Positions 1-59,566 of a DNA stretch of 59,566 nt are shown here, in pieces. The notes beneath the pieces were generated by a model. The model was given only the letters and a program-made list of their open reading frames with translations, was not told the DNA's origin and did not search any database. Origin of the DNA: Halioglobus sp. (GTDB lineage Bacteria; Pseudomonadota; Gammaproteobacteria; Pseudomonadales; Halieaceae); NCBI GenBank assembly GCA_029287595.1, contig JARFQU010000132.1, positions 1 through 59,566 on the forward strand, written 5' to 3'. The position numbers were made by a program, and so were the translations under genes. Each line of letters starts with the position of its first letter. Position 1 is the stretch's first letter.

Positions 1-193
1 CAATAGTGGGCCGCAGGCCGACCTGATCGGGGGGCTCGATCGGACTGCTATCCACCTGCGGCCGAGGCGGCATTCGGCGCTGCTCCTCCGCCGGCTGGCT
101 TCCGGGTTCTACAAATATGATAGGCCAGAATACCACGCCCAGAGCTACCAGGATCAGCGCTCCAACCAATCGCTGCTTCAGGATGTCGTTCAA
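1..193 (-). CDS. SPOR-domain (DedD-like) cell division protein, N-terminal fragment
   Basis: Partial gene running off the left edge; about 64 N-terminal residues are visible. They begin [20 protein letters not shown], a short cytoplasmic start followed by a single membrane segment (about residues 9-27), then a Pro/Glu-rich linker. This is the usual start of DedD/SPOR proteins, which are anchored in the inner membrane and bind denuded peptidoglycan at the septum. The TTG start overlaps the folC stop in TTGA, a translational-coupling arrangement, and folC-dedD is a conserved pair in gammaproteobacteria. The SPOR domain itself lies outside the window, so the assignment rests on the N-terminus and context. 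Confidence 0.75.
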   Translation of the reverse strand, partial: MNDILKQRLVGALILVALGVVFWPIIFVEPGSQPAEEQRRMPPRPQVDSSPIEPPDQVGLRPTI

Positions 194-1491
194 GTAGGCG
201 CTCCCACCACATGCTTACGGCGATCCTTTTCCAGTGCCGGCAGCACCCCGGCCACGGTGTGGAATGAGCCGAAGATTACCAACCTGTCGCCACTACCCGT
301 CAGGCTCTGGGCACGGCGCAAGGCCTGCTTGATATTTTTGCTGACGCTAATCATCGTCTGCCCCGCAGCCCGCAGTAAGTCCGCGACATCGGCTGCCCGG
401 GCGGCCCGGGCATTACCCGGCTGATCAGCCAGAAACCAGGCATCGAACACCTCCGCGGCGGCGTTGACCATGGTCTTGATATCCTTATCCTTCATAACGG
501 AAAAAAGGGCAATAGTTTTACCTTTACAGGGGGTTATAGCCATCTTCTCAAGTAATTTATCAACTGCCGCAGGGTTGTGCGCCACGTCCAGGATGTAGTC
601 TACCCCGGCAACCTGGAGACTCTGCCGGCGCCCGGTAAGCCGCATGCCTGACAGGGCCTCCTGCAACTGCCCGGAGCCGACTTCCACACCCAGCAGCAGC
701 GCTGCCTGTAAAGCGGCACCTGCGTTTTGTGGCAGCACGCCGGCTAAATCCGGCAGAGGAAGTTCGCTACTACCGCCGCCGGGCCGGGATAAGCGAGCTC
801 GCACCACCGGGCCCGACTCATCTGCGTCGAACTCATGGCCCAAGCGCAGTACCGGGCCGGCCCCAATCTCTGCAACCCGCTGCAACAGTTCCCCGGGCGG
901 GTCCCTGTCGGCGACAAGCACCGCAATGCCAGGACGCACAATACCGGCCTTTTCCAGGGCTATAGCGGCCCGGGTGTCGCCCAGCCAGTCCTGGTGGTCC
1001 AGGGCAATGCTGGTGATGATCGCTATCGTGGGGTCTATAATATTCACTGCGTCCAGGCGCCCGCCCAGCCCTACCTCGAGAATCATGACATCCACCTGCC
1101 ACTCACGAAATAACCACAGTGCAGCCAGCGTCGTGTATTCAAAATAAGTCAGCGAGGTGTGTTCACGGGCCGCGTCGACCGCCTCGAAGGCAGCAATAAT
1201 TTCCGCGTCAGCCGCCTCAGCGCCCGCCAGTCGAATGCGCTCATTGAAGCGCAGGAAATGCGGAGAAGTTAAGGATCCGGTTTTTTTTCCGTCGGCAACC
1301 AGCAGCGCTTCCAGCACCGCGACCGTGGAGCCCTTGCCGTTGGTGCCAGCCACCGTCACCACTGGCTGCTCCGGCCCCAGCAATTCCATGCGCCCTGCCA
1401 CGGCAGACACGCGCTCCAGCCCGAGCTCTATTTCACTCGGATGCAGACTCTCCAGTCGCTGCAACCAATGCTCCAGTGTCGCCTTACTCAT
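190..1491 (-). CDS. folC: Bifunctional folylpolyglutamate/dihydrofolate synthase
   Basis: Adds glutamate to folates and forms dihydrofolate from dihydropteroate in the cytoplasm. The Mur-ligase P-loop [12 protein letters not shown] is present near residue 50, with the conserved [13 protein letters not shown] and LDVAHNPAA segments further on. I chose the ATG at 1491 (433 aa, [18 protein letters not shown]) over an upstream ATG at 1557, because the extension is a basic stretch lying inside accD. The start overlaps the end of accD by 8 bp and the stop overlaps the dedD start by 4 bp, so accD-folC-dedD is probably one coupled operon. Confidence 0.95.
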
Positions 1492-2425
1492 CCTTTGTCG
1501 CAGCGACTGCGCTTTCCTCCGGTGACGGTGGCACTTCCAGTGGCGGAGGCGCTTCATCTTCGGGCCCGAGCTGCTGATGAGTCAGCTTGCCCAACAACCC
1601 GGCTATAGTGCCGCGCATTTCCACACGGTGCACGATCATGTCGATGGCCCCGTGCTCCAGCAGAAATTCACTGCGTTGAAAGCCCTTGGGCAGCTTTTGC
1701 CTGATGGTCTGTTCGATAATATTAGGCCCGGCAAAGCCCGCCCGGGCATCGGGTTCGGCTATATTGATGTCGCCCAGCAATGCCAGGGACGCTGACACGC
1801 CGCCGTAGATGGGATCGGTCATCACTGACACATAGGGGACGCCCTGCAGTCTGAGGCGTTCGATAACAGCGCTGGTCTTGGCCATTTGCATCAGGGAGAT
1901 CAGCGCTTCCTGCATACGCGCGCCGCCGGATGCGGAAAAACAAACCAGGGGTATGCCCTCTTCCAGGGCCAATTGCGCGGAGCGGGTGAATTTTTCACCC
2001 ACCGCAAAACCCATGGAACCGCCGTGAAAATTGAACTCGAAAGCCAGGGCAACCACGGGCATGCCACGCAGGGTGCCGCGCATGGCGACCAGCGCATCTT
2101 TTTCACCGGTGGATTTCTGGGCGGCGGTCAGCCTGTCGCGGTAGCGCTTTTTATCTTTGAATTTGAGTCTGTCGACGGGTTCTATTTCGCTGAATATCTC
2201 TTCGCTGCCGGCCTCATCCAGGAAGATGGCCAGGCGGCGTCTCGCGCCGATGCGCATGTGATGATCACACTTGGGGCAGACATCGTTATTGCGTTCGACA
2301 TCAGGCCGGTACAGCACCGCATCGCATTTGACGCACTTTTTCCACAGTCCTTCAGGTACGCTGGAGCGCTTGTCGCTCTCTTCCCTGCGAACCCCTGATG
2401 GCAGAATCTTGTCAATCCAGCTCAT
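1484..2425 (-). CDS. accD: Acetyl-CoA carboxylase carboxyltransferase subunit beta
   Basis: Beta subunit of the carboxyltransferase that makes malonyl-CoA for fatty acid synthesis. The N-terminal four-cysteine zinc ribbon is visible (CVKC near residue 33 and CPKC about 20 residues later), followed by the crotonase-fold core with [12 protein letters not shown] and [11 protein letters not shown]. The 313-aa length fits the family. The C-terminal 20 or so residues are a Pro/Glu-rich tail ([17 protein letters not shown]). It sits between trpA and folC, the standard gammaproteobacterial order. Confidence 0.97.
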
Positions 2426-2475
2426 GCTACCCCCGACCCCGATTAAGGCCTCATTATAAACACCCAGGGGGGCAT

Positions 2476-3297
2476 CTAGGAAGCAATGCTATCTATACCC
2501 TCGCGAATCTCTGCCACTAAATTTCCAGCCGCATCGATTGCGGCCTGCTGGCCGCCGCCATCGGCGATTGCCCTGGCGATACGGCTGACCAGGGCGCTGC
2601 CCACCACCACTCCGGCAGCGGTTGCCGCAATAGCTTTCGCAGATTCCGCATCCTTGATGCCGAAGCCCACGGCTACCGGCAATGCGGTGTGCTGCTGGAT
2701 ACCGGCGACACCCGTGCGCACCGCATCCAGGTCCAGGTGACCGGCCCCGGTTACACCCTTCAGGGACACGTAGTAAATAAAACCACTGGCCTGGGCCGCA
2801 ATTCGCGCGACTCGCGCCTCCGGAGTGGTAGGCGCCACCAGGAAAATATTGTCCATGCCGACACGGTGTAACTCAGCATTCACCTGCCCCACTTCCTCGG
2901 GTGGCAGGTCGACTGCCAGCATGGCGTCGATACCGGCATCTGTCGCAGCATCAGCAAACGCTGCATAGCCCATATGTTCCACGGGGTTGGCGTAGCCCAT
3001 CAACAGCACGGGTGTAGTGGCGTCATCGCGACGGAATTGCGCTACCAGAGCAATCGCATCGCGCAAGCTCGTACCGTGGGCCAGTGCGCGCTCATGCGCC
3101 AGCTGTATAACCGGCCCCTCTGACATCGGATCGGAAAACGGCACACCCAGCTCTATGATGTCCGCCCCGCTCTCCACCAGGCGGTGCATTAGCGGTACGG
3201 TGGCTTCCAGGGAGGGGTCTCCCGCTACCACGTAAGGTATCAACGCCTTGCGGCCCTGCTCTGCTAATTCCCGGAAACGTCCGGCGATGCGACTCAC
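2476..3297 (-). CDS. trpA: Tryptophan synthase alpha chain
   Basis: Cleaves indole-3-glycerol phosphate to indole and passes it to TrpB. The catalytic Glu lies in [16 protein letters not shown] and the catalytic Asp in the same block (PFSDP). The phosphate-binding SLKGVTGAG and VAVGFGIK segments are also present. 273 aa is normal. It lies 13 bp after trpB, so the two are co-transcribed and translated together, as expected for the alpha2beta2 complex. Confidence 0.97.
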
Positions 3298-3310
3298 TCG
3301 GTATTACTCC

Positions 3311-4531
3311 CTAAAAATCTATGCCGTCGATCTGGGCAACGGTGTGAATGTCCTTGTCGCCTCTTCCTGAGAGGTTGACGATAATGCTTTGCTCCGGTGC
3401 CATAGTGGCCGCCAGTTTCTCGGCATAGGCCAGAGCGTGGCTGCTTTCCAGTGCGGGCATAATGCCTTCAATTCGCGTCAGGCTGTGGAATGCACGCAGT
3501 GCCTCGTCGTCATCGGCCACCACATACTGCACTCTGCCTACATCCTTAAGCCAGGAATGCTCCGGGCCGACACCGGGGTAATCCAGGCCGGCGGAAATAG
3601 AATGCGTATGCATGATCTGTCCATCGTCGTCCTGCATCAGGTAAGTGCGATTGCCATGCAATACCCCGGGGGTACCGGCGGTCAGTGGCGCCGCGTGCTG
3701 CGATGTGGCGACACCGTGCCCGCCGGCTTCCACACCGTACATGGCGACACTGGTGTCCTCCAGGAAAGGATGGAACAAACCGATGGCGTTGGAGCCTCCG
3801 CCCACGCATGCCACCAGTGCATCCGGCAGGCGACCGGCCTGCGCCAGCGACTGCGCCCGGGCCTCGCGACCTATGACACACTGAAAATCCCTAACCAGCA
3901 TGGGATAGGGATGCGGTCCGGCTACGGTGCCTATGATGTAGAAAGTATCATCGACATTGGTGACCCAGTCCCGCATAGCTTCGTTCATGGCATCTTTCAG
4001 TGTGCGTGAACCCGAGGTCACCGGGATGACTTCAGCGCCCAGCAGCTTCATGCGATACACATTAAGCGCCTGGCGGTGAACATCTTCCTCGCCCATAAAC
4101 ACCTGGCATTCCAGACCCAGGCGCGCAGCGATAGTGGCCGTAGCGACCCCGTGCTGTCCCGCCCCTGTTTCTGCGATCACCCGCTTCTTACCCATGTGCT
4201 TGGCGAGCAGCGCCTGGCCAATACAGTTATTGATCTTGTGCGCGCCGGTGTGATTAAGATCTTCGCGCTTGAGGTAAATGCGCGCACCACCTACCTGGTC
4301 AGACCAGCGGCTTGCCTCGTATAAGGGAGAGGGCCTGCCTACATAATGCGCCAGGTCCTGGTCTATCTCGCGCTGAAACGCCGGATCGGCGGAGAGCTGG
4401 TGATAGAGGTCCTCCAGCTCCGTCAGTGCCGACATCAGGGTCTCGGCGACGAATTTCCCGCCGTACACCCCAAAGCGACCATCCTCATCTGGCACCGTCG
4501 AAAAAATGGTTTCCCTTACGTCAGTGGTCAT
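3311..4531 (-). CDS. trpB: Tryptophan synthase beta chain
   Basis: PLP enzyme condensing indole with serine. The PLP lysine is in [14 protein letters not shown], and the glycine-rich phosphate loop is [11 protein letters not shown] start it at the ATG at 4531 ([10 protein letters not shown], 406 aa), because it is preceded by GGAAGGGTAAAGA, a good ribosome-binding site. The ATG seven codons upstream lacks one. The gap to trpF is 4 bp, giving a tight trpF-trpB-trpA unit. No trp leader or attenuator is obvious upstream. Confidence 0.97.
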
Positions 4532-4535
4532 TTCT

Positions 4536-5174
4536 TTACCCTTCCAATTCACGATCTGCGGCGCGTACGGCCGCTATAAAACTTCTGATTTTACCCGCAT
4601 CCTTGACCCCGGGACTGGCTTCCACGCCACCGCTAACATCTACCGCCGCGGGGCGCACCACGTCAATGGCATTGGCCACGTTTTCGGCGTGCAGGCCTCC
4701 GGCCAGGATAATCTCAGCCGGTAACGATGCAGAGGCCAATTGCCAGTCAAAGGTCTTGCCGGTGCCCCCGGGCACTCCCTGCTGCCAGGCGTCGAGCAAC
4801 AGGCCGCGAGCGGCGGAGAACTCCCGGCACGCTGCAGCGATATCCGTATCGGCCCTGACCCGCAGCGCCTTGATCCAGGGCCTGTCGAACTGCTGACAAA
4901 ATGCCGCTGTCTCGTCCCCATGAAATTGCAGCACGTCTAGTGACACCTTGTGTAGAATACGCTCTATCTGGTCGGCAGGTTCATTCACAAACAGCCCCAC
5001 GGTGGTAACAAAAGGGGGCAATACCGCGACAATCTCCGCGGCTTGCTGCGCTGTTACTGCCCGGGAACTGGCCGGGTAAAACACCAGGCCGATAGCATCC
5101 GCGCCACTGGACGCCGCTACCAGCGCGTCCTGCGCCCGGGCGATACCGCAAATTTTGATACGCGTTTGGCTCAC
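4536..5174 (-). CDS. trpF: Phosphoribosylanthranilate isomerase
   Basis: Isomerises N-(5-phosphoribosyl)anthranilate, the third step of tryptophan synthesis. The start [14 protein letters not shown] is the family signature, with the catalytic Cys in [15 protein letters not shown] and [15 protein letters not shown] form the C-terminal phosphate-binding region. 212 aa is normal. It is the first gene of the trpF-trpB-trpA run; trpE, trpG, trpD and trpC are not in the window, which is common in pseudomonad-like genomes. Confidence 0.96.
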
Positions 5175-5256
5175 TGGGGTGAATTACCGGCAAAAAAACA
5201 GGCGCGAATGATAGCAGATCGCTGGCGGCACTGTCTTTAAAACAAAGCCCGCAACT

Positions 5257-6096
5257 TTACCGCGAAGACAGCAGCAAAGGCCCGTGCGGGGTCTTCGGAA
5301 GGCCGAATGCCGGCGCGTACTCAACATCCACCAGGTACAGCCCGTGCGGCGCAGCGGTCTCTGCGGCGACGGTTCTATCCCTGCCGGCCAGCAGTTGCAC
5401 CAACCAGCCCTCGGGCCTTCGCCCACTGCCCACAGCCATCAGCGAACCGGCTATATTACGCACCATATGGTGCACAAAGGCGTTGGCGGTAATGTCGATA
5501 ACCACCAAGTCTCCCGCGCGCGAGACTGTCACCGCGCGCACATCGCGCATAGGCGATGTAGACTGGCAGGCGGCGGCACGAAAAGCACTGAAATCCTGCT
5601 CTCCCAGCAGACACTGGGCCTCACGGTGCATCAACTGTGTATCCAGCGGTTGGCGCTGCCAGGTGACCTGTCCTCCCAACAGCGCCGGGCGCACCGGAGT
5701 GTTGGCAATCACGTAGCGGTAGCGTCGCGCCTGAGCGGAAAAACGGGCGTGAAACTCCTCCGGCACCGCCATAGCCCAATGCAGTCTTACGTCATGGGGC
5801 AGGTTGCCGTTGCCACCCAGCACCCAGGCTTTGGCACTGCGCGTCACCGGGGCATCGAAGTGTACCACCTGGCAAAACCCGTGGACCCCGGTGTCGGTAC
5901 GACCGGCGCAGTGCACCCTGACAGGCGTGGCCGCAACCACTGCCAGTGCAGCTTCAAGGGTCGTTTGAACTGTTTGTACATCGAGATGTGGTTGCGACTG
6001 CCAGCCGCTGTAGCGGCTGCCGTTATATTCGACCCGGCAGGCTATGCGGCCGCCCGCAGGCAGTGGGTCGGCCGAAAAGGGTGGGCTCTCAGCCAA
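5257..6096 (-). CDS. truA: tRNA pseudouridine(38-40) synthase
   Basis: Converts uridines 38-40 of the tRNA anticodon arm to pseudouridine. The catalytic Asp is in HCAGRTDTGVHGFCQ, and the sequence starts with the typical CRVEYNGSRYSGWQSQP. 279 aa fits the family. It overlaps the end of fimV by 8 bp, so the two genes are probably transcribed together. Confidence 0.96.
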   Translation of the reverse strand: MAESPPFSADPLPAGGRIACRVEYNGSRYSGWQSQPHLDVQTVQTTLEAALAVVAATPVRVHCAGRTDTGVHGFCQVVHFDAPVTRSAKAWVLGGNGNLPHDVRLHWAMAVPEEFHARFSAQARRYRYVIANTPVRPALLGGQVTWQRQPLDTQLMHREAQCLLGEQDFSAFRAAACQSTSPMRDVRAVTVSRAGDLVVIDITANAFVHHMVRNIAGSLMAVGSGRRPEGWLVQLLAGRDRTVAAETAAPHGLYLVDVEYAPAFGLPKTPHGPLLLSSR

Positions 6097-8449
6097 TGCG
6101 ATCTAGCAGTTCGCTGGCCTCGGCTTTGAGTTCATCGGTGCCCTCTGCGAGCACTTCTTCGAGGATCTGGCGAGCACCATCGTCATCACCCATGTCCATG
6201 TAGGCCCGCGCGAGGTCGAGCTTGGTAGACAGACCACTGCTTTCTGCTGCAATCACCAGCTCCTCGTCATCCTCCTCCTGAGCCAACTCGCTCCCGGAAA
6301 AGTCAGCAGACAGGTCCAGGTCCTCGGGCGCCAACTCATCGACCTCCCCTTCCTCGATTTCCAGTCCGCTGAAATCAGCTTCCAGCGATGCATCGGAGTC
6401 TGCGAGTAAATCCAGGGGAGGAGCCTCTGCCTCCGGCTCTGGCTCCGGCGCAGTTTCTGGCTCTATAAAGCGCTTGGCTTCATCGACCGGCTGTTCCGCC
6501 CCGGTTCCAAGTTCAGCCAGCACCTCCTCGCCACGGGCCAGGCAGTCCGCATCGCCGATCGAGCGCAGTTCCCCGAGTTCTCGCTGGGCGGCGGCACGAT
6601 CACCGGTTTCCGCATACAATTCCAGCAGCTTCAGGTGATAACCGGCATTGCCAGGCTCATTGGTGACCGCATTATTAAGCAGATCAATAGCCTGCGGGTA
6701 ACGGCCATAAGCGATATAAATATCAGCCTCTGCCAACGCATCCCCGGTATCCACATCGGACGCGTACTCATCGTGTTTGCGCTCCCCGTAGCCGCGATTA
6801 TCCGGGCGCTCATACTCGGGTTCCTCTACCGGCTGCTCAGCAACAGCCTCAGGCAGTTCCTCGGCGGGTGCGTCTACTTCCAGTGCCTGGTCTTTCAACT
6901 CCACATCGGCGAACACATCTTCCGCGGGCTTCACGGGGGCTGCCGTGGCCGTTCCCTGGTCCTCACCGCCACGACGGCGCACAAAGATAAAGCCAAGTAC
7001 ACCCAACACCAAGGCACCCAGCACATAGAGCAGGTAACTCATCATGCCACCGCCGCTTTCCTGCGGCACGGGCTTGGCGGCGGGGGCCGGAGCTGGCTTG
7101 GCAGGGACCACGGCAGCGACCGGCTCCTCAGCTACGACTTCAACGACCTCTTCCTCCACAACTTCCAGGTCGACCATGCCTTCATCTACGCCGTCCGCAT
7201 CGCCAGGGGTCGCGTCCATTGCACCGTCGCCTTCAGCGGGTGCGATTTCGGCAACCAGGTCCTCGGCCATCTCGCCCTCTTCCTCGGGCATGGCTGCGCT
7301 ATCAGGCCCGGTCTCGCCACCTTCAGCCTTGGCCAATGCCGCCTGTAAAGCTGCGATCTGTTCGTCTTTCAAGTTGACAATGCGGCTCAGTGTCTCGACC
7401 TGCTGCTCCATGGCGGCGAGCTTCGCCGAGGTGTCCGCTCCCTCGAGCTCAGCCTTGTCCATTTCTTCCATGGCACTGGTGCTGGTAGCGACGTCACGCT
7501 GCTCTACTGAATCGCCGTCAGCGCCGCTGGCACTTTCATCGGGCTCATCAGCGGAAATACGCAGAGTCGGTCCCGCACTGGCAATGGGTTGGGATGCGCG
7601 ACCGGCGCGCCAGTCATCATTCTGCTGGCGCACCTCGGCCAGCGCCGCGTCGAGGTCAGCAGAGCTGATATCGTCGGCACTGGGCAGATAGACAATATAC
7701 CCGGCCTTGATGCGGTTAATATTGCCATCGATAAAGGCGTTGGGGTTGAGCCGCTGGATATCCAGCATGGTCTGGTGTACCGAAGTGCCCTGGGGTCGCG
7801 CCTGTTGGGCGATTTCCCACAGCGTGTCATCGCGGTGAATCATGTAGCGACGACCGGATACCGGTGCCTGGGACGTTTCCGCACTGAAATCACGGTCAGG
7901 CATCCCCCCCGGGGGGAGAGTGGATTTCTTTATATCGACCTGGGTCCCGGTTTTCTTGCTGGCCGCGGGCTGTTCAGTTTTTTTTACCGGGGCGGGGATA
8001 CCCTCTACTTCCTGCACCCGAGTAGTCGCGGAGATCACAGGATTGACTTGATCAAATACCGGAGGATCAACCAGCACAGTGTATTCACGCAACAGGCGTC
8101 CGTTGGGCCAACGCGCCTCAACTATAAAATCAAGATAGGGCTCAAGCACCGGGTCCTCGGAAGTCACCACAATCCGTGGACCACCGGCGGCGTCTATTTG
8201 TACTTCGAATTTGATGCTGGTAAGAAAATAAGCCCTTTCCAGGCCCATTTTCTTGAAATCTTCCCGGGTCGCCAGACGAACCTTGATCTCGTCTTCGTGC
8301 AGACTGCCCGTGTTAAGCAGGTCTACCTGTGCTTGCAATGGTTCATTGAGAAAGGACTGCAGACTTAGCTCACCCAGACCAAGGGCCATAACGGACCCTG
8401 CGTGCAAGCACCCCAGCGATAATGCAATAGCAGCTATTTTTCGACCCAT
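6089..8449 (-). CDS. fimV: FimV/HubP polar hub protein
   Basis: Inner-membrane, peptidoglycan-binding hub that in Pseudomonas and Vibrio organises the cell pole and supports type IV pilus function. The parts in order: signal peptide (residues 1-22, MGRKIAAIALSLGC...); the FimV N-terminal beta-domain (LGELSLQSFLNEPLQA); a LysM domain (about 201-256, with DTLWEIAQQARP); a coiled coil (about 335-375); one membrane segment (about 470-490) followed by VRRRGG; then a very acidic cytoplasmic region with TPR-like helices ending in the conserved FimV C-terminal domain (DLARAYMDMGDDDGARQIL). The 786-aa length is within the broad family range. Confidence 0.93.
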   Translation of the reverse strand: MGRKIAAIALSLGCLHAGSVMALGLGELSLQSFLNEPLQAQVDLLNTGSLHEDEIKVRLATREDFKKMGLERAYFLTSIKFEVQIDAAGGPRIVVTSEDPVLEPYLDFIVEARWPNGRLLREYTVLVDPPVFDQVNPVISATTRVQEVEGIPAPVKKTEQPAASKKTGTQVDIKKSTLPPGGMPDRDFSAETSQAPVSGRRYMIHRDDTLWEIAQQARPQGTSVHQTMLDIQRLNPNAFIDGNINRIKAGYIVYLPSADDISSADLDAALAEVRQQNDDWRAGRASQPIASAGPTLRISADEPDESASGADGDSVEQRDVATSTSAMEEMDKAELEGADTSAKLAAMEQQVETLSRIVNLKDEQIAALQAALAKAEGGETGPDSAAMPEEEGEMAEDLVAEIAPAEGDGAMDATPGDADGVDEGMVDLEVVEEEVVEVVAEEPVAAVVPAKPAPAPAAKPVPQESGGGMMSYLLYVLGALVLGVLGFIFVRRRGGEDQGTATAAPVKPAEDVFADVELKDQALEVDAPAEELPEAVAEQPVEEPEYERPDNRGYGERKHDEYASDVDTGDALAEADIYIAYGRYPQAIDLLNNAVTNEPGNAGYHLKLLELYAETGDRAAAQRELGELRSIGDADCLARGEEVLAELGTGAEQPVDEAKRFIEPETAPEPEPEAEAPPLDLLADSDASLEADFSGLEIEEGEVDELAPEDLDLSADFSGSELAQEEDDEELVIAAESSGLSTKLDLARAYMDMGDDDGARQILEEVLAEGTDELKAEASELLDRIG

Positions 8450-8654
8450 ACCGATGCCTTATAATTCTTCTGCCTAATGTATATTCAGTCGGCCTCCCCT
8501 GGACCCGACCACCAATCCGGATGCTGCCAGCGCTGTGTTTGGAAAAATCAGCCCCTACAAACACTTGCACTACCAACTGCAGGTACTACAACAACTACCC
8601 CAAAGCACCCGCAAGGCCCCGAATTTGCACCCAAGTATCAGTGATCTAACGGCA

Positions 8655-9680
8655 TTAATCAAGGTAGGTCGATATCAAGCTCTCGGCAATTTGCACACTA
8701 TTGAGTGCCGCACCCTTGCGCACATTATCTGCGACTATCCACATATCCAGTCCCCTGGGGTGGGAGATATCCTCGCGAATCCGCCCCACGTAGACCGGAT
8801 CGGTCCCCGCAGAGTCGCTCACGGCGGTAGGATAACCACCATCGGCCCGCTCATCCATTACAGTCACGCCGGGGGCATGCTCCAGTAATGCGCGGGCTTC
8901 CTCGGCGCCGATCTTGTCGACGGTCTCAATATGCACAGCCTCGGAGTGACCGAAAAATACCGGGATACGCACGCAGGTGGGGTTTACCTGGATCCCCGGG
9001 TCGTCAAAGATCTTGCGGGTTTCCCATATCATCTTCATCTCTTCTCGGGTATAGCCGTTGTCCTGGAAGGTATCGATATGTGGCAAGGCATTAAAGGCGA
9101 TCTGCTTGGGGTACACCTCGCACTGAGCCTCCTGGCCATTGAGCAGGCGCGCGGTCTGCCCGGCGAGCTCCTCGATGGCTTCCTTCCCGGTGCCGGATAC
9201 AGCCTGGTAGGTAGCCACATTGATACGTTCAATGCCTACCGCGTCATAGATTGGCTTCAGCGCCACCAGCATCTGAATGGTAGAACAATTGGGGTTGGCG
9301 ATAATATTGCGCCGGGTATAGCCTGCCAGGGCCTCGATATTGACCTCCGGGATGATCAGCGGCACATCCTCATCCTGACGAAAATGCGAGGTGTTATCGA
9401 CCACCACGCAACCCGCGGCCGCGGCCCTGGGTGCGAATTCCTCGGAGATACTGCCCCCCGCGGAGAACAGCCCAATCCGGGCCTTACTGAAATCAAATTC
9501 AGCCAGGTCAGTGACTTTCACCGTGTTGCCATTGAACATGATGGTTTTGCCCGCGGAACGACTGCTGGCCAGTGCATAGAGGTTGCGCACGGGGAAATTG
9601 CGCTCCTCCAGTATCGAGATCATGGCCTCACCCACTGCCCCGGTTGCGCCGACAACGGCGACGTCATATAAATTACTCAT
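8655..9680 (-). CDS. asd: Aspartate-semialdehyde dehydrogenase
   Basis: Reduces aspartyl phosphate to the semialdehyde for Lys, Met, Thr and diaminopimelate synthesis. It has the N-terminal nucleotide-binding VAVVGATGAVGEAM, the catalytic Cys in IANPNCSTIQ and a conserved His in FFGHSEAVHIE. 341 aa is the short Asd type found beside leuB in pseudomonads. The 205-bp gap to fimV probably holds the fimV promoter. Upstream, leuB ends 35 bp away. Confidence 0.95.
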   Translation of the reverse strand: MSNLYDVAVVGATGAVGEAMISILEERNFPVRNLYALASSRSAGKTIMFNGNTVKVTDLAEFDFSKARIGLFSAGGSISEEFAPRAAAAGCVVVDNTSHFRQDEDVPLIIPEVNIEALAGYTRRNIIANPNCSTIQMLVALKPIYDAVGIERINVATYQAVSGTGKEAIEELAGQTARLLNGQEAQCEVYPKQIAFNALPHIDTFQDNGYTREEMKMIWETRKIFDDPGIQVNPTCVRIPVFFGHSEAVHIETVDKIGAEEARALLEHAPGVTVMDERADGGYPTAVSDSAGTDPVYVGRIREDISHPRGLDMWIVADNVRKGAALNSVQIAESLISTYLD

Positions 9681-9715
9681 GCTCTATTTCCACTTATTGA
9701 CCTGTTTGATGTATC

Positions 9716-10801
9716 TCAGCACTGCAGGGCAGCAACCACCGCCTCGCCCATCTCCACAGTCGACACCGCTTGCATGCCGGCGGAGTGAATATCTGGCGTA
9801 CGCAAGCCCTGGTCCAGCACCGCGCTGACCGCCGCCTCGATGGCGTCAGCCGCCTCGGGGCTGGCCAGCGTATAGCGCAACATCATAGCGACCGACAGTA
9901 TCGTCGCCAGCGGATTAGCCTTCCCCTGTCCAGCGATATCCGGCGCGCTGCCGTGGCAGGGTTCATACATTCCCCTCCCCGCCTGGTCCAGCGACGCAGA
10001 TGGCAGCATGCCGATGGAGCCGGTCAACATCGCCGCCGCGTCCGACAGGATATCGCCAAACATATTGCCGGTGACGATCACGTCAAAGCGCTTGGGCGCC
10101 ATCACCAATTGCATAGCCGCGTTGTCCACGTACATGTGACTGAGTTCCACGTCGGGATATTCACTCGCCACCTCTTCCACAACCTCACGCCACAGGATCG
10201 TCGCCTCCAACACGTTGGATTTGTCCACGGAGCACAGCCGTCCGTCGCGTTTGCGAGCCAGTTCAAAAGCCAGGTGTGCGATGCGCCGCACCTCGGACTC
10301 GCGGTAAACGTAGGTATTGAAACCCTCGCGTTCGCCGTTTTCCAGGGTGCGTATTCCCCGGGGCTCGCCAAAATAAATACCCCCGGTAAGCTCCCTTACG
10401 ATCAGGATGTCCAGGCCGGAGACGATTTCGGGCTTCAGGCTGGATGCATCTGCCAGTTGTGGGTAGAGAATCGCCGGGCGCAGGTTGCCAAATAACTGCA
10501 ACTCGGAACGAATACCAAGCAATCCCTTTTCCGGGCGCAGGTGCCGCTCAACGTCATCCCACTTGGGGCCGCCCACTGCGCCCAGTAATATGGCATCCAC
10601 TTCCCGGGCCCGCGCCAGGGTTTCCTCCGGCAGCGGCACGCCATGGACATCCAGAGCAGCGCCACCCAACAGTCCATATTCCAGTTCCAGGCCCAACTGG
10701 AAACCCGCGTTGGCTTTTTCCAGAACCTTGACCGCCTCTGTGATAATTTCCGGGCCGATATAATCACCCGGCAATATCAGAACTTTTTTACCCACCTTCA
10801 T
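9716..10801 (-). CDS. leuB: 3-isopropylmalate dehydrogenase
   Basis: Oxidatively decarboxylates 3-isopropylmalate in leucine synthesis. It has the substrate-binding arginine region ([14 protein letters not shown]), [11 protein letters not shown], and the metal-binding block [16 protein letters not shown] start at ATG 10801 ([10 protein letters not shown], 361 aa), preceded by GGGAGAG, rather than 12 codons upstream inside leuD. The nucleotide-adjacent N-terminal motif, usually GDGIGPE, reads GDYIGPE here. It lies 11 bp after leuD. Confidence 0.95.
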
Positions 10802-10812
10802 CTCTCCCTGCC

Positions 10813-11460
10813 TTACTTGATTACATCGAACAGCCACGGGGACTGCTCACGCCATCCCTCTTCATAGCGGCGAATGGCATCGGCGCTTTCCAGCGTCAGG
10901 CCAATATCATCCAGGCCGTTGAGCAGGCAGTGCTTGCGAAAGGCATCAACTTCAAAGCGGTACTCCTCACCCGCGGGAGTGATAACTGTTTGCTTCGCCA
11001 GGTCCACCGTCAACTGGTAGCCCTCCTGGTCATACATCTGGCTGAACAGGCTATCTACCAGCGCCGCATCCAGCACAATCGGCAGTACACCGTTCTTGAA
11101 ACAGTTGTTATAGAAAATATCCGCGTAGCTGGGCGCAATAACACAACGAAAACCGTAGTCCTCCAGCGCCCAGGGCGCGTGCTCGCGACTGGAACCACAA
11201 CCAAAATTTTCCCTGGCAAGCAGTATAGAAGCGCCCTGGTAACGCGCCTGGTTGAGCGGGAAATCCGGGTTCAACGGGCGCGTGCTGCAATCCTGTCCGG
11301 GCTGCCCTTCATCCATATAACGCAGTTCATCAAACAGGTTCGGGCCAAAGCCGCTGCGCTTGATGGATTTCAGGAACTGCTTGGGAATAATCAGATCGGT
11401 GTCCACGTTGGCGCGATCCATGGGAGCCGCCAGGCCAGTTAAAACTGTAAAACTTTTCAT
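10813..11460 (-). CDS. leuD: 3-isopropylmalate dehydratase small subunit
   Basis: Small (swivel) subunit of isopropylmalate isomerase, partner of LeuC. It has the family signatures [12 protein letters not shown] and [14 protein letters not shown]. 215 aa is normal. It is placed 11 bp after leuC, consistent with heterodimer assembly. Confidence 0.96.
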
Positions 11461-11471
11461 TGTCCTGTCTC

Positions 11472-12890
11472 CTACCAGTCGCGCACGTCGACAAAATGTC
11501 CCGCCACTGCCGCGGCTGCCGCCATTGCCGGGCTCACCAGGTGGGTGCGCCCGCCAAAGCCCTGGCGCCCCTCAAAGTTCCTGTTTGAAGTGGAGGCGCA
11601 ATGCTCCCCCGCACCGAGTTTGTCGGCATTCATTGCCAGGCACATGGAGCAGCCGGGCTCGCGCCACTCCATACCCGCTTCCAGGAACACCTTGTCCAAA
11701 CCCTCTGCCTCGGCCTGCTGCTTCACCTTGCCGGAGCCGGGAACAACGAGCGCTTGCTTGATACTCGGCGCGACGTGCTTACCCCTGACCACTTCTGCGG
11801 CGGCGCGCAAGTCTTCGATGCGGGAATTGGTACAGGAACCTATGAACACCCGGTCGGGCTTGATATCGGTTATCGCCATGCCGGCGCGCAAACCCATGTA
11901 TTCCAGTGCACGGCGGGCCGCGGTGCGCTGGGACTCGTTTTCCATGGCCTCGGGGTCAGGCAGTATGCCGTCGACCGGCAACACCATTTCCGGGGATGTG
12001 CCCCAGCTTACCTGGGGCTTGATGTCCTCACCGCGCAACTCCACTATGCGGTCAAATACCGCATCGGCATCACTGTGCAAGTCGGACCATGCAGCTACTG
12101 CCTGATCCCAGAGTTCACCGGACGGCGCGAAGGGTCTGCCGCGCACATACTCCAGCGTGGTGTCATCCACTGCGACCATACCCATGCGGGCTCCAGCCTC
12201 AATCGACATATTGCACATGGTCATACGGCCTTCCATGCTCATGTTGCGTATTACCTCACCACCGAACTCAATGGCGTAACCGGTGCCACCGGCGGTACCG
12301 ATTTTACCGATCACCGCCAGCGCGACATCCTTGGCTGAAACGCCCCTGGCCAATTCGCCGTCAATACGCACCAGCAAATTTTTCATCTTCATCTGCACCA
12401 GACACTGGGTGGCCAGCGCATGCTCCACTTCCGAGGTGCCAATACCATGAGCCAGTGCGCCCAACGCACCGTGTGTAGACGTATGGGAATCACCGCAGAC
12501 CACGGTCATACCCGGCAGTGTTGCACCCTGCTCCGGGCCGACCACATGCACAATACCCTGGCGCACATCGTTGATTTCAATTTCGACGATATCGAAATCC
12601 TGGCAATTGTCGTCCAGTGTCTGCACCTGCAAGCGCGATACCGGATCGACAATCGCGGCTACCCCGCCGCTGCGCTCCCGCGCTTCAGTAGGTACATTAT
12701 GGTCCGGCACCGCGAGGTTGGCATCGCGACGCCAGGGCTGTCGACCGGCTATACGCAGGCCTTCAAAGGCCTGGGGTGAGGTCACCTCATGGATCAGTTG
12801 TCGGTCAATATAGATCAGCGCGCTGCCGTCATCACGCTGCTCCACCAGGTGGCTATGCCATAACTTGTCATAAAGCGTTTTGCCGCTCAT
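11472..12890 (-). CDS. leuC: 3-isopropylmalate dehydratase large subunit
   Basis: Aconitase-family large subunit, carrying a [4Fe-4S] cluster. The three cluster cysteines are in [13 protein letters not shown]... and [13 protein letters not shown] followed by GCSMCLAMN. 472 aa is typical. It is the first gene of leuC-leuD-leuB and is transcribed away from the LysR gene at 13010. leuA is not in the window. Confidence 0.97.
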
Positions 12891-12938
12891 GGGGCACCTC
12901 TTGGATCGTTCATATTAATTTACAATAATAAGTCGCGG

Positions 12939-12967
12939 ATTATGGGCTTGATTTATAGATTACTCAA
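12939..12967 (-). promoter_or_regulatory. Predicted sigma-70 promoter of leuCDB
   Basis: Read on the minus strand: -35 TTGAGT (12967-12962), a 17-bp spacer, and -10 CATAAT (12944-12939). That is four and five matches to the consensus hexamers at ideal spacing. The transcription start would be near 12932, giving a leader of about 40 nt. The TTGA at the -35 forms an imperfect dyad with TCAA-complementary bases across the spacer (12948-12967). Confidence 0.55.
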
Positions 12968-12976
12968 ATTTATTAT
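12948..12976 (+). promoter_or_regulatory. Predicted sigma-70 promoter of the divergent lysR gene
   Basis: -35 TTGATT (12948-12953), a 17-bp spacer, and -10 TATTAT (12971-12976). The start would be near 12983, about 27 nt before the ATG. It overlaps the leuC promoter on the opposite strand, so polymerase binding at the two promoters should compete. Confidence 0.45.
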
Positions 12977-12989
12977 TTTTATATTATTG

Positions 12990-13004
12990 ATTCCATATAG
13001 GAAT
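12990..13004. promoter_or_regulatory. LysR-type T-N11-A operator (perfect palindrome)
   Basis: ATTCC-ATATA-GGAAT is a perfect dyad containing T-N11-A (12991-13003), the classic LysR-type recognition motif. Its centre (12997) is about 65 bp upstream of the leuC start predicted from the promoter at 12939-12967. That is where LysR activators normally place their recognition site. It also covers the AGGA ribosome-binding site of the lysR gene, so the same site could repress lysR. Confidence 0.6.
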
Positions 13005-13009
13005 ACCAA

Positions 13010-13900
13010 ATGGATACACAAAACCTCCAGGCATTCCTGCTGGTAGCCGAGACCGGCTCATTTTCCCTGGCCGCCGAACATTTGCACCTGACGCAACCGG
13101 CTGTCAGCAAACGCGTGGCGCTGCTGGAGGAACGACTGCAACGCAGCCTGTTCGATCGTATAGGCCGAAACATCAGCCTGACCGAGGCCGGGGAAGCACT
13201 GCTGCCCCACGCCAAGCGCATTGCGCAGGAACTGCTGTTTGCGGTGCAATCTGTGCGCGACCTGGAGGGCGAAGTAGGCGGAACGCTGCGCCTGGCAACC
13301 AGTCATCATATCGGACTGCACCGGCTGCCCCCTATCCTGAGCTACTACAGCAAGGCTTTTCCCCAGGTCCATATCGACATCGATTTCATGGATTCGGAAC
13401 AGGCCTACGACCTCATAGCCCAGGGCAAAGCGGAACTGGCGATAGTGACCCTGTCGCCAGTCGACGAGGGCAGCATGATCACGCGCCCGATCTGGCGAGA
13501 CCCGCTGGATTTCATGGTGCAGCGGGAGCACATTCTGGCTGACGGCGGCCAATTAACACTGGCGGACTTGAGCGCGCACCCAGCGATTTTACCGGGGCTT
13601 AACACCTATACCGGGCAGATCATCAAGCGCTTATTCGACCAGCAGGGCATGCAGTTACAGGTGTCCATGGCAACCAACTACCTGGAAACCATCCGCATGA
13701 TGGCTTCGGTAGGCCTGGGCTGGACCATCCTGCCGCGCAGTATGGCGGATCACAGCCTGGAAAAACTGGACGTGGATAACGCGCACATAGAGCGCACCCT
13801 GGGTTGCGTCTACCACCGCGACCGCAGCCTGTCCCGCGCGGCGACCGCCTTTATGGATGCGCTGCTGCAGGCTGCGGATCCCGGAGTGGCTGCAGACTAG
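13010..13900 (+). CDS. LysR-family regulator, probably of leuCDB
   Basis: 296 aa. An N-terminal winged helix-turn-helix (residues 1-60, with FSLAAEHLHLTQPAVSKRVALLEE) is followed by a linker helix and a type 2 periplasmic-binding-like effector domain. Divergence from leuC, a shared 119-bp control region and a matching T-N11-A dyad suggest that it senses a leucine-pathway metabolite, as LeuO-like or IlvY-like regulators do. The ligand cannot be read from the sequence. The ATG is preceded by AGGA at 7 nt. Confidence 0.85.
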   Translation: MDTQNLQAFLLVAETGSFSLAAEHLHLTQPAVSKRVALLEERLQRSLFDRIGRNISLTEAGEALLPHAKRIAQELLFAVQSVRDLEGEVGGTLRLATSHHIGLHRLPPILSYYSKAFPQVHIDIDFMDSEQAYDLIAQGKAELAIVTLSPVDEGSMITRPIWRDPLDFMVQREHILADGGQLTLADLSAHPAILPGLNTYTGQIIKRLFDQQGMQLQVSMATNYLETIRMMASVGLGWTILPRSMADHSLEKLDVDNAHIERTLGCVYHRDRSLSRAATAFMDALLQAADPGVAAD

Positions 13901-14077
13901 TTTTAAGCTTTCAGCTGTTTATTCAGCCGGAACACAACCCGGTTAACTGGGTCGCGAGAGATACTTTCCTTGTTGGTTCCTGCTATCGGCTCTGGACGGG
14001 AAAGCCCGCTGGCGGAAACATCCGCATCCAAAGATTAAAGCAGTTTTGTTTTTGAACAACCCGCTAAAAGATAACAG

Positions 14078-14548
14078 CTAGTCGTCCAGCCCACGCAGCA
14101 CGCCATCACCGATGGTGCCGCCCTTCCACAAGCCATCGTGATCGGGCAGGTAAAAAGTGCCGTTAAATCGCGCGACAATGCCACTGTCATTGTAGATAGC
14201 CCCACTGCAAAAACCAAAGCGGCGCTTCACAGACACCTGCTCCGCCCGACCCTCGATCCACTCTCCCAGCCGCGCCGCGGCAATAAAATCCATGCTCAGG
14301 TTGATCGTGGGACTACCGGAACGTATGCCACGCGCCATATTGACACCAGAAGCTGCGGTAATGTCCGCCAGGGTCATCAGTACACCGCCGTGACAGATGC
14401 CCAGAGAGTTGCTGTGCTGCGCGGCCACCACCAGGCCGAAATGAACCGTGTCTCCATCCAGCTTGCGGTAACTGGGCTGCAAAGTGTCGGTATAACCCAG
14501 CCCCGTGGGCAATTGCACAAAACCTTCAGGGACGCTGCTGTCTGTCAT
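14078..14548 (-). CDS. PaaI-family hotdog thioesterase
   Basis: 156 aa. A hotdog-fold acyl-CoA thioesterase of the PaaI group, recognised from ICHGGVLMTLADITAASGVNMA (catalytic region) and TINLSMDFIAAARLGEWIEG. Probably hydrolyses aryl- or acyl-CoA esters in the cytoplasm; the substrate is unknown. AGGAAG precedes the start. It converges with the LysR gene across 177 bp in which I see no strong terminator. Confidence 0.85.
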   Translation of the reverse strand: MTDSSVPEGFVQLPTGLGYTDTLQPSYRKLDGDTVHFGLVVAAQHSNSLGICHGGVLMTLADITAASGVNMARGIRSGSPTINLSMDFIAAARLGEWIEGRAEQVSVKRRFGFCSGAIYNDSGIVARFNGTFYLPDHDGLWKGGTIGDGVLRGLDD

Positions 14549-14597
14549 TGCAAAACTTCCTGTGTGGAGAGACCGGCTCTTGCAGCCCGCCTCGCTA

Positions 14598-15053
14598 TTA
14601 ATAGATTCCCATGGCGAGACCGGCCGCCATAGCCTGGCCCAAATCCTCCGCCGCCTGCATATGGGCCAACTGTACCTCTCCGCGCAGTATCAGTGGTTCA
14701 GCGGCGGGTGAAAAAGGTATTCCCGAAAGAATCCTGGTGGCCTGACGCACAGCGCCACGACCGTCGTTACCGGCGCTGATCACCAGCGCATAAGGCAATA
14801 CCAGGGAGCGGTCAATAGCAGGGTAAAACACGCGGTCCAGAAAATCTTTCATGCCACCGCTGAGGTACCCAGAATTTTCCGCTGCCACCAGCAGCAAACC
14901 ATCCGCTGCCTGCAATTCGCCGACACCCACATCCCAGGCCCGCAGCAGGGACACCTCTGTTTCAGCCTCACGCCTGGCACCGCGGCAGGCAGCCCGCGCC
15001 AGTTGCGCGCAGGCACCGCTCTGGCTGTGATAGCTGATCAACAGGGACGCCAC
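14598..15053 (-). CDS. Flavodoxin-like NAD(P)H-dependent oxidoreductase
   Basis: 151 aa with the GTG start at 15053 (V/M-ASLLISYHSQSGACAQLA), preceded by GGAG. A longer frame reaches upstream, but the extension lacks family character. The N-terminal ISYHSQSG matches the FMN phosphate loop (T/S-x-S-x-T/S-G type), and LLLVAAENSGYLSGGMKDFLDRVFYP is the second FMN-contact loop. The family covers flavodoxins and small FMN reductases; the electron partner is unknown. Confidence 0.8.
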   Translation of the reverse strand: MASLLISYHSQSGACAQLARAACRGARREAETEVSLLRAWDVGVGELQAADGLLLVAAENSGYLSGGMKDFLDRVFYPAIDRSLVLPYALVISAGNDGRGAVRQATRILSGIPFSPAAEPLILRGEVQLAHMQAAEDLGQAMAAGLAMGIY

Positions 15054-15496
15054 GAATATTTCACTCCAAATAGTTCTGCCGGGATTCAACCACAAGGCGC
15101 CCTGCCTGTCATGCCCACGAGCAGGCTGCGCCGCGACTTCAAAACAACACCCCAAGGGCAGTTATCCACAGGTCGGCCTGTGGATAACTTTGGGGACAGA
15201 GTCAAAATCCGGGGCCCGCCAGTGTCGTCGGCGCATCTGCCGGGCCGCCAGGCAAAACCCTTCTATCAGGCATTTACTAATTCAATTTCAATGAGTTACA
15301 TTGTATTCATAGCATTTCGTAAAGCGGCTGCGTAAAAACTACTGCAAATAAAGGGGTTCCAGAGCCGATGTGGATATCATTCAGGCATTACAAGTTTGTA
15401 GATACTAACAGCGCAGGCCTTTTAAGACCTGAGTTTGCCCTAATCTCCGAGCTGGGTCTCAGGCATTTATCGCCCTTTAACTAACGCCACACCGGT
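15054..15496. other. 443-bp intergenic region between rlmKL and the FMN reductase
   Basis: Lies downstream of rlmKL and upstream of the FMN reductase, both on the minus strand. I looked for rmf, which neighbours rlmL in some relatives, and did not find it. The left part holds a perfect inverted pair of DnaA-box sequences (separate entry). The rest is lower-GC DNA with a 38-codon plus-strand frame (15368-15484, start MWISFRHYK) that I cannot support as a gene. Confidence 0.6.
15161..15188. repeat. Perfect inverted repeat made of two consensus DnaA boxes
   Basis: Two 12-bp arms, GTTATCCACAGG (15161-15172) and its exact complement CCTGTGGATAAC (15177-15188), separated by TCGG. Each arm contains TTATCCACA, the high-affinity DnaA box consensus, in opposite orientation. 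It could be a DnaA binding site, or as RNA a 12-bp hairpin with a 4-nt loop. No U-tract follows on either strand, so a simple terminator is less likely. Confidence 0.8.
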
Positions 15497-17674
15497 TTAC
15501 CGATGTCGCAGCGACCAGCAACAGTGAATGCGGCGGTTGCGCTGGAAATCGGGGTCCAGGGTGGCCCCTGTTATATCTTCACAGAGAAACTCTTCCTGCA
15601 GTTCCGGCATCAGTTTGAAACCCCGACGGTTATTGGAAAAGTACAACTGCCCATCCGCACGCAGCACGCACATGGCCGCACGCACCAGTTCAAGCTGGTC
15701 GCGCTGCACATCAAAGCTGTCTGTCATCGACTTGGAATTGGAAAAGGAAGGCGGGTCCAGCAACACCAGGTCGTAGTGCGTGCCGGCCTGTTCCAGCCAA
15801 TGCAGGCAATCGGCCTTGACCACGGTATTGCGCGTTTCATCCAGGCCATTATGCGCCAGGTTCTTGCGCAGCCAGGACAGGTAAGTGTTGGACATGTCCA
15901 CGCTGGTGGTCGATCGCGCGCCGGCAAGTGCCGCGTGCACCGTGGCGCTACCCGTGTAGCAAAACAGATTGAGAAAATCCTTGCCTGCCGCCTCAGCCGC
16001 CAGGCGCAGACGCAGCGGCCTGTGATCAAGAAATAAACCGGTATCCAGGTAATCATGCAGGTTAACCAACAGTCGGGCCGAGCCTTCACGCACACTTAAC
16101 ATCTCTGCGCGGCTGGATTGCTTTTCATACTGCTGGCCACCGCGCTGTCGACGACGCTGTTTGTAGGCAATGTGCTGGGCAGGCACGCCGAGAGCTACCG
16201 GCAGCGCCGCCCGCACTTCTTCCATGCGGCGATTTGCGGCCTGCTCATCGACATCCTGCGGCGCCTGGTACTCGGCAACATGTACCTGCCCCGCGTAAAT
16301 ATCCACTGCCACAGCGTACTCGGGCATATCTGCATCATACAGACGATAACACTCCACCTGCTCACGTTTAAGCCACTTACCGAGGCGCTTGCGGTTCTTG
16401 CGTATCCGGTTGGCAAACATCTGCGCCCCTGCGGTAAGTTCAGTCTCACCACTGCGCGCGGGTTTCGTCGAGGTTGCCGGCTGTTCATCACGCAAAGTGT
16501 TGCCGCGCAGGTCAAACAGCAACAGGTTGGATGCGATGGCGCCATTCCACAAAGCGTAACGTTTGTGGCTGCGCAGGCCGGTGGCCCGGCCGAGGTCCAG
16601 GTCCGAGGTAAAGATTGCCGCCTGCCAGTCCGGGAATTCCTGCACCATGACCTCCCCCAGTTGCCGGTAGAGGTACAGCAGGCTTTCCTTCTCGCCCATG
16701 CGTTCACCGTAGGGGGGGTTGCACACCAGGAGGCCGAAGGGCAGCGGTTTGTGGGTGGGCTTTTTCAGTTCTGCCAGCGGCCTGCAACTGACCCTCACCA
16801 CTTTCTCCAGACCCAAGCTGGCAATGTTTTCCTGCGCCATGCGCACCACCTTGGGGTCAGCGTCATAACCGCGGATTTCCGGCAGTTCGCGCTGCCGGCC
16901 ACGTTCTGCCCTGCCCCGGGCATCACTCACCAGGGCCTGCCACTGGGCCGGGTTATGCTGCCGCAAACTGGTAAAACCAAAGCGCTCCCGGTCCAGCCCT
17001 GGTGCGATATCCGCGACCATCATTGCGGCCTCCAGCAACAGGGTCGCTGCACCGCACATGGGATCGACCAATGCACCGCCGCGCGCCGCAACACCGGGCC
17101 AGTCAGCGCGCAATAAAATTGCCGCGGCGAGATTCTCCTTCAATGGCGCCGCCCCCGCCTGCGTGCGATAACCCCGCTGGTGCAGGCTGCCGCCGGACAG
17201 ATCTATCGACAGATGGGCAACGTCCCCAATCAGCCGGATATTCAGGCGCACATCCGGTTGCCGCCGCTGCACCTGGGGCCGCTGGCCAGTGTTCTTGGTG
17301 AACCAATCTACCACCGCATCCTTGCTTCGCTGAGCGCCAAACTGGGTGTTGCGGATATTGGGGTTCTCCCCGGAGAAGTCGATAGCAAAGCTGTGCTTGG
17401 GGTCAAAGATGGCATTCCAGTCGATGCTGGCCAACGAGTTATACAGCGCATCCGCGTCCACCGCAGGCAAACTGCCCTGGGGCCAGAGGATGCGGTTGGC
17501 CAGCCGGGTCCAAAGGCAGCTTCGATAGGCCAGAGCGAGGGGCCCGTCAAAATACACACCGGCCACTGTCTCCCGGGTACTGCTCGCCCCTAGCGCCGAC
17601 AGTTCCGCCGCCAGCAGCGCCTCTAAGCCCTTGGGGCAGCTGGCGAACCACTGGCTTGCTTGCTTGGTGAGCAT
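15497..17674 (-). CDS. rlmKL: Bifunctional 23S rRNA methyltransferase RlmKL
   Basis: 725 aa. The N-terminal half is THUMP plus the RlmL N2-guanine methyltransferase (23S G2445), with the catalytic motif VCNPPYGERMGEKE. The C-terminal half is RlmK, the m7G2069 methyltransferase, with FLNLFCYTGSATVHAALAGA and DPPSFSNSKSM. It has the length and fusion order of E. coli RlmL. Start MLTKQASQWFASCPKGLEALL. A 25-bp inverted repeat lies just upstream. Confidence 0.96.
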   Translation of the reverse strand: MLTKQASQWFASCPKGLEALLAAELSALGASSTRETVAGVYFDGPLALAYRSCLWTRLANRILWPQGSLPAVDADALYNSLASIDWNAIFDPKHSFAIDFSGENPNIRNTQFGAQRSKDAVVDWFTKNTGQRPQVQRRQPDVRLNIRLIGDVAHLSIDLSGGSLHQRGYRTQAGAAPLKENLAAAILLRADWPGVAARGGALVDPMCGAATLLLEAAMMVADIAPGLDRERFGFTSLRQHNPAQWQALVSDARGRAERGRQRELPEIRGYDADPKVVRMAQENIASLGLEKVVRVSCRPLAELKKPTHKPLPFGLLVCNPPYGERMGEKESLLYLYRQLGEVMVQEFPDWQAAIFTSDLDLGRATGLRSHKRYALWNGAIASNLLLFDLRGNTLRDEQPATSTKPARSGETELTAGAQMFANRIRKNRKRLGKWLKREQVECYRLYDADMPEYAVAVDIYAGQVHVAEYQAPQDVDEQAANRRMEEVRAALPVALGVPAQHIAYKQRRRQRGGQQYEKQSSRAEMLSVREGSARLLVNLHDYLDTGLFLDHRPLRLRLAAEAAGKDFLNLFCYTGSATVHAALAGARSTTSVDMSNTYLSWLRKNLAHNGLDETRNTVVKADCLHWLEQAGTHYDLVLLDPPSFSNSKSMTDSFDVQRDQLELVRAAMCVLRADGQLYFSNNRRGFKLMPELQEEFLCEDITGATLDPDFQRNRRIHCCWSLRHR

Positions 17675-17700
17675 GACAACTGGGCCTTTTTAATTAGAAA

Positions 17701-17725
17701 TAACACATTATTTTTCAATGTGTTA
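17701..17725. repeat. AT-rich inverted repeat upstream of rlmKL
   Basis: TAACACATT (17701-17709) and AATGTGTTA (17717-17725) are exact complements separated by 7 nt. On the minus strand the dyad is followed by a T/A-rich stretch and then the rlmKL start 27 bp later. It could be a weak terminator for the HTH gene upstream or an operator for rlmKL. The weak A-U stem favours an operator. Confidence 0.55.
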
Positions 17726-17763
17726 CCTAACTTTATTTAACTAGTTTCGAATTTATATAGGGG

Positions 17764-18519
17764 TCAGCTGGGCTTGCGCTTTGCCACCGGGGCCCGCTTG
17801 CGTTTACGCGGTGGGGATTTCTTCTTCGCCGCCGCCCGGGCGCCGGCTCTGGTTTTGGCCTTCGCCCTGGCTTTCGGTCCCGCCACTTTGGGTCCCGCGC
17901 CGGCCTGGTTGGCCTGCTTTTCTTTCTGCATTACATCCAACACCAGGTTACCGGAACTCTCCATGTAATGAATAAATCGCTCGTATTCATCGTCACTGAG
18001 GGTACGCAGGATATCATGCTGCCGGTAAAGATTGACGAAGCGCCTCTCCCGCTCGTATTGCTTGGGCAGGGCCAGAACCCCCCACTGCTCAAGGGTTTTT
18101 TCCAGCGAGGGGTTATAGGTGCGCATGAACTTGATCAGGAACGGAATGGGATCGTGCCGTGCCAGCAGCGAGGCGCTGCGCAACATCAGTTCCAGCGGCA
18201 TTATCGTCTGGCCGCTCTCTATATCCTCCAGTACAGATTTGTCAGACAGGCCCAGGCTCTCACTGAGGTCCTTGATGGACATACCCGCTGTCTCGCGGGC
18301 ATCGCGCAGGAAGTGCCCCGCATCGGCCATCGCCTCCAGGCGCTCCGGCTCCATGTGGTTGAGCACCGTATTACGCAACCAGTTCTCGCCGAACATCGCG
18401 CTCATGGTGGCGGTATTGCGGGCCAGCTCAAACGTGCCGCCGGCAACCTGCCCAGTCAGACGACGCAGGGAATCCAGCAGCGAATCGTGATCTTTGTCTT
18501 TATCTTTATCTTTAGCCAT
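17764..18519 (-). CDS. HTH protein with a histone-like basic tail
   Basis: 251 aa, no named family recognised. Parts: a Lys/Asp repeat at the N-terminus (residues 3-10, DKDKDKDK); a helical region (11-65); an XRE-type helix-turn-helix (about 70-121, AGMSIKDLSESLGLSDKSVLEDIESG); a helical domain (122-200); and a Lys/Arg/Ala/Pro tail (208-251, with AAAKKKSPPRKRKR) like histone H1 or PhaF tails. It probably binds DNA through both the HTH and the tail. The N-terminal repeat is encoded by a hexanucleotide repeat. Only a weak AGG precedes the ATG. Confidence 0.75.
   Translation of the reverse strand: MAKDKDKDKDHDSLLDSLRRLTGQVAGGTFELARNTATMSAMFGENWLRNTVLNHMEPERLEAMADAGHFLRDARETAGMSIKDLSESLGLSDKSVLEDIESGQTIMPLELMLRSASLLARHDPIPFLIKFMRTYNPSLEKTLEQWGVLALPKQYERERRFVNLYRQHDILRTLSDDEYERFIHYMESSGNLVLDVMQKEKQANQAGAGPKVAGPKARAKAKTRAGARAAAKKKSPPRKRKRAPVAKRKPS
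18491..18514. repeat. Hexanucleotide repeat TCTTTN x4 in the start of the HTH gene
   Basis: Four copies of a 6-bp unit (TCTTTG once, TCTTTA three times, plus strand) encode the alternating Lys-Asp residues at positions 3-10 of the HTH protein. Gain or loss of a unit would keep the frame and change the charged leader by two residues. Confidence 0.75.
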
Positions 18520-18623
18520 AACTGTAGCCTAGTCGAGGGTGGGCCCTTTTGGCAAAGGTGCATTGCATCAAGCATGACCAATCTTGCACCCGGGGTAAAC
18601 CCCGTCGTAATGACGACCTGCAT

Positions 18624-19745
18624 CTACTGCGGCGGCAGGCCTGTTTCAAGGGTGAATATTTGCCGCAGGATAGTGCGCCACTCACTATACTGGGTATCCA
18701 GGGTTCCGTTGAGACGAAACACCTTACCACTGACCTCCAGCGTTGTGGGCGTCACCTCGTTGTTGAAACCCAGGGCCAGCTCATCCAGGTCCTGTTCGTG
18801 AATTTTAGACCATTTATAGGCGTCGTAGGTCTGCTGCATCGCGACAAAACTGCCTTTTCTCCCGCGACTGTCACGGTTTGCTACCCGCTGCTGGTATTCT
18901 TTGCGATAAATAGCCTGCTCCCGCCCATACTGCCGCCACAAGTTATAGGTGGGCGACATCTGCTCATACAGGCTGGCGTATTGCTCGTCGACTGTATCGA
19001 TGAACAGGAATTCCTGGTTGCGAATGGTGTTCACCCTCTGCATCATCGGGTCCCTTTCCGCAGGCAGCCGCAGTACGCTGTAGCGACCCTCCTGGCTGCG
19101 TTGCAGGTAACCGCCAAAAGCCTCGGGTGACAGGCTCCCCGCATAGCGCAACTGGGCAACCTGGCGAACCTGGCGCAGTTCATCTGCACTCAATTGTCGC
19201 CTGAAAGCCAGCAGATCGTTGGCCACCTGCCGATAGAGGTCGATGAATGGGTCCGCGCCCGGCGCCACAGGGTAGTCAGACTCCCAGGTCTCGTCGCTAT
19301 AGCGGCGGTCCAGCCATTGCCGTCCCGTCGCATCGCGTGCACTGATCTGCAGCACCAGGCTCAATCCATCCGAATGAATAATTTTGCCACTGATCAGCAG
19401 TTCCGCACTGTCGTCCGCCCGGGGCAGGACACGCACCACGCCCCAGGCCGCGGAATCAATCAGCGTCTGGCGCAAAATCACCGCCATGAACTGGGCCTCT
19501 GATTTGCGAATTTCAGGGAAGATGCCCAATTTACTGTGCGTGGACTTATCCGCAGGAATGCCGGCATCAAAAATCGCCAGGCCTATATCCAGCATCTCAA
19601 TCTCGGCAGCGCTTGTATCCTGTTGCAATCGCACAGTACCCACGCTCTGCGGCAATGAATTTTCGGCCACCGCAGTTGCCGGCCACCCAAGGGCCAGGCT
19701 TATCAGTATGTATATCCGGATTAATCCGCTGTTTCTGTTGTGCAT
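18624..19745 (-). CDS. Secreted protein of unknown function
   Basis: 373 aa. A signal peptide is visible (residues 1-27, IRIYILISLALGWPATAVAEN). The first half contains RKSEAQFMAVILRQTLID and a strand-rich segment with LLISGKIIHSDGLSLVLQISARD, suggesting a small periplasmic alpha/beta domain. The second half is helical and charged. I do not recognise the family. Its start overlaps the end of the lipoprotein gene at 19721 by 25 bp, so the two are probably expressed and used together in the envelope. Confidence 0.75.
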   Translation of the reverse strand: MHNRNSGLIRIYILISLALGWPATAVAENSLPQSVGTVRLQQDTSAAEIEMLDIGLAIFDAGIPADKSTHSKLGIFPEIRKSEAQFMAVILRQTLIDSAAWGVVRVLPRADDSAELLISGKIIHSDGLSLVLQISARDATGRQWLDRRYSDETWESDYPVAPGADPFIDLYRQVANDLLAFRRQLSADELRQVRQVAQLRYAGSLSPEAFGGYLQRSQEGRYSVLRLPAERDPMMQRVNTIRNQEFLFIDTVDEQYASLYEQMSPTYNLWRQYGREQAIYRKEYQQRVANRDSRGRKGSFVAMQQTYDAYKWSKIHEQDLDELALGFNNEVTPTTLEVSGKVFRLNGTLDTQYSEWRTILRQIFTLETGLPPQ

Positions 19746-20458
19746 ACCCTGCCCCGGGTGAGTGTCTGGGTGCAGCGGAAACCGCTGTTACCGGGCACAA
19801 AACGATTGTAAACCCGGTTCAATGTGAAGGGATAGGAAACCTGGTCGGAGACCACCGTGGTGGCGATATTAAGTCGTTCTCCCTCAGGCCCCAGAGTCAT
19901 TACATGTTGAATGCTAAGCCCCTCCGGCAACAGAATACGAAATACCAGCTGGTGCGCGTTCCAGCCACAGGTCTCCGTACCAAAAGGTGTTTCCACCGTA
20001 TGAAATTCACCGCTATGAAATTCACAGGATAAGGCGAACGTTTCCTCACGCTTGACGCTGATTCGCTCGTCGTCCTGCTTGATGCGCAACAGGGGTGAGC
20101 GAGTAATCAGGTCTGACATTTGCGCCAGCCCGATGATGGAGGCGCCACTGTTGGCACCCGAGCTGCCGATCACCATGCCCGCCCCGGGCGCCTGGTTCAT
20201 ACTCCCGGAGCTGCGGGCGCGCCGTTCGGCATCGCGTCGCAGTTCACGCACCAGGGTATCAAGCTTGGTCTGGATATTGTCGCTCTGGCCGTAATCCATT
20301 TCCCAGGAGCCCGCAAGATCGACCGGATTGCTGTTGCTTACCTGGGGCACAGTTTTGCTACTGCCGCAAGCGCTGAGCAGCAGGCAGACGCAGGCGAGCA
20401 GCAGCGCGACTGGCGTGTAATTTTGTGGGGAAGATATCACGGCGCCTAGTGTACCCAA
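19721..20458 (-). CDS. Lipoprotein of unknown function
   Basis: 245 aa with a clear lipobox (VCLLLSACGSS; acylated Cys near residue 31). The mature part starts DLAGSWEMDYGQSDN, a GSW-type opening seen in small beta-barrel or lipocalin-like domains. It then has an Arg-rich helix, a Gly/Ser-rich linker and a strand-rich second half with four Cys. Likely outer-membrane or periplasmic. The function is not recognised; it is coupled to the secreted protein downstream by a 25-bp overlap. Confidence 0.75.
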   Translation of the reverse strand: MGTLGAVISSPQNYTPVALLLACVCLLLSACGSSKTVPQVSNSNPVDLAGSWEMDYGQSDNIQTKLDTLVRELRRDAERRARSSGSMNQAPGAGMVIGSSGANSGASIIGLAQMSDLITRSPLLRIKQDDERISVKREETFALSCEFHSGEFHTVETPFGTETCGWNAHQLVFRILLPEGLSIQHVMTLGPEGERLNIATTVVSDQVSYPFTLNRVYNRFVPGNSGFRCTQTLTRGRVCTTETAD

Positions 20459-20512
20459 GGCGGAATAATTTGCCAGAGCTGCAATCGGGGCTATGTGATG
20501 CCGGAGATAATT

Positions 20513-20956
20513 TCAGGCGTTGCTGGATGTATTCATTTGATAGGCCTTGAGCCAGTCACTGGCGCGGCGCCCAAGGCCTTCCCGCAGGTCGGTGTTGCCA
20601 AATGCCATGGCAAAGTCCTGTTTCTCAGGCTTTAGTGTGCGTCGGTCGTTATTACCGGTACGCCGGTCTACGTGATGCAGGTAGCGACAATCACAGCGGC
20701 TGGAAGTACACTCAGCCAGAGGCAGAACCGGCGCTTCATCCCCCAGGTAACGCTGCCCCTTGAGTGATTTCGCCCCAGCACAAGCGCCAGACGCACAGCG
20801 GATAGATACTGCGGAATACGGATTTTCAGGCTCGGTTGCGCGAAGTGGACGGCGGGCAGGTGTACCGGCGGTAAAAGGTAATATTTGCGCGCGATACATC
20901 ACGAACACAATCGCTGCGACAATGCCCAGGACAGGCAGCAGTACTTCGTATGGCAT
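20513..20956 (-). CDS. Membrane-anchored Cys-rich protein of unknown function
   Basis: 147 aa with the ATG at 20956 (MPYEVLLPVLGIVAAIVFVM). A longer frame to 21055 would add 33 residues before the membrane segment, without a better ribosome-binding site. After one membrane helix (about 4-22) comes a soluble domain with Cys at 54, 59, 83, 88 and 90 and His at 94/95. The block CTSSRCDCRYLHHVDRR looks like a metal site. It ends in a charged helix (REGLGRRASDWLKAYQ). No family recognised. Confidence 0.65.
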   Translation of the reverse strand: MPYEVLLPVLGIVAAIVFVMYRAQILPFTAGTPARRPLRATEPENPYSAVSIRCASGACAGAKSLKGQRYLGDEAPVLPLAECTSSRCDCRYLHHVDRRTGNNDRRTLKPEKQDFAMAFGNTDLREGLGRRASDWLKAYQMNTSSNA

Positions 20957-21190
20957 AGCGTACACCGTCTCATAGCGGTTGCTTATTGTTTGACCGTACT
21001 CAATCGCCCAGGTTCCAAGGAACCCATTTTTAAAGATACCTGATTTTAACCCCATATTGAAGCCGAGTTTTACCCGGCGGTTTTAGCGCTGCAACCCCAA
21101 AGCAGGCTAATCGTATTAGTTCAGCATAATGAACAGCGCCAGCACGCATCTGCGCTACCATTGACAGCCGAACCCAGCGAGTCGAAAACA

Positions 21191-22075
21191 ATGAAAATCG
21201 GAATCTGCCTACCCTATATGAAAGCCGGGCTCACCCGCGAAGACTACCTGCGTTGGTTCAAGGCAGTGGACGACGGGCCGTTCCACAGCCTCTCCTGTGG
21301 CGAGCGCGTGCACGGCCCAACCTACGACATGCGCGTGGTACTAGCAGCGGCGGCAGCCGCGACCAAGCGGGTGGAGATCACCCCCACGCTGTATGTATTG
21401 CCCATGCACAGCGCGGTGCGCGTAGCCAAAGAAATCGCCACCCTGGACATTCTCTCCGGGGGCCGGGTCAAACACGTGGCACTGGGTTACGGTGGGCGTG
21501 AACTGGACTACAAGGCAGTAGAGGCGCGCTTCCGGGGCCGTTATGGCCGCATGGACAAGCAGGTGGCGCAGATGCGCGAGGTCTGGAATGGTGAGGAGAT
21601 AGTCCCCGGCGGCGGCCCCATCGGGCCGGAGCCTACTAAACCTGGCGGTCCGGGTTTACTTGCCGGCGCCATGGGACCCAAGAGTATCGCGCGCTGCGCC
21701 CAATGGGCTGACGGTCTTTACGCCTGGTCGGGTAACGGCGAGCAGGGTGAACTGGCGCGCACCTTCGCCATGGCCGATGCCGCCTGGGAGCAGGCGGGTC
21801 GCGGGCACTCGCCCTATCGCCTGGGTGGGTTCTGGTACACCCTGGCCGACGACGGGCAGCGCAAGTTATACGACTACGTTTACGACTACCTGGATATTGC
21901 CGGGCCCGAAATCGCCACCATGATGGCAGAGTCGGTACACCGTAGCTCTGCCGATGCGGTAAAAGAAGCATTGGACAATGCGGCAGGTGCCGGCTGCGAG
22001 GAGGTGTTTATGGTGCCGGCGACCGCGGAACTGGCGGAAATTGAGGGTTTGGGAGATATCATAGCGGCGCTTTAG
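21191..22075 (+). CDS. LLM-class flavin-dependent oxidoreductase
   Basis: 294 aa from the ATG at 21191 (MKIGICLPYMKAGLTREDYL); a TTG ten codons upstream is possible but less likely. The luciferase-like TIM barrel is indicated by ITPTLYVLPMHSAVRVAKEIATLDILSGGR and LGYGGRELDYKAVEARFRGR. Relatives use FMN or coenzyme F420; which one cannot be decided here. This group is common in marine gammaproteobacteria that degrade steroids or lipids. Confidence 0.85.
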   Translation: MKIGICLPYMKAGLTREDYLRWFKAVDDGPFHSLSCGERVHGPTYDMRVVLAAAAAATKRVEITPTLYVLPMHSAVRVAKEIATLDILSGGRVKHVALGYGGRELDYKAVEARFRGRYGRMDKQVAQMREVWNGEEIVPGGGPIGPEPTKPGGPGLLAGAMGPKSIARCAQWADGLYAWSGNGEQGELARTFAMADAAWEQAGRGHSPYRLGGFWYTLADDGQRKLYDYVYDYLDIAGPEIATMMAESVHRSSADAVKEALDNAAGAGCEEVFMVPATAELAEIEGLGDIIAAL

Positions 22076-22266
22076 GCGCTCAGGCCCCAGTGGCTAGCGC
22101 ATAAACACGGGCGCCTGTGACCTGTAATACTCACAGGACCTGCGCGCTGTTGAGCGCAGCGGCCAGGGCACATGTTTTACCCGATTGGCACTCCCGGTTA
22201 ACGCCGCGAATCGTTATACTCCCCCCGCTGACTTCTTACCGTCACTGACTCACCCGAGGATTCCCC

Positions 22267-24873
22267 ATGGCTAAACGCGTATACCTGTTTAACGAAGGCA
22301 GCAAAGACGACCGCGAACTGCTTGGGGGCAAAGGTGCCAATCTTTGTGAAATGACCAGTCTGGGGCTGCCCGTACCCTTTGGTTTCATTATCACCACCAG
22401 CACCTGCCGCGAGTTTTTCCAGGGGGGCAATCAGCTGCCCCGACTACTGGAGCAGGAATATCGGGTAGCACTGGACCTGGTTGAAAAGCAAATGGGCGCG
22501 CGCTTTGGCGACCCGGAAAACCCGCTGTTGTTCTCGGTACGCTCCGGGGCACCGGTTTCCATGCCGGGCATGATGAACACCATACTGAACCTGGGCATGA
22601 ACGATGAAATAGCGCAGGGGCTGGCATTGAAGACCGGCAACCCGCGCTTTGCTTACGACTCCTACCGGCGCTTTATACAGATGTTTGCCGATGTGGTAAT
22701 GGGCGTCGATGGTGAAAAGTTCGAGCATGAACTTGGCAAATATAAAACCACCCATGGCAAGGCCCTGGATGTGGATATGTCCACGGAAGACTGGCAGGAA
22801 ATCGTCACCATCTACAAGACGCTGGTGGAATTTCCCGAGGATCCGTTCGAGCAACTGCGCATGGCGGTAGAGGCCGTATTCATGTCCTGGCACACTCCCC
22901 GTGCCATCGTATACCGGGAGATGAACAATATTGCAGACAGCCTGGGTACCGCAGTCAATGTACAGGCCATGGTCTTCGGTAATTTCGGGGACGACTCCGG
23001 CTCAGGTGTCGCCTTTACTCGCAACCCGTCTACCGGGGAGGCTAAGTTTTTCGGCGAGTACCTGTTCAACGCCGCTGGCGAAGATGTTGTCGCCGGAACA
23101 CGCACCCCACTGCCGGTCTCCGCACTACAGGAGGCGATGCCTGAAATCTACGACCAGCTTTACAAGACCCAGGATATGCTGGAAAAGCATTACCGGGACA
23201 TGCAGGACATTGAGTTCACCATACAGGAAGGCAAGTTCTACATGCTGCAAACCCGCAGCGGCAAGCGCACCGGCAGAGCCTCCGTGAAAATTGCGGTAGA
23301 CATGGTCGGCGAGGGGCTGATAACAGAAAGCGAGGCACTGATGCGTGTGTCTACCGATCACGTGGAAGCCTTTCTCCACCCTATGGTCGACCCCACCGCG
23401 AAAACGGATATTGTCGCCAAGGGGCTTCCGGCAAGCCCGGGCGGCGCTACCGGGCAGGTGGTTTTTTCCGCGGAAGAAGCGGAGCTACAAAAGGCTGAGG
23501 GGCATGATGTAATCCTGGTGCGCCGCGAGACCACACCAGAAGACATTCACGGCATGCGGGTCGCGGCGGGCATTCTCACCGAGTTGGGTGGCATGACTTC
23601 CCACGCGGCAGTGGTAGCGCGGGGCATGGGCGTGTGCGCGATTACCGGCTGTGACGGGCTGAGTATTGACTACGCGGCAGGCACCGCCACCACCGGTGAC
23701 GGCGTGATTATCTCCCGCGGGGATGTTATCACCCTGGACGGGACCTCTGGCGAGGTGATGCTGGGCGATATTCCCAAGACCGAGGCCAGCTCCAGCGACG
23801 ACTTCCAGGTTTTACTGTCCTGGGCAGATAAGCACAGAAGGCTCAAAGTCAGGGCAAATGCCGAAACCCCGGAGGATGCTGCCAAAGCCCGGGAGCTGGG
23901 GGCCGAAGGGATTGGCCTGTGCCGCACCGAGCATATGTTTTTCGACGTGGAGCGCATCGACGTTATGCGCGCCATGATCCTGTCCGAGACCAAGGAAGAG
24001 CGTGAGAAATACCTGGATCAACTGCTCAAGTTCCAGCACCAGGACATGCTGGCACTGTTTCAGGTGATGGACGGATTGCCGGTGACGATTCGACTGCTGG
24101 ACCCTCCCCTGCATGAATTCCTGCCACAGACACCCGAGGATGTCGCCGCCCTTGCCCAACGCATAGGTAAGCCCGAAGCAAGGATAAGCGAGATTGCCGG
24201 CCGGCTGGAGGAAGTAAACCCGATGTTGGGCTTCCGCGGCTGCCGCCTGTCAGTGGTCTACCCGGAGATCACCGAGATGCAGGTAAAGGCAATCATAAGC
24301 GCAGCTGCCGACGCTATCGAGCAGGGTTATCGGGCGCTCCCGGAAATCATGATTCCGCTGGTGGTCAACGTGCGTGAAATCCGCCTGATCAACGCCATCA
24401 TCGACAAGGGAATCCATGAGGTAACCCGGGAAAAGTCCGTCTCCATTCCCTATAAGGTCGGCACAATGATGGAAACGCCACGGGCCACCCTGGGGGCCGA
24501 CCGGCTGGCGCCGGAAGTGGAATTCATGAGCTTCGGCACCAACGACCTGACCCAGATGACCTATGGCTTTTCCCGAGATGACGCGGGCAAGTTTATTCCC
24601 AAATACCTGGAGAAAAAACTGATCGACGCCGATCCCTTTGTCTCCCTGGACCAACGGGCGGTGGGACGTTTGATGGAAATGGCCGTCACTGAAAGTCGCC
24701 GCGTCAAACCCGGTATCAAGTACGGTATCTGCGGGGAGCATGGCGGTGATCCCCGTTCTATCCGTTTCTGCCATGAACTGGGCCTGGACTACGTGTCCTG
24801 CAGTCCATTTCGGGTACCCATCGCCCGCATCGCGGCGGCGCAGGCGAACGTGGGATTCGAACCTAACGACTGA
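22267..24873 (+). CDS. ppdK: Pyruvate, phosphate dikinase
   Basis: 868 aa. Interconverts pyruvate + ATP + Pi and PEP + AMP + PPi. The parts are the ATP-grasp N-domain (GGKGANLCEMTSLGLPVP), the swivelling phosphohistidine domain with the catalytic His446 in GGMTSHAAVVARGMG, and the PEP/pyruvate TIM barrel with the conserved Cys822 in GICGEHGGDP. Full length. It is monocistronic, with 191 bp upstream in which I see no convincing promoter. Confidence 0.97.
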   Translation: MAKRVYLFNEGSKDDRELLGGKGANLCEMTSLGLPVPFGFIITTSTCREFFQGGNQLPRLLEQEYRVALDLVEKQMGARFGDPENPLLFSVRSGAPVSMPGMMNTILNLGMNDEIAQGLALKTGNPRFAYDSYRRFIQMFADVVMGVDGEKFEHELGKYKTTHGKALDVDMSTEDWQEIVTIYKTLVEFPEDPFEQLRMAVEAVFMSWHTPRAIVYREMNNIADSLGTAVNVQAMVFGNFGDDSGSGVAFTRNPSTGEAKFFGEYLFNAAGEDVVAGTRTPLPVSALQEAMPEIYDQLYKTQDMLEKHYRDMQDIEFTIQEGKFYMLQTRSGKRTGRASVKIAVDMVGEGLITESEALMRVSTDHVEAFLHPMVDPTAKTDIVAKGLPASPGGATGQVVFSAEEAELQKAEGHDVILVRRETTPEDIHGMRVAAGILTELGGMTSHAAVVARGMGVCAITGCDGLSIDYAAGTATTGDGVIISRGDVITLDGTSGEVMLGDIPKTEASSSDDFQVLLSWADKHRRLKVRANAETPEDAAKARELGAEGIGLCRTEHMFFDVERIDVMRAMILSETKEEREKYLDQLLKFQHQDMLALFQVMDGLPVTIRLLDPPLHEFLPQTPEDVAALAQRIGKPEARISEIAGRLEEVNPMLGFRGCRLSVVYPEITEMQVKAIISAAADAIEQGYRALPEIMIPLVVNVREIRLINAIIDKGIHEVTREKSVSIPYKVGTMMETPRATLGADRLAPEVEFMSFGTNDLTQMTYGFSRDDAGKFIPKYLEKKLIDADPFVSLDQRAVGRLMEMAVTESRRVKPGIKYGICGEHGGDPRSIRFCHELGLDYVSCSPFRVPIARIAAAQANVGFEPND

Positions 24874-24889
24874 TCATTGCCAGAGATGG

Positions 24890-24913
24890 CCAGAGCCGCC
24901 GGTGCGGCTCTGG
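24890..24913. terminator. Strong hairpin between convergent ppdK and acyl-CoA synthetase genes
   Basis: CCAGAGCCGC (24890-24899) pairs perfectly with GCGGCTCTGG (24904-24913) around a CGGT loop. It lies in the 45-bp space between two convergent stop codons, so it probably protects or ends both transcripts. It lacks a U-tract on either side. Confidence 0.6.
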
Positions 24914-24918
24914 AGCAG

Positions 24919-26451
24919 TTAATCCTCCAGCTGTTCTTTCAGTACGAACTTCAGCACCTTGCCCGCCGGATTGCGCGGCAGGGCATCGACAATATGCAGG
25001 CGCAATGGCAACTTATAGCGCGCCAGCAGCGGTTCCGCGAACTCACGCAACTCTTCCAGTGTAAGCTCCTTACCCGAATGCAGCGCGACGACAGCGGTAA
25101 CCGCCTCGCCCCACTTGTCATCCGGCATACCAATGACCGCCACCTCGGCTATCGCCTCGTGGCGATATAACGCGCCCTCGACTTCCGCGGGATAGACGTT
25201 CTCCCCACCGGAAATCACCATGTCTTTCAGGCGGTCACAGATAAACAGGAAGCCGTCCTCATCCAGGTAGCCGATATCGCCGGAATGAAACCAGCCCTCC
25301 GCGTCGATAGCCTCTGCCGTGGCTTCGGGCCGATTCCAGTATCCTTTCATGATATTGGGTCCGCGCAGGCAGATTTCACCCCGCTCGCCGGCTGGTAGGG
25401 GACGGTTGTCGTTATCCACGATCCGTGTATCGCTATAGAGCGGCGCCTGCCCGGCAGAACCGAGCTTGCTGATGGCCCATTCCGGGGTAAGGAACGAGGA
25501 AAACGGCGCTGTTTCGGTGAGACCATAGCCCTGACAAAAATCGATACCCCGCTCGCCATACAGTTCGATCAGGGATTCCGGCACCGGTGCCGCGCCGCAA
25601 ATCAGGGTCTTGATCGAAGTCAGGTCCGTGTCGGCAAATTGCGGCTGTTGCGCCATAAACAGGTACATCGCCGGCGCGCCAAACATGTGGCTGACGTGGT
25701 AGCGCTGAATGTCGGCCAGCACCTGCACCGGATCGAAGTTACGCAGCAACACCAGGGTTGAGCCCGTGTGAAAAGATCCCAGGGTCATCACATTGAGGCC
25801 GCCGATATGAAATAAAGGCGCCACCGTGAGAATCACATCGTCCCGGGAGCCGCCAAAGGCCAGGCTCGCATTGATGTTGTTCCACACAATATTACCGTGG
25901 GTCAGCATCGCGCCCTTGGGTAAGCCCGTGGTACCCGAGGTGTACATAATAATGGCCACATCGTGCTGGTCCACTGATACCACTGAATGCAACGGCTCCG
26001 CCTCCGCCCTGGCTGTACTGAGGTGGCCCCAGCCCGGTGCCTCGCTTTCGGAGGTATAGAAGTTGCGACAGCATAATTCATCCCGAACAGGCTCAATCAC
26101 CGGGAGTAAAGCATCGTCTACGATCAGCGTATGGATACCTGCATCATTGATGATAAAGGTCAGTTCCTGCCCGGTCAGGCGAAAGTTGAGCGGTACAAAG
26201 ATTGCGCCCAGGGTATGGGCGGCAAACAGTGTTTCCAGCAGCGCAGGGTGATTAAAACCCAGGTAACCCACCCGGTCTCCCACGCATACACCCTGCGCGC
26301 GCAGCAGGGCTGCCTGACGTCTTACGCGATCACCGAGTTCGCCATAGGTGTATTGCTGCTCTTCAAAAACAAGGGCGGTGCGCTCCGGATTTAGTTGCGC
26401 CCGGCGCAGCGTGCTGGCCGCCAGGTTGTACTCCACTGCAGGTCGGTTCAC
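24919..26451 (-). CDS. Acyl-CoA synthetase (AMP-forming, FadD-like)
   Basis: 510 aa, class I adenylate-forming enzyme. It has the P-loop-like A3 motif IIMYTSGTTGLPKGAMLTH, YGLTETAPFSS (A5), WFHSGDIGYLDEDGF (A7), DRLKDMVISGGENVYPAEVE (A8) and the catalytic Lys near the end (PRNPAGKVLKFVL). It activates a carboxylic acid to its CoA ester; chain length is not evident. GTG start with GAGGAA seven nt upstream. Confidence 0.93.
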   Translation of the reverse strand: MNRPAVEYNLAASTLRRAQLNPERTALVFEEQQYTYGELGDRVRRQAALLRAQGVCVGDRVGYLGFNHPALLETLFAAHTLGAIFVPLNFRLTGQELTFIINDAGIHTLIVDDALLPVIEPVRDELCCRNFYTSESEAPGWGHLSTARAEAEPLHSVVSVDQHDVAIIMYTSGTTGLPKGAMLTHGNIVWNNINASLAFGGSRDDVILTVAPLFHIGGLNVMTLGSFHTGSTLVLLRNFDPVQVLADIQRYHVSHMFGAPAMYLFMAQQPQFADTDLTSIKTLICGAAPVPESLIELYGERGIDFCQGYGLTETAPFSSFLTPEWAISKLGSAGQAPLYSDTRIVDNDNRPLPAGERGEICLRGPNIMKGYWNRPEATAEAIDAEGWFHSGDIGYLDEDGFLFICDRLKDMVISGGENVYPAEVEGALYRHEAIAEVAVIGMPDDKWGEAVTAVVALHSGKELTLEELREFAEPLLARYKLPLRLHIVDALPRNPAGKVLKFVLKEQLED

Positions 26452-26556
26452 AGTTAATTCCTCTTATTTGTAGAAAATCGAAAAGGGATACTATCACGCA
26501 TTGAATACCCTTAGAATCACACTCATGAACCGTAAATATTACAAGGATCTGGGCAA

Positions 26557-26898
26557 ATGACCGACAGCACATGGCAGGTTTTCGATCTGGCAGAGGTCAG
26601 GGATAAACTCAAGGGAGAAGCGGTCGAGTACCTGGAGTTTCTGAATGTACCGGCACTGAATTGCGGTATTTACTTCCTCGCTGCGGGCAGCACAGATATG
26701 CAGGCGCCCCATGACGAAGATGAAGTCTATGTGGTGCTCAGCGGACGAGCCCGCATGCAGCTTGGAGAAGAGGAGCGCGGCGTGGGACCGGGTTCCCTGC
26801 TGTACATCAGCGCCACCACCGCCCACTCATTTTTCGAAATAGAGGAGGACATGACCCTGCTGGTGATATTCGCGACATCCCCGCCAGTACACGACTGA
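26557..26898 (+). CDS. Small cupin-domain protein
   Basis: 113 aa, a single cupin barrel. Metal-binding positions are visible in APHDEDEVYVVLSG (motif 1) and the later TTAHSFFEIEEDM (motif 2). Function not determinable; such proteins are dioxygenases, isomerases or sensors. AAGGA precedes the ATG. It is divergent from the acyl-CoA synthetase and 121 bp ahead of the aminotransferase. Confidence 0.8.
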   Translation: MTDSTWQVFDLAEVRDKLKGEAVEYLEFLNVPALNCGIYFLAAGSTDMQAPHDEDEVYVVLSGRARMQLGEEERGVGPGSLLYISATTAHSFFEIEEDMTLLVIFATSPPVHD

Positions 26899-27019
26899 CC
26901 AGATTTGGCGGCACGTTATTACACGCGTCAATACGCTGTATTCGCTGTCGATGCTTAAGCCAAAGCCAAAAATCTGTTAACGTTGCGCCCCTTTTAAAGT
27001 CAAATTGGAGTCGGCGACC

Positions 27020-28198
27020 ATGGCCAGTAGTTTCTATCCCCCGCAGCGCACCCTGATGGGCCCAGGCCCCTCGGATGTATCTGCCCGTGTCCTGGGCGCC
27101 CTCTCCCGCCCTACCATTGGCCATCTGGATCCACTGTTTGTAACGCTGATGGACGAAATCAAGGTGTTATTGCAATACGCCTTCCAGACCACTAACGAGT
27201 TGACGCTGCCCGTGTCTGCTCCCGGGTCAGCGGGCATGGAGGCCTGCTTCGTCAACCTGCTATCCCCCGGCGACAAGGTCATCGTATGCCAGAATGGCGT
27301 CTTCGGCGGACGCATGAAGGAGAACGTGGAGCGCTGTGGCGCCACTGCGATTATGGTTGAAGACACCTGGGGTGAGCCAGTCAGCGTAGACAAGGTTATC
27401 GCCGCCTTCGACGAGCACCCCGATACCTGCGTGCTGGCGTTTGTGCACGCGGAAACCTCCACCGGCGTACGCAGCGACGCGGCGGCCCTGTGCAAGCTCG
27501 CTACCGAGCGCAATGCGCTGTCGATTGTCGATGCCGTTACTTCCCTGGGCGGCATCGAACTACTGGTGGATGAATGGGGCGCCGATGCGGTGTATTCCGG
27601 AACCCAGAAGTGCCTGTCCTGCGTACCGGGCGTTTCACCCGTTACCTTCAGCCCGCGAGCCGTTGAGCGCATCAACAACCGCGGCCACAAGGTGCAGAGC
27701 TGGTTCCTCGACATGCAACTGGTAATGGGCTACTGGGGCGGCAGCAGCAAACGCGCCTACCACCATACGGCACCGGTCAATGCCCTGTATGCACTGCACG
27801 AATCACTGGTTATGTTGCAGGAAGAGGGCCTGGAAGCCGCCCACCGGCGCCACCGCCACAATCACCTGGCACTGGTGGCAGGACTGGAAGCAATGGGCTT
27901 GTCGATGGTCGTTGCTCCGGAATACCGCCTGCCACAACTCAACCTGGTCAATATACCCGAGGGCGTGGACGATGCCGCGCTGCGCAGCACCTTACTGGAG
28001 GAATTCGATCTGGAGATTGGCGCCGGCCTGGGTGCACTGGCGGGCAAAGCCTGGCGCATTGGCCTGATGGGCTTCGCCAGCAGCGAGCGCAATGTGATTA
28101 CCTGCCTGAATGCGCTGGAAGCCGTGCTGCTGCGACAGCACGCAGCCATTAATCCGGGCAAGGCACTTAATGCCGCGCAGGCCGTTCTGAAGGGCTGA
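27020..28198 (+). CDS. Class V aminotransferase (alanine-glyoxylate/serine-pyruvate type)
   Basis: 392 aa from the ATG at 27020, with GGAG nine nt upstream. Fold-type I PLP enzyme; the PLP lysine is K197 in DAVYSGTQKCLSC. LMGPGPSDVSARVL is the typical family start. Probably transfers an amino group from alanine or serine to glyoxylate or a similar ketoacid; the exact substrate is uncertain. The upstream cupin may be co-transcribed. Confidence 0.9.
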   Translation: MASSFYPPQRTLMGPGPSDVSARVLGALSRPTIGHLDPLFVTLMDEIKVLLQYAFQTTNELTLPVSAPGSAGMEACFVNLLSPGDKVIVCQNGVFGGRMKENVERCGATAIMVEDTWGEPVSVDKVIAAFDEHPDTCVLAFVHAETSTGVRSDAAALCKLATERNALSIVDAVTSLGGIELLVDEWGADAVYSGTQKCLSCVPGVSPVTFSPRAVERINNRGHKVQSWFLDMQLVMGYWGGSSKRAYHHTAPVNALYALHESLVMLQEEGLEAAHRRHRHNHLALVAGLEAMGLSMVVAPEYRLPQLNLVNIPEGVDDAALRSTLLEEFDLEIGAGLGALAGKAWRIGLMGFASSERNVITCLNALEAVLLRQHAAINPGKALNAAQAVLKG

Positions 28199-28212
28199 GC
28201 TCCAACGGCAAC

Positions 28213-29214
28213 TTAGCCACCCGACACCATGGCCCACATCCGGGACAAGCTGTTACCACCCGCATTGCGGTGCACAAGATAGGCCGCATGCTGGTGTAAC
28301 TGGGCTCCGGGCTTGAGTTCGATGCTCCAAAGCGGTGCCACCTCGTTGGGTATCATCGAATAGCGGACATCGATGACCCGATTGCTGAACACCGGATCGC
28401 GGGCAATATAACCGTTACTGAACCAGCGAAAGCGCTCGATGTCCCGCGCCTGCTGTGACTGCAAGTTAAGCCAGGGCATGTCCCTGGCGATATTCAGTTT
28501 TTCCACGGATTCTCCCGGATACACCCTGGGCGTCAATCCGGCGCGTACCGCATCGACGTAATATCGCTGAGGTGTCTCGTAAACGATTTTCCACACCAGG
28601 ATATTGGCGAAACTGGGCTTGGCTTCCAATCGCATTGGTTGGTGCCCGCGACTGGCGGCCAGGGCCTCTCCCATATCCACAGCATTATTGCGCTGCCACA
28701 GCCCCAGGGCCATATAGGAACAGGCCCAAAACACTGCAATTTGCGCGAACACTGGCCGCTTCCTGCGAGCTGCCAAAAGCACCCCGGCCAATAGCGGCAG
28801 GGTGAATAGCGGATCAATGATAGAAATAGTATTCCAGGCGATGCGCTCCTCGCTGAAGGGCCACAGCAACATGGTGCCGTAGGTGGTACAGGCATCCAGC
28901 ACAGCATGTGTGGCATAACCGAGGGTACAGAACAGCCAGCTCTGGCGAAAACGCAGGCCCCAGCGACGTCCAATCAGTGCGTGCAACAACAGCGCGCAAA
29001 GCAGGCCGCCAAAGGGGATAAAGACCAGGGAGTGGGAAAACTGCCGGTGGTATTCGAGAAACAGTAGCGGATCGGTCTCCGAGCGGATCAGCACGTCGAG
29101 ATCAGCCGACATACCCGCCAGGAAACCCAGCAAGCCGGCACTGGCGCCATAGCGGCCCTTGACGCAAGCCTGGGGCAGGCTGGCTCCCAGTACCCCCTGT
29201 GTCAACGGATCCAT
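28213..29214 (-). CDS. YdjM-like membrane-bound metal-dependent hydrolase
   Basis: 333 aa. It starts MDPLTQGVLGASLPQA and has the conserved SADLDVL and HRQFSHSLVFIPFGG (His/Asp metal ligands) of the YdjM/DUF457 family. Several hydrophobic segments in the first two thirds suggest an inner-membrane protein with a periplasmic C-terminal domain. The ATG overlaps the stop of the nitrobindin-like gene by 1 bp (TGATG), so the pair is translationally coupled. Confidence 0.85.
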   Translation of the reverse strand: MDPLTQGVLGASLPQACVKGRYGASAGLLGFLAGMSADLDVLIRSETDPLLFLEYHRQFSHSLVFIPFGGLLCALLLHALIGRRWGLRFRQSWLFCTLGYATHAVLDACTTYGTMLLWPFSEERIAWNTISIIDPLFTLPLLAGVLLAARRKRPVFAQIAVFWACSYMALGLWQRNNAVDMGEALAASRGHQPMRLEAKPSFANILVWKIVYETPQRYYVDAVRAGLTPRVYPGESVEKLNIARDMPWLNLQSQQARDIERFRWFSNGYIARDPVFSNRVIDVRYSMIPNEVAPLWSIELKPGAQLHQHAAYLVHRNAGGNSLSRMWAMVSGG

Positions 29215-29795
29215 CAGGCTACCCGCTGCAGGGTACTTACATCCTTGTGGTCATAGGCTTTCTTATCATAAATATCCAGGACAGTAATCTCACTGTAACT
29301 CATCTGGTCGCCCTGCACCGTCAGGGTGTGGGTAAAGGCGGTAGTCCTTGCCTGTCGGAACATAAAGGCGGCCTGCGCGATACCAAACTCATCATCACCC
29401 GCCCGGGCGGACACTTCAAATACCAGTTCCTGGGTCATATCCGCAGGCGCGGCGAGCGTGCCCCCGGCAACTACCGCGACGCCACGGGGAATGGTAAACG
29501 TTTCCACGATGGTGTTGTCGGCCGGATCCCACAGCCAGTACCCCACCTGGTCGTGGAACACCTTGTCGTTGGACTTGCGACTGACCACCTGGTGATACCT
29601 GACGATAGAAAGTGTCTGCTGCTCCGCATTGGTTACGTCACCGGCGGCCTCGAATGTGATCGTCTCATAATACGGGTTGCGCTCTTCGCCGTCCGGCTCG
29701 GGTGCCAGGTCCAGCCCCTTGTCCCCCTTCCACACACCCAGCAGTGCCGCCAGGGGTCCGTAATCGATTCCTTCTATGGTGGATTCACCACTCAT
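29214..29795 (-). CDS. Nitrobindin/FABP-like beta-barrel protein
   Basis: 193 aa. It has the family opening LLGVWKGDKGLDL (the GxWxGxG motif), YYETITFEAAGDV and VGYWLWDPADNTIVETFTIPRGVAVVAGG, as in the DUF1794/THAP4-like heme-binding barrels. It may bind heme or a lipid; ligand residues cannot be confirmed by eye. First gene of a two-gene unit with the YdjM-like hydrolase and divergent from the OmpA-family lipoprotein. Confidence 0.85.
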   Translation of the reverse strand: MSGESTIEGIDYGPLAALLGVWKGDKGLDLAPEPDGEERNPYYETITFEAAGDVTNAEQQTLSIVRYHQVVSRKSNDKVFHDQVGYWLWDPADNTIVETFTIPRGVAVVAGGTLAAPADMTQELVFEVSARAGDDEFGIAQAAFMFRQARTTAFTHTLTVQGDQMSYSEITVLDIYDKKAYDHKDVSTLQRVA

Positions 29796-29960
29796 ATCGC
29801 TCTCCAGCCCATACCGTCAAAAAGTGCAGATAAGTTACATAAATATGCCGCCGGAGACCAGATTAGCCCTATAATTCTTTTCCCGTCGCCGGCGAAGCTG
29901 CCGCATCTGGCGACCGAATTTTGCTTACGCTGACAGACTTTGCCACAAGGAATTTTTATT

Positions 29961-30602
29961 ATGCACCGATTACGCCTAACCGCACTGGCGGCAACCATGT
30001 GCCTGGCTGCCTGTACCACCAACCCCTATACCGGGGAGCAACAGGCCAGCAAAGCTGCTACTTACGGAGCGGGCGCCGCGGCGGTATGCGGCCTGATCGG
30101 GGCTATGGACTCGAGAGAAAAAGCGCGCAATGCCGCGCTGGGCTGTGGCATCGTGGGTGCCGGAGTCGGCGCCTACATGGATGTGCAGGAATCCAAGCTA
30201 CGCGAACAACTGCAAGGTACCGGCGTCCAGGTCGTACGCGAGGGCGACAATATCCGCCTGATCATGCCGGGAAATATTACTTTCGAAACAGACTCCTACA
30301 ACCTGAAATCCAGCTTTTATGCCGTGTTGGACTCCGTCGGACTGGTGCTGGCCAAGTATACAGATACCAAAATCCGGGTTACCGGACATACCGACAACAC
30401 CGGCAGCAAGCAATACAACCAGAACTTGTCAGAGCGCCGCGCGGCCAGCGTAGCGGATTATCTGGCCACCCGGGAGGTAGTGCGCACTCGCATGTTCGTG
30501 GAAGGCGCTGGCTTTGCGCAGCCGATCGCAGACAACGGCACCGCGCAGGGTCGCGCCTTGAACCGCCGGGTGGAGCTTTACATCCTGCCAAGTACACCCT
30601 AG
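29961..30602 (+). CDS. OmpA-family lipoprotein (YiaD-like)
   Basis: 213 aa from the ATG at 29961 (MHRLRLTALAATMCLAACTT), with AAGGA nine nt upstream. Lipobox LAAC gives a lipidated Cys near residue 18. A glycine/alanine-rich segment (about 35-70, resembling the glycine zipper of the family) precedes an OmpA C-terminal peptidoglycan-binding domain (VTGHTDNTGSKQYNQNLSERRA, NRRVELYI). Probably tethers the outer membrane to peptidoglycan. Confidence 0.92.
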   Translation: MHRLRLTALAATMCLAACTTNPYTGEQQASKAATYGAGAAAVCGLIGAMDSREKARNAALGCGIVGAGVGAYMDVQESKLREQLQGTGVQVVREGDNIRLIMPGNITFETDSYNLKSSFYAVLDSVGLVLAKYTDTKIRVTGHTDNTGSKQYNQNLSERRAASVADYLATREVVRTRMFVEGAGFAQPIADNGTAQGRALNRRVELYILPSTP

Positions 30603-30615
30603 GTGGCCGCCCAGG

Positions 30616-33600
30616 TCAGTCGATATCAAAGGCGTAATAGAGATCCAGCGAGTTTTCCAGGCGGCTGACCACCTCCAGCCACAGGCGAGTGCGCAGATAC
30701 AACCTGGCGATCACCACATTGATCGGCTCGTATAAACCAACACCGTAGGACAGATAAATCCTGTCGCCCAGGTACCCGCTCACGGTAGCCGCAGTGTCGT
30801 CGGCAGTGCCGTCCGCGCCAAAACTGACATTACTCACCCCGGGAATGCGATTGAGTTCAGATACCAGGGTAGTGCGGTTCACCACGCCGCTGGCCAGTGA
30901 CAGGGCCATGGCCGTGCCGTCCTCCCCGGTGCTGGCATCCAGTCCCCTGCCGCGTACCAGATAGGACATCGCTTCGCCCTGAGACATCGCCGGCTCCGAG
31001 AATACTTGCAGCGACAGCGCATCGTAGCTGCCGCGCACATGTATGCCTACCGTGACATTCTCACCGCTAATATTTCGCTCCGCTCGAACGTTGACCGATG
31101 GGTTATCAGGTCGCCCGCTAAAACTCAAAGTGCCACGCCGAATTTTCAACTGCTGCTGGTAGGCCCGCAGTTCACCGCCGACGACTTTGAGGCTGCCAAA
31201 AAGCTGTAGCGGTTCACGGCGGCGTTGCAACAGACGCAATTCCCCGCCCAATGTGGCGAACATGATGCTACTTCTGACGGTAAATTTATTTTCCACCAGT
31301 AGGCGTACATCCATAGCCACGTCAAAGGGCAGCTGCTCGCTTACCGGCTTACCCCTATAATCGACTTCAACCACATCAGCTGATAACGCGACACTGCCCT
31401 CGGGCAGCTCCTCAGGCTCCAGGGTTCCCTCGTGTACCGTGATGTCGCCACTGACGCTGAACAGGCCAGGTTTGGCGGTGATTTTCAGTTGCTCTGAGAG
31501 CAGCAGCTCAGTGGCCGGCGGGTAAAGGATATTCTGACGCTCACCTGCTACTGACAACTCCAGCGACAACTCCGGCTGTAGACCCAGTTCACCCTGCAAG
31601 CGAACCGGGCCACCACCGAGCACACCGTCCCCGGTAATAGCCACCCGCTCGCCGCGCAATTCCAGGCTTAGCTGCAATTTCTGTAATGCCGTGGGATTTC
31701 CCACCATCCCCAAGCTGGCATCCGTTAATTGTAACTGACCATAGGCGAGCGGTTGGTCGATGCTACCCTGCAATTGCAGCTCACCAATCAACTCGCCCTG
31801 CAATTGCGAGAGCATCGGCAGGAAAGCTATGAACGGGGCCAGCCGCAAACGATCCAGACGGACCACGCCGCGCAATGGCATTGCGGATGCAGGTGGCAAC
31901 AGCAGGTCCAGGAAAACCACGTCTCGCTGCTCTCTTCGCAGCGCCGTCTGTACCGCCAGGCCATTGCTGTCATAGAGCAAACTGGCCGTGCCACTCTCCC
32001 ACTGCGCACTGGCACTATCACCGTCACCATAGTGTCGGGTCACAACGATAGAGCGCGTACCGGCGGTGCCGCGCACAATGGGATCAAGCCCGTCTTCCCA
32101 TGTACTTTCCAGATGCAGCTCCAGCTGGCCCTGCAGTTCAAAACCTCGCGGGAGCAGTGTCTGCAGGTACCTCAAATCACCGCTGGCGTCGATACTGGCA
32201 GTGCCCTGACTTCCCAGCAGCAACTCTCCCGGGCAGATCCTGGCCTCCTCTCGCGACCAGCAATGGTTCGCCACCGCCAGCTGTTGTTTGGCGCCAAGCC
32301 ACTCCATTGCAACGGCCTCGGGCAATTGCCACACACCGTGAGGTGACTGTAACGTGGCTGGCTGCAGTGTGCCGCGCCACTTCTCGCCCTGCATAGTGCC
32401 AAGCAGTTGCAGTGATCCATTTATATCTCCCTGACTGTCGAGTTCAAACTGCTGCCGCTGCCTGCCACCGGACCCTGCAAGCGTAATAGTGGAAAGTTCA
32501 AGCTGTCTGGCTCGCAGCTCACTTACGGTTGCACTGAGGGAAAAGGTCGCCGCGGTATCCAGGGAGTGGTTGCCGGACAGTACACCCGTTGCCGCGCTAA
32601 TCCCGCCCCAGTCCAGATCCTGCACCGTCGCGGAGTAGCTCAGCTGCTGCAGAGAACTATCCAGCTGCGCCTGTATTTGCAGTTCCCCCCGGGCCCCGGG
32701 TTGCCAGCGGCCCAGGTCGGGCACAGACAATGATATTTCCCCCGAACGCCGCGCCTGCGCCGCACCGCGCAGGGACAGTTTTGCATCATTTACCGCCGCT
32801 TGAAGATCACTGCCCGCGAGCCGCCAATCCTGGTTCACATGCAATTGGCCGCGCACACTCGCAGGCTGTTCATTGATGTCACCGCTGATATCAACATCCG
32901 ACAGCAGCAGTTGCCACTGCTCCCCGGACAGCTGCGCTTCCAGATTCAGCCTCCCTTGAAGCTGCCCTGATATGGCGTCGTTTATTGCCGGAAGCGCAAA
33001 CAGGTTCGCCACAAGCGACAACACCAGGCGCTGTTCAGGCCCTGTTTGCCATTCGCCCTGGGCCGACAGGTCGATAAGGTCAGAGGCATCCTGCAGATGC
33101 ACCTCTTCAAAATGAATGAGCCCTTCCCGATGCTCTGCATTGACACTCAGTTGTAAATCCTTGTAGCCAAAGCCACTCACAGCAGCCTCAAATGCCAGGG
33201 ACTGCTGCACCTGCGAGCCGGATAATGTCGCGTGCCATGGCCCCTCCAGGACCAGCTCTCCCACTGGCTCAGGCATACCCTCAACGTTACTCAACGCAAA
33301 GGCCTGCGGCCAGTCGACATCAATCCCGGCCTGAAATGGCAAGTTCCGGTCGATAGCGCTGAGCTGGCCCCGAGCGGATATCGCCGGCTCCCCCTGTGTA
33401 ACCAGGTGCAATTGCATTTCCGCCAGACTACCGCGGGCCTGCAGGCTTACATCTCGGCCGTGTAGCCCCTGCCACAATGCGGGCTGTGCCAGCTTGAGTA
33501 CACTATCGGCATGTAGCGGCCAGTTATCGCGAAAGTCGATATCACCCTGCAAGGACCCCTCGCCCCATTCACTACTTAGCGCATCGAACCGTTCCAGATG

Positions 33601-34320
33601 CAGTTGCGTATTGCGCCACTCCCCAGCCAGCAGTAACTCCTGCAGTCCTTCTGTGCTGCCGTAAAAGCTCCAGGCAGGTCGAAGGAGACGCAATTCATCA
33701 ACCGACAATATCAGTGGCAGGTCAATTCTTGGCAGGGCAATCAGGTCATCGTCCGGCAAACCCGGATCATCCTCGCCAGTCAATTCCAATACCGGACCAG
33801 CCAATACCGCATCCGTAATTGCGATGGTCGAGCCGCGAATAAGAGCACCGAGTTCAGCGGCGCCATTGCGCCACTCACCCCCGCTCCAACGCACGCGGGT
33901 ATTAGCTATCGACAACTGTTGTGCCTCCAGGTCCACGGGGAATACAAAGAGTATGCTGTCGGTCTCGTCGCTTGTCCTGGCCACCTTGCCAGGGACCTTT
34001 TCCCGGGAGGGCGCGACGGTAATGTCCAGGGTCTCGGCAGCCAGGTAACTGAAGCAAAAAACACTGCGCCACAGGCATGCGAGATCGAGCCGGGCCACCA
34101 CGGCTTGCAGCTCAATCGCGAGCGTACCGGTATCAAGGGCAATATGTTCCAGCGAGAGCCCGGAGCCGAGAGTGCCACTACCATAGCGAATATCCAGCGG
34201 CGTATACTCATGCAGCGAAGCTATTAGCAAGCGCGTGCCTCGCTCAGTAAAAGGTGCAATCACCAGCCCCGTCGCCAGCAGCACAAGCAGCAACAGCAAT
34301 ACACGTACCAGCGTTTTCAA
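30616..34320 (-). CDS. tamB: Translocation and assembly module subunit TamB
   Basis: 1234 aa. An N-terminal membrane anchor (residues 5-25, VRVLLLLLVLLATGLVIAPF) is followed by a long repetitive beta-strand region (AsmA-like, lipid-bridging groove). The conserved C-terminal TamB/DUF490 domain is recognised from LEPEELPEGSVALSADVVEVD, VGIHVRGSYDALSLQVFSEPAMS and GVGLYEPINVVIARLYL. It pairs with TamA in outer-membrane protein and lipid homeostasis. The start overlaps the tamA stop by 4 bp (ATGA). Confidence 0.95.
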   Translation of the reverse strand: MKTLVRVLLLLLVLLATGLVIAPFTERGTRLLIASLHEYTPLDIRYGSGTLGSGLSLEHIALDTGTLAIELQAVVARLDLACLWRSVFCFSYLAAETLDITVAPSREKVPGKVARTSDETDSILFVFPVDLEAQQLSIANTRVRWSGGEWRNGAAELGALIRGSTIAITDAVLAGPVLELTGEDDPGLPDDDLIALPRIDLPLILSVDELRLLRPAWSFYGSTEGLQELLLAGEWRNTQLHLERFDALSSEWGEGSLQGDIDFRDNWPLHADSVLKLAQPALWQGLHGRDVSLQARGSLAEMQLHLVTQGEPAISARGQLSAIDRNLPFQAGIDVDWPQAFALSNVEGMPEPVGELVLEGPWHATLSGSQVQQSLAFEAAVSGFGYKDLQLSVNAEHREGLIHFEEVHLQDASDLIDLSAQGEWQTGPEQRLVLSLVANLFALPAINDAISGQLQGRLNLEAQLSGEQWQLLLSDVDISGDINEQPASVRGQLHVNQDWRLAGSDLQAAVNDAKLSLRGAAQARRSGEISLSVPDLGRWQPGARGELQIQAQLDSSLQQLSYSATVQDLDWGGISAATGVLSGNHSLDTAATFSLSATVSELRARQLELSTITLAGSGGRQRQQFELDSQGDINGSLQLLGTMQGEKWRGTLQPATLQSPHGVWQLPEAVAMEWLGAKQQLAVANHCWSREEARICPGELLLGSQGTASIDASGDLRYLQTLLPRGFELQGQLELHLESTWEDGLDPIVRGTAGTRSIVVTRHYGDGDSASAQWESGTASLLYDSNGLAVQTALRREQRDVVFLDLLLPPASAMPLRGVVRLDRLRLAPFIAFLPMLSQLQGELIGELQLQGSIDQPLAYGQLQLTDASLGMVGNPTALQKLQLSLELRGERVAITGDGVLGGGPVRLQGELGLQPELSLELSVAGERQNILYPPATELLLSEQLKITAKPGLFSVSGDITVHEGTLEPEELPEGSVALSADVVEVDYRGKPVSEQLPFDVAMDVRLLVENKFTVRSSIMFATLGGELRLLQRRREPLQLFGSLKVVGGELRAYQQQLKIRRGTLSFSGRPDNPSVNVRAERNISGENVTVGIHVRGSYDALSLQVFSEPAMSQGEAMSYLVRGRGLDASTGEDGTAMALSLASGVVNRTTLVSELNRIPGVSNVSFGADGTADDTAATVSGYLGDRIYLSYGVGLYEPINVVIARLYLRTRLWLEVVSRLENSLDLYYAFDID

Positions 34321-36068
34321 AACTCTGCCCCCACCGTCAGGTGCAGCTGCCAGTCGGGATTATCGTCGCTAAGGCTGTTGGCGAATTCGATGCGAACTGC
34401 GCCTACCGGGGTAATATAGTGAACGCCAAAGCCTGCGCCATAATTGAGGTCGAATTCGCCATCATCGAAGGCATCACCACCATCAACGAACAAAGCACCG
34501 CGCCAGCTATCGGTAAAATAATACTGGTATTCCACACTGGCAATGGCCAGCCTGTCACCGCCTACAACGAGAGTTTTCTTCTTACCATTAGCCCGCACTA
34601 CATCGATTTCATTGCCGATAGACTGATAGGAAAAGCCACGGATGCTCTGGTTGCCGCCGGCAAAAAAATTCAATGACGGTGCCAACTCTGCGCGATCGCC
34701 ACTGGCGGTCTCCGCAATACCGAATTCGGTTCTCCCGACAAACCGGTGCCCGGGAAAAGGCGTAGCAATATAACGCAGGTTACCCACGAATCTGACCAGG
34801 TCCAAATCCGAGCCCAGGTCCTGATTGCCCAGCTCCAGCGTATACAGCTGGCTTAAACCGCCACTGGGATCGACAATCGAACCGCTATGGGTGCTATGGG
34901 ACAGCGAGGCACCCAGCAATAAATAGTCATTAGTTACGCTCTCCTGCAGCACTTCCCAAGTCTCGGTAAGCCCGCGCAAAGAATAGCTGTAAACCCAGCT
35001 TTGCTTGCGTTTTTCACGTCGAGCACCCAGTTCGTCCTGCTGGCTGTCGATGTCACCAAACTCATTTTCTTCTGTCCGGGCCCACAGTTGCAGGATATCG
35101 TTCAGAGGATGCCGCAGAGGTATATTGTAAGTAACACGCCCGCTGGGATTGACGCCGGAGTACTCCAGCCGGGTCACCTGGCTGTGCCCGTGGCGATTGA
35201 TTTTGGGCGTGCTCCAGGTCATGGATATGCGCTCTTCGGTGTCGGTGCTATAACCCACACCGACATTGAAACTGTGGCGCTTGGCTGGCGTCAATAGAAC
35301 GCGAATCGGCACCTCGCCCTGCTGGCGCTGTTGTATCTCCGGCTGCACGGCCACGCTAGCGAAAAATCGGGTGAGCTGTACCTGTCCCTGGAACTGCTGC
35401 AGCAATTTTTCCTCAAAGAAATCCCCCCGTTGGAAGGTGCGCAAGGCATTCAGCAAGTCGTAATCGACGCTCTCGTCGTCGTGGATTAATTCCCCGAAGC
35501 GATAGCGGATGCCGCTGGCGTAGTGGACAAATACATCGGCTGTGCCGCCATCCGCTTCTACCTCAACGCGGCTGAGCACGATCTTGCCGTCGAAATAGCC
35601 ACGGCGCTGTCCCAGGGACAGCAATTTATCGCGAAAGCTCTCGAACTCACCATGGTGCAGTACATCACCGGTTACAAAGCCAATCTGCGCGATCGCCCCG
35701 GCGAACTCAGCGTCATCTGCCGCCGCACCCAGCAACTGCAGGCTGATGTTGCGAATATATACCGGCTCTCCCGGATCAACACGGATATCGAGTTGCCACA
35801 CCGGGTTTTGTCTTTGGACTTCCAGCTCAATGTCAGGGCGATAATAGCCAAGCGCCTGCAGTGCATTTTCGACTCGCTCACGCGCAGACACCAGGAAGTT
35901 GAGCCGTTCCTGTGCTGTTTCGGGAGGGTTACCCAGGAAAGCGCGTGCATTGCGCTGCAATTCACCATCCAGCCCCGTCAGCGTGTACTTCAGATTTGGC
36001 TGTGCCGCCCAACCGTAGCTGGAAAACAGCAGCATAAGCAGCAGCGTTATTCTGGACAGCAGGGACAT
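34317..36068 (-). CDS. tamA: Translocation and assembly module subunit TamA
   Basis: 583 aa. Signal peptide (1-22), then POTRA-type repeats (about 25-260) and an Omp85 beta-barrel (about 265-583). The barrel has FVGRTEFGIAETAS, FFAGGNQSIRGFSYQSIG (the conserved barrel-closing GGxxSxRGF motif) and a C-terminal beta-signal ending in Phe (LHLTVGAEF). It forms the outer-membrane half of the TAM complex. Coupled to tamB by a 4-bp overlap. Confidence 0.95.
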   Translation of the reverse strand: MSLLSRITLLLMLLFSSYGWAAQPNLKYTLTGLDGELQRNARAFLGNPPETAQERLNFLVSARERVENALQALGYYRPDIELEVQRQNPVWQLDIRVDPGEPVYIRNISLQLLGAAADDAEFAGAIAQIGFVTGDVLHHGEFESFRDKLLSLGQRRGYFDGKIVLSRVEVEADGGTADVFVHYASGIRYRFGELIHDDESVDYDLLNALRTFQRGDFFEEKLLQQFQGQVQLTRFFASVAVQPEIQQRQQGEVPIRVLLTPAKRHSFNVGVGYSTDTEERISMTWSTPKINRHGHSQVTRLEYSGVNPSGRVTYNIPLRHPLNDILQLWARTEENEFGDIDSQQDELGARREKRKQSWVYSYSLRGLTETWEVLQESVTNDYLLLGASLSHSTHSGSIVDPSGGLSQLYTLELGNQDLGSDLDLVRFVGNLRYIATPFPGHRFVGRTEFGIAETASGDRAELAPSLNFFAGGNQSIRGFSYQSIGNEIDVVRANGKKKTLVVGGDRLAIASVEYQYYFTDSWRGALFVDGGDAFDDGEFDLNYGAGFGVHYITPVGAVRIEFANSLSDDNPDWQLHLTVGAEF

Positions 36069-36091
36069 ACCCGGTACCGCAATGCGCAGGA

Positions 36092-36712
36092 TCAGGCCAA
36101 TTGCGCAGTGCCCCAGTAATTATAGGCGGCAATTTTTGGAGAATTAGGCAGGTACATTTGCTCCATTGAGTTGACGTTGAAACCGCCCTGCGCCACTAGT
36201 TGCGGAATATTCCGGTTGAGATTGCAGCCGCCCAATAGGCTACGCCACACGGGATTGACCCGATCCTGCCACTTGCGCACGGTGGGATCAGGGGCCATGC
36301 CATGCTCGCAAAAAATCAGCTCTCCCCCCGGCCGCAAGACCCGCGCCATTCCCTTCAAAGCCGCGATTGGATCGGGAATGGTACACAGCGCATAGGTCAC
36401 CAGAACCGTATCAACGCTGTCATCGGCAAGCGGTATCTGTTCGCCGGACAAGCCTATAAATTCGACATCAAAATCCAGGTGGGCAGCGCGCTCCCCGGCC
36501 AGTTCCCAGGATTTTTCCGAGGGGTCCAGGCCGATCAGCCGATCTACCTGGGAAGCCTCATAAAATGGCAGGTTCAGACCTGTACCGATCCCTATTTCAA
36601 GAACTTCTCCACTGGCCCGGGGTACGACTTTCTCCCGTTGCTGCATGATGGGTTTGGTGCCACAGGCGCAATTGATAATACGTGGCAGGATGTGCCTGTC
36701 ATAAAAGCTCAT
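36092..36712 (-). CDS. Class I SAM-dependent methyltransferase
   Basis: 206 aa. A Rossmann methyltransferase with motif I VLEIGIGTGLNLPFY, an acidic post-motif LIGLDPSEKSWELA, and VDTVLVTYALCTIPDP. Similar to UbiE/METTL7-like enzymes acting on hydrophobic substrates. It precedes tamA by 23 bp on the same strand, so it may be the first gene of that transcript. Substrate unknown. Confidence 0.85.
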   Translation of the reverse strand: MSFYDRHILPRIINCACGTKPIMQQREKVVPRASGEVLEIGIGTGLNLPFYEASQVDRLIGLDPSEKSWELAGERAAHLDFDVEFIGLSGEQIPLADDSVDTVLVTYALCTIPDPIAALKGMARVLRPGGELIFCEHGMAPDPTVRKWQDRVNPVWRSLLGGCNLNRNIPQLVAQGGFNVNSMEQMYLPNSPKIAAYNYWGTAQLA

Positions 36713-36803
36713 TTTAATTGTTCCCGATCAAATTCGACCCGATTATAGTCTCTTACCGCGGGCAAAAATACGCTAAAGTTAGACAAAACAACGGGGCGCC
36801 ATC

Positions 36804-38282
36804 ATGTTCGAAACACTGGAAGTGGGCAAACGAATCAAGGGCGGCGAGTTCAGTAAGCTGGAACTTCCGCTGCGACAGAATTTGCTGGCAGCACAGTTTG
36901 AGCTGGCTGAACGCGATTATCCGGTGATCATTGTCATCGCGGGGCTGGACGGTGCCGGTAAGGGCTCACTGGTTCACCGCCTTAACGAATGGATGGACCC
37001 CCGGGGCATCCAAACCAATACCTTCTGGGAACACTCGGACGAGGAGGAATCGCGGCCTTTCTTCTGGCGCTTCTGGCGCCGCCTGCCCGCGCGCGGCCAG
37101 ATCGGGATATTCCTGGGCTCCTGGTATACGGCCCCCGCACAGGCGCTGCTCGAGGGGCACATTGATACCGCCGAGTTCGCCCTGCGCTGCAAGCAAATCG
37201 AAACTTTTGAACATACGCTGGTAGACGATGGTGCGGTGATTATCAAGATCTGGCTGCACGTCAGTAAAGAAACACAGCGTCTGCAACTGGAAGGAAAAGC
37301 TCCGGACAAACAACAGAATCCAAGGGTTTCCGATCATCCCTATGAATTGGTTGGAAAGTATGAGCAAACCCTGGAGGTTTGCGAACAACTTATTCTGGGG
37401 ACCGACTCCAGCCATAGCCCCTGGCAACTGATCGAGTCAGAAGATCGTAACTATCGCGATATCACCGCTGGGCAGATCATGCTCGATGCAATGACTGCAA
37501 AGTCACCAACGCCTGCCCAGACAATGGTCCAAAATGGTCAAAGAGCAACTGACATCGGAGCCCAGCCCACCGTCCTGGATACGGTGGACCTGAGCCTGAC
37601 CATGGAACGCGACCGGTATAAAGAGCAACTTTCAAAATATCAGGCAAGACTACAGGACCTCGCCTGGGTGGCTTACCGCCGGAAACGTTCGGTGGTTGCG
37701 GTGTTCGAAGGATGGGACGCAGCCGGCAAGGGCTCCGCTATTCGCCGGGTAACCGGTGCTATCGACCCTCGCCTGTACCGGCTGGTGCAGTTTGCCGCAC
37801 CCACAGACGAAGAACTCGCCCACCACTACCTGTGGCGTTTCTGGCGGCATATCGAACGCGATGGTCGCTGTACTTTTTTTGATCGTTCCTGGTATGGCCG
37901 TGTGCTGGTAGAGCGCGTGGAGGGCTATGCCACCGCCGATGAGTGGCAGCGGGCCTACGCGGAAATAAACCAGTTCGAACAGCAGCTGGTGGAACACGGC
38001 AGTATCGTAGTCAAGTTCTGGATCCACATCAGCAAGAACGAGCAGATAAAGCGATTCGAGGCCCGCGAAAAGGAAGCACATAAACGCCACAAAATCACCG
38101 AGGACGATTGGCGCAACCGGGAAAAGTGGCATGAATACGCTCAGGCGATCGACCAGATGGTGAGCCGAACCAGCACCAGCCATGCCCCCTGGACGCTGGT
38201 TTCAGGCGACGATAAACCCCATGCCAGGATTCAGATTCTCAAGACCTTCTGCAAGACCATGAAACGCGCGCTGGAGGATTGA
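36804..38282 (+). CDS. pap: Polyphosphate:AMP phosphotransferase (two PPK2 domains)
   Basis: 492 aa, two tandem PPK2 modules. The Walker A of the first is AGLDGAGKGS (about 46-55), and that of the second is EGWDAAGKGS (about 302-311). Each is followed by a Walker B-like FFDRSWYGRVL or its equivalent FLGSWYTAPA. This is the class II Pap architecture, which uses polyphosphate to make ADP from AMP. In the first module the Walker B block lacks the Asp-Arg pair seen in the second, so the second domain is probably the active one. The next gene follows by 3 bp. Confidence 0.93.
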   Translation: MFETLEVGKRIKGGEFSKLELPLRQNLLAAQFELAERDYPVIIVIAGLDGAGKGSLVHRLNEWMDPRGIQTNTFWEHSDEEESRPFFWRFWRRLPARGQIGIFLGSWYTAPAQALLEGHIDTAEFALRCKQIETFEHTLVDDGAVIIKIWLHVSKETQRLQLEGKAPDKQQNPRVSDHPYELVGKYEQTLEVCEQLILGTDSSHSPWQLIESEDRNYRDITAGQIMLDAMTAKSPTPAQTMVQNGQRATDIGAQPTVLDTVDLSLTMERDRYKEQLSKYQARLQDLAWVAYRRKRSVVAVFEGWDAAGKGSAIRRVTGAIDPRLYRLVQFAAPTDEELAHHYLWRFWRHIERDGRCTFFDRSWYGRVLVERVEGYATADEWQRAYAEINQFEQQLVEHGSIVVKFWIHISKNEQIKRFEAREKEAHKRHKITEDDWRNREKWHEYAQAIDQMVSRTSTSHAPWTLVSGDDKPHARIQILKTFCKTMKRALED

Positions 38283-38285
38283 GGC

Positions 38286-39269
38286 ATGCGCGCCATGGTG
38301 TTACAGCAGCAAAAGCAACCACTGGTATTACGGGAACTCCCCGTACCTTCCCCCAGGACTGAGCAGGTGCTGCTGCGCGTCACCGCCTGCGGCGTTTGCC
38401 GCACCGACCTGCATGTAGTCGACGGCGACCTGCTCGAACCCAAGCTGCCCCTGGTGCCGGGACACCAGATAGTGGGCGAGATAGAGGCAGTTGGCGCGGC
38501 GGTCAAAGATTTCCATCCCGGCCAGCGCGTCGGTGTACCCTGGCTTGGAGGTAGCTGCGGTCATTGTGACTACTGTGCTCGCGACCAGGAAAACCTGTGC
38601 GATCTGGCGCGTTATACCGGCTACCAGATTGATGGTGGGTTTGCAGAGTACGCCGTGGCCGATGCTGCCTACTGTTTTCCCCTGCCAGATAGCTACAGTG
38701 ACCTGCAGGCCGCCCCGTTGCTGTGCGCGGGCCTGATCGGTTATCGCGCGTATCGCCTGGTGGAGCATTGTCACAGCATAGGACTGTACGGCTTTGGTGC
38801 AGCGGCACACATCCTCATTCAGGTAGCGCGCTACCGGGACCAGGCGGTCTACGCATTTACCCGGGACGAAGACACGCAGGCCCGGTCTTTCGCCCGGGAA
38901 CTGGGTGCAACCTGGGCAGGCGGGTCATCTGAATCCGCACCAGTAGCGCTGGATGGCGCCATCATCTTTGCCCCGGCAGGAGAGCTGGTACCACTGGCCC
39001 TGCGCGCCGTACGCAAAGGTGGGCGCGTGGTTTGCGCAGGCATACATATGTCGGATATTCCCAGCTTTCCCTACGACATACTCTGGGGAGAACGGGAGAT
39101 CTGTTCAGTGGCAAACCTTACCCGGCGTGACGGAGAGGAGTTCCTGCCGCTGGCGGCACAGATACCGGTGCATACCACGGTACACCCCTACGAGCTGGAA
39201 AAGGCCAACCAGGCACTGGATGACCTGCGCCATGGCCGGTTCAACGGGGCCGCGGTGCTGCTGCCCTGA
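38286..39269 (+). CDS. Zinc-dependent alcohol dehydrogenase (AdhP-like)
   Basis: 327 aa MDR-family enzyme. The catalytic zinc ligands include Cys in CGVCRTDLHVV and His in VPGHQIVGEI. The structural zinc loop has four Cys in CGHCDYCARDQENLC. The cofactor loop is SIGLYGFGAAAHILIQVA, a variant of GxGxxG. Probably an NAD(P)-dependent propanol-preferring or cinnamyl-type dehydrogenase. It starts 3 bp after pap and is co-transcribed. Confidence 0.9.
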   Translation: MRAMVLQQQKQPLVLRELPVPSPRTEQVLLRVTACGVCRTDLHVVDGDLLEPKLPLVPGHQIVGEIEAVGAAVKDFHPGQRVGVPWLGGSCGHCDYCARDQENLCDLARYTGYQIDGGFAEYAVADAAYCFPLPDSYSDLQAAPLLCAGLIGYRAYRLVEHCHSIGLYGFGAAAHILIQVARYRDQAVYAFTRDEDTQARSFARELGATWAGGSSESAPVALDGAIIFAPAGELVPLALRAVRKGGRVVCAGIHMSDIPSFPYDILWGEREICSVANLTRRDGEEFLPLAAQIPVHTTVHPYELEKANQALDDLRHGRFNGAAVLLP

Positions 39270-39294
39270 AACCGCGCCAGTCGCCGCGGAAAAC

Positions 39295-39552
39295 TCAGCT
39301 GGCTGGCGCCACTCCCTTTATTTCCCGCACATGAATTACGCCGAACAGAAAAACATTCAGCAAGTGTCCGGGCACGGAGCCCCCGGCGCGCTGGCAGGTC
39401 TTGAAAAAAACCACGACTTCCACCATATGTACCACAGCCAATATCATCAGTATGCGCAGCCCCCAAATACCCGCCTGGGTGTCTCCCACGAATAGCGCCA
39501 GGCCTGCCAGAACGGCATAGCTTGCAAGTAATATCATCTTTGCTGCGGACAT
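39295..39552 (-). CDS. Small membrane protein, DUF1145-like
   Basis: 85 aa with two predicted membrane helices (about 5-24 and 30-50), followed by FFKTCQRAGGSVPGHLLNVFLFGVIHVREIK. That end resembles DUF1145 (YhhL) proteins. GGGAGAA precedes the ATG. It lies 23 bp after plsC on the same strand. Function unknown; family assignment is tentative. Confidence 0.7.
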   Translation of the reverse strand: MSAAKMILLASYAVLAGLALFVGDTQAGIWGLRILMILAVVHMVEVVVFFKTCQRAGGSVPGHLLNVFLFGVIHVREIKGVAPAS

Positions 39553-39575
39553 TTAATTCTCCCTGGGGATTGTAT

Positions 39576-40316
39576 TTACGGGTAAGCCTGCGGGTCCAGG
39601 CGGTGCATTTCCGCCTCGATCCAGCGCTCAACCTCCTCCATCAACTCACCGGCTTCCCGACCTTCTGAAGGCACCGGCTCGCCGATCGAGACGTCAATGG
39701 TACCAGGCAAAAACGAAAAAGAACGGGCTGGCCAACACCGCCCTGAGGTAACGGCAATAGGTATAACATAGGCGCCAGTGGTCACCGCGAGTCGGGTAGC
39801 GCCACTTTTGTAATTGCCTTTTTTGCCCCGTTCAATGCGAGTACCCTCGGGAAACATAATAACCCACTTGCCCCGGTCCATCAGCACCTGACCCTGCTCT
39901 GCAACCTTGCTCCAGGCCTCACTGCGCTTGCCGCGATCGATATGAATCATGCCCAGGCTCCCGATACACCAACCAAAAATCGGGATGCGCAACAGTTCTT
40001 TCTTAAATACATAAGCCAGCGGATGGGAGGTCATGCTGGGGAAAAAAAAGGTTTCCCAGGTAGACTGATGCTTGGGACACAGGATTACCCGCCGCATATC
40101 ATCTGCTGCGGGCAGGTTATCTTCCCCGTGCAAGCGGTACTGCACACCGCCCAGGATCCGCGCCGCACCGACGACACCTTTTAGCCAGGGCACCGCGAAC
40201 CACCACCACAGTTTGTCGTGTGGTAAAAACAGCGTGCAAAACACCAGGGCCAGCCCCATCGGGATAATAGATATTACTATCCATGCGAATACCAGGGTGG
40301 AACGAATAAAGTTCAT
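39576..40316 (-). CDS. plsC: 1-acyl-sn-glycerol-3-phosphate acyltransferase
   Basis: 246 aa. Acylates lysophosphatidic acid to phosphatidic acid at the inner membrane. An N-terminal membrane helix precedes the acyltransferase motifs PKHQSTWETFF (motif I, here H-x4-E with H83 and E88 instead of H-x4-D) and MFPEGTRIERGKKG (motif III). The HQSTWE variant is, as far as I know, normal in this gammaproteobacterial subclass. Confidence 0.9.
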   Translation of the reverse strand: MNFIRSTLVFAWIVISIIPMGLALVFCTLFLPHDKLWWWFAVPWLKGVVGAARILGGVQYRLHGEDNLPAADDMRRVILCPKHQSTWETFFFPSMTSHPLAYVFKKELLRIPIFGWCIGSLGMIHIDRGKRSEAWSKVAEQGQVLMDRGKWVIMFPEGTRIERGKKGNYKSGATRLAVTTGAYVIPIAVTSGRCWPARSFSFLPGTIDVSIGEPVPSEGREAGELMEEVERWIEAEMHRLDPQAYP

Positions 40317-40442
40317 GCAGATAGTTCCGGAAACTTACTGTGGTGCATTAAAGCAGATTGTGGCGCCCAGAGAAAATATGCTGACTGTTTTCTGCGGCAA
40401 ATAGCGTTACCATGGACATGAAAACGCTGCAGGGCACCTTTA

Positions 40443-41498
40443 ATGGCGATGCGACATCCCCGGCTTAACTCACTAAGTAATGCAGCCTGTGCCGACGGGG
40501 ACCACTGCCACGAAAATGAATTGGTGCACAGGTGCGCCAGCAAGGCCCTGCAACGCTTGCGCGCCTGCTTACTCCTGTTCTGCTTTGCGGGGATGGCCGG
40601 GCAGGTTCATCCTGCCGAAAGCACGCGCCAGGAATTGGTGCGCGATAACCGGGTGCTGGAAATTCACATCAGCACCCATTTCAGCGAAAACATGCGCCAG
40701 AACCTGGTGGAGTGGCTGAATTTCATCGCCACCTCATTGCAACAGGTGTATGGCCACTGGCCGCGACAACGCTGGCAGATCTCCGTGACCCCCACATCAG
40801 CTGGATCCGCTGACCCCATACCCTGGGCACAGGTCCACCGGGGTGAACCTGACCGCGTGGAGTTCTTTACCGCAGCCCGGGCCAGCGTAGCCGAGTTAAA
40901 ACGGGCCTGGACCAGCTACCACGAACTCGCCCATCTGCTCATCCCCTATCGTGGCTACGGAGACGCATGGTTCAGCGAGGGTCTGGCCAGTTACTACCAG
41001 AACATCCTGCAGGCGCGCAGTGGCGTAATCACCGAGCAGCAGATGTGGCAAAAGCTATACGATGGCTATCAGCGCGGCCTGGCCGATACCGCGTTCGATG
41101 GTGTGGCGCTGCAGGAAGCCAGCAAACGAATGCGTCAGCAAGGCGGTTTCATGCGGGTCTACTGGAGCGGCGCCTGGTATTTCCTGGCGGCAGACGCTCG
41201 CCTGCGCCAGCAATCCGGCGGTAAATACACATTGGATATGGCCCTTGAAAAACTCAATGGGTGTTGCGCAGACCAGCAACTGTCGGTCGTCGAAATCGTG
41301 AGCAGGCTGGACCAGCTGAACCGGGTGATCCTGTTCCAGGGCCTGTATGAAGAACTGGTGAACTCCACAAGTATCCCTCCCTATGAGCCCATCTATGCCA
41401 GCCTGGGCATAGCGCTGGACAACGGCAAGGTCGTACTGCAGAGCAGTGGCCCGGGTGCGCGCCTACGGCAGCAGATTGCCAGCGGCAAGACCCTGTAA
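40443..41498 (+). CDS. Putative M61/M1-like zinc metallopeptidase, secreted
   Basis: 351 aa by the first ATG; the true start is uncertain because the probable signal segment (LRACLLLFCFAGMAGQVHPA) begins near residue 39. The active-site signature HELAH (160-164) is followed by WFSEGLASYYQ, with E179 as the likely third zinc ligand, 15 residues after H164. That is shorter than the usual M1/M61 spacing. The C-terminal YASLGIALDNGKVVL resembles the end of M61-like domains. Substrate unknown. Confidence 0.7.
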   Translation: MAMRHPRLNSLSNAACADGDHCHENELVHRCASKALQRLRACLLLFCFAGMAGQVHPAESTRQELVRDNRVLEIHISTHFSENMRQNLVEWLNFIATSLQQVYGHWPRQRWQISVTPTSAGSADPIPWAQVHRGEPDRVEFFTAARASVAELKRAWTSYHELAHLLIPYRGYGDAWFSEGLASYYQNILQARSGVITEQQMWQKLYDGYQRGLADTAFDGVALQEASKRMRQQGGFMRVYWSGAWYFLAADARLRQQSGGKYTLDMALEKLNGCCADQQLSVVEIVSRLDQLNRVILFQGLYEELVNSTSIPPYEPIYASLGIALDNGKVVLQSSGPGARLRQQIASGKTL

Positions 41499-41561
41499 TT
41501 GTCCGCTGGCGGCGTTATACTAAGCCGTTTGCAAGCTGCCAATTGAAGGCGAACCAGGCCA

Positions 41562-41897
41562 TTGAAAAAACCCGTATCAAAAGATGATATTCGCGCTGAA
41601 CTGGAGAATGCCACAGAACGCTTTCTGCAACAGGGCGGAAATGTGGAAAACATCCCCCGGGGCATCAGCGGCAAGGATCCCGGGGATGCCCCGATTTTCC
41701 TCAATCGCAGATTATTCGTGGAACCCCGCACCAAACGCACCCTGGTGCCGGAAGTGGTAGCGGCAATCGAGGCGCGCCGCAAGGACAAGATGTCGCGTAA
41801 ACCTCAGCGCAAGCGCAGTCGTCTGCCGCAGCCACGACGCAAAATTATCTACGATGATTTCGGTGAACCACTAAGGAAGGTCTGGGTGGAAGACTAG
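41562..41897 (+). CDS. Small basic protein of unknown function
   Basis: 111 aa with a TTG start; no in-frame ATG is close. GAAGG lies upstream. The N-terminal part (ELENATERFLQQGGNVENIPRGISG) recalls the short conserved motif of some gammaproteobacterial regulators. The middle is basic (RRKDKMSRKPQRKRSRLPQPRR) and could bind nucleic acid, and the end is acidic-aromatic (DDFGEPLRKVWVED). No function assigned. Confidence 0.65.
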   Translation: MKKPVSKDDIRAELENATERFLQQGGNVENIPRGISGKDPGDAPIFLNRRLFVEPRTKRTLVPEVVAAIEARRKDKMSRKPQRKRSRLPQPRRKIIYDDFGEPLRKVWVED

Positions 41898-41916
41898 AGA
41901 TTTTTAAGCAAAGAAA

Positions 41917-41936
41917 AAAGGGGCCGAAGCCCCTTT
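41917..41936. terminator. Bidirectional intrinsic terminator
   Basis: Stem AAAGGGGC/GCCCCTTT with a 4-nt loop, which reads TTCG on the minus strand, an extra-stable tetraloop. A run of six T follows on the minus strand and three on the plus strand. It sits in the 60 bp between the convergent small basic gene and the sortase substrate gene, so it terminates both. Confidence 0.85.
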
Positions 41937-41957
41937 CAGTACACACTAGCTTATCAT

Positions 41958-42542
41958 TCAGGAAAAGCGACGGCGAACGCCACTCAGCAGACCACCCAGC
42001 GCCAGGAAGGCACCGCCAGCCAGACCGATCAGGAACAACGGGCTTGCCGTGGTAGGCATTTCCGTAGCTGCACCAATATCCATCATGTCGGAATCATCCA
42101 GACCGTCATCGTCTACCACTGCCAGGGCGAAACGATCTTCGGGCAGGTACACGTTCAGCTCCTGACCACGAGACAGATCGCTGGCGCGATAACTGCGACC
42201 GGCAATATTTGCACGCCAGCTGCTATCCAGCGTCACCGAGCGGCTGTCGCCCAGGGTACCGTCGGTATGCTTGGGACGAAATGTCATGGTGTTGCCACGC
42301 ACACGAACCACCTCAACAGAAGTCTTGGCGTACAACTTGCCGTCCTTCTCGTACACGGTCTGACACATCGCCGCAATGTCAGGATTCAGCGCCAGTACTT
42401 CCGCAGACCAGTTCAGGTCGGCACAAGTGACTGTAGTACTTTGCACTGCACCGGTACTGGTGGTCTCCTGCGCCATCAGCTGTCCCGCTGACAGGGCAAG
42501 TGCCATTCCTACTGCTGCTACTACCTTCTTCTTCTTGGACAT
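41958..42542 (-). CDS. Exported protein with LPxTA-like C-terminal sorting signal
   Basis: 194 aa from the ATG at 42542, preceded by a perfect AAAGGAGGA. Signal peptide 1-25 (KKKKVVAAVGMALALSAG, cut after MAQ). The mature part has two Cys (40, 60) that could form a disulfide, and a strand-rich domain. The end is a textbook sorting signal: MPTTA (162-166), a hydrophobic stretch (168-187), then RRR (190-192). The sortase gene ends 13 bp upstream. No family is recognised for the mature domain. Confidence 0.85.
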   Translation of the reverse strand: MSKKKKVVAAVGMALALSAGQLMAQETTSTGAVQSTTVTCADLNWSAEVLALNPDIAAMCQTVYEKDGKLYAKTSVEVVRVRGNTMTFRPKHTDGTLGDSRSVTLDSSWRANIAGRSYRASDLSRGQELNVYLPEDRFALAVVDDDGLDDSDMMDIGAATEMPTTASPLFLIGLAGGAFLALGGLLSGVRRRFS

Positions 42543-42555
42543 GTCAAATCCTCCT

Positions 42556-43269
42556 TTAGTTTTGATTGACATAGGTTGTGTCGAGCTGCGCGGTCACGAT
42601 GAATCGCTTGGGCGCATGCCCGACAAAATAAAACGGGTAACAGGTCACCAGGGTGACCGTCTGATCCTTGGTATCTCGTAACAGGCGCTTATCGCCGATT
42701 GCCACTATTTCGGTGGCGGCAATGTGAAAACGCTTGGGGCCTTCCAGGGTCTCCAGCAAGATGGGGTCGCCCACTTTGATATCTTTGAGGGCGCGAAAAT
42801 AACCGTCCCGGTGGCCCGAGATACCGATATTGCCGGGTTCATGGGGATAGGCCATGCCGTCAATGATACCGGCGCCACGGTCCATCACCAGTTCCGAATT
42901 GCTCTGGTAGACCGGCACTTTGACTCCAACCGAAGGGATTTCCAGCACGCCCACCACGGGCGGCAGCTCCGCCTGCAGACTGGCCTGGTAATCGGCGACG
43001 CGGCCGGGCGCCCACAGGCTGGTGTCGGGCTCGCCTACGCTCTGTTCAAAGGCAAATTCAGTCGCTGGAGCATCTGCAGGAGGCTGCCCTGTAATGGAGG
43101 ACTCAGCAATATGGGCATCGGCGGCCTGTTGAAATTCAGAGATCCCACTTTGACGCTCCACTTCACCCTGGGCCAGTTGCACCAGGAAAAAGCCGGACAG
43201 CACGATACCCGCCGCGTAGCAAAGCAACTCCCCCGAACGGTATACCAGTGCATCCAGTCTAACCGGCAT
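42556..43269 (-). CDS. Sortase (class D-like) in a Gram-negative genome
   Basis: 237 aa. An N-terminal membrane anchor (about 15-33) and an Ala/Pro-rich linker (about 35-100) lead to the sortase beta-barrel. The catalytic residues are H153 in GISGHRDGYF, C210 in TLVTCYPF, and R222 in APKRF. The TLVTC context and barrel resemble class D enzymes, whose known substrates carry LPNTA-type motifs. The adjacent MPTTA protein fits that preference. First gene of a two-gene unit. Confidence 0.92.
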   Translation of the reverse strand: MPVRLDALVYRSGELLCYAAGIVLSGFFLVQLAQGEVERQSGISEFQQAADAHIAESSITGQPPADAPATEFAFEQSVGEPDTSLWAPGRVADYQASLQAELPPVVGVLEIPSVGVKVPVYQSNSELVMDRGAGIIDGMAYPHEPGNIGISGHRDGYFRALKDIKVGDPILLETLEGPKRFHIAATEIVAIGDKRLLRDTKDQTVTLVTCYPFYFVGHAPKRFIVTAQLDTTYVNQN

Positions 43270-43642
43270 GTTTCAGTGCATTCCCCTAAGCAGATGCAAC
43301 TTTAAAGCCCGCCTGCAGGCCAGCGCCTGCAAAAACGTTACGTAAACCACAGTCTATATTCTAGTATCTTTATTCAAAGACGCCAGCTTATGTCGATATT
43401 GAAATATAAGCGTGCAATGTAACCCCATTATTCTAACGACTGCAATAGCAATTTAGGCGCCGTTCATGCTTTTAACGTATATCAATGAGACACCAAGCGC
43501 TTTATCTCGCCATAAGCCGTACAGAAATAGCCGCCTGGTATCCACTATTTAAACTGACAGCACCGCCGATGCTTATTGCATTGCAATAAAATTCAAGCAT
43601 GACTACCTTAACACGCTTAACCGTCCCCGGAGTGCCACCGCA
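43270..43642. other. AT-rich 373-bp divergent control region
   Basis: Separates the sortase unit (minus) from the epoxide hydrolase (plus). It is clearly lower in GC than its neighbours. It contains a hairpin-forming GCAGGC/GCCTGC dyad near the sortase leader and a nested palindrome close to the hydrolase (separate entry). No supported gene. Confidence 0.7.
43569..43600. promoter_or_regulatory. Nested palindrome upstream of the epoxide hydrolase gene
   Basis: Inner perfect dyad TTATTGCA-T-TGCAATAA (43573-43589), with outer arms ATGCTT (43569-43574) and AAGCAT (43595-43600). It lies 43 bp before the hydrolase ATG. The length and symmetry suit a dimeric repressor such as a TetR-type protein, but no regulator gene is adjacent. 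Confidence 0.5.
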
Positions 43643-44794
43643 ATGAGTGATGCAATCACGCCATTTACCGTTAATATTGCCGAGTCTGAGTTACAGGACC
43701 TGCGACGGCGGCTGCAGCAAACGCGCTGGCCCGAACGGGAGACCTGCGACGACTGGAGTCAGGGAATGCCGTTGGCCTACACCCGTGAACTGGCGGACTA
43801 CTGGGCAACAGACTACGACTGGCGCCGCTTTGAGCGCAAACTCAACAGCTGGCCCCATTTCATAACCTGCATCGACGACCTGGACATACACTTCATCCAC
43901 TGCAGGAGCCCCCACGAGGACGCCCTGCCGCTGATTATTTCCTACGGCTGGCCCGGTTCAGTGGTGGAATTTCACAAAATCATTGACGCTCTGACCGATC
44001 CCACCGCCCACGGCGGCAAAGCCGAAGATGCCTTTCACGTGGTGGCACCCTCACTGCCCGGCTTCGATTTCTCCGGCAAACCCGAGACCACCGGTACTTC
44101 AGTAGAAAAAATCGGCGGCATGTGGGGGCAACTGATGGCCAGGCTGGGGTATGACCGCTATGTGGCCCAGGGTGGCGACTGGGGCAGTATGATCACCCAA
44201 AGCATGGGCCAGACGGAAACCACCCATTGCGCGGGCATTCACATCAATATGCCGATAGTCGCGCCCGACCCGGAAACCATGGACCAACTCACCCCCCAGG
44301 AGCAGTCGGCCCTGGAGGGGATTAGCTTTTACAGCGAGTGGGGCTCTGGATACTCCAAGCAGCAGTCCACCCGCCCGCAGACGCTGGCCTATGGCCTGGC
44401 GGACTCTCCGGTTGGTCAAATGGCCTGGATTATCGAGAAATTCTACGCCTGGACGGACTGTGAGCAGGACGGCGTCAGCCATCCCGAGAACATATTGTCG
44501 CGGGATGAAATGCTGGATAACGTCATGATGTACTGGCTCAACAATTGCGCAGCCAGCTCAGCGCGACTGTACTGGGAAAGTTACCGAACTCCCAACCTGG
44601 ACCCCATTACCATGCCCGTGGGTTGTACTGTTTTTCCACGGGAGATCTTTCGCTGCAGCCGGCGCTGGGCCCTGAAACGTTTTTCCAACTTGATTCACTG
44701 GGGCGAGCCCGAGCGCGGCGGTCATTTCGCCGCCCTGGAGCAGCCGGAGATTTTTCTACAGGAGGTGCGCGACTGCTTTCGCCAACTACGCTGA
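43643..44794 (+). CDS. Epoxide hydrolase (EHN family, alpha/beta fold)
   Basis: 383 aa. The N-terminal EHN domain (ITPFTVNIAESELQDLRRRLQQTRWPE) is followed by an alpha/beta hydrolase core. The nucleophile is D179 in AQGGDWGSM, and the catalytic His is H361 in ERGGHFAALEQPE. This is the juvenile-hormone/microsomal-type family, opening epoxides to diols. The HGxP-like oxyanion segment reads SYGWPGSVVEF. Substrate not determinable. Confidence 0.93.
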   Translation: MSDAITPFTVNIAESELQDLRRRLQQTRWPERETCDDWSQGMPLAYTRELADYWATDYDWRRFERKLNSWPHFITCIDDLDIHFIHCRSPHEDALPLIISYGWPGSVVEFHKIIDALTDPTAHGGKAEDAFHVVAPSLPGFDFSGKPETTGTSVEKIGGMWGQLMARLGYDRYVAQGGDWGSMITQSMGQTETTHCAGIHINMPIVAPDPETMDQLTPQEQSALEGISFYSEWGSGYSKQQSTRPQTLAYGLADSPVGQMAWIIEKFYAWTDCEQDGVSHPENILSRDEMLDNVMMYWLNNCAASSARLYWESYRTPNLDPITMPVGCTVFPREIFRCSRRWALKRFSNLIHWGEPERGGHFAALEQPEIFLQEVRDCFRQLR

Positions 44795-44804
44795 AAATGC
44801 GCGC

Positions 44805-46439
44805 CTAAAGCGAGTAATCCTTGTTAGTGATCAGGCTGTTACTGAAGGAGGGCTCGTCCTCGTCCTCGTCACCTTCATTTACGCCCGCCGGCTCCAGCAA
44901 AAAATCAGGCTCTTCAGTTTGATCGTCCAGCGCCTGCCAGCCGAAGGAGGTTCCCGCGCTTGCCGGCAAGCTCTCCGGGCTTGCTGCAGGAGCGCTGTCC
45001 AAATCGACCACCGATACACTGGTACGTGAATGATCGCTGCTGTCCAGCGGATGGGGTTTGTCGCGGGTAGCGGGTAGTTCCACGGGCAACTCTTCCACCA
45101 GTTCCAGGGGCGTGCCCGTATGCAGCGCGGTATCAGGCGTTAGATCTGATAACAGCGGTGGCGGCGGCTCGGGCCAGGACAAGGACTCCCCCTGGTCGGG
45201 AAATTGATACGCCGCTTCCGGCAGTGCCGGATCCAGTGTTTCAGGGACGGGCTCCAGGGGCAAGGTCTTCTCAGCTATGTGCGGTTGAGGTTCTGAATCG
45301 TTCTCGCCGATGGAGTGCCCGCGGATACTGCTGCCTATAAATTCCAGGTTCTGCAGCGCCACATCGAACAACCCGGGAGCAGGTTCAGTCTCACCTGCAG
45401 GCGCCATAGCGTCCGCCAGGCGCCTCCCGCTAGTCACCGGCGCCGCCGCCATCGCCCTGGCCAGGTTAGGTGTGTGGCCGGGAGCGGCGGTTACACCGAC
45501 TTGCGCAAGCGCCGATCTGTCCAACATCACCGCCTGCTCCGCCAGGGTAGGCATTGGATCTTTGGCAACCTGGCTATCGCCAGCCCGCCGCGCAGCAGCG
45601 TCCGCCATGATCGGCAGGGGCAATTCGTCCGGGGCGCGCTGGGTCGCGGCCGGTTCGACCTCCCTGGCCACGGCGTCACCGGCAACAGCCAATAACGGCA
45701 TATCCTGCTGTTCTTCCGTCACTTCCGGGCTCGGCCCATCGACGTCCTCGCGAAGCGCGCGCTGCTTCAGAACCTCATGGGCGCAATCGGACCAGCGACC
45801 AAAATGCGAAGATTCCGCCGGGTCGGGCATGCGGTGTTTGCGGAAACTGCGCATGGTTTCCATGAAACGTTGCTTGACCGCGCGATAATGATAGATGTGA
45901 TCTTCGGTATTGAGGGGCATGACATCCGTGCCACCGCGAATAATAAGCATCTGTGGCGGCAACTGGCCCTGCAGACTATGTAACAGGTCCGCCAGAAAGC
46001 ACAGCCGAAAGGCCGAGTGCATTGTGGTCTTGGACTGGGTATTACAGGGCACATAAAGAAATTCACCCAGATCGGAAAACCCGCTGGTGCGCATCAGCAA
46101 ATTGGCTGAACCGGACAAAGGGCCAAGGGCCACCTGCCCGTTGACAATAAAGTCTACACCGCTGCGCATCGCCTCCAGCGTGGCGCTGCGGCGACGCGAC
46201 TCGTCCGCTTCCCAGTCGACCAGAAAGACATCGCGACCCTCGGCGCAAAGGGTATCGGCAACCTCGTCCTGCCGCTCCATGCTGTTGTGCGGGGCCTGGG
46301 AATCGACATCCGGCGGGATGCCGTGATCTGGGTTTTCAAGGGTCAGGCGCTCCATCCAGCAAGCGAAAGGAGATTCCCGGAAAAGGACAAAGTCTTCTGA
46401 GGTATACGTGACGGCGTTATCGACAGAATAGCGATACAT
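44805..46439 (-). CDS. Degenerate RecB-like nuclease domain with long acidic tail
   Basis: 544 aa from the ATG at 46439 (MYRYSVDNAVTYTSEDFVLF). Residues 1-230 resemble the TM0106-type RecB-family nuclease (SGVDFIVNGQVALGPLSG, LHSLQGQLPP, HYRAVKQRF). At the catalytic D...DTK positions this protein has N113 (SGSANLLMR) and N133/Q135 (PCNTQ), so it is probably inactive. Residues 231-544 are low-complexity, acidic and Pro/Ala-rich, with no visible domain. It may be a binding protein derived from a nuclease. Confidence 0.65.
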   Translation of the reverse strand: MYRYSVDNAVTYTSEDFVLFRESPFACWMERLTLENPDHGIPPDVDSQAPHNSMERQDEVADTLCAEGRDVFLVDWEADESRRRSATLEAMRSGVDFIVNGQVALGPLSGSANLLMRTSGFSDLGEFLYVPCNTQSKTTMHSAFRLCFLADLLHSLQGQLPPQMLIIRGGTDVMPLNTEDHIYHYRAVKQRFMETMRSFRKHRMPDPAESSHFGRWSDCAHEVLKQRALREDVDGPSPEVTEEQQDMPLLAVAGDAVAREVEPAATQRAPDELPLPIMADAAARRAGDSQVAKDPMPTLAEQAVMLDRSALAQVGVTAAPGHTPNLARAMAAAPVTSGRRLADAMAPAGETEPAPGLFDVALQNLEFIGSSIRGHSIGENDSEPQPHIAEKTLPLEPVPETLDPALPEAAYQFPDQGESLSWPEPPPPLLSDLTPDTALHTGTPLELVEELPVELPATRDKPHPLDSSDHSRTSVSVVDLDSAPAASPESLPASAGTSFGWQALDDQTEEPDFLLEPAGVNEGDEDEDEPSFSNSLITNKDYSL

Positions 46440-46610
46440 AATTACGGCTTGCTTCCCCTCCCCTGGCTGCAAACAGCGAAAGCACTACTTTCACTTAAGC
46501 CGTTTGACTATTTATATCGAAATGGCTGGCGGCTGTCCAGAATCGCAGGAAAAAACTCTGCGAGCGGTGCGATAGACAGGCCCGGATAAGGAGGAAAGCC
46601 GCGCCTGTCG

Positions 46611-48320
46611 TCATTGGCGCCGGTAGATCGTCGCCCCACCTACCAGGGTGCGCTCCACCTGCAGTTCGCGCATGGCCATGGGATCCTCCAGCGGGTTTCC
46701 GGAAAGTACCACCAGGTCGGCATATTTGCCTGGCTCGAGAGAACCGCGGTTGTCTTCCTGGAATACCTGCCATGCCGCATCGATAGTGACAGCGCGCAGT
46801 GCGCTCATAACGTCGATACGCTGCTCCGGCCCCAACACATCGCCGCCATAGGTCTGACGAAACACCTGGCTCCACACGGCCTGCAGGGGTTGCATGGGCA
46901 CCACGGGGGTGTCCAGGTGTGAACTGAAGCGCAGGCCGTGCTCCTGGGCCCAGCGGGCAGGACTGATAACCGCCGCGCGCTCGGGGCCGATAAAAATATC
47001 GCGGTGACGATCACCCCAATACCAGGTATGGGCACTAAAGAAACTGGGGGTCACGCCCAGCGCTTTCATGCGCGCGACCTGGTCTTCCCGGGCCATCTGC
47101 GAATGCACGAGGATCATGCGCGGGTCCTCCCGCGGATAGGCGTCCTGGGCGGCTTCAAAGGCGTCGAGAATATCTTCGATCGACTCATCGCCATTACCGT
47201 GTATTGCCAACTGGTAACCCGCGCGGTGCAAAGCCAGGACCTGCTCAAACAAATCCTCTCTGGGCACAGCGGCGTAACCACGATACCGGTGGTCACCGTG
47301 GAAGGGCGAATGATAGGGCTGGCTGAGGTAGCCGGTATAACCCTGTATGCTGCCATCGGCAATGATCTTCACCGCAGACATGTGCAGTCGATCCGTATTG
47401 TAATCCTGCGGATCGTAGGACCCGTCGGCGAGGGCCTGGGCAAAATCTCGCTGAAATGGAAATAGTTCCAGCCGCAGCGGAATAACACCCAGCTTGCTGA
47501 ACAGCGACAAGCCCTGCGCCAGTTGCGGTGGCACGCCGCCCGATTGAGCGGTGGTCACGCCAATGGCAGCGTATTCCGCGGTGGCCGCTTTTATCATCTG
47601 GAAGACCTGCATCAGGGTCAAATCCTGCAACAACGCCATCACCTCCTTGGTCGCAGTTTCTTCCAGCAGACCGTTAGGCTCACTCGAACCCGGGCGCCGC
47701 CCTATTACCCCACCTTCGGGGTCAGGCGTGTTGGCGTCGATGCCAAAAGTCGCCAGCGCCACGCTATTCAGCACCGCCAGGTGCCCCGACACATGGCTGA
47801 CAACGATAGGGTGGTCAGTGGAGACGGTATCAAGTTCCGCCCGGGTGGGATGGCGCTGCTCTCGCAGCAAGGTATCGTCGTAGCCCATACCCATGACCCA
47901 CTCGCCAGCCTCTGCCCGGTCCGCCCAGCGCTTCATTTCCGCGAGCAATTGCGACATGTCCGTGATTGTTCCCACGGGCGGGCTACTGACGTCCGCAGCC
48001 ATTGTGCCGAATCCGGAATAGGGAAAATGTCCGTGGGCATCGACAAACCCGGGCAACAAGGTGCGCCCACGCAAATCAACCACTTCGGTCTCCGCTCCCA
48101 CCAATGCCATGATTTCATCAGTAGCGCCCACCGCCTCGATGCGGTCCCCGCGCAAAGAGATAGCCTGGGCAATACGGTTTTCTGCATCCATGGTGAGCAC
48201 GTCGCCATTAATAAACACCTGGTGCTCCGGCGGCGCGGGAACACGGATAGCGATTTTCACCAAAACACCCAGTCCGACCACCAGGGCCAGGACCACCAGC
48301 ACAGCAGATTTCCAATTCAT
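46611..48320 (-). CDS. Membrane-anchored amidohydrolase (YtcJ-like)
   Basis: 569 aa from the ATG at 48320, with AGGAAAG upstream. An N-terminal hydrophobic anchor (MNWKSAVLVVLALVVGLGVL) precedes an amidohydrolase barrel. The metal ligands include VDAHGHFPYSG, AIHGNGDESIE and the later HLDTPVVPM. YtcJ-like enzymes hydrolyse N-formyl or cyclic amide bonds, but substrates are mostly unknown. It follows two acyl-CoA dehydrogenase genes on the same strand (gap 64 bp). Confidence 0.9.
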   Translation of the reverse strand: MNWKSAVLVVLALVVGLGVLVKIAIRVPAPPEHQVFINGDVLTMDAENRIAQAISLRGDRIEAVGATDEIMALVGAETEVVDLRGRTLLPGFVDAHGHFPYSGFGTMAADVSSPPVGTITDMSQLLAEMKRWADRAEAGEWVMGMGYDDTLLREQRHPTRAELDTVSTDHPIVVSHVSGHLAVLNSVALATFGIDANTPDPEGGVIGRRPGSSEPNGLLEETATKEVMALLQDLTLMQVFQMIKAATAEYAAIGVTTAQSGGVPPQLAQGLSLFSKLGVIPLRLELFPFQRDFAQALADGSYDPQDYNTDRLHMSAVKIIADGSIQGYTGYLSQPYHSPFHGDHRYRGYAAVPREDLFEQVLALHRAGYQLAIHGNGDESIEDILDAFEAAQDAYPREDPRMILVHSQMAREDQVARMKALGVTPSFFSAHTWYWGDRHRDIFIGPERAAVISPARWAQEHGLRFSSHLDTPVVPMQPLQAVWSQVFRQTYGGDVLGPEQRIDVMSALRAVTIDAAWQVFQEDNRGSLEPGKYADLVVLSGNPLEDPMAMRELQVERTLVGGATIYRRQ

Positions 48321-48384
48321 ATGAACTTTCCTGTCACGCTCAAAACCATCGGGTGCGCGGCTATTCGTGTCAACTGCCTGCACA

Positions 48385-49512
48385 TCAGGCGACCTCCCCG
48401 ATCAGCAGTTGCGCCAGGCGGGAGCGATGCCAGGCAGCGTCTCCCCATAACATCTGGGAGTGTTTCTGCCGCTTGAAATACAGGTGCGCAAAGCATTCCC
48501 AGGTAAAACCTATGCCGCCGTGACATTGCACCGAGCGCCCCGAGGCATAGGCCGCTGTATCGCTGGCCGATGCCTTGGCCATGTGGGCATCCTGCAGCGC
48601 GCGAGCAGGCTCCTCTTCGATAGCACAGGCAGCGCTGTACACCAGCGACTTGCTCTGGTCGATCTGGATCATCACGTCCACCAGTGGGTGCTTCACCGCC
48701 TGGAAAAAGCCCAGGGGATGATCGAACTGCTGCCGGGTGGATACGTATTCCACCGTGGTCTGTAACTGCCATTCCGCTGCACCCACCATATCCGCCGCCA
48801 GCGTGGTCCAGATCGCAGGCATGGCCTGGTGCAGTGCTGCCAGAGCATTGTCACTGACCGGAGTCGCCTCCACCTGCTCGAAGCTGATGTGGGCCTGGTC
48901 CCGGGTAAGATCGACAATCGCATCAGGCAGTATGGTCACGCCGGGGGCGTCCGCTGCCACCCAGTACAGGGACAACCCGGCGGGAGAATGTGCTGATACC
49001 AGCAGGCAGCTCACCTTGCGCGCGTCCTGCACATACCAGGCGCTGCCGCTGAGCTTGCCGTCGCGGCAATGTACGTCAGTGTCTGCCACATTCCAGGAAC
49101 CGTCCCGGTTGGTTATGGCCAGGGTGGCGGCACTGCCAGCGGCAATTTCTTCCAGCGCTGGCAAACCCGTATCCCCGCAGGCTGCCAGCACATAGGTGCT
49201 GTTCAATGTAGCCATCAGCGGACAGGGAAAGGCGGCCCGCCCCAACTCCTCTACCAACCCGGCTACGGCTACCAGCGGCATGCCCACACCGCCCGCGTCT
49301 TCCGGAACCGCCAGCATGGTCCATCCCAGGTCTACCATTTGCTGCCACAGGCCCTGCTCCCAGGCACAGTCGCTCATGCGCTCCGGGGTGTGGTCACCCG
49401 CCACCAGGGCATGCAGCCGATCAGTAGGGAAATTATCGTCTAAAAACTTGCGAGCGGACTCCTTTAGCAGGGCCGCCTCTTCACCAAAACCGAAATTGTC
49501 TGATTGCGCCAT
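48385..49512 (-). CDS. Acyl-CoA dehydrogenase family protein
   Basis: 375 aa from the ATG at 49512 (MAQSDNFGFGEEAALLKESA). ACAD fold with GLWQQMVDLGWTMLAVPEDAGGVGMPL and a C-terminal QCHGGIGFTWECFAHLYFKR. The catalytic-base position cannot be settled by eye. It lies 10 bp after a second, larger ACAD. Such tandem, divergent ACAD pairs often form heterotetramers in steroid side-chain or CoA-ester degradation. Confidence 0.9.
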   Translation of the reverse strand: MAQSDNFGFGEEAALLKESARKFLDDNFPTDRLHALVAGDHTPERMSDCAWEQGLWQQMVDLGWTMLAVPEDAGGVGMPLVAVAGLVEELGRAAFPCPLMATLNSTYVLAACGDTGLPALEEIAAGSAATLAITNRDGSWNVADTDVHCRDGKLSGSAWYVQDARKVSCLLVSAHSPAGLSLYWVAADAPGVTILPDAIVDLTRDQAHISFEQVEATPVSDNALAALHQAMPAIWTTLAADMVGAAEWQLQTTVEYVSTRQQFDHPLGFFQAVKHPLVDVMIQIDQSKSLVYSAACAIEEEPARALQDAHMAKASASDTAAYASGRSVQCHGGIGFTWECFAHLYFKRQKHSQMLWGDAAWHRSRLAQLLIGEVA

Positions 49513-49522
49513 GACTCTCTCC

Positions 49523-50758
49523 CTACTTCGACTTTGGCAGGCCGAGCACCCGCTCACCCAGTATATTGCGCTGCACTTCACTGGTGCCCGCGGCGATGGT
49601 CATGCCATAGGAATTCATGTATGCCAGCGGCCATTGCCCGCCCGCCGGGGCATGTTCGTCCCCCATGTACAGCGAAGCGCTGGCGCCCTCCACTTCCAGC
49701 GCCAGTGCCGCGGTATCCTGAGCTATTTCACTGGCCAGTAATTTATTCTGCAGCTGTACGCGCATGGGGTGATCCAGCAGTGCCGGGACCCGGGCGCGCC
49801 GCTGGTTCTGGGCCAGGCCGGCCTCACGTATCACCTGCTGCATGATGCGATCGCGCAGCAAGGGATCGGCCGCGGCGGGCTTGCCGTCGCGAACACATTC
49901 ACGGGCAAGCTCGATCAGGTTAGCGCTGTTGGTGGCGTGGGTGGACTTGCTTTTCATGCCCCCGGCACGGGGGGTCTGCAATTCGCCGGCACCGCGCTCG
50001 TGCAGCAGGGTGGTCATGGCCACCTGCCAGCCCTTGCCCAACTCATCCAGGCGATAACTGTCATCGACCTCAAGGTTGTCAAAAATCACCTCGTTAAAGC
50101 CGGTTTCGCCTGTCATCTTGATCAGCGGGCGCACGGTCACGCCCTTGCCCAGCGCAGCGCGGATAGGCACTACAAAGTAGGACAGGCCATCGTATTTATG
50201 GGATTTATCTGTGCGCAGCAGCAGGATCATCCATTCCGCGAAATGCGCCAGCGAGGTCCATACCTTGTGCCCGTTTATGACCCATTTGTCACCACTGCGC
50301 TCGGCAAAAGTCTGCACATTGGCCAGGTCAGATCCCGCGCCGGGCTCGCTGAAACCCTGGCACCAGATGTCCTCTCCGGAAAACAGCCGCGGCAGCAGGC
50401 GCTCCTTCAAGGCCTGCTGGCCATGGTAAAACACCGTGGGTGCCGCCATGCCCAGCCCTATCACGTTGGGCAGGAAGGGGGTACGCGCCCGGATCATCTC
50501 CTCATTGGCTATGCGCTGGCAATCCTTACGATCGCCGCCACCCACTGCCTGCGGGTAGTCGCAGCCTATCAGGCCCGCATCGTAGGCGGACTTCTGCCAG
50601 GTTTGCAGGTAATCGAGCTGCTCATTGGTCATGATCTCCAGGGGCGACAATGGCAGGCGCACCGGGGGCTCTGCGGGCCGGTTCTGCTGCAGCCAGTCAC
50701 GACAATAGTCGCGAAACTCCGCCTGTTGCGGGGTGTCTTTGCGGGCCTGATCTGACAT
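49523..50758 (-). CDS. Acyl-CoA dehydrogenase family protein
   Basis: 411 aa. The FAD/substrate signature is FSEPGAGSDLANVQTFAERSG, and the tail MTIAAGTSEVQRNILGERVLGL is the typical ACAD C-terminus. First gene of a three-gene minus-strand run with the 375-aa ACAD and the amidohydrolase. Probably oxidises an acyl-CoA with electrons passed to ETF; substrate unknown. Confidence 0.93.
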   Translation of the reverse strand: MSDQARKDTPQQAEFRDYCRDWLQQNRPAEPPVRLPLSPLEIMTNEQLDYLQTWQKSAYDAGLIGCDYPQAVGGGDRKDCQRIANEEMIRARTPFLPNVIGLGMAAPTVFYHGQQALKERLLPRLFSGEDIWCQGFSEPGAGSDLANVQTFAERSGDKWVINGHKVWTSLAHFAEWMILLLRTDKSHKYDGLSYFVVPIRAALGKGVTVRPLIKMTGETGFNEVIFDNLEVDDSYRLDELGKGWQVAMTTLLHERGAGELQTPRAGGMKSKSTHATNSANLIELARECVRDGKPAAADPLLRDRIMQQVIREAGLAQNQRRARVPALLDHPMRVQLQNKLLASEIAQDTAALALEVEGASASLYMGDEHAPAGGQWPLAYMNSYGMTIAAGTSEVQRNILGERVLGLPKSK

Positions 50759-50876
50759 GGGAGTCCCTCGTATCGCTGTCGTTGTGTACCCGGCGTGTGC
50801 CCCGGGGCGAGACGCTGAATTCTACCGATGGCGTCTGCAGGAGAAAAGCGAAGTGGACGAATCTGTCCGGAGAAGT

Positions 50877-51110
50877 TTAATAATGCGGCGGTTTTTCGTC
50901 CTGCGGGCCACCTGCCTCGTCGGTTTCGTGGCGCACGGCCTGCTCGTCCTGCCGCTGCTTCAACAACTCGAGCTGCCGCCTCAGCAACAGGATCTCCTGC
51001 TGCTGGGCGGACATGACATCATTCAGGGACTGCACAGTATCCTCCTGAAACGCCAGTTGGCTCTGCAACTCCATCAGATCCCGTCGCAGTTGATCAATTT
51101 CTTCGGCCAC
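50877..51110 (-). CDS. slyX: SlyX family protein
   Basis: 77 aa with the GTG start at 51110, preceded by GGAGACAGG. A longer in-frame extension is non-coding in character. It is a coiled coil with heptads (QLRRDLMELQSQLAFQEDTV) and ends in the family-typical PPHY. Function unknown in E. coli. Divergent from yciH. Confidence 0.88.
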   Translation of the reverse strand: MAEEIDQLRRDLMELQSQLAFQEDTVQSLNDVMSAQQQEILLLRRQLELLKQRQDEQAVRHETDEAGGPQDEKPPHY

Positions 51111-51182
51111 ACCCTGTCTCCCGCTTGCCTGAGCGCAGCAGGCTAATATACTGCCTGCGCAACAGCAAGGAGAGCCTGCCCC

Positions 51183-51548
51183 ATGAGCAAGCGAGAAAAA
51201 GGAACCGGCCGGCTGGTGTACTCCACCGACGGTGGCCGCCTGTGTCACCAGTGCCATCGGCCGGTGGGAGCGTGCGTGTGCGGAAAGGAGAGGCCCGCGG
51301 CGACCGGGGACGGTATTATCAGGCTGCATCGCGAAACCAAGGGTCGCGGCGGCAAGGCGGTAACCCTGGTGAAAGGGGTGCCCCTGGCGGGGCCGGAATT
51401 GAAGGCATTGGCCAAAAACCTGAAGCAGAAATGTGGTGTTGGCGGCGCCCTGAAGGACCAGACCATCGAAATCCAGGGGGATCAGCGTGAAACCATCAGA
51501 AATGAATTAGAAAAACTGGGCTACCGAGTGAAAATTGCGGGAGGATAA
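51183..51548 (+). CDS. yciH: SUI1-family translation initiation factor homologue YciH
   Basis: 121 aa. SUI1/eIF1 fold with the core LHRETKGRGGKAVTLVKGVPL, LAKNLKQKCGVGGALKD and IEIQGDQRETIRNELEKLGY. In E. coli it influences start-codon fidelity. The N-terminal Cys pairs (CHQC, CVCG) are common in the family. AAGGAGAG precedes the ATG. Confidence 0.95.
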   Translation: MSKREKGTGRLVYSTDGGRLCHQCHRPVGACVCGKERPAATGDGIIRLHRETKGRGGKAVTLVKGVPLAGPELKALAKNLKQKCGVGGALKDQTIEIQGDQRETIRNELEKLGYRVKIAGG

Positions 51549-51880
51549 TGGATTTTATAGAATATGCCCGACTTTAATGCCATTTTACCCTCCACTTAGC
51601 CGATCTTATACCATCACAGCTTGACTCTCGGCAGTCCTCCGGGGCCAAGACCTCCTCAGTTACGCTCTCTTCCCAAATATTTTGTGAAATAAGCCATGTA
51701 AACGTTTATTTTTATTGGATTTATTTTTTCCATGTGTTAAAAAGTTAATCGTGAGCACGGAAAAGTCGGGAAAGTGAGACTATCTCCAGAACCGATTTCA
51801 ACAATAACCGGGCCACACCAGACCATAAGAAGCGAAACAGCAGTATCTGACGGATTAGTCATCCCTGCGAGGAAGCAGTT
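51549..51880. other. 332-bp AT-rich intergenic region
   Basis: Much more AT-rich than its neighbours and without a supported gene. A possible promoter for the downstream orphan lies at 51715-51743. I see no terminator hairpin behind yciH. Confidence 0.6.
51715..51743 (+). promoter_or_regulatory. Possible sigma-70 promoter for the 51881 gene
   Basis: -35 TTGGAT, a 17-bp spacer and -10 TAAAAA (four of six matches each). It would give a leader of about 130 nt. Weak, and in AT-rich DNA where chance matches are common. Confidence 0.3.
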
Positions 51881-52270
51881 ATGTACGTTACCGCAGAACA
51901 CCTGAGAGACCAGGTTATCCGCCCCACCCTGAAGTACCTGGGAGCATGGACACCCGACACTGAGTCGTTCCTGCTCAATGCCGCCATCGATGCCCCTGAA
52001 CTGGGCTTGTTCTCCGCACGCAATGAAGGCTTGGGCCTGTTCCATATCACGGCGTCACAACACCGTGATCTATGGAACCGCTACCTGGCATTCAATCCGG
52101 ACGTGGCGAGCAGGATACGCGGACTGGCCAGCCAGCGGGCCTTCCTGAGTGACCCGGACAGCGAGTTACAGACCAACCTGAGCTATTGCACTGCAATCGC
52201 ATGGTTACTGTACCGGCGCGCCGGGGGCAGCGTGCCTGAAAGCACCCACGCGGAACGCGCCACCGCCTGA
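51881..52270 (+). CDS. Orphan related to phage lysozyme-like proteins
   Basis: 129 aa, GAGGAAG before the ATG. The pattern LRDQVIRPTLKYLGAWTPDTESFLLNA, EGLGLFHITASQHRDLW and NRYL matches, from memory, small marine-phage proteins described as lysozyme-like. Those usually carry an HES or QES active-site region; here the aligned stretch is AAIDAPELG, so the catalytic Glu may be displaced or lost. No phage genes flank it. Family assignment tentative. Confidence 0.55.
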   Translation: MYVTAEHLRDQVIRPTLKYLGAWTPDTESFLLNAAIDAPELGLFSARNEGLGLFHITASQHRDLWNRYLAFNPDVASRIRGLASQRAFLSDPDSELQTNLSYCTAIAWLLYRRAGGSVPESTHAERATA

Positions 52271-52304
52271 CACACCGGCTCTTGGGCAGGGCACCAACCG
52301 GGCT

Positions 52305-52934
52305 TCAGCCGCCCTGCTGAACAAGCGCGTGCCATTGCGGCAGATCTTCCGGTCGATCAATATCCACTTTCTCAGGCAGCGACTGCCAGTTCCAGCCCAG
52401 TGCGGCCAGCAGCGACACTGTCTGCTGGTAAACATGATCCGTTCCCCAATCAATGCCTTCGAATAACTCTCGCGCTATGCGCCTGGCGCCGATCAGCACA
52501 TAACCCCCATCTTGCGCGGGCCCCAGCACCAGGGGCGCCTGATCCAGCGCGGTCACTGCCTGCGTGAGATATGGCCCGTCCAATCCCGGACAATCACTGC
52601 CCACCAGTATCACCCGCTCATAACACGCCAGGGCGTCGCTGAGGGCATGAAACATTCTTTCACCCAGATCTGCCCCTCGCTGGAGCAACACTTCACCCAC
52701 ACCATAAGCCAGGCAATCCTGAAACAGTGGGTGTTGCGCATCGCTGGTGACGGCCAGTTGCACCGGCCCCACACCCGATGCCACCAGTTGCCGCGCAGTC
52801 CAGCGCACCAGTGCACAGTGCAGATCGCAGGCTTCTGTTGCACTCAAGGTGGGGATCATCCGTGTTTTCACCTGTCCTGCCAGGGGCGCACGGGCAAACT
52901 GGATTAGCAGTGCTGCCGGGGCTTCAGCGGGCAT
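52305..52934 (-). CDS. TIGR04282-type glycosyltransferase (arsenosugar cluster)
   Basis: 209 aa from the ATG at 52934. A DUF2064 nucleotide-sugar-binding fold with FARAPLAGQVKTRM (the signature Lys-Thr-Arg loop), LVGSDCPGLDGPYLTQA and GPAQDGGYVLIG. In relatives this gene accompanies arsS and a family 2 glycosyltransferase. It overlaps the upstream glycosyltransferase by 11 bp. Confidence 0.87.
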   Translation of the reverse strand: MPAEAPAALLIQFARAPLAGQVKTRMIPTLSATEACDLHCALVRWTARQLVASGVGPVQLAVTSDAQHPLFQDCLAYGVGEVLLQRGADLGERMFHALSDALACYERVILVGSDCPGLDGPYLTQAVTALDQAPLVLGPAQDGGYVLIGARRIARELFEGIDWGTDHVYQQTVSLLAALGWNWQSLPEKVDIDRPEDLPQWHALVQQGG

Positions 52935-53598
52935 AGTAGTAATGCCACAGGCGCTGGGGGGACACACCTAACAAATACGCCAGGCGCAGCGCCCACATGC
53001 GCAACACAGTGGTCAGCACGCCGCCCTCCTCCCAGCGCCGGCTGGAGGTCACTACCGGCTCACTAACCACCAGGGGCGGTGAGTGGCGGCGCATAGCCTT
53101 ACACAGCGCGACATCCTCCATCAGGGGAATGTCAGCGAACCCGCCCAAGGCCAGAAAGAACTGCCGGCGCATAAACAGCATCTGGTCTCCAGTGGCTATT
53201 CGGGTGATTCGCGAGCGCTGATTCATACACCACTCTATCAGCCGAAAAACGCGCCGCTTGCCGCTAAGGCGCACCCTGCAAAAACCCCACTGGGGCTCCT
53301 GCTGGAAATACAGCTGTAATTTTTCTGCACTGCACCCCGGCCGGGAGTCCGCGTGCAAAAAACACAGGTATTGTCCGGTAGCTACCCGGGCACCGAGGTT
53401 CATCTGCAGGGCCCGACCGGGGTCACCCAGGAGGAACTGGTCGCACAGTGGCATAGCGCGAACGGCAGACTGGTCACTACTGCCGCCGTCCACTACAACC
53501 AGTTCCGCATCGGGATAGCGCGCGCGCAGGTCGCACAACAAATCTGCTATGCCGGCCTGTTCATTGAGCATCGGAATAATAAAGCTTACCGGGAACAT
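52924..53598 (-). CDS. TIGR04283-type family 2 glycosyltransferase (arsenosugar cluster)
   Basis: 224 aa. GT-A fold with SFIIPMLNEQAGIADLL, ELVVVDGGSSDQSA, and FLHADSRPG in place of a DxD. The C-terminal hydrophobic LRMWALRLAYLLGVSP suggests membrane contact. It overlaps arsS by 1 bp and the TIGR04282-type gene by 11 bp, forming a tightly coupled trio. Confidence 0.88.
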   Translation of the reverse strand: MFPVSFIIPMLNEQAGIADLLCDLRARYPDAELVVVDGGSSDQSAVRAMPLCDQFLLGDPGRALQMNLGARVATGQYLCFLHADSRPGCSAEKLQLYFQQEPQWGFCRVRLSGKRRVFRLIEWCMNQRSRITRIATGDQMLFMRRQFFLALGGFADIPLMEDVALCKAMRRHSPPLVVSEPVVTSSRRWEEGGVLTTVLRMWALRLAYLLGVSPQRLWHYYYAR

Positions 53599-54551
53599 CA
53601 GCTGTCCAGGGCACCACCGCAGCTGCTGCCCTGGCCAGCGGTGCAGCCATAACAGTGCTCCCCTGTGGCCACCGCAGCGCCTTCCATATCCACCTCAGCC
53701 AGCAGATCGGCGATATGACGGCGATCGCTGGCCAGCACCGGGAGTTCCAGCATCTGGTTAAAATCACAATCGTAAACATAACCCTGCCAGTCGATACTGA
53801 CCAGACTGCGACACATCAGGGTTTCCAGGTTGTCTGCGCTGAAATTGTCACGCAACAGTCCCATGTACTCGATGTACTGCCCCTGTGCCAGCAGTACTGC
53901 ACCGAAACGGCTGATTGGCATATTAGTGATGGTAAACAACTGACTGAAATTGATATCGAAGCGCTGGGACAACTCCCGCCGGTAATCCGCCTCCAGCGCT
54001 GCCTGGGGTGGTGGCAGCGCCAGTCCCACCGGGTTGTAGACCAGGTTCAGTGGTAGTTCATCGCCATAACCCAGCCTATTCAGGTGGCGCAGCGCCCGAA
54101 TACTGTCCTGGTAAACGCCCTTGCCCCGCTGTTCCTGCACATTCTCTTCCAGATAACAGGGTAAGGAGGCGGTAATTTCCACCTGTTCGGCCGCCAGAAA
54201 CTCGGCCAGGTCCTCCTGCCCGGGCTCGAACAGTACCGTGAGGTTGCAACGATCTATAACCCTTACGCCCAGAGCCCGGGCAGCAGATACCAGATAACGA
54301 AAACGCGGGTTGAGTTCCGGCGCCCCCCCGGTCAGGTCCAGGGTGTGTATGCCCGCGCCGGACAGCAGCGCCAGCACCTGCTCAATGGTCTGCTCGTCCA
54401 TTAACTCGGTGCGTGTGGGTCCCGCGTTGACGTGGCAGTGCGCACAACTGAGATTACACAGATAACCGAGATTAACCTGTAGCGTATCCAGTTTGCCCCG
54501 GATTACCAGTGGAAAATCGCTGTGCAACAGAAGGGGACGGGTGTCCTGCAT
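53598..54551 (-). CDS. arsS: ArsS-type radical SAM protein (arsenosugar biosynthesis)
   Basis: 317 aa. The radical SAM cluster motif CNLSCAHC (CX3CX2C) follows LQVNLGY, and the C-terminal ArsS region carries further Cys (YGCTAGQGSSCGG). In characterised bacteria ArsS adds the 5'-deoxyadenosyl group to dimethylarsenite. The usual partner arsM (arsenite methyltransferase) is not in the window. Head of the three-gene unit. Confidence 0.9.
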   Translation of the reverse strand: MQDTRPLLLHSDFPLVIRGKLDTLQVNLGYLCNLSCAHCHVNAGPTRTELMDEQTIEQVLALLSGAGIHTLDLTGGAPELNPRFRYLVSAARALGVRVIDRCNLTVLFEPGQEDLAEFLAAEQVEITASLPCYLEENVQEQRGKGVYQDSIRALRHLNRLGYGDELPLNLVYNPVGLALPPPQAALEADYRRELSQRFDINFSQLFTITNMPISRFGAVLLAQGQYIEYMGLLRDNFSADNLETLMCRSLVSIDWQGYVYDCDFNQMLELPVLASDRRHIADLLAEVDMEGAAVATGEHCYGCTAGQGSSCGGALDS

Positions 54552-54590
54552 AGACTTAAGAAACTCTCGCGGTGGATGGAACTGTAACGA

Positions 54591-56531
54591 CTAGTAACTG
54601 GCGCTGCGCTCCTGCTCTGTAAGCAAGCTGCCGGTAGTGCCCATCATATACTGGAACACCAAATTGTATGACAACACAGCCTGGACATAGTTACGGGTCT
54701 CCTTGTAGGGAATGGTTTCCACCCAGAGCTCTACCGAAAGCCCCTCGCCCTCCTCGTTGCGCCAGCGATCCACTCGATGCGGCCCGGCATTGTACGCGGT
54801 GAGGGCGAACACCCGGTTACCCTTGAAGCGATCCAGTAACTGGCGGTAGTAGGCGCTGCCCAGCAGTACATTGTGCTCCACCCTATACAGATCCGCGCCG
54901 CTGTGTTTCGCCCCCAGGGACGAAGCCACCTGCTTACCGGTCGCTGGCATGATTTGCATCAGCCCCCTGGCCCCCACCGGGGAACGCGCCTCGGGGAAGA
55001 AGGCACTCTCGCGGCGGGCAATGGCCATCAACTCAGTGCTGGGCACCTGTTGTGCGCTGGCATACCGTTTGAATGTGTCTTCGTAGGGGGTGGGGAAACG
55101 CAGGTCCAGCGCATCCCATGCCTTGGCCCGGTTCGCAGCGTCTATCGCCATGCGGTGCCAGCCCTGCTCTGAGGCCAGCTGTGCCAATTGCTGGTGCTGG
55201 GTATTGTCCTGGGTATCCTGCAGCACTTTGAACCATTCGGAATGGGCCAGACCGGGCTCTTCATGGAAGTGCAATTCCTCAATACGCTGCACCGCCGGGA
55301 GCCGTCGCAGCGGCACAGCAGCCGCCTTGTCCAAGTCTAATACCTGGTGTTTGAAGACGTAGGCCTGCCCCAACTTGTCCGCAGCGAGAAAACTATAATA
55401 GCTGCGCTCCCGGGCCAGCTCTTGCAGGATTGATCGGGCGCTATCGCGCTCCCCACGTTGCTCCAACGCTGCGGCCCGCCAGTAGCGCCAGACCCCCTCC
55501 TCGCGTTTCTCCTCGGACAATAGGGGCAAAGTCTGCTCCAGAGCTGGCCAGTCCTGTTCTGACAGCGCCCAGCGCAGGCGTAATTCCACCAACTTGTCTT
55601 CCTGCAATCGCGCCAGGGCCGACTGCAACCAGGGTTTGATCGACTCGGTCTTGGCAAACTGTCCCTGCAGCGCGACGGCATACTCTACCTTGTGCGCCTG
55701 CTCCGGGGAGAAGGACAGCTCCTGCTGGTACTTACCCCAGTACTGCACCGCCTTTTCCGGGTTGTAGCGCGCGAGGTAGGCAAGCCCGCTACTGGCTATA
55801 TCGGCAGAATAAGCGCTGTCGCGCGGCAAGGTTTGGCTGCGCATTTTCTCTGGGCGAGCATATACCGCCAGCAGCTTATCCGCCCAGGGCGCCAACTCGG
55901 GACTGCCCTTCCTGGAAACATAGGTCATCAGGGAGCGCTCGCGGGCATCAAACGCTTTCACCATGCGCGCCCATACTGCCTCGTCACTCAGTTGCCCGGC
56001 CTTGAGCCAGGCGCTGAACAAAGGATCACACTCCTTGGGGCGTGATTCACCATGCACCCATAAACGCTCAGCCCCTTCCCAGGCCGCCAGTTCATCTCCC
56101 GAGGCCAGCCTGGCGCGAAAGTAGTAACACTTAAGCTCTATACTGTTGGGCTCATCAGGCATAACCTTCAGGAAATCATCCCAGCGGCGATCCTTACCTG
56201 CGCGACGCAGGTAAACAGACAGGAAGCGGTTGGGCAAAGGCGAGTCTTCACTCAGGTTGATAAAGCGCCGCGCATCTGCAGGGCGCACCTTGCCAGCCTG
56301 CCTGCTCAATTGAGAGTAATCGAGATATATCGCCAGGGGATAATCGTCCAGCCCGGGACGCATCTGTTCGTACTCGGTCCACTTACCGCGATCAATTGCC
56401 TCCATCGCGTCGCCATACTCCTGACGCGATGTGGACAGTGACTCGGCCATGGTATGTGCAGGCGTTGCCAGCGCCACGCCCAGAGTCATCAGCGCTGCGC
56501 TGACAAAGGAAAATGGGCAAGTAAAACGCAC
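54591..56531 (-). CDS. slt: Soluble lytic murein transglycosylase
   Basis: 646 aa from the GTG at 56531, chosen because it places a proper signal peptide (VRFTCPFSFVSAALMTLG...ATPAHTMA) at the start and has AGAGG upstream. An earlier GTG at 56588 is possible. A superhelical U-domain precedes the Slt catalytic domain, with the catalytic Glu in IARRESAFFPEARSPVGARG and YNAGPHRV downstream. It cleaves peptidoglycan to 1,6-anhydromuropeptides. Confidence 0.93.
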   Translation of the reverse strand: MRFTCPFSFVSAALMTLGVALATPAHTMAESLSTSRQEYGDAMEAIDRGKWTEYEQMRPGLDDYPLAIYLDYSQLSRQAGKVRPADARRFINLSEDSPLPNRFLSVYLRRAGKDRRWDDFLKVMPDEPNSIELKCYYFRARLASGDELAAWEGAERLWVHGESRPKECDPLFSAWLKAGQLSDEAVWARMVKAFDARERSLMTYVSRKGSPELAPWADKLLAVYARPEKMRSQTLPRDSAYSADIASSGLAYLARYNPEKAVQYWGKYQQELSFSPEQAHKVEYAVALQGQFAKTESIKPWLQSALARLQEDKLVELRLRWALSEQDWPALEQTLPLLSEEKREEGVWRYWRAAALEQRGERDSARSILQELARERSYYSFLAADKLGQAYVFKHQVLDLDKAAAVPLRRLPAVQRIEELHFHEEPGLAHSEWFKVLQDTQDNTQHQQLAQLASEQGWHRMAIDAANRAKAWDALDLRFPTPYEDTFKRYASAQQVPSTELMAIARRESAFFPEARSPVGARGLMQIMPATGKQVASSLGAKHSGADLYRVEHNVLLGSAYYRQLLDRFKGNRVFALTAYNAGPHRVDRWRNEEGEGLSVELWVETIPYKETRNYVQAVLSYNLVFQYMMGTTGSLLTEQERSASY

Positions 56532-56650
56532 CGAAGCACACCTCTGATCACGAAACTCGAGGCCGGGAGAATACCCGGACAACCGCACCTAGAGTGATAC
56601 GCCCGACACGGGAATGCAATAGCTGGGCAAGGTTTTTCCCACCTCCCAAG

Positions 56651-57211
56651 CTAAAATAACAGACCCAGTGTCGGCACCTCGATATTGGCGTAATCCATGA
56701 TGACTTCGCGCTTTTCGATGGTATAACCCTGTTCAGCCGGTGACAGTACATCCCTGCGCTGCCCACTGTACACACAGCTCTCACCGCCGGGGCGGGCATA
56801 GTAAAGGTGGAAATTACTCAACACAGACAGCTCCTCCCCTCGCTGCCCAACCAACTCAACATTGCCGACAATACGGCGCGTACGCGCGGGAGGGTTCTCG
56901 GACCAGGAATTTATTTTGAAGGCCCGCTCTGCGCGCACCATCAGGTGAATATAACCCTCTTCGCGTATCGGGCAGCCCAGTGAATCCGGCCCTTCCAACT
57001 CGCGGTCGACGCTGATCATCTCCTCTTTTCCACGCGCCCGATTATCCACCATGACATTGACGCGAGAGGGCATCAGGTAGCGTATCTCGGGGCTAACCAG
57101 TGCCAGCCACTGCTGGTACTGGCGGTTATCCAGCAGGCGCGCCTCGTAGTAATAAAAGCGCTCCAGTGCCCGCTGCTGCTGCGGGGTGGCTTCCAGTGAA
57201 GGTCCATTCAT
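56651..57211 (-). CDS. Ring-hydroxylating dioxygenase beta subunit
   Basis: 186 aa, SnoaL/NTF2-like fold, recognised from ALERFYYYEARLLDNRQYQQWL and RTRRIVGNVELVGQ. Structural subunit of an alpha3beta3 Rieske oxygenase. Its start overlaps the alpha stop by 4 bp. Confidence 0.9.
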   Translation of the reverse strand: MNGPSLEATPQQQRALERFYYYEARLLDNRQYQQWLALVSPEIRYLMPSRVNVMVDNRARGKEEMISVDRELEGPDSLGCPIREEGYIHLMVRAERAFKINSWSENPPARTRRIVGNVELVGQRGEELSVLSNFHLYYARPGGESCVYSGQRRDVLSPAEQGYTIEKREVIMDYANIEVPTLGLLF

Positions 57212-58488
57212 GATTGACCCTCCACGGCCTGCAGTTCATCCCGCCAGCGCCTGAAGAAATGCCGCGCATAAAATTCGTTGGCGGTCACGCTCACCAGTCC
57301 CGGTAATTCTGGATGGGGGGCCTCCTCCCCCAAGCCCAGGCCGTAATAGTAGGGCCGGTCATCGGCGAAATCGATATTGCTGCCCTGAAACTGCTGAACC
57401 CACACCTCGGAGTCCTCCTGCTCCAGTATGCCGGCCGGGCCGAAAAAAGAGCTGTAGTTGGTGCGCAGAACCCGCTTGATGCTGTCTGGCGCATCAGCGG
57501 GTACCACTGCCCAGGACCAGTACTCCACTTTGCCAGGGCCCCGGGGGTGGGACACTTTGAAGGATGTATTGGACCAAAGAAAAGACAGGTTGGGGTAAAT
57601 GCCATAGGTCAGGCCCTTCATGCGCGCGCGAATATCGCCTACCCGCTCCGCCGCATGCGACTGTATTTCACGCAGGTACTCCTGAACCTCGGCACCGCCA
57701 AACATACCCCCCATGCCTTCCATCCCCCAGGCGACCTCATCTACGGGTGCCCCCTGGGGCATCAAGCGAAAGGTTGCGCCATGGCCGGCTCGTGTTACCG
57801 CACTGAAACCCAACTCCTCAATAAGGTCCTGTGCCTCCCGGGGGATAATAGCGCTATGCAAGAATGCACCGTGATTGACATCACCCAATTGATTTTCCAC
57901 CGGCAGCTTCCAGTTGGCATTGATCACCCAGCGATGGGGAGCACCCAGAAACTCTATGCCGCCAGGAAAGCGCTCAAAAAATGCATCCAGGTAAAAACGC
58001 ATATCCCCGAGATAATCCTCCAGGGATTCAACGTTTTCGTCGAAGCAGCCGAAGACCATGCCGCGCCATGAGGCCACTCGCGGGACCTGCTTTAAACCCA
58101 GCACCGCTTTGTCGGGCTTGTTTGCCACCGCGCTTTCCTGTGGAATGGTTACCAGGTTGCCCTCTACCGAATACGACCAGTTGTGATAGGGACAGATAAA
58201 GCGCTTGGTATTACCGTGGTCCGCCCTGCAGACAGGCAAGCCGCGGTGAGTGCAGCTGTTGACACTGGCGTGCAGGCCGCCATCCATTCCACGGGCCAGG
58301 ATCACGGGTGTTTCACACATATAGGCCTGGACAAAATCCCCCGGATTACGAATCTGCGACTCGTGCCCCAGAAACAGCCAGGCCCGGCGGAAAATACCCC
58401 GCTTTTCCAGCTCATAAACGCCAGCATCAGACCAACATCTCCTGCTGACCAGGGATGCGTCCTCGTTTACCAGTTCACTGACACGCAT
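57208..58488 (-). CDS. Rieske aromatic-ring-hydroxylating dioxygenase alpha subunit
   Basis: 426 aa from the ATG at 58488, with GGGAGT upstream. The Rieske cluster ligands are C79-x-H81 (CTHRG) and C99-x2-H102 (CPYHNWSY). The mononuclear iron site is NQLGDVNHGAFLH, with H206 and H211, and D203 as the bridging Asp. It dihydroxylates an aromatic or related CoA/acid substrate. No ferredoxin or reductase gene is adjacent, so electrons must come from elsewhere. Confidence 0.94.
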   Translation of the reverse strand: MRVSELVNEDASLVSRRCWSDAGVYELEKRGIFRRAWLFLGHESQIRNPGDFVQAYMCETPVILARGMDGGLHASVNSCTHRGLPVCRADHGNTKRFICPYHNWSYSVEGNLVTIPQESAVANKPDKAVLGLKQVPRVASWRGMVFGCFDENVESLEDYLGDMRFYLDAFFERFPGGIEFLGAPHRWVINANWKLPVENQLGDVNHGAFLHSAIIPREAQDLIEELGFSAVTRAGHGATFRLMPQGAPVDEVAWGMEGMGGMFGGAEVQEYLREIQSHAAERVGDIRARMKGLTYGIYPNLSFLWSNTSFKVSHPRGPGKVEYWSWAVVPADAPDSIKRVLRTNYSSFFGPAGILEQEDSEVWVQQFQGSNIDFADDRPYYYGLGLGEEAPHPELPGLVSVTANEFYARHFFRRWRDELQAVEGQS

Positions 58489-58562
58489 ACTCGGATACTC
58501 CCAATAAATTATCACTCATTAATTTTTTTGGAGTATACAATCATTTCAGTGGTAAACCGGCC

Positions 58563-58880
58563 TTGTACGCGGCGGTACTGCATCGCGCCCTGAACCCCGT
58601 GGCAGAGGCGCTGTCGGAGCATCTGGAGAACGCCTCAGGCTTGAAGGACTACACCGACCTGCCGGCGATCATGACGGACCTGTTGCTTCTGCACCCCCGG
58701 ATGGCGGCGCTATTCCAGCAGGCCATTAACCTGCTTGCCATGTACAACCTGACGACCGGTTACTTTCTGTCGCAACGCGTACTGGATTCACCGGGTGGTG
58801 GCAAGCTGCAGGACCCGGAAAACATTGCGCGACAGAAACAGTTGTTACACAAGGTCATCCGGGCCATGCTGATCAGCTAG
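58563..58880 (+). CDS. Small helical protein of unknown function
   Basis: 105 aa from a TTG; no better start is in frame and no clear ribosome-binding site is seen. The sequence is helical (ALSEHLENASGLKDYTDL; LLLLHPRMAALFQQAINLLA). It is divergent from the dioxygenase alpha gene and ends tail-to-tail with hsp20, the two stops sharing CTAG. Family not recognised. Confidence 0.5.
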   Translation: MYAAVLHRALNPVAEALSEHLENASGLKDYTDLPAIMTDLLLLHPRMAALFQQAINLLAMYNLTTGYFLSQRVLDSPGGGKLQDPENIARQKQLLHKVIRAMLIS

Positions 58881-59299
58881 TCGATACTGATCCGGCGTCT
58901 TTCAGCCGCCTTCTCCACCATTTTCGGCGCCTCGAGCTTGAGGACACCGTCGGTGAATGAGGCTTTGATATCCGACTCCTCGACATCGCTGCCGAGGTTG
59001 AAGCTGCGCATGAACCTTCCGTAACGCCGCTCCTGGCGAATTATCTTGCCCTCTTTCTCTTCCTTGTCCTCCTGGGTGGTCTCCGCCTCAAGGGTCAGGA
59101 TGCCGTCCTTGACGTGAACATGGATGTCCTCCTTGGCCACACCGGGCAATTCCGCTGTGATCTCGTAGTGGTCATCAATTTCCTTGATATCCACCCGCGG
59201 GGCAAAAAATGTGCCTGTTTGGGAATCCGCGGCCTGGGGCCAGGAGTCGTTAAAAAATCGATCCATATCAAATAAATTATTGCGTGGTATTAAAGACAT
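58877..59299 (-). CDS. Small heat shock protein (Hsp20 family)
   Basis: 140 aa. Alpha-crystallin domain (about 35-125: PRVDIKEIDDHYEITAELPG, GVLKLEAPK) with the C-terminal I-x-I motif (RRISID) that docks neighbouring subunits. A holdase chaperone forming oligomers. A strong SD (AAGGAGGTG) precedes the start and a sigma-32-type promoter lies upstream. Confidence 0.95.
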   Translation of the reverse strand: MSLIPRNNLFDMDRFFNDSWPQAADSQTGTFFAPRVDIKEIDDHYEITAELPGVAKEDIHVHVKDGILTLEAETTQEDKEEKEGKIIRQERRYGRFMRSFNLGSDVEESDIKASFTDGVLKLEAPKMVEKAAERRRISID

Positions 59300-59344
59300 T
59301 CGACACCTCCTTTTCCATTTGGCTTGTGTTCATTCTCGGACAAT

Positions 59345-59373
59345 AAATAGGTCCGTGTAAGCGATATTTCAAG
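59345..59373 (-). promoter_or_regulatory. Predicted sigma-32 heat-shock promoter of hsp20
   Basis: On the minus strand: -35 CTTGAAA (59373-59367), a 14-bp spacer and -10 ACCTATTT (59352-59345). Compare the consensus CTTGAAA / CCCCATnT: perfect -35 and only two mismatches in the -10. The distance to the start fits a leader of about 40 nt. Confidence 0.7.
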
Positions 59374-59427
59374 GCGTGGGGAAAACAAAGACTATACGAT
59401 TGATCTATATCAAAATTGCAGGCGGGC

Positions 59428-59456
59428 TTGCCTTCCCATCGCAAGCACGGAATAAT
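59428..59456 (+). promoter_or_regulatory. Predicted promoter of tRNA-Arg
   Basis: -35 TTGCCT (59428-59433), a 17-bp spacer and -10 AATAAT (59451-59456). A GC-rich stretch follows, in keeping with stringently controlled tRNA promoters. The start would be about 10 nt before the mature tRNA. Confidence 0.55.
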
Positions 59457-59472
59457 CCGCAACTCCGATTTA

Positions 59473-59549
59473 CCGCCCTTAGCTCAGCTGGATAGAGCAT
59501 CCCCCTCCTAAGGGGAAGGTCTCAGGTTCGAATCCTGAAGGGCGGGCCA
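59473..59549 (+). tRNA. tRNA-Arg (anticodon CCT)
   Basis: Cloverleaf folds by eye: acceptor CCGCCCT/AGGGCGG, D-stem GCTC/GAGC, anticodon stem TCCCC/GGGGA with loop CTCCTAA (anticodon CCT, reading AGG), T-stem TCAGG/CCTGA with loop TTCGAAT, discriminator G, and an encoded CCA. 77 nt, all stems perfect. Confidence 0.96.
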
Positions 59550-59566
59550 ATAAGCTGCTGTTTTAT

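Follow-up and report, generated by a model that had tools for sequence, protein, structure and literature searches.

To our knowledge, the role of sortases in bacteria whose wall lies under an outer membrane is an open question, and the window analyzed here (the whole stretch of 59,566 nucleotides from Halioglobus sp., contig JARFQU010000132.1) raises it in a compact form: do a sortase gene and the adjacent gene for a small exported protein constitute a dedicated system and, if so, what becomes of the protein? The pair is very probably a dedicated sortase system, with the exported protein as the target of the enzyme, and the explanation that best covers the observations as a whole, which we consider probable, is that the sortase links the barrel domain of this protein to periplasmic peptidoglycan. 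Earlier papers on sortases reportedly include Pallen 2001 and Comfort and Clubb 2004. No description of a pair of this type was recognized in the open-licence literature searched, and the available parts of PMC12445088, PMC10501053 and PMC10100682 contain nothing on it.

The initial annotation described a sortase with intact H153, C210 and R222, followed 13 bp downstream by an exported protein that ends in MPTTA, a hydrophobic span and RRR, and a strong terminator closing the two-gene unit. All of this was borne out by the open reading frames, the structural models and the alignments, the gene pair, the catalytic residues and the tail being computed directly (Table 1). The start codon of the substrate gene lies 13 bp past the sortase stop, and AAAGGAGG just upstream reads by eye as a good ribosome-binding site; because of this site, the start at 42542 is preferred over an alternative ATG at 42572, which would give 204 amino acids and overlap the sortase stop. 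The terminator, present at 41937-41916(-), reads GAAAGGGGCTTCGGCCCCTTTT then TTCTTTGCTT, and the region 41400-43700 contains 8 terminator-like sites compared to a shuffle mean of 2.3. A sigma-70-like promoter was looked for upstream of the pair and none was found. The genes identified on the flanks encode an epoxide hydrolase, a SutA-like protein and an M61 peptidase. The convergent neighbor at 41562-41897(+) carries the SutA RNA-polymerase-binding domain (Pfam PF20661), and a SutA-like gene adjoins the substrate gene in many tailed loci as well as in 9 of the 11 tail-less loci described below.

Table 1 Features of the sortase locus and the basis on which each was assigned.
Feature	Position	Strand	Basis
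Sortase gene, class D-like, 237 aa	42556-43269	(-)	ORF list, profile matches and model
Sortase N-terminal helix, residues 5-60, holding the presumed membrane anchor; sortase domain, about residues 104-231			Model (helix)
Catalytic His153 codon	42811-42813	(-)	Invariant in 58/58 aligned sortases
Catalytic Cys210 codon, within TLVTCYPF	42640-42642	(-)	Invariant in 58/58 aligned sortases
Catalytic Arg222 codon	42604-42606	(-)	Invariant in 58/58 aligned sortases
Probable dedicated substrate gene, exported protein, 194 aa	41958-42542	(-)	ORF, alignment and tail profile
Likely Sec signal peptide, residues 1-24, cleavage after LMA	42471-42542	(-)	Read by eye from the sequence
Substrate mature domain, about residues 35-140: Cys40/Cys60, then predicted small beta-barrel	42123-42440	(-)	Model and alignment
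Sorting motif MPTTA, residues 162-166; predicted cleavage Thr165/Ala166	42045-42059	(-)	Pro163 and Thr165 invariant in 41/41
Sorting-signal hydrophobic helix, residues 168-189	41976-42041	(-)	Model helix 169-193
Basic tail RRR, residues 190-192	41967-41975	(-)	Sequence; Arg190 invariant in 41/41
Intrinsic terminator closing the two-gene unit, stem 41937-41916 and T-rich tail	41906-41937	(-)	

That the enzyme belongs to the sortase superfamily is indicated by its scores against Pfam Sortase PF04203 (85.7 bits, cut-off 26.6) and NCBIfam TIGR01076 (71.6, cut-off 39.35), and by the combination of a sortase fold (best match of the model among solved structures, Z 21.7, rmsd 2.0 over 132 residues) with a Cys-His-Arg triad that is invariant in all 58 sortases of an alignment hand-picked for spread, the window's included (A4). 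Fold comparison hardly separates classes A, C, D and E, and class C pilus sortases are among the best structural matches. By sequence, the window sortase is nearer to class D than to the other classes: among six NCBIfam models, the two class D models give the top scores, and a search of the PDB with the sortase profile ranks 2ln7, which we take to be SrtC, a class D sortase from B. anthracis, and 4d70, C. perfringens sortase D by its entry title, in the first places; with the single sequence, 2ln7 is again first and 4d70 eighth, below class C entries. Thus, the class D likeness suggested at the outset held for the ranking of models and profile matches but not for membership, the window enzyme falling under every curated class cut-off, those of class D included (NF033746, 110.1 vs. 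165; NF058671, 118.8 vs. 140), and because it scores top against these models yet below their cut-offs we call it class D-like without filing it as class D. When 19 relatives were scanned singly, many of them as matched stretches, which lowers the scores, none reached the broad class D cut-off of 165, and the sole pass was that of an Acidobacteriota sortase (L068) with the narrower SrtD model (146.4 vs. 140). The class GN model TIGR03784 gave 73.6 with the window enzyme, against a cut-off of 158.25.

The window substrate was aligned with others to give 41 sequences, hand-picked for spread (A1), in all of which Cys40 and Cys60 are invariant. In the predicted structure, block means of pLDDT are 90-97 for residues 41-130, 84 for 131-140 and 74 for 31-40; we read the modeled barrel as OB-like. 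An acidic linker separates it from MPTTA, which agrees with an LPxTA-type motif in having Ala after Thr. Pfam yielded nothing for the protein, and no NCBIfam model scored over its cut-off, those for sorting signals included (TIGR01167, 11.6 vs. 15.9; NF058670, 15.8 vs. 32). When sets of 41 and 19 aligned substrates were scanned against both libraries, the matches were mostly to models of anchor motifs, with a few isolated others and no barrel family. The substrate profile found nothing below E 0.04 among PDB sequences. When the substrate model was compared with known folds, no structure matched at E ≤0.001 or reached Z ≥5, and with no significant match no function was drawn for the barrel from this search; its best rows, an AXH domain (Z 4.0) and EF-P/IF5A (Z about 3.5), may merely reflect a common barrel. 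The barrel module is common to the substrates of more distant loci from Acidobacteriota, Myxococcota, Gemmatimonadota and some Pseudomonadota (alignments A5 and A6), occurring twice in the A5 substrates: profile comparisons of the barrel without the tail gave probabilities of 95.8, 88.9 and 97.2, whereas the controls stayed at ≤0.6 (column shuffles, 50 per comparison) and ≤3.2 (reversed profiles).

One enzyme and one substrate in a diderm, as had been proposed, is what the genome-wide scan for tails found, with the single tail match backed by the co-occurrence and kept adjacency reported below. A profile of 29 hand-picked C-terminal tails, the window's own among them (A3), matched the window substrate at E 4.1e-15, and the next match in the genome, at 0.88, is partial and reads as a multi-span membrane protein; a pattern scan of the window called 1 of 512 ORFs. 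The tail is therefore more than a chance likeness. A second target may have been missed because the genome is 94.67% complete. LptD is present, which implies an outer membrane.

Co-occurrence was analyzed in 97 related genomes, the own genome included, with a sortase called at ≥100 bits with the window's enzyme. Such a sortase was found in 27 genomes, and sortase fragments at contig edges in two others (G011 and G042) were counted among the 70 without. The remaining sortase matches score ≤55.3 bits, and those complete enough to judge look like class GN (the one from the own genome alone was scored). At E 0.01 the tail profile matched 26 of the 27 genomes with the sortase, and in the 27th (G060), missed by the profile, MPSTA, a hydrophobic span and basic residues were recognized by eye in the gene adjoining the sortase. 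Among the 70 genomes without a sortase of the window type, the sole match was weak (0.0075, in G021) and lies beside that genome's own low-scoring sortase. The co-occurrence anticipated in relatives was thus confirmed, and the single tail in the genome, the co-occurrence and the joint absence described below were all computed directly. The one-substrate rule, which holds in the window's genome, has exceptions, with two tail matches each in G001 and G008. G015 has two sortases and two tail matches, and in G063 the tailed gene (LPDSA) is 23 kb away from the sortase. The second tailed homologue of G008 sits on a different contig than the sortase; this stretch (L124:2421-3569, contig C1), with no sortase match, carries LPKTAS and a hydrophobic span midway along an ORF of 382 residues, and the same frame continues with a second hydrophobic span and barrel-like sequence. 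In a further class-wide sample of 321 genomes, sortase matches at E 1e-20 occurred in 29, the own genome scoring 287 bits and the others ≤98.6 bits; we read the latter as mostly class GN. The tail profile matched the own genome in this sample and, weakly, G182, G302 and G305, the last near a 75-bit sortase on the opposite strand.

According to the initial annotation, substrate homologues lacking the MPTTA, transmembrane and RRR end would count against the pairing. Such homologues exist, but only where no adjoining sortase gene was found, and this confinement strengthens the pairing. The 97 genomes include 36 with a substrate homologue, and in 10 genomes without the sortase the homologue ends after the barrel; G009 has a tailed pair elsewhere and a tail-less copy in the window's synteny. 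In none of the 11 tail-less loci was a sortase gene found beside the homologue (11/11). Nine of them keep neighbors of the window pair, always including the SutA-like gene, which is the only one kept in L120, and none of these neighbors was found in L115 and L116. The best match for a sortase remnant in the 11 loci has E 0.11, and no decayed tail was recognizable in three frames after the 11 stops. Weak tail matches in these loci go down to E 0.004, those of L115 lying within coding sequence in another frame and those read in L113, L114 and L123 lying elsewhere; the open frame of L123 has an odd N-terminus, perhaps due to a frameshift. In a tree of the mature domain with 28 tailed and 11 tail-less rows (the tailed rows under one label, including L124, which has no adjoining sortase), the tail state changes about three times, with at least 2 changes forced by well-supported branches, although the exact number is soft, given the shortness of the domain and a few long branches. 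The tail-less pair L113/L114 is nested in the window's own clade (99/98). According to these distributions, sortase and tail come and go together, and nothing argues more strongly for a tail that serves the sortase than the loci in which both are absent. Retention of a tail-less barrel in 10 genomes without the sortase implies that anchoring is not essential to the role of the barrel.

A genome scan confirmed 178 loci, and the best 80 of these were examined (50 from Pseudomonadota, 26 Acidobacteriota, 2 Myxococcota, 1 Gemmatimonadota and 1 unassigned). Among these best 80 of 178, a tailed gene lies within the examined stretch in 69, and in 66, across four phyla, this gene shares the strand of the sortase and overlaps it or is at most 150 bp away; 59 of the 66 are downstream and 7 upstream, with a median downstream gap of 12 bp. 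Tail patterns were called in 66 of the 907 ORFs at ≤150 bp from the sortase compared to 4 of the 5967 farther away in these 80 loci, and 3 of the 4 distant calls look like true substrates (L047, L090 and L104). The 66 ORFs and the 66 loci are different sets: the ORF count leaves out L092, where the substrate frame spans the sortase, and includes L094, where the substrate is on the other strand. In the 69 tailed loci among the best 80, Thr is followed by Ala in 55, by Gly in 13 and by Ser in 1, and the first residue of the motif is Leu in 48 and Met in 21. Of the 11 loci without a tail call among the 80, three (L054, L078 and L105) are truncated at the edge of a contig, L105 within the apparent substrate gene, and eight, which are not cut near the sortase, are pattern misses with no tailed gene within the examined stretch. 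The substrates of Povalibacter and of a Steroidobacter relative (L090:9281-9880(-) and L094:6753-7352(-)) carry LPHTA and do not share the strand of the sortase, from which they are separated by about 2.6 kb and 63 bp, respectively; in L047:6695-7892(+), one sortase is followed by two tailed substrates in tandem.

With respect to mechanism, the substrate would be exported by Sec and fold in the periplasm into a small disulphide-containing barrel, with its C-terminal helix keeping it in the inner membrane. The membrane-anchored sortase would then attack the Thr-Ala bond of MPTTA via Cys210 to form an acyl-enzyme. Most likely, a peptidoglycan precursor would resolve this intermediate through the side-chain amine of its meso-diaminopimelate, and the barrel would end up bound covalently to the thin wall in the periplasm. 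Gammaproteobacterial peptidoglycan contains meso-diaminopimelate. Cleavage of the substrate by the sortase is almost certain, and the cut is placed between Thr and Ala because of the sortase family; transpeptidation rather than release is likely, and peptidoglycan is, on balance, the favored acceptor, so that of the three fates named in the initial annotation (attachment to periplasmic murein, attachment to a secreted polymer, or release) the first is preferred. In B. anthracis, according to the accessible part of PMC3297441, a class D sortase cuts LPNTA between Thr and Ala, with wall m-Dpm as the acceptor. Weighing against this account are the barrels kept without a tail, among them the copy in G009 despite the sortase of that genome, the eight untailed sortase loci, the tailed genes of G063 and G008 that lie far from a sortase or on another contig, and the class C entries that precede 4d70 in the single-sequence search.

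Alternatively, the sortase could act as an endopeptidase, whereby MPTTA is cut, water resolves the acyl-enzyme and a soluble periplasmic protein is released, tethering in the inner membrane before the cut timing the release. In agreement with this scenario, the tail-less homologues resemble soluble proteins of the periplasm, and a soluble form thus appears to be functional. The same observation cuts the other way, however, given that a substrate gene could arrive at this product by losing the tail, with no enzyme needed, so that a sortase kept merely for release would be redundant, yet the pair is kept in 27 of the 97 genomes (own genome included). The catalytic residues and the fold are, furthermore, those of known transpeptidases, and we regard release as unlikely. 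Transfer to another amine, e.g. one carried by a lipid, by a component of the outer membrane or by a secreted polymer, has a parallel in type IX secretion cargo tethered by a glycolipid, a non-murein anchor of Gram-negative bacteria (accessible part of PMC7468200); this outcome appears quite improbable, considering that the flanking epoxide hydrolase, SutA-like and M61 peptidase genes suggest no such polymer and that the closest characterized class D enzyme uses m-Dpm (PMC3297441, as far as the accessible text goes).

Two further possibilities carry little weight. Conceivably, the sortase polymerizes its substrate in the manner of a pilin, as the presence of class C pilus sortases among the best structural matches might suggest, but no lysine is invariant across the 41 aligned substrates, which makes polymerization unlikely, and the window has no other tailed ORF (1/512), so that we consider this reading very improbable. 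That the two genes are chance neighbors without a functional link is barely credible: the tail-less homologues do show that the barrel does not need a sortase, and a tailed gene is missing from the examined stretch at eight sortase loci among the best 80 of 178, but same-strand adjacency in 66 of these 80, against 4 tail calls in 5967 distant ORFs, and the joint presence and absence across relatives argue strongly for a link.

Linkage of the barrel to peptidoglycan by the sortase would resemble known systems in some respects and differ from each. Among class D systems, as described in the available parts of PMC3297441, PMC3208642 and PMC4498605, B. anthracis SrtC (BasH/BasI) takes LPNTA and has one substrate gene in the same operon, and the C. 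perfringens SrtD gene is in an operon with an anchor protein but differs in preferring LPQTGS. Pairs of the window type are found in diderm lineages, their motifs start with Met or Leu, and their substrates share a barrel for which no Pfam or NCBIfam family was found. We know of no sporulation in the diderm lineages that carry them. Braun's lipoprotein and the L,D-transpeptidases likewise provide for a small envelope protein joined covalently to meso-Dpm of thin peptidoglycan (available text of PMC8263019), with a different enzyme family and the opposite chemistry: in Lpp, a lysine amine is joined to the m-Dpm carboxyl, whereas in the window substrate the threonine carboxyl would join the m-Dpm amine. 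The rhombosortase/GlyGly-CTERM and exosortase/PEP-CTERM systems share a motif-helix-basic C-terminal signal that co-occurs with the enzyme, and genomes with a single rhombosortase target tend to have an adjacent pair (PMC3237569, in part), but the enzymes are unrelated and there are usually many targets per genome.

Dedicated sortases of Gram-negative bacteria are already known via class GN (TIGR03784), described as dedicated and strictly Gram-negative, with the target encoded by an adjacent gene (available part of PMC3237569); the window pair differs from it in enzyme class, substrate family and distribution, and is of a type that constitutes a real, widespread dedicated sortase system. More tentatively, these as yet unnamed diderm sortases could, as a widespread group, link one small barrel protein to murein via meso-diaminopimelate, separately from L,D-transpeptidases, with sortase and signal gained or lost as a unit. 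The system is small, with one substrate in the window's genome, and is also present in named cultured strains, e.g. Halioglobus pacificus and Pseudohalioglobus lutimaris; with relatives that naturally are without both the enzyme and the tail, it makes the role of sortases in diderms directly testable. Should the protein prove to be bound to murein, thin Gram-negative walls would receive proteins by way of sortases as well as L,D-transpeptidases.

Two of the untailed sortase loci, both from Acidobacteriota (L097:3444-5953 and L106:606-3189), are followed by two L,D-transpeptidase-like genes, assigned by Pfam in L097 (YkuD and YkuD_2) and by resemblance in L106, and L084 seems to carry the second of these genes alone; we take such neighbors as a hint of wall chemistry and no more. 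The window's genome also encodes a second sortase, which belongs to class GN (209.7 vs. a cut-off of 158.25, TIGR03784; L002, contig C187, 1432-2076(-)). It is adjoined at 2054-3334(-) by a gene for a VWA protein that ends in YPRTATT, a hydrophobic span and RR and looks like its target, a pair that represents the known dedicated Gram-negative system and is separate from that of the window.
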